NCBI GenBank assembly: GCA_030612385.1
Contig: JAUWNZ010000008.1
Span: forward strand, 1-14,600
DNA: 14,600 nucleotides
Direction: 5' to 3'
Source of the DNA: Pseudomonadota bacterium
GTDB lineage: Bacteria > Desulfobacterota > Syntrophia > Syntrophales > JADFWA01
In this document: in pieces, positions 1-14,600 of the stretch
Layout: every line of letters begins with the position of its first letter
How positions within the stretch are numbered: the first letter of the stretch is position 1
Translations under genes and position numbers: made by a program
The notes under the pieces: model-generated
The model's database searches: none
What the model saw: the letters and a program-made list of their open reading frames with translations, nothing else
What the model was told of the DNA's origin: nothing

Positions 1-197
1 CCTCCAGAGACAGACTTAGCCTTAAGCACTTCGCTCTCAAGAGCCTGAATTTTCTCCTGTTGAAAAGCAGATGTCCTTCCCTGCTGCTTCTCTTTGATCG
101 CATACTCTCCTATCCACAAAACCAAGTCATCAGTTGTAAGGGCAGGTATAGACTTAGACTTCTGCCCCATTTCAGCTTCTTGCCAATTATCTTCCAT
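1..197 (-). CDS. N-terminal part of an unrecognised protein (runs off the window)
   Basis: The ATG at 197 shares its A with the TGA of the fibre gene (TGATG), and the frame stays open to the left edge for 65 residues. It begins MEDNWQEAEMGQK, has LTTDDLVLWIGEYAIKEKQQ and continues as a charged helix FQQEKIQALESEVLKAK, which looks like a coiled coil. Small coiled-coil proteins often follow fibre genes and may be fibre chaperones or lysis-region proteins, but this piece is not enough to decide. Confidence 0.65.
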   Translation of the reverse strand, partial: MEDNWQEAEMGQKSKSIPALTTDDLVLWIGEYAIKEKQQGRTSAFQQEKIQALESEVLKAKSVSG

Positions 198-1159
198 CAC
201 CAAATTCCTCCATCCACTGTCATTTCATCGCTTAATATTGTAGCAGCAACATTAGGGAAGGTATAAGTTCTTACTTCGGAAGGGCCGGCAACTGTAAAAT
301 AAGCACTTCCTGTTCCACCCTTAGCAACAGGTATAGCTGTAGCGTTCCACTCACCTGTTGTGATAGTGCCAAGGGTAACTATTGAAGCCTGCCCTACATA
401 AGCTGCATCAATATCTATACTATCAGCGTTTGCAACTATACGATTTGGAGTACCTATAACATCAAGAGTACTGCCTGTCTTTGTTAAACCAGTCCCAGCT
501 ACTATCTGTCCAGCACCAGTAAATTGTGTGAACGCAAGAGCCGTAGTATCAACTGTAATGGGATCATTAGTTGTTAAGACGAACCCAGCATCGGCATTCG
601 CTGTACCCTCTTCCACAAAGGCGTACATTCCAGCAGTTACTTCTGCGTCAGCATCAGCATCTATAGCTCTTGTTAAGACAAAAGCAACTTCTGTTGTTCC
701 CTCAGTAGTAACTTTGTAAATACCATTGTCAGCTCCTGTTGCTTGATTCTTAACAAGAATACGGTCGTTCAGGACTGTAGCAACACCATCAACCGTTAAG
801 ACTCCCGCTGCATTTGCCGTTAATGTCTTACCAATTCCACTACCCTCTGCTGTAACAGCAGGCAATGCAGCTGCTGTCGCTACATCTACGGAATCCTTAA
901 CATCTACTCCACCTGCTAATGCATCAGCATACTGCTTCGTTACAGCGTGTAGAGCACTTGTTGGGTCAGCATGGAGGGTTAAAAAGTCAGTTAAAGACCC
1001 ACCAGACAATTTTAAAAAGTCCGCTTCACCTACCAGTTTTGATACGCCTCCCTGACCTACATACAGTTTGAAAGTATCAGTAGTCCAACCAGGTTCTCTG
1101 TCATTTAACGCTGGCAGTCCTGATGCTATTCCGCCTTTCACTTTTATAAGATTCGCCAT
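197..1159 (-). CDS. Tail fibre protein with Mtd-like N-terminus and KDSV/NGIY shaft module
   Basis: A 320-residue protein assembled from common phage fibre modules. Residues about 5-43 match the appendage N-terminal pattern (GGIASGLPALNDREPGWTTD then KLYVGQGG), as in tropism-determinant proteins. Residues 58-90 have FLTLHADPTSALHAVTKQYA and GGVDVKDSV. Residues 130-215 have NDRILVKNQATGADNGIYKV, LTRAIDADADAEVTAGMYAF, VLTTNDPITV and FTQFTGAGQI. Later come AGTGLTKTGSTLDV, WNATAIPVAKGGTG and a DGGIW end. These proteins normally form trimeric shafts. No catalytic or sugar-binding site is evident, so it may be a shaft or adaptor for a tip protein encoded farther downstream. AAGGAG precedes the ATG by 8 bases. 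The stop TGA shares its A with the ATG of the next gene. Confidence 0.75.
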   Translation of the reverse strand: MANLIKVKGGIASGLPALNDREPGWTTDTFKLYVGQGGVSKLVGEADFLKLSGGSLTDFLTLHADPTSALHAVTKQYADALAGGVDVKDSVDVATAAALPAVTAEGSGIGKTLTANAAGVLTVDGVATVLNDRILVKNQATGADNGIYKVTTEGTTEVAFVLTRAIDADADAEVTAGMYAFVEEGTANADAGFVLTTNDPITVDTTALAFTQFTGAGQIVAGTGLTKTGSTLDVIGTPNRIVANADSIDIDAAYVGQASIVTLGTITTGEWNATAIPVAKGGTGSAYFTVAGPSEVRTYTFPNVAATILSDEMTVDGGIW

Positions 1160-1190
1160 TTTTCAATCTCCTTTTTGTTAAATTGTTTAT

Positions 1191-1598
1191 CTACCATGAA
1201 CCTCCATCCACAACCATGTCTGCTGAAACGTCGGCACCATCCTCTACGTTTAAAAGAGAAAGTGCCGTTGCTTTCGATAAGACTTCAGGCACACCCGTTT
1301 CGGCAGTGTTTCTGCCAAGCAGTGAAGCAGTTGCCATATCGTTCATCTTGACGAGGGTAACAGCTTTATTGATAATGGTCTGCGCTCCATCCGCCACAGA
1401 AGTAACGTCGCCTGAATGATTCGGATGAACGTACTTATTGTAAAGAGTGTCAAAATAAGTCTTCAGTGTCGTTTTCAGGTTCGTCCCGGATAATTTCAGG
1501 CTTGTCGGGTTTCCTGCCGGATCATGCACCACTTCGAGCACATCAGCATCAGCCAGCGCACTTAACGGATCCATTTCCTGTATTTCTATATCTGCCAT
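1191..1598 (-). CDS. Tail fibre/appendage protein with LGR and HPNHSGDVTS modules
   Basis: A 135-residue protein. Visible modules are SLKLSGTNLKTTLKTYFDTLY (about 33-53), the fibre motif YVHPNHSGDVTSVADG (56-71), INKAVTLVKMNDMATASLLGR (76-96) with TAETGVPEVLS, then LLNVEDGADVSADM and the C-terminal MVVDGGSW. The HPNHSGDV and LLGR segments are typical of phage fibre shafts that trimerise. GAGGTG lies 7 bases before the ATG, overlapping the previous gene's stop. The hub C-terminus carries the same LGR-type module, and the next fibre gene has the same kind of DGGxW end, suggesting the three act together at the tail tip. Receptor specificity cannot be read. Confidence 0.65.
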   Translation of the reverse strand: MADIEIQEMDPLSALADADVLEVVHDPAGNPTSLKLSGTNLKTTLKTYFDTLYNKYVHPNHSGDVTSVADGAQTIINKAVTLVKMNDMATASLLGRNTAETGVPEVLSKATALSLLNVEDGADVSADMVVDGGSW

Positions 1599-1607
1599 TT
1601 TTTCACC

Positions 1608-1760
1608 TCAATATATTGTCCCGAAAAGGATTGCGTTATTGGCAGTTTCTCCCAAAGTCACGCCTCTCAGAATCTCTACGTCCACCTGAGTTATAGCAAT
1701 TCTTGGGACACCAGTCCTTAGATTTTCTACGTCCGCCTGAGTTATAAAAATCGTAGCCAT
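1608..1760 (-). CDS. 50-residue protein with two ITQxDVExLR repeats
   Basis: A small ORF beginning MATIFITQADVENLRTG. ITQADVENLR (residues 6-15) recurs as ITQVDVEILR (23-32), 17 residues later, followed by a short tail ending in LFGTIY. Repeats of the type (I/V)TQxxVEVLR are found in many phage tail-region proteins and appear to be short beta-forming spacers, although their function is not established. A strong GGAGGTGA site lies 7 bases before the ATG. The stop TGA is followed by the Shine-Dalgarno and ATG of the 135-residue fibre gene. The ORF is in the same frame as the MALLHFDGF ORF upstream, separated by one TGA and 13 codons, so the two may descend from one gene. Confidence 0.55.
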   Translation of the reverse strand: MATIFITQADVENLRTGVPRIAITQVDVEILRGVTLGETANNAILFGTIY

Positions 1761-1767
1761 TACGAAA

Positions 1768-1775
1768 TCACCTCC
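1768..1775 (-). promoter_or_regulatory. Ribosome binding site for the 50-residue ITQ-repeat gene
   Basis: GGAGGTGA on the minus strand lies 7 bases before the ATG at 1760. It is one of the strongest sites in the window and argues that the small ORF after it is translated in its own right. Confidence 0.65.
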
Positions 1776-1799
1776 ACTCCAACTTCCATGTCTGCGATA

Positions 1800-1913
1800 T
1801 CAGCAATAAGTGTTGGTTGAAGCATATTGTAGAACAACATTTTCACTCTTAGTTTGTATATAATCCACTCTATCCGCATAACTTCTGAATCCGTCAAAAT
1901 GTAGTAACGCCAT
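1800..1913 (-). CDS. 37-residue ORF starting MALLHFDGF, possibly a truncated appendage protein
   Basis: A short ORF too small for routine gene calling. The ATG directly follows the hub TAA, and GGGAG lies 6 bases before it, so initiation is likely. The start MALLHFDGFRSYADR resembles the first residues of larger phage appendage proteins, often LamG/jelly-roll proteins of 150 or more residues. Here a TGA ends it after ...STNTYC. The same frame stays open past this TGA for 13 codons and then runs into the next small gene. It is probably a truncated remnant or one half of a gene split by a nonsense change. A genuine 37-residue protein cannot be excluded. Another frame (MRIEWIIYK..., 1879-1760) also covers the region and ends in a TAATG overlap with the next gene, but it lacks a good ribosome binding site. 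Confidence 0.4.
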   Translation of the reverse strand: MALLHFDGFRSYADRVDYIQTKSENVVLQYASTNTYC

Positions 1914-4124
1914 TTACGTCTCCCAAGGGGTTGCCTGCCCCCAGTAAGTTGCCCCGTCCCAGTAGAAGGAGACAATTATCGTTTTCGCTGCTATTCCGTC
2001 CGATATAGCGGGTGCAGTGCCGAGAAATGTCACGGTGTCAGGCCATGTGATATCACGCCCTCCTTCCGCATCCTGTTTAATCGCCAGGAGGAGAGTCGTG
2101 ACCTTGTTTGTGGGCGCTGTAAAGGCCAGGAATTCATTGTTTCCCCCGAAGGTAAACCGCCACGTATTTCCCGTGCGCCAGTCGATGGTCGTACTCCCGC
2201 CCGATCCGGTCACTGCCCGGAGGGTAAAACCCGCTGCATGTGTCAGAAAGTTAAATTCACCTCCCGCTTCAGGCGTAATATCCTCGACTACGTTTCCCAG
2301 CGCGCCCATCACACTTCGCCCTGCAGCGGCATTTGCGGCGGCAATCAGACTCTTACCGAATGCCGTGCAAACAAGTTCCTCGACTGCCCCGGGGCCGGCT
2401 GATGCCCTGCCTAACACAACATCAGTGGCTATAGTGGTGATTATCCCGCTCGGCATAGTAATGTTGCCGTTGGCATCCCAGGAGATTTCAGGGGCTCGGC
2501 CAATATGACCGCTGCCGTCGAAGTCGTAGGAAACATTAATCAGGTTTTCGGCATTAAACGATGTCCCGGCAAACGATCTCAAACCCTGCGCAACGGGTGA
2601 GACTGCCTGAGCGGCCGGGTCGGCAATAGTTTGATCGTCGAATATGTGTGAATCGTACGCCTCACACCGCATGGAGTAGCCGGCAAGCTTTTTTGTTGTC
2701 GATATAATACGATACTCGCTGGCTGTCAGAGCTCTGGCCGGAGAGGTGATCTCTATTATCTCCCCGCATTTCCGATCCTTCGCCTCCAGGTCACAATTCA
2801 TCGAGATTTTTTTATCTGCATATTTCTGACGGCCGTAGATGTACGACAAGACTTTTTTGGCTGTGACATTTTCGGTCACAAAGGGCATTAGATATGCTTT
2901 GTCCGCCCCGAAATCCTGTATGTCCAGATTAATCTCTTTCTGATCATATTTGATGACGCCCCTTTTCGTCGAGGCATCCACCGGCGTTATGCTCATGGAT
3001 GTAATCTCGCAATTATCGAAATATCCGTCGTGTTCGCCGAAGGATGCGACAGAACTTTGCTCGCCATCGACGGTGATCTCCCATTTACCGGTTTTATTGA
3101 GCTCGATCGAGCTCCGCGCGACAAAAAGAAGGTCATCCAGGACATCGCGTGTCTTCTGCTGTGCCGTGACTGCCCCATCACACATCCAGGACGCAACGGG
3201 CAAGGCCGCGGCGGCCGCGGTGAAACTATCTGTATCGACGTCCTGGCCTAAACCCCAGGTTGTATTGGTCAGGAGTTCTTTTATGACATTTGCAAAATTT
3301 CTTTCGGCGGTTTCGCCGTCCATCTCCATGCCCTTGACATCAGCCGTGAGGGTATAATATCCGCCGGAAAAGTCTTTCTGCTCCTTCACAAATCGAAGGA
3401 AAGCATATCCCGGATATGGTGACACCTGCGATCCATCATAGAATATATATTCGGATGTGTTAACGAGAACGTCCTTTCGCTTTACGCCCCTGTTATTTTC
3501 ATGGTCGATCCATAATGATTCCAGCGTCCCGTAGCCGATGAGATAATCATAATGATCATCGGCCAGGTTATTCTGAATATTTCTAAGGGGAATATCCTTT
3601 GCGTGTCCGAAACAGATCGATATCGGAAAACCTATATCGAGAGCCATTGTCGTAAATTCATCGGTTGTGACTACTGCGGGGGGTAACAATGTTTCCAGAC
3701 TCTCGTCGTCGCGCAGATTAACAGCAATAGAAAAAACGTCATCCATATTATAGCCTGTGATCTTGCCGCGGGCCAGTAATTGCAGATCCTCATCCCTGAT
3801 CAGCACCTCTCTCCCTCGCAGTTCATCGGCGGCCGTTATTGTCTCCCAGGTATCATCGAGGCCGTTATCGACATTCATAAGCCGGATATGAACCGGTTCC
3901 GTCTGCTCGACACCAAAAAATACATCGGGGAGCGATTTTGTGATTTCAATATCTTCCATAAGGTCACCTCGATACGGTATCGATGCGGATATCCGCCTGT
4001 AGCTGCCATCGGAGGTTATCCTTTTCTTTCCATCGGAGGTTACCCGGTAACCGCCTGCAGTAACATCCCGCAATGCAAAACTAAGGGCACCGGAATCCAG
4101 CACTATATCGACGAGTAAATTCAT
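1914..4124 (-). CDS. Tail-tip hub/baseplate protein fused to tail-fibre-like domains
   Basis: A 736-residue protein. Residues about 1-500 look like a tail-tip hub: YRGDLMEDIEITKSL (51-65), VEQTEPVHIRLMN, ADELRGREVLIRDEDL (99-114), IPLRNIQNN, GYGTLESLWIDHENN and a cysteine-bearing region at about 443-487. Before this, residues 26-40 repeat the ITSDG unit (YRVTSDG, KRITSDG). Residues about 530-736 are typical of fibre shafts and tips: VVLGRASAGPGAVEELV (569-585), AAGRSVMGALGNVVED and a C-terminal domain with KVTTLLLAIKQDAEGGRDI, WPDTV and YWDGATYWGQ. The hub part would seal the tail end, and the fibre part would reach out for attachment or later fibres. The start overlaps the previous stop (ATGA). 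The stop TAA is directly followed by the next ATG. No protease or muralytic motif was seen. The exact hub subfamily (Tal or J type) is unresolved. Confidence 0.7.
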   Translation of the reverse strand: MNLLVDIVLDSGALSFALRDVTAGGYRVTSDGKKRITSDGSYRRISASIPYRGDLMEDIEITKSLPDVFFGVEQTEPVHIRLMNVDNGLDDTWETITAADELRGREVLIRDEDLQLLARGKITGYNMDDVFSIAVNLRDDESLETLLPPAVVTTDEFTTMALDIGFPISICFGHAKDIPLRNIQNNLADDHYDYLIGYGTLESLWIDHENNRGVKRKDVLVNTSEYIFYDGSQVSPYPGYAFLRFVKEQKDFSGGYYTLTADVKGMEMDGETAERNFANVIKELLTNTTWGLGQDVDTDSFTAAAAALPVASWMCDGAVTAQQKTRDVLDDLLFVARSSIELNKTGKWEITVDGEQSSVASFGEHDGYFDNCEITSMSITPVDASTKRGVIKYDQKEINLDIQDFGADKAYLMPFVTENVTAKKVLSYIYGRQKYADKKISMNCDLEAKDRKCGEIIEITSPARALTASEYRIISTTKKLAGYSMRCEAYDSHIFDDQTIADPAAQAVSPVAQGLRSFAGTSFNAENLINVSYDFDGSGHIGRAPEISWDANGNITMPSGIITTIATDVVLGRASAGPGAVEELVCTAFGKSLIAAANAAAGRSVMGALGNVVEDITPEAGGEFNFLTHAAGFTLRAVTGSGGSTTIDWRTGNTWRFTFGGNNEFLAFTAPTNKVTTLLLAIKQDAEGGRDITWPDTVTFLGTAPAISDGIAAKTIIVSFYWDGATYWGQATPWET
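4009..4043 (-). repeat. Short ITSDG-type repeat at the hub N-terminus
   Basis: The 13-base word CCATCGGAGGTTA (plus strand) occurs at 4009-4021 and again at 4031-4043, 22 bases apart. It encodes the repeated VTSDG/ITSDG pentapeptide in the hub protein. Similar SDG repeats occur in other phage tail proteins. Confidence 0.55.
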
Positions 4125-4915
4125 ACTAGCTCTTTAAGCCGGAGTGAGCCGCCTGAGACTATATCCATATAAATCAAGGTCCCGCTGTAATGATCGTCAC
4201 GATAACAGAGGTATGCCCGAGAGGTATCGGATTCATTCTCGAAGAAGACCAGCTCGTCGGCGATTCCATAGGTATTCAGAGTGGTCAGGTCGGATTCCTT
4301 GTTGGTATTTCTGCTGCCGAATTGTAATGTCGCCACCCATTGTATCTCCCCATATTCCACCCTCTGCCGATGCTTCGATCTCATGGATATATCGCTATAT
4401 GACTGCTCGGCTCCTCTCTCGTAACCGTAGGACATATTTCGCGTGAATGTATCCACCGAACCCAGGATCACGACCGTGCCGATCTCCCATTTTGCGATGT
4501 AGCTGCCGACTGCGGCGGCGGCGGCCGGTACTATTACAGCTAGCCAGCGATAACTGAAGGCGGTCAGCGGGATAAAAACCTTGTAGCGGCCAACCTGTGC
4601 ATCCAGAGAGACGGCAATCTCACTACTCGAGAACGAGGCTCCCGACCAGTCTGTCCCGAGATCGGAGGCATGGCCCTTGATAACAACCTTATCGAAGTTA
4701 ACATCGTTCAGGAAAACGGCCACAACGGTTTTAGCGCTGGAAAGATCGAATCTGAGCACTGGATTGCTATCGGATTTTGTGAGGGCGTTCATTCTCCAGC
4801 GTCTTTTCAGACGGGTCAGATCCATCACGTTCTTTTTTGCGTACCCCGCTGTCGTAGATTGTGCCGTTACCTCGGAATCGGCTACGGAGATAATGTCGTT
4901 TGAGAAGATGATCAT
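4121..4915 (-). CDS. Distal tail-like protein with a discoidin/galactose-binding-like N-terminal domain
   Basis: A 264-residue protein directly after the tape measure gene, where siphoviruses encode the distal tail protein that joins tube and tip. Residues about 1-150 resemble a discoidin-type jelly roll: RWRMNALTK, NPVLRFDLSSAKTVVAVFLND (about 51-71), VVIKGHAS, then YRWLAVIVPA and YIAKWEIGTVVILG. The C-terminal part (about 155-264) has SYGYERGAEQSYSD, VEYGEIQWVATLQFG and a strand-rich end LRLKELV. Discoidin-like folds commonly bind carbohydrate, so a host-glycan contact is possible, but no binding residues are certain. The ATG follows the tape measure TAA with no gap, with GAGAGGG upstream, and the gene ends in an ATGA overlap with the hub gene. 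The Dit role is inferred from position. Confidence 0.55.
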   Translation of the reverse strand: MIIFSNDIISVADSEVTAQSTTAGYAKKNVMDLTRLKRRWRMNALTKSDSNPVLRFDLSSAKTVVAVFLNDVNFDKVVIKGHASDLGTDWSGASFSSSEIAVSLDAQVGRYKVFIPLTAFSYRWLAVIVPAAAAAVGSYIAKWEIGTVVILGSVDTFTRNMSYGYERGAEQSYSDISMRSKHRQRVEYGEIQWVATLQFGSRNTNKESDLTTLNTYGIADELVFFENESDTSRAYLCYRDDHYSGTLIYMDIVSGGSLRLKELV

Positions 4916-7900
4916 TTACATCCCTCTCGCCGTGTTCTGTATCAGTTTCCGTCCGATCCCGCTTTTCATGAAATTCTCCAGCTCTTTCTTCACGACCGAC
5001 CCGGTTGCCTCTGGCGTCCTTGATTCTGAAATGGTTAGAACGAAGGAAATATCATTTTTCACCTCGGGCGAATCGTAATTTCTCTGGTGAACGGGGATGA
5101 CCTGCTCACCCTGATGGAGCTGGTACAGGCCTGTTTTCGGCACATAAGATGTCCCCTCCTGATAGCTCGATGCGCCGGCGATCAGATCACGTATATTGGT
5201 CAGTATGGATAATTGATCAAAGAGCAACTGTTCCTGACTCTGATATCCGGTGGCAATGCCCTTCAGTCCCTCCAGATTTTGCAGGACGTTGGCGTATATA
5301 CTTTGGTATTCCAACGACGGCCGCTGGTATATCTGCTCGGACATTTCCAGATATTTCCCGAAAAGTTCCCTCAATTCATTTATCGCGCCGATTTTCTCTT
5401 CAGGGGTCTCAAACCCGGAGATATACTGAGCAGCATTCCCGCCGGTCATTGTCTGGATTTTGTTTTGGACTATATCCATCTGCTCTTGCACATCCTGAGG
5501 ATTTGCCATGCTTGTCTTGATGCCGAATATTTGTTGCTCTATATCGTCGCTGACCCCGGCCCACATATCAACCAGTTTCTGTTGAGAATCCAGGATAGAT
5601 GTTCGCAGGGCATCGATCTCCCTGTCATGGATAGCGTCTATCTTGCTTCGAAGTACTTGTTGCGCCTCCGTCATATGCCCGCAGATCGAGTCGAACAATC
5701 GCACGCCCATATCCCGAAATCTCTGGATAGTATCATTCGTTTCTGTATCGATCGACCTTAGTTTCTTTTGAAAATCATTAGTATCTTCATAGTCAACCAT
5801 CACCTGATCATATAACTTCCTGATCGAAGCGCGTCTCGCAGTTTCCTCCTGTATCTCCGCAGCCCTTTTCTGCGCCGCTGCCGCTTCAGTCCGCGCCGCT
5901 GCCGCTCCTAACTCCGCGTCTCTGACCTGTGTTGCCAGATCGACAAGATGGCTGAAATCCTGGCCTGTATCCGCCGTCATCTGAGATATTTGAGCCAGCG
6001 TTTTAAGATATTCCGCTTCAATATTATATTTTTCTAATTGGTCTGGGGGCATAGTCAAAGATCGCAACCTGCCGGTCAGGGTATTCTCGGTCTCTGCCGC
6101 TATTTTTTTGATACTGGCATCGATATCTTCGAACAAATATTGAGCGGCCCGACCAATATCTCCAATACCGGCTGTAAACTCTTTCGTATCCAGGACATCT
6201 CTCATTTCGTCCCACGCTTCGATTTGGGCATCTCTCCAGGCGGCCACCTCTGTTATTTGCTGCTGATAGGGACTCGTTGTATGCTCTGTGATTATCCCTT
6301 TCGACTCTGCCAGTAATTGTTTTTTCGTTTCTTCGATTAGACGCTGTATGGCGGCCGCCTCCTTGTTTCGGAGTTCGATTATTACCCGTTCGGACACCCC
6401 TAATGCCCTTAATTGTTCCACTCCTTTATTAATGGTGTTCCGGATATCCAGAGTTTTTTGCTGGAATTCGGTCAGAGGATCGAACATGAGATTCAGGGAT
6501 GCAGTTATCTCATCGAAAGTGTTAAGTTTCTCGATTAATATTTGCATCTCCGAAGTAAACTTGCCCAGATCGGGGATTTCAACGTTACGCATATACCTCC
6601 TAATCTGTGTACCGTCATTTCCAGTCTGGCTGGTGCTGATCGTTTTTGTCGCCATCTCAGGTACGGAAAGCCCTATTGCCGCCGCTCTTTCCTGGAGAGT
6701 GGCGGCATATTGCTCCAGCGCCATCCCAAAAACAGGGGCCAGGGCTGCGTCGACCTGAGAGGGAATTTTTAAGAGTTGCTTTTCAAACGCTTTCTGCACA
6801 TTACCATGCGTTCGCACGTACGTACCGGTCAGGAATGTCGGCATATTTTTTCTTATATACTCCTGCTGATCCTCTCCCATCCGATCGTAGAGTTGCCTGT
6901 ATACGTCCAAAACGGTGTCGGTGACCTTCTGTACCACCTGCATCGTTTCCTTCTCATTTCCAACTCTTCTATTTTTTGAATAGGACTCAGTTTGCTTAAA
7001 AAGATCCTCTTCACCGGAGCTTACCTGGCTGGCCTGTTTGACGTATTGCCATTTTTTACCGCCACCGAATCCAACGAATTTTTTGACGGAGGAAAAGGCA
7101 TTGCTGATCCCACCCCACAGATCGCCGATCCCATCCCACAGATCGCTGATCCCTTTTTTGACCATGCCGAACAAATCGCCCGGCAGGCTTACCACGGATT
7201 TCACTGCCGTTACCGCAATATTGGGGATGCCTTTGACGAATGCGGCAATTATGTTCGGGATATACGAAACGAAAGCATTAATAATTTTAGGGATTGAATC
7301 GATAACGGCGGTTATGAGCTTTGGGATGGCCCGCATAATTCCATCGATCATTTGAGGTACGGCTTTTAGGAGTTTCGGGATCAGCTTTTCAACGATATCG
7401 CCGATACCTACAATCATATTGTATACAGAATCTATGAGATTATCTATAGCGGCCGTCATGTTTTTGCCAAAATCGCCGATTGTGTTAAATAAATCAGCGA
7501 CCATATTGGTTATATCGACAGGCAGCTTAACGATTTCCTTCAGGAGCTCGATTACGCCCTTGATCAGTCTGCCTATTTCCAGGGCAAGATTTGCGGCGCC
7601 GGCGATATTCCCTGCAATCCCGCTCGTAAGTTTGGAGGAGAGCCCTGCAATCTTTTTGGCCGTGTTCTCCGTTATCCCCGCCGATTTCTTCGATGCCTGT
7701 GTTACATATTTTTTCCAGTCTTCCCCCGATCCCTGGACGGCTGCCAGCCAGTCCTGAGCGCCCTTGATCAGGATCGATATTGTACCGCCCTGGCTCGTCG
7801 TTTCGGGTTTTTCAAGTTTTGCGATTTCTGCATTCAACCATGCCTTTAACGCGAGCTCTTTTTGGGCATATTCTTCTCTGTCCTTATGTTCCAGTTTAAG

Positions 7901-9139
7901 GGCGGCCTTTACCTGCTCCCCGTAATCCTGCAGTTTTTTGACCTGATATTTATAATTTCCCAAGACAAAACGCTGATATTTGTCAGAAAAGCCCGAGAGG
8001 AGCTTTTTAGCGGCGGTAACCGCTTTCTTTTGTGCGTCCGTCAGTTTCCCGGTCAGAACGATTGCTGTTTTAGTTGCCTTACCCATCTTGTCGATGGCAC
8101 CCTCTATTTCTGCCGGCCGGTGTATCTTGCCCCGGAAAACAGCAACTCCTTTGTTAACATCTTTTACTATTCCGAGGAGTTTCTGGGCTCGATCAATATC
8201 ACCTTGTGAAATAGCACTACGAAAACCTGCCGCCTTGAAAAGCCAGTCACATTTATCCTTAAATTCTGAAATTTTTTGAAGAAAACCTGCAATACTTTTT
8301 AATGAACTTGCAACGTTGTTCAGGTATTCGTTGATTTTTATTTTAATAAACTCTTTGTTTGCAACAACCCAGTTTGCCATCTTATTGGCAAGTTCGGTTA
8401 AATCGGGCAGCAATGCTATCCCGATTGTTCTTTTGACCCCTTCAAGCGCACCTTCCAAGTCTGTCAGGGCATCGGTAAACTCAGCAGCTTTTGTTGCGTC
8501 TTCTGTGCTCATGACAACCCCGAGCTCTTTTGCCTTTTCCATCAAATCTTCAATCCCTGCACTACCCAGTTTCAACATCGGCAATAACTGTGTTCCTGCT
8601 CTTGCACCAAATATCTCTGAAACATAAGCGGCCTTTTTCGTTTCATCTTTCATCATTCTGATCTTGTCGGCAACTTCAAGCATAAAATCAGCCGTGTCTT
8701 TCATTCGTCCGTTAGTATCGGTAACGGTTAAGCCCAAGGCATTTAATGTATCTTTTGCTGTGCCTGTATCGTTGGAGAAGTCAACCATGATCTTAGATAC
8801 ATATCTAAGACTCTTCTCTATTGTTTCTATATTTGAGCCTGAAATTGAAGCCGCATATCCAAGAGCTGAGAGCTTTTCGACGGCAACCCCTGTTCTGAGA
8901 GACATTTTATCAAAGGCATCACCGGTTGCAGCAGTATCTTTTACGATTTTCCGTAATATTGCTCCGGTAGCAAGAGCAGCAACTCCGGCCGCAGCAAACC
9001 CAACCTTGAAAGCCTTTTTCAAGTGAGCGCTCATTTTATCGGAAGCAGTTTTAACTTTCTTTTCCGCAGCATTCAGGTTTTTCTCGAGGTGTTTGTCGTC
9101 ACCCCTCAGCTCTACAAATGCAACACCTAATTGTGACAT
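4916..9139 (-). CDS. Tail tape measure protein
   Basis: A 1407-residue protein that would set tail length and enter the host envelope with the DNA. At the known rule of about 1.5 angstrom per residue it predicts a tail of roughly 210 nm. The N-terminus (LGVAFVELRGDDKHLEKNL) and about residues 70-260 match the tape-measure core pattern, with FGARAGTQLLPMLKLG. A hydrophobic stretch at about 505-660 includes an 11-residue proline ladder. Most of the rest is helical and charged, with an Ala/Arg/Glu-rich coiled segment near 1080-1110. The C-terminus has the familiar YVPKTGLYQLHQGEQVIP (about 1332-1349). I see no peptidase or lysozyme motif. The ATG at 9139 is preferred over the in-frame TTG at 9166, because protein similarity begins at MSQLGVAFVEL and the TTG lies inside the chaperone gene without a Shine-Dalgarno. 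The stop is TAA, directly followed by the next ATG. Confidence 0.92.
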   Translation of the reverse strand: MSQLGVAFVELRGDDKHLEKNLNAAEKKVKTASDKMSAHLKKAFKVGFAAAGVAALATGAILRKIVKDTAATGDAFDKMSLRTGVAVEKLSALGYAASISGSNIETIEKSLRYVSKIMVDFSNDTGTAKDTLNALGLTVTDTNGRMKDTADFMLEVADKIRMMKDETKKAAYVSEIFGARAGTQLLPMLKLGSAGIEDLMEKAKELGVVMSTEDATKAAEFTDALTDLEGALEGVKRTIGIALLPDLTELANKMANWVVANKEFIKIKINEYLNNVASSLKSIAGFLQKISEFKDKCDWLFKAAGFRSAISQGDIDRAQKLLGIVKDVNKGVAVFRGKIHRPAEIEGAIDKMGKATKTAIVLTGKLTDAQKKAVTAAKKLLSGFSDKYQRFVLGNYKYQVKKLQDYGEQVKAALKLEHKDREEYAQKELALKAWLNAEIAKLEKPETTSQGGTISILIKGAQDWLAAVQGSGEDWKKYVTQASKKSAGITENTAKKIAGLSSKLTSGIAGNIAGAANLALEIGRLIKGVIELLKEIVKLPVDITNMVADLFNTIGDFGKNMTAAIDNLIDSVYNMIVGIGDIVEKLIPKLLKAVPQMIDGIMRAIPKLITAVIDSIPKIINAFVSYIPNIIAAFVKGIPNIAVTAVKSVVSLPGDLFGMVKKGISDLWDGIGDLWGGISNAFSSVKKFVGFGGGKKWQYVKQASQVSSGEEDLFKQTESYSKNRRVGNEKETMQVVQKVTDTVLDVYRQLYDRMGEDQQEYIRKNMPTFLTGTYVRTHGNVQKAFEKQLLKIPSQVDAALAPVFGMALEQYAATLQERAAAIGLSVPEMATKTISTSQTGNDGTQIRRYMRNVEIPDLGKFTSEMQILIEKLNTFDEITASLNLMFDPLTEFQQKTLDIRNTINKGVEQLRALGVSERVIIELRNKEAAAIQRLIEETKKQLLAESKGIITEHTTSPYQQQITEVAAWRDAQIEAWDEMRDVLDTKEFTAGIGDIGRAAQYLFEDIDASIKKIAAETENTLTGRLRSLTMPPDQLEKYNIEAEYLKTLAQISQMTADTGQDFSHLVDLATQVRDAELGAAAARTEAAAAQKRAAEIQEETARRASIRKLYDQVMVDYEDTNDFQKKLRSIDTETNDTIQRFRDMGVRLFDSICGHMTEAQQVLRSKIDAIHDREIDALRTSILDSQQKLVDMWAGVSDDIEQQIFGIKTSMANPQDVQEQMDIVQNKIQTMTGGNAAQYISGFETPEEKIGAINELRELFGKYLEMSEQIYQRPSLEYQSIYANVLQNLEGLKGIATGYQSQEQLLFDQLSILTNIRDLIAGASSYQEGTSYVPKTGLYQLHQGEQVIPVHQRNYDSPEVKNDISFVLTISESRTPEATGSVVKKELENFMKSGIGRKLIQNTARGM
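7106..7153 (-). repeat. 21-base tandem repeat, two copies plus a partial third
   Basis: Copies at 7106-7126 and 7127-7147 match at 19 of 21 bases, and GATCCC starts a third copy at 7148. It encodes the repeated heptapeptide in GISDLWDGIGDLWGGIS within the tape measure protein, in frame, so unit gain or loss would change length by seven residues. Confidence 0.7.
7217..7363 (-). repeat. Five 11-residue proline-ladder repeats in the tape measure protein
   Basis: The pairs AVP, AIP, SIP, YIP and GIP occur exactly 11 residues apart (prolines at 595, 606, 617, 628 and 639 counting from the ATG at 9139). Hydrophobic residues lie between them (for example KLITAVID and KIINAFVS). An 11-residue period is a known feature of tape measure proteins and fits packing along a straight tube. 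Confidence 0.75.
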
Positions 9140-9143
9140 AAGA

Positions 9144-9934
9144 TCACTCGTTTTTTTTAAGCTCAAGGCTAAGCATATGATTTGACAGATTCAATACGCT
9201 TTCAAAAGCTCTGATTCTATCTATTATTTTATATTCATCAATTATTTTCCAGATAGCCATCTGATTGATGGACACGGGGCCGCTAAATCCCATAATATAT
9301 TGAGAGCGAACAACTTGGTAGGCAAAAACTATCTCTTCATTTTCGCTCAATAATTCAGGCATACAAGTTGAGCAGGGAGGATCATCTGATGATTCATATA
9401 TCCCCCCGCCCGCCAACTTCCTTTTTAGAGCCTCTTCATAGATTTCCCTGCATTGCACACAAGAAGGACGGTGAGGGTCAAAGAATCTTTCTGTGTACGC
9501 TATGCGTTTTTTTCAAGGGTCTTTTCGTGCTCCTTCTCAATTTCGTCTATTCGCTCAAGACATTCTGCCCAGAAAAACATAAAGGAGCCACTTTCATGCA
9601 TGAGCTTGTTTTTATTTTCCTTCGTGCACGGTACAGGATCATTGCTCATATCTAAGAGCTTCCAATCCACAACGGTATAGTCCCATATCATTTCATCTCT
9701 GACCTGCGGATCCGTAACTTCAACCCATTCAACTCTTTGCGGAGGGATTCGTCTATTTATCTTCCCTTTTTCATCCGTAGGTTGTTTAAATGCAACCTGT
9801 TTTTTTTCTGTTGCTATATTTATTTCTTTTAAGGCTGCTTGATTTAAGCTTCGGATACAAACACATTCTTCAGCTCCATCTTCGGGGTAATCAAACCAGA
9901 TCCCCGGATTTAAATTTTCAAGATCGATAGGCAT
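9144..9934 (-). CDS. Tail assembly chaperone, long form made by -1 frameshift (gpGT-like)
   Basis: Join in transcription order 9934-9506 then 9506-9144, with base 9506 read twice. The product is 263 residues: 143 from the first frame, then 120 from the -1 frame. After the slip the frame reads CGC ATA GCG and continues without a stop as RIAYTERFFDPHRPSC into the second ORF. That ORF has no Shine-Dalgarno of its own before its only early start-like codon (GTG at 9458). The fusion has four cysteines in two CxxC pairs (C159/C162 and C188/C191). The first cysteine is lost if translation starts at the GTG, so the fusion is the sensible product. The C-terminal half is helical (EIVFAYQVVRSQYIMG, IWKIIDEYKII). 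The family role, known from lambda gpG/gpGT, is chaperoning the tape measure and recruiting tube subunits. The gene ends in TGA, 4 bases before the tape measure ATG. Confidence 0.8.
9450..9505 (-). promoter_or_regulatory. Candidate stem-loop downstream of the frameshift site
   Basis: GTACACA (9498-9492) can pair with TGTGTGC (9461-9455) as 7 pairs, one of them G-U, across a 29-base loop. GCAT (9505-9502) can also pair with ATGC (9453-9450) to extend the base. The upper stem starts 7 bases after the slippery heptamer, a usual distance for a pausing structure. The long loop makes its stability doubtful, and this was found by eye without folding. Confidence 0.35.
9500..9934 (-). CDS. Tail assembly chaperone, short form (gpG-like)
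   Basis: A 144-residue protein in the position of lambda gpG, between tail tube and tape measure genes. Visible features are GIWFDYPEDGAEECVCIRSL near the start, a central EWVEV...WDYTVVDWKLLD, PVPCTKENKNKLMHESGSF (about 102-120) and a charged helix ending EKEHEKTLEKNA. This layout is common in phage tail assembly chaperones that coat the tape measure before the tube forms. AAGGAG precedes the ATG. The last codons GAA AAA AAC hold a slippery heptamer, and the frame ends with TAG (9502-9500) two codons later. Ribosomes that slip back one base make the longer fusion listed separately. Confidence 0.75.
   Translation of the reverse strand: MPIDLENLNPGIWFDYPEDGAEECVCIRSLNQAALKEINIATEKKQVAFKQPTDEKGKINRRIPPQRVEWVEVTDPQVRDEMIWDYTVVDWKLLDMSNDPVPCTKENKNKLMHESGSFMFFWAECLERIDEIEKEHEKTLEKNA
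9506..9512 (-). promoter_or_regulatory. Programmed -1 ribosomal frameshift site, A AAA AAC
   Basis: The minus strand reads GAA AAA AAC in the zero frame, an exact X XXY YYZ heptamer in the right phase. It lies two codons before the TAG of the first chaperone ORF. The -1 frame is open for the next 120 codons into the second chaperone domain. An AAGGAG sequence at 9535-9530, 17 bases upstream, could act as an internal Shine-Dalgarno stimulator, but the spacing is longer than in dnaX. Confidence 0.82.
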
Positions 9935-9946
9935 ATTCTTCTCCTT

Positions 9947-10402
9947 TTAGTTTAGTCGCATCGCACCATAAACTTTGCCTTCAAATTCTATCTTGGCAAG
10001 ACCAGACATATCCAGTGAGATATCAGGCTCTTTTGTAATCTGTATGATGCTTGACGCAAGACATCCCTCGGGCAAGCCACCACCAGCACCGGTGGTATCA
10101 TTAGTCGCATAATAGCTTGTGCTGTCGATGTAAAAACGTAATGTTGTCAAATCGTCTTTAAGCCAATACGCGGCACGTATAGCATCCTGTCCGGTAGTGT
10201 CGTCTGCTTTATAGTTTCCGCTAAAACTTACAGCTCCTCCTGAGCGCAATCCACGAAGTCCTTGAGAGTCTTCATCGCCAAATTCCGTATCGTCTAACTC
10301 TTCATACGCTCCTCCGGTTATTTTCCAGCTACCCATTCCAACTATTGAGTGGTCACCTATCGTAACCTTTCCCAATGTCCCTGGTTTTGATTCTAAACTC
10401 AT
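9947..10402 (-). CDS. Major tail tube protein
   Basis: A 151-residue protein with the composition and order of siphovirus tail tube proteins: Gly/Thr/Ser-rich and beta-strand dominated. The pattern is GKVTIGDHSIVGMGSWKITG near the start, EELDDTEFGDE, SGGAVSFSGNYKADDTTGQDA in the middle and a closing strand LAKIEFEGKVYG. Hexameric rings of such proteins stack to form the tail tube around the tape measure. A loop at about 113-127 is rich in Thr, Asn and Gly and could face outward. An AGGAGGAGG ribosome binding site lies just before the ATG, the strongest in the window, as expected for a protein made in many copies. The ATG overlaps the stop of the MT-GT-GT gene (ATGA), and the gene ends in TAA, 12 bases before the chaperone gene. 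Confidence 0.82.
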   Translation of the reverse strand: MSLESKPGTLGKVTIGDHSIVGMGSWKITGGAYEELDDTEFGDEDSQGLRGLRSGGAVSFSGNYKADDTTGQDAIRAAYWLKDDLTTLRFYIDSTSYYATNDTTGAGGGLPEGCLASSIIQITKEPDISLDMSGLAKIEFEGKVYGAMRLN

Positions 10403-12243
10403 GATTCTTTCCTCCTCCTATGTATTTTATCAAAAATTTTATGTTCCGCCCACCCAGCGGCCATGAACGTCAGATGCGGTATTTCAATATTACAATCTGC
10501 TATAATAGGGATTTTTTTCTTCTTTAATTTATCACAAAATCCAATATCTTCGCCTATAGGCTTCCCTCGTTCATCTGTCCGCAGCTCGAAAGGCTTTTCG
10601 GGGAACATATTAATGAAGATTTGAGTATCGATTAAGATACACCCCGTGCCAACAAAATCCACGGATAGTTCTTTAGCAAAGCTACCGTCTGCGTTTTGTA
10701 TTTCTTCATCCGGCACATTTAAGAGTTTTCCTATTTCGCCGCGAAAGAGAAGTGGGTCAAAAGGTGGATACCGTCGGTGTACCTTCGTTCCTACTACCGG
10801 TTTTTTGTGAGCCAAAAGAGTTTCAATCATATCCGGCGTCTCGTATATTTGATCCGTGTCCATGAAAAGTAAATGAGTTGCTCCGATGTTTAAGGCTTTC
10901 AGAACGAGGCTGTTTCTAACCGCATCTATATTGCCAGGGAAATCAGGCGCTAAAACATCAAAAGACTTACACGTATTTGACGCCATGTAAGTAGTGATCA
11001 CTCTCATAGAGGAAAAGAAAAACTCATTAGAAACAAACTTGGCTGTCAATGGAAGTGCGACGGCCAACTTAGTCCCATATTTTCCCTCCATACGTTTTCT
11101 CTTGCGTGTGAAATAGGTTTTTTGATCATGGCTTGTATTCTCTTCAGAATAAACTCGCTGATATCCTTTGTCATATTCCGCCGTTAGGTTAATCGGATGG
11201 ACATGTTCGATTCTCGATTCTTCTGCGAAGACCCATCGGTCTAACTCTTCGGCGATATCTTTCAGTTCGAGATCACAGAACCCGTGTTTATATTCAGTTG
11301 AAAAAAAAGACTTATCTGGAAGATATTCCAACATTTTCTTGTGAGCCATCCAGTGCGCAAAAGGATTGCCTGCCTTTCCTTTTCCAATATCCTGTGTGTT
11401 CAACCCAACTATCCCCCAGCCGTCCGGGAAGGTCTCCATTTTCTCAATCGCCGCTTTTAAAAAGCCCGCTTCAGGAAGAGTGTCATCGCCTAAGAAAAGA
11501 ACTAGGTCATATTTGGCCCTTTTGGTTAGCTTTGCCACCATTTTAGGTGCGCCGATATGATCGATATCTTCTTCTGTCAATATCTCGTATTGATCTTCCG
11601 TAATACCTGTATGTCGCTTGATTGTTGCAATCTGTTCCGGGATTTTCTTTGGCCTGATTACTGGTATTACGATCGATGCTTTCAGCTCCTCCCAAAATGG
11701 TGCAGAGCTTATTTTCTCGGCAGATATCCTTCTGCCTACAAAATAGAGGTCTTTTGTCTTCGAGTTCAAAAAGAATTTAAAATCTTTTCCAAAGAAAAAT
11801 TCGATATCAATTATCTTTCGGATAAACTGCTTCGATAAGTTCTGATAATAATCATTAGTAAATGGCGCATCTTTCGGTGAACAATTTATAGTTCCGTGTT
11901 CAGCTCTTCCTTCTCCTGCACAGGTAAACAGGAATAATCCACCAGGTCTTAATAGATTTGATATGATATTTTTCAGACTATCTTTAATGTACCGATCATG
12001 TTCAAAGGCTTCGGTTGATATTACCGTGTCATATAATCCTTCTAACTCATGTGCTGGACAAACAATATCAACATTATTTCCTGGCCACAGGTCAATACCG
12101 GTATAATCACAGCCATCGAACAGATATCTATTATTTCCATTGACATCCAAAGACCCCACATCGAGCACCTTCTTCTCGTTAAAATCATCAGGAAAGCGTC
12201 CTTTAACTCTTTCGCAGAAATTCCTTTGTTCTTTATGTGCCAC
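10399..12243 (-). CDS. Three-domain protein: SAM methyltransferase + two GT-A type glycosyltransferase domains
   Basis: A 614-residue predicted cytoplasmic enzyme with no signal peptide or membrane segment. Domain 1 (about 1-172) is a class I SAM-dependent methyltransferase: motif I VLDVGSLDVNG (26-36), the acidic residue of GID (D51), YDTVISTEAFEH (71-82) and LRPGGLFLFT (98-107). Domain 2 (about 187-385) resembles a GT2 glycosyltransferase: ASIVIPVIRPKK at the start and the DxD-like metal site LFLGDDT (249-255). Domain 3 (about 391-614) resembles the GT-like proteins common in phages: VALPLTAKF, RNSLVLKALNIGATHLLF, MDTD (461-464), VGTGCILID (531-539) and GEDIGFC (564-570). A basic linker KRKRM joins 2 and 3. 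The gene sits between terminator and tube genes, starts at GTG 3 bases after a stop and ends in an ATGA overlap with the tube gene. A job in glycosylating virion or cell-surface components is inferred. The acceptor and sugar are unknown. Confidence 0.85.
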   Translation of the reverse strand: MAHKEQRNFCERVKGRFPDDFNEKKVLDVGSLDVNGNNRYLFDGCDYTGIDLWPGNNVDIVCPAHELEGLYDTVISTEAFEHDRYIKDSLKNIISNLLRPGGLFLFTCAGEGRAEHGTINCSPKDAPFTNDYYQNLSKQFIRKIIDIEFFFGKDFKFFLNSKTKDLYFVGRRISAEKISSAPFWEELKASIVIPVIRPKKIPEQIATIKRHTGITEDQYEILTEEDIDHIGAPKMVAKLTKRAKYDLVLFLGDDTLPEAGFLKAAIEKMETFPDGWGIVGLNTQDIGKGKAGNPFAHWMAHKKMLEYLPDKSFFSTEYKHGFCDLELKDIAEELDRWVFAEESRIEHVHPINLTAEYDKGYQRVYSEENTSHDQKTYFTRKRKRMEGKYGTKLAVALPLTAKFVSNEFFFSSMRVITTYMASNTCKSFDVLAPDFPGNIDAVRNSLVLKALNIGATHLLFMDTDQIYETPDMIETLLAHKKPVVGTKVHRRYPPFDPLLFRGEIGKLLNVPDEEIQNADGSFAKELSVDFVGTGCILIDTQIFINMFPEKPFELRTDERGKPIGEDIGFCDKLKKKKIPIIADCNIEIPHLTFMAAGWAEHKIFDKIHRRRKES

Positions 12244-12246
12244 AAC

Positions 12247-12666
12247 TTATCTCCCTTTTTCTAATAGACAATTATACTGCACACTGTATCCATGTATCGG
12301 CGGCGTTTGCTCTAAGTCATTAAAGGGTATTACAAAATCCCGCTGAAACTTGAGAGCATTCCATCCGCTTACCGTTAATTTGCAATTGTCTAAGACCGTT
12401 TTCAAATATCCTAAAATCGTTCCCGCCTCTAAGGCTGAATTGTTCTGTGAAAAAAGATTGAACTGGATTTTAAAGGTTTCGTGTTCATCTGTAAAATCCA
12501 AATCATTATTATTAGTCACAGGGAAATAAACTACATATGGATAAGCCGCTGATTGTGGCGCATTAAAAAGATATAACCGTCCACTAATTGCTGTATAGAA
12601 AGCTGAATGAACAGAGTCCGGTGCAGCTTTGAAGAGATTATAAATGCTTGCATAAAGTTTATTCAT
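12247..12666 (-). CDS. Tail terminator/completion protein (DUF3168-like)
   Basis: A 139-residue protein matching the pattern of the DUF3168 tail-completion family: a helical start (KLYASIYNLFKA), AAYPYVVYFPV, then ETFKIQFNLFSQNNSALEAG, a helix LGYLKTVLDN and a final strand YSVQYNCLLE. These proteins cap the head-proximal end of the tail tube and stop tube polymerisation. The start is ATG in an ATGA overlap with the previous gene, and the stop is TAA. In most siphoviruses the tube gene would follow at once. Here a 1.8-kb enzyme gene starts only 3 bases later and separates the two. Confidence 0.75.
   Translation of the reverse strand: MNKLYASIYNLFKAAPDSVHSAFYTAISGRLYLFNAPQSAAYPYVVYFPVTNNNDLDFTDEHETFKIQFNLFSQNNSALEAGTILGYLKTVLDNCKLTVSGWNALKFQRDFVIPFNDLEQTPPIHGYSVQYNCLLEKGR
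12251..12255 (-). promoter_or_regulatory. Ribosome binding site for the MT-GT-GT gene
   Basis: GGGAG overlaps the end of the tail terminator gene and lies 7 bases before GTG at 12243. It supports a GTG start at the beginning of the methyltransferase domain. Confidence 0.65.
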
Positions 12667-13079
12667 TTTAAAGCTTCGCTTGCTTTCACTTTTTCAAATG
12701 CCGGTCGCAAAAAAGGGTGCGGGCGGCATCCGTGTCCCAATTCTAACTTTTGGGCATACTCAACATTAGTGCCTATCGCTACAGTCATAGGTGTAGTGGG
12801 TTCGCCAACTCCATCGTCTCCTTTTGCCTTAGAGTTCACTTTGCCCTGATTTATTCCGCTTCCTGTCCAGTTTGTAGATATCGAAGCCCTGAGACGTCCT
12901 GTGTCGAGTGAAGGTGGTTTCCCGTAAGCAGCGGCGACATGCTTTCCGCCTATTGTTTTTTCAGTACTCAATAACCGTTTCGTTTCCGCCTCGACTTTAA
13001 ACCCTATTTTCTTCATATAATTTGTTGCTGGTTTCTGAATATCTTTGAGCAGTTGTTTATCGTTCCAAATTAGTTTCAC
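12663..13079 (-). CDS. HK97 gp10-like neck/tail-completion protein
   Basis: A 138-residue protein with a charged N-terminal helix (about 1-40) and the family's signature in the C-terminal half: LDTGRLRASIS (about 59-69), IGTNVEYAQKLELG (about 102-115) and HPFLRPAFEK. HK97 gp10-like proteins act in the neck or tail-completion step at the head-tail interface. The stretch after LRASIS (about 70-98) is Gly/Lys-rich and probably a flexible loop. The gene begins with GTG, sharing TGA with the upstream stop (GTGA), and has AAGGAA a few bases before it. It ends in an ATGA overlap with the tail terminator gene. The call is strong for the family and weaker for the exact mechanical role. Confidence 0.82.
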   Translation of the reverse strand: MKLIWNDKQLLKDIQKPATNYMKKIGFKVEAETKRLLSTEKTIGGKHVAAAYGKPPSLDTGRLRASISTNWTGSGINQGKVNSKAKGDDGVGEPTTPMTVAIGTNVEYAQKLELGHGCRPHPFLRPAFEKVKASEALK

Positions 13080-13396
13080 GATATTTCCTTCAGGGTAACC
13101 TTCAATGCTTTGTTTTGATTTGCTCCCATATTCTCAACCCAGATAATATCAAATTTTCTTGTGCCTAAAACGAATCTATCTCGTTCCGTGATCGTCGCGC
13201 CTACGGGGTAATCAATGTAAAAATTATGGGTTTGAATAATCGACTCCCTGTTCTGGCTTAGTTTTTCATCGCCACTGATTGAGGACAGAACACCTTTTAG
13301 CTTTCTTAGCCCCTGCCAATCCTGCGAGAAACCGCCAAGCCCATCAGGCGTTTCCGTATATCGCCTCAATCCCATTTGTGTTTTAGGCCCTATCAC
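13076..13396 (-). CDS. Head-closure protein (head-tail joining family)
   Basis: A 106-residue protein with the usual size and pattern of the SPP1 gp16/HK97-type head-closure family (Phage_H_T_join). It has an N-terminal strand pair with RRYTETPDGLGGFSQDW, a central KLKGVLSSISGDEKL segment, then HNFYIDYPVGATITERDRFV and a closing strand FDIIWVENMG. Family members sit below the connector and close the capsid exit until the tail docks. The start is GTG, overlapping the connector TGA (GTGA), with AGGAG 6 bases upstream. Its own TGA overlaps the GTG of the next gene. The family is recognised by pattern only, but the position between connector and gp10-like protein agrees well. Confidence 0.8.
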   Translation of the reverse strand: MIGPKTQMGLRRYTETPDGLGGFSQDWQGLRKLKGVLSSISGDEKLSQNRESIIQTHNFYIDYPVGATITERDRFVLGTRKFDIIWVENMGANQNKALKVTLKEIS

Positions 13397-14493
13397 AGAT
13401 ATCTCCTGTATCCATCCAGAATATCTTTTACTTTCGCCGGCAACGGTGTCTTCTCTAAAGTCAATCCAACGTCTCCCAAATGATATGACGCCACTCCAAA
13501 CTGTTCCTGTGCCCGCCGGTCAAATACGTCCTTGGTTAATATTTCTATGCACATCTTCAGGGACTCAGGCATATCTGTTGAGCTATATCCGGCTGTGTAA
13601 TCGACATAAACTATACTTCCAAATCTTGATAGCTCTATCTGTCCCTTGTCCGGCCAGACCTCATAATCATTCACACCATCATCCGGTATTTTTAAATATG
13701 CCCAATCACCGTTAATACAGCTTGCGCCAAACCGCTCTAACAATTCCGAAGATTTGTGGCTGGCATAAGCAGTTTCCGCAACGCCTGACCATCCGCTTCC
13801 TAAATCATTCACTGCCGCAATCAGGGTTGTCATAGTCGCATAGTCAGCAAAAGTGATTGTGCTGTCCGCCGTCCCGTCTTTGGTTAGGACAATCCCTGTC
13901 GATGTTACCGCCACGGTTGCAGTTGTATATTTTGAGGTATTACATATTCGCACAGCATCATCTGTGGCTATTGCTACCCTGGTTATATCTGTTATCGGAT
14001 ACTGGTTCAGGTTGATTATTTTCCGGCCTGAGTATTTTTCTGAATATGTCTTCCTTTCAAAAAAACGCCTGCAATAACCCTGAACCCATGACTCCACACT
14101 ATCTCTGAGTGTTTCAATTATTGCTGTGGGATCACCGGCCTCATTGTCGGATGTTATTGTCTGTGCGGCCGCTTCGTCTAAATCAAATCCGAACGTTAGA
14201 CCCGCATCACTACCCAAATGCGTATATGCAACCGTATGCCCTATACCAACATCTATCGTAAATTTGCGGATAGCATAAGTGACGGTTGACAAGATTGCGA
14301 AAGCAGTGTCTATTTTGCTTTGTAACTCAACTGCTAAGCCTGTGCCCTCATAACTTCCGTCCGCACATTCGATATCGGTTACAGTCCCACCATCATAGGC
14401 GAGCTTCAGAACGTTATTAGCTGCCGTGATTTCAAAGTAACCTTTTGAAATGTCCAGGAAGGCCAATATTTCACTATTAGAAACAATACTCAT
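13393..14493 (-). CDS. Head-tail connector (gp6-like adaptor) with inserted beta domains
   Basis: Predicted adaptor that forms a ring under the portal and starts the head-tail interface. The connector signature is in the middle and at the end: ETLRDSVESWVQGYCRRFFE (about residues 127-146), NLNQYPITDITRV, VYVDYTAGYSS and a helical end at 307-366. At 366 residues it is much longer than the usual 100-200. The extra length comes from a Gly/Thr-rich beta-type segment at about 20-120, split into the adaptor between its first helix (EILAFLDIS) and the EGYC-like helix, plus a second segment at about 188-250 with the DLGSGWSG motif. I chose the ATG at 14493, which shares its A with the upstream TGA. 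A GTG one codon earlier (14496) is possible. Its TGA overlaps the next GTG. The connector call is firm; the role of the inserts is unknown. Confidence 0.8.
   Translation of the reverse strand: MSIVSNSEILAFLDISKGYFEITAANNVLKLAYDGGTVTDIECADGSYEGTGLAVELQSKIDTAFAILSTVTYAIRKFTIDVGIGHTVAYTHLGSDAGLTFGFDLDEAAAQTITSDNEAGDPTAIIETLRDSVESWVQGYCRRFFERKTYSEKYSGRKIINLNQYPITDITRVAIATDDAVRICNTSKYTTATVAVTSTGIVLTKDGTADSTITFADYATMTTLIAAVNDLGSGWSGVAETAYASHKSSELLERFGASCINGDWAYLKIPDDGVNDYEVWPDKGQIELSRFGSIVYVDYTAGYSSTDMPESLKMCIEILTKDVFDRRAQEQFGVASYHLGDVGLTLEKTPLPAKVKDILDGYRRYL
13403..13407 (-). promoter_or_regulatory. Ribosome binding site fixing the GTG start of the head-closure gene
   Basis: AGGAG on the minus strand lies 6 bases upstream of GTG at 13396. 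This good spacing supports the GTG start over the in-frame ATG at 13375. Confidence 0.7.
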
Positions 14494-14600
14494 CACTCCA
14501 CCCAGATATGGAATGTTCCTGTTTTTGTATCTCCGCCGGAAGCGACTACAATTTTAATCCTTTCATTCGCAATCGGGATTCTATCTTCCACAGGCTCTCC
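14493..14600 (-). CDS. C-terminal end of an unrecognised phage structural-region protein (partial)
   Basis: An open frame enters from the right edge and encodes 35 residues before a TGA. It ends in KTGTFHIWVE. The stop overlaps the ATG of the connector gene by one base (TGATG), which is typical translational coupling. In siphovirus operons this slot, just upstream of the connector, often holds the major capsid protein or a small protein that follows it. The visible piece is too short to choose, and no family is recognised. Confidence 0.6.
   Translation of the reverse strand, partial: GEPVEDRIPIANERIKIVVASGGDTKTGTFHIWVE

Follow-up and report, generated by a model that had tools for sequence, protein, structure and literature searches.

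A methyltransferase and two glycosyltransferase domains fused in a phage tail operon: a candidate tail-tube decoration enzyme

What does a protein that joins a methyltransferase to two glycosyltransferase (GT) domains do in a phage tail operon, and on which molecule would it act? The question is raised by one gene in the window, by which we mean the whole 14,600-base stretch of DNA analysed here, an entire contig. The genome bin to which it belongs is rated 68.65% complete, and its rpoB resembles, among named matches, those of Thermodesulfobacteriota, Syntrophales and Proteobacteria MAGs; binning is not proof of host. The window holds no tRNA, and no Rfam match at gathering score was found within it.

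The fusion gene and its domains

The fusion gene occupies positions 10399-12243, as an earlier note on this DNA correctly had it, and lies on the minus strand, which that note did not give. The reading frame is intact over 614 codons and begins with a GTG located 3 bases past the terminator stop codon, with GGGAG just 5' of it. At the other end, the stop codon overlaps the ATG of the tail tube gene (ATGA), and AGGAGGAGG precedes the tube start.

The genes around it, all on the minus strand, start in order of transcription with a head-tail adaptor (13393-14496, 367 aa; PHROG 442, E 9.1e-16), head closure (13076-13396; Pfam Phage_HCP above the cut-off) and tail completion or Neck1 protein (HK97 gp10-like, 12663-13079; PHROG 5, E 1e-11). 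The tail terminator (12247-12666; PHROG 176, E 2.2e-8) forms the upstream border of the cassette and is followed by the fusion gene, the 151-aa tail tube (9947-10402), the tail assembly chaperone (9500-9934; PHROG 313, E 3.8e-4), a 104-aa ORF and the tape measure (4916-9166; PHROG 8462, E 1.4e-47). The head-tail adaptor (13393-14496) is long, and its family match is split into two stretches, suggesting an inserted domain. Two distal-tail proteins (1191-1598 and 197-1159, minus strand) share the C-terminal ending (V/T)VDGG(S/I)W.

Residues 1-176 (11716-12243, minus strand) form a class I SAM methyltransferase domain that matches PHROG 32762 (E 1.8e-35, residues 1-170) and scores 26.1 bits against Pfam Methyltransf_23, slightly below the cut-off of 27. 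The domain has the Rossmann-type fold, glycine-rich motif I (LDVGSLDVNG) and acidic motif II of this class, with D51 and the pair E81-H82, and G30, G36 and D51 are invariant in 34 methyltransferase domains. The AT-richest part of the composition profile (GC 0.367) is a 600-base segment at 11701-12300, mostly methyltransferase, which was perhaps added later.

The first glycosyltransferase domain (GT1, residues 188-390; 11074-11682, minus strand) matches a PHROG glycosyltransferase family (PHROG 14945, E 7.9e-7) and carries D253-D254, E326 and H347. Within a set of 203 sequences, H320, E326, H347 and D373 never vary, while 202 have D253 and D254 and the remaining one has a gap. PF00535 (GT family 2) does not match GT1 of the window and matches 14 of 25 aligned members. 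The second domain (GT2, residues 391-600; 10444-11073, minus strand) is Anp1/Mnn9-like and carries D462xD464, E565-D566 and H590. It scores 30.9 bits against Pfam Anp1 (cut-off 28.8) over a matched length of only 53 residues of the 263 profile positions, Anp1 is matched at E 0.01 by 23 of 26 relatives, and a profile match to Mnn9 has an E of 1.4e-5. D462, D464 and D566 are conserved in 218/218 sequences and H590 in 217/218. The conservation sets were picked by profile match, and catalytic roles are assigned by motif.

GT1 and GT2 each have a GT-A fold, a conserved acidic metal site, a further acidic pair and a C-terminal His, and both look active as far as their sequences tell. An AlphaFold model of the fusion protein (mean pLDDT 88.6, pTM 0.80; the methyltransferase is the weakest part), followed by fold comparison, recovered a methyltransferase and two GT-A folds. 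The earlier note had read one methyltransferase and two glycosyltransferases from the motifs LDVGSLDVNG, TEAFEH, LGDD (D253/D254) and MDTD (D462/D464); all four motifs are present, and profile, fold and residue conservation bear out each assignment. The median dN/dS of GT2 is 0.042 (10 usable of 60 pairs, some with dS near saturation), and the corresponding GT1 comparison yielded zero pairs of equal length in range. The best 19-residue hydropathy of the fusion protein is 1.5, indicating that it has no clear membrane stretch.

Among the closest known proteins, the Anp1/Mnn9 mannosyltransferase family (GT62) differs from GT2 in that only about 65 profile positions match and in that the window protein is without a clear membrane stretch. 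STIV A197, an archaeal virus protein for which we know of no function, shares 16% identity. Human LH3/PLOD and mimivirus R699 share 8-13% identity and have an rmsd of about 20 over both domains, which are thus placed differently; LH3 additionally has a hydroxylase domain.

Glycosyltransferases between terminator and tube

We collected related loci with several baits, keeping the best 80 of 129 confirmed matches for the GT bait, of 130 for a tube bait and of 491 for a further scan. The GT-bait scans gave 80 loci from virus contigs (the best 80 of 129) and 4 from genomes; many loci from the GT, tube and tube N-terminal-half scans share contigs. Tube and terminator profiles were trained outward from the window on these same loci, and PHROG provided an independent check on the tube, with phrog_158 found in 40/49 tubes. 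Among the GT loci (best 80 of 129, plus 4), a tube lies at most 400 bp downstream in 71 of the 78 with at least 900 bp of downstream sequence, a terminator lies at most 3 kb upstream in 49 of the 58 with at least 2.5 kb upstream, and both are near the GT in 42 of the 52 loci having both flanks.

After removal of exact duplicates and of loci without a recognised terminator or tube, all baits together yielded 88 distinct terminator-tube intervals: 57 from the GT bait, the window itself, and 30 reached through tube baits only. GT2 is present in 87 of them, a count that is partly circular since 57 of the 88 come from the GT bait; it is also present in 29 of the 30 found through tube baits only. 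In 86/88 intervals the gene that directly precedes the tube contains GT2. GT1 was detected by script in 74 intervals, with locus L132 a missed 75th, and this methyltransferase family in 28. GT1 and GT2 form one polypeptide in 70 intervals and separate genes in 4, and the triple fusion occurs in 4. Wherever two or more of these domains are present, the order is always methyltransferase, GT1, GT2.

Some intervals that depart from this pattern hold other sugar enzymes at the same position. In L192, the exception among the 30 tube-bait intervals, GT1-GT2 is replaced by a protein of 482 aa (2392-3840) whose two GT domains belong to other families, one being GT family 2 and the other TOD1/MUCI70 glycosyltransferase-like. 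The L192 tube (3878-4384) retains the loop described below, and its C-terminal tail, rich in Ser and Pro, may be another site of glycosylation. Thirteen intervals have GT2 and no GT1 by script; one of them, L132, has GT1 in an overlapping frame. In five others without GT1, an unrelated fusion of 416-418 aa, with a GT family 2 domain at the N-terminus and a methyltransferase domain at the C-terminus, precedes a free GT2 (L111 3953-5203, L126 3082-4332, L145 2602-3852, L186 1006-2259, L187 1727-2983). Here, then, two GTs and one methyltransferase have come together at the same address from other parts. In other phages, in short, GT2 and the tube stay paired and the remaining parts are swapped or split.

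Among the 69 other interval genes, 22 match Methyltransf_11, 10 Glycos_transf_2 and 6 Radical_SAM, with some proteins matching several families, and GT17, GT29, GT4, sulfotransferase and GDP-mannose dehydratase families have 1-2 matches each. Not every gene points to sugars: one in L005 resembles an HNH endonuclease, and several others match nothing. Individual cases include a sugar-nucleotide epimerase/dehydratase (L005 6988-7992), a weak sulfotransferase match (L053 1325-1825), a radical SAM gene (L056 6522-7181) and four other genes flanked by two GT2-type genes in L191. We discarded a tally of the intervals that hold some methyltransferase-like gene (47/88), because proteins of two domains, namely the GT-methyltransferases of 416-418 aa and the L192 protein of 482 aa, bridge the underlying similarity cluster.

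How common is the fusion itself? Among the best 120 of 369 homologues, 101 are GT1-GT2 alone, 11 add this methyltransferase in the same three-domain order and 8 add another N-terminal part; one of the fusion homologues is 98% identical and of equal length. Its recurrence in 11 of these 120 indicates that the fusion is no assembly accident. The methyltransferase tree calls for no fewer than 4 switches between the fused and the free form, implying that fusion was repeated or undone, and the nearest outside row to the clade of the window methyltransferase is a free gene (L080, support 91/90). The earlier note considered a single three-domain polypeptide at this site unusual. This holds for the triple fusion, which is rare (4/88 intervals), but not for the cassette, which is widespread in several arrangements. 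Since the triple order is one of these arrangements, the fixed address outweighs the fusion in importance. By tblastn, named phages give no full-length match (0/18 records cover 80%). Relatives are found on contigs whose MAGs bear the labels FCB group, Lutibacter, Uhrbacteria and Methanoperedens (an archaeon), labels that reflect binning and are no proof of hosts.

Co-divergence of GT2 with the tube and a candidate acceptor loop

We compared pairwise distances across 57 loci that encode GT1 and GT2 in one polypeptide, after removing near-copies at a tube distance of at most 10% (64 to 57). Distances correlate at 0.76 for GT2-tube, 0.33 for GT1-tube and 0.34 for GT1-GT2, with GT1-terminator at 0.66, GT2-terminator at 0.48 and chaperone-tube at 0.59. 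GT2-tube exceeds GT1-tube in 1000/1000 bootstraps and chaperone-tube in 993/1000. These correlations indicate that GT2 shares its inheritance with the tube, and GT1 with what lies upstream, placing a boundary within one polypeptide; a breakpoint between the two GT domains would give the GT1-terminator value.

Among the 27 loci of the commonest tube type the difference is small (GT2-tube 0.77, GT1-tube 0.71, chaperone-tube 0.72), and in the second type (18 loci) the values are 0.63, 0.34 and 0.58. Because GT2 and tube are neighbours, part of their co-divergence is explained by linkage. The observations say that GT2 and the tube are one unit of inheritance, which fits an enzyme-substrate pair without proving it.

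The tube of the window, the proposed acceptor, carries the loop RFYIDSTSYYATNDTTGAGGG at residues 89-109, and the corresponding loop of GT-linked tubes is rich in Ser, Tyr and Thr. A tube bait with a pattern in this loop (best 80 of 130) found this GT upstream in 76 of the 78 tubes called (L097 and L142, with no tube called, were left out), and the other two loci have a GT fragment at the contig end. This pattern is partly circular, so the search was repeated with the N-terminal half of the tube only, which gave GT2 in 54/58 loci by script. The four remaining loci comprise a script miss (L168), L192 with its near twin L193, both carrying a protein whose two GTs belong to other families, and L194, where the terminator adjoins the tube and the tube has a partial loop (FYVDGTYYY) with no GT.

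Across the 88 tubes, the loop motif, which was widened during the analysis, is present in strict form in 66, in looser form in 19 and in neither form in 3. As controls we took HK97-type or L194-type tubes, 98 loci that removal of 27 duplicates reduced to 71. None of these 71 distinct tubes has the loop motif, and scans with the gt1, gt2 and mt profiles found no match upstream of them; 5 of the 71 have short upstream sequence, and 8 of 13 L194-type loci have a 326-353-base gap before the tube. Terminator and tube, as annotated, adjoin each other in HK97 and in a Halomonas phage; in three other named phages a terminator-sized gene adjoins the tube. The control tubes belong to distant clades, and loop and GT may therefore merely share ancestry; we accordingly set the link between loop and GT aside as independent evidence and treat it as an association. 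The idea that an Ig-like extra domain replaces the glycan in HK97-type tubes was also withdrawn, since among five aligned tubes only that of HK97 has a long C-terminus.

Proposed function and its alternatives

Domains, position and co-divergence together make a dedicated virion-decoration enzyme, as the earlier note proposed, the reading best supported by computation. Of the targets that it named, the tube is favoured, and fibres or a host glycan less so, because GT2 lies in the last gene before the tube (86/88) and co-diverges with it. We consider it fairly probable that the fusion protein is a soluble trifunctional enzyme, produced together with the tail proteins, and that it decorates the tail tube of its own phage.

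What we infer, as follows, is the transfer itself, its acceptor, the order of steps, which sugars are joined and how, and the advantage for the virion. GT2, the constant part, would transfer the first sugar to the tube, the likeliest site being the conserved Ser/Tyr/Thr loop. GT1 would extend the chain with a second sugar, and the N-terminal methyltransferase would cap it by O-methylating the terminal sugar. The tube is likely modified in the cytoplasm, before or during assembly, given the lack of a clear membrane stretch and the start-stop overlap with the tube gene. The virion might gain shielding or host contact.

Mycobacteriophage virion glycosylation is a reported precedent, reportedly described by Freeman in 2023. 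In the available part of one account, cluster O mycobacteriophages carry an O-methyltransferase gene followed downstream by three GT genes, and these are said to modify capsid and tube (PMC11600133); the available part of another locates the virion glycans at C-termini (PMC12619734). On these partial texts, the likeness lies in glycosyltransferases and an O-methyltransferase in phage genomes with a glycosylated capsid and tail tube, and the differences lie in gene structure and site: separate genes there, a single fused gene here; C-terminal glycans there, and here a tube whose end lacks Ser/Thr richness and an internal loop as the proposed site. A tblastn search at E 1e-3 returned 18 phage records, 0 from Mycobacterium and 7, with partial matches, from Streptomyces, which leaves room for a distant relation.

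A parallel in architecture is PBCV-1 A064R, a protein of 638 aa. According to the available part of PMC9614988, it combines two rhamnosyltransferase domains with a methyltransferase, makes the methylated terminus of the capsid glycan, and has assay support for all three activities. As far as that part goes, both are single viral polypeptides with two GTs and one methyltransferase, and A064R adds two sugars to a virion glycan and O-methylates the last. The domain order is GT-GT-MT in A064R and MT-GT-GT in the window protein, and A064R comes from an algal virus and finishes an existing N-glycan, whereas GT2 of the window is proposed to start a chain. Our searches detected no sequence relation to A064R, and no chlorovirus molecule is named among the profile matches to solved structures.

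Virion glycosylation and the trio of activities are thus already known. As far as our searches show, what is new is the fusion in a bacterial virus, its constant position ahead of the tube, the pairing of GT2 with the tube, and the loop as a candidate site. The available portions of the open-licence literature, including PMC11600133, PMC10893344, PMC12691614, PMC12619734, PMC13313380 and PMC10848311, report neither an MT-GT-GT fusion nor a GT fixed before the tube gene.

Might the cassette decorate other parts of the virion, such as the major capsid protein or fibres, with the site before the tube being a tolerated late-operon insertion site? Mycobacteriophage GTs are said, in the available parts of PMC11600133 and PMC12619734, to modify the capsid besides the tube, and methyltransferases of the same supported clade in phiPsal1 and S-CBS4 sit beside two GTs near head genes. 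A tolerated insertion site would be expected to show more variation than GT2 does (present in 87/88 intervals, last before the tube in 86/88, found in 29/30 without the GT bait), and GT2 divergence tracks the tube (0.76) over the terminator (0.48). We regard this alternative as unlikely.

The largely independent divergence of GT1 and GT2 (0.34), with GT1 tracking the terminator (0.66), and the 13 intervals with GT2 and no GT1 by script (L132, with GT1 in an overlapping frame, among them) would fit a second alternative, in which only GT2 acts on the tube and GT1 and the methyltransferase act elsewhere, fused through convenience of the locus. This seems improbable given that the two GTs share one polypeptide in 70/88 intervals, that the methyltransferase tree requires at least 4 fusions or splits, and that another GT is fused to a methyltransferase in five intervals without GT1.

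Modification of a host surface glycan, in serotype conversion or superinfection exclusion, has in its favour 7 of the 69 other interval genes, which match a PHROG named GtrB-like O-antigen conversion. GtrB-type serotype conversion proteins typically have a membrane anchor; none was found in the fusion protein (best 19-residue hydropathy 1.5). Together with the absence of a Gtr-type neighbour among ten window proteins scanned, the overlap of the stop codon with the tube start and the co-divergence with the tube, this makes a host target quite improbable. Glycosylation of phage DNA at a modified base, a role for which DNA-hypermodifying phage GTs are known (reportedly from Pyle in 2024) and for which 1 of the 69 interval genes speaks (a 502-aa gene at L067 4452-5960 that begins like a methyltransferase and matches, over 77 residues, a PHROG named thymidylate synthase), is very improbable for a gene within a tail operon whose GT2 tracks the tube, and PF00303 (thymidylate synthase type) occurs in 0/15 related virus records, none of them rated 90% complete.

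Decoration of the tail tube thus stays our preferred reading, and we tentatively extend it to a possible obligate tail-tube glycosylation in a large, mostly uncultured siphophage group. GT2 and tube would be a co-inherited enzyme-substrate pair, with GT2 starting at a Ser/Tyr/Thr loop inserted in the tube. Genes upstream and fused domains alike (this methyltransferase and GT1, the unrelated GT-methyltransferase fusion, other sugar enzymes) would be an exchangeable module that varies the outer glycan. If this is true, the system would offer a compact enzyme-substrate pair with a directly testable acceptor, a possible tool for glycosylating proteins and, among bacterial viruses, a counterpart of the chlorovirus A064R enzyme. 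It would also supply an annotation rule, namely that the gene directly before this type of tube is a glycosyltransferase. Tail-tube glycosylation would then be built into a wide group of phages and be no occasional add-on.
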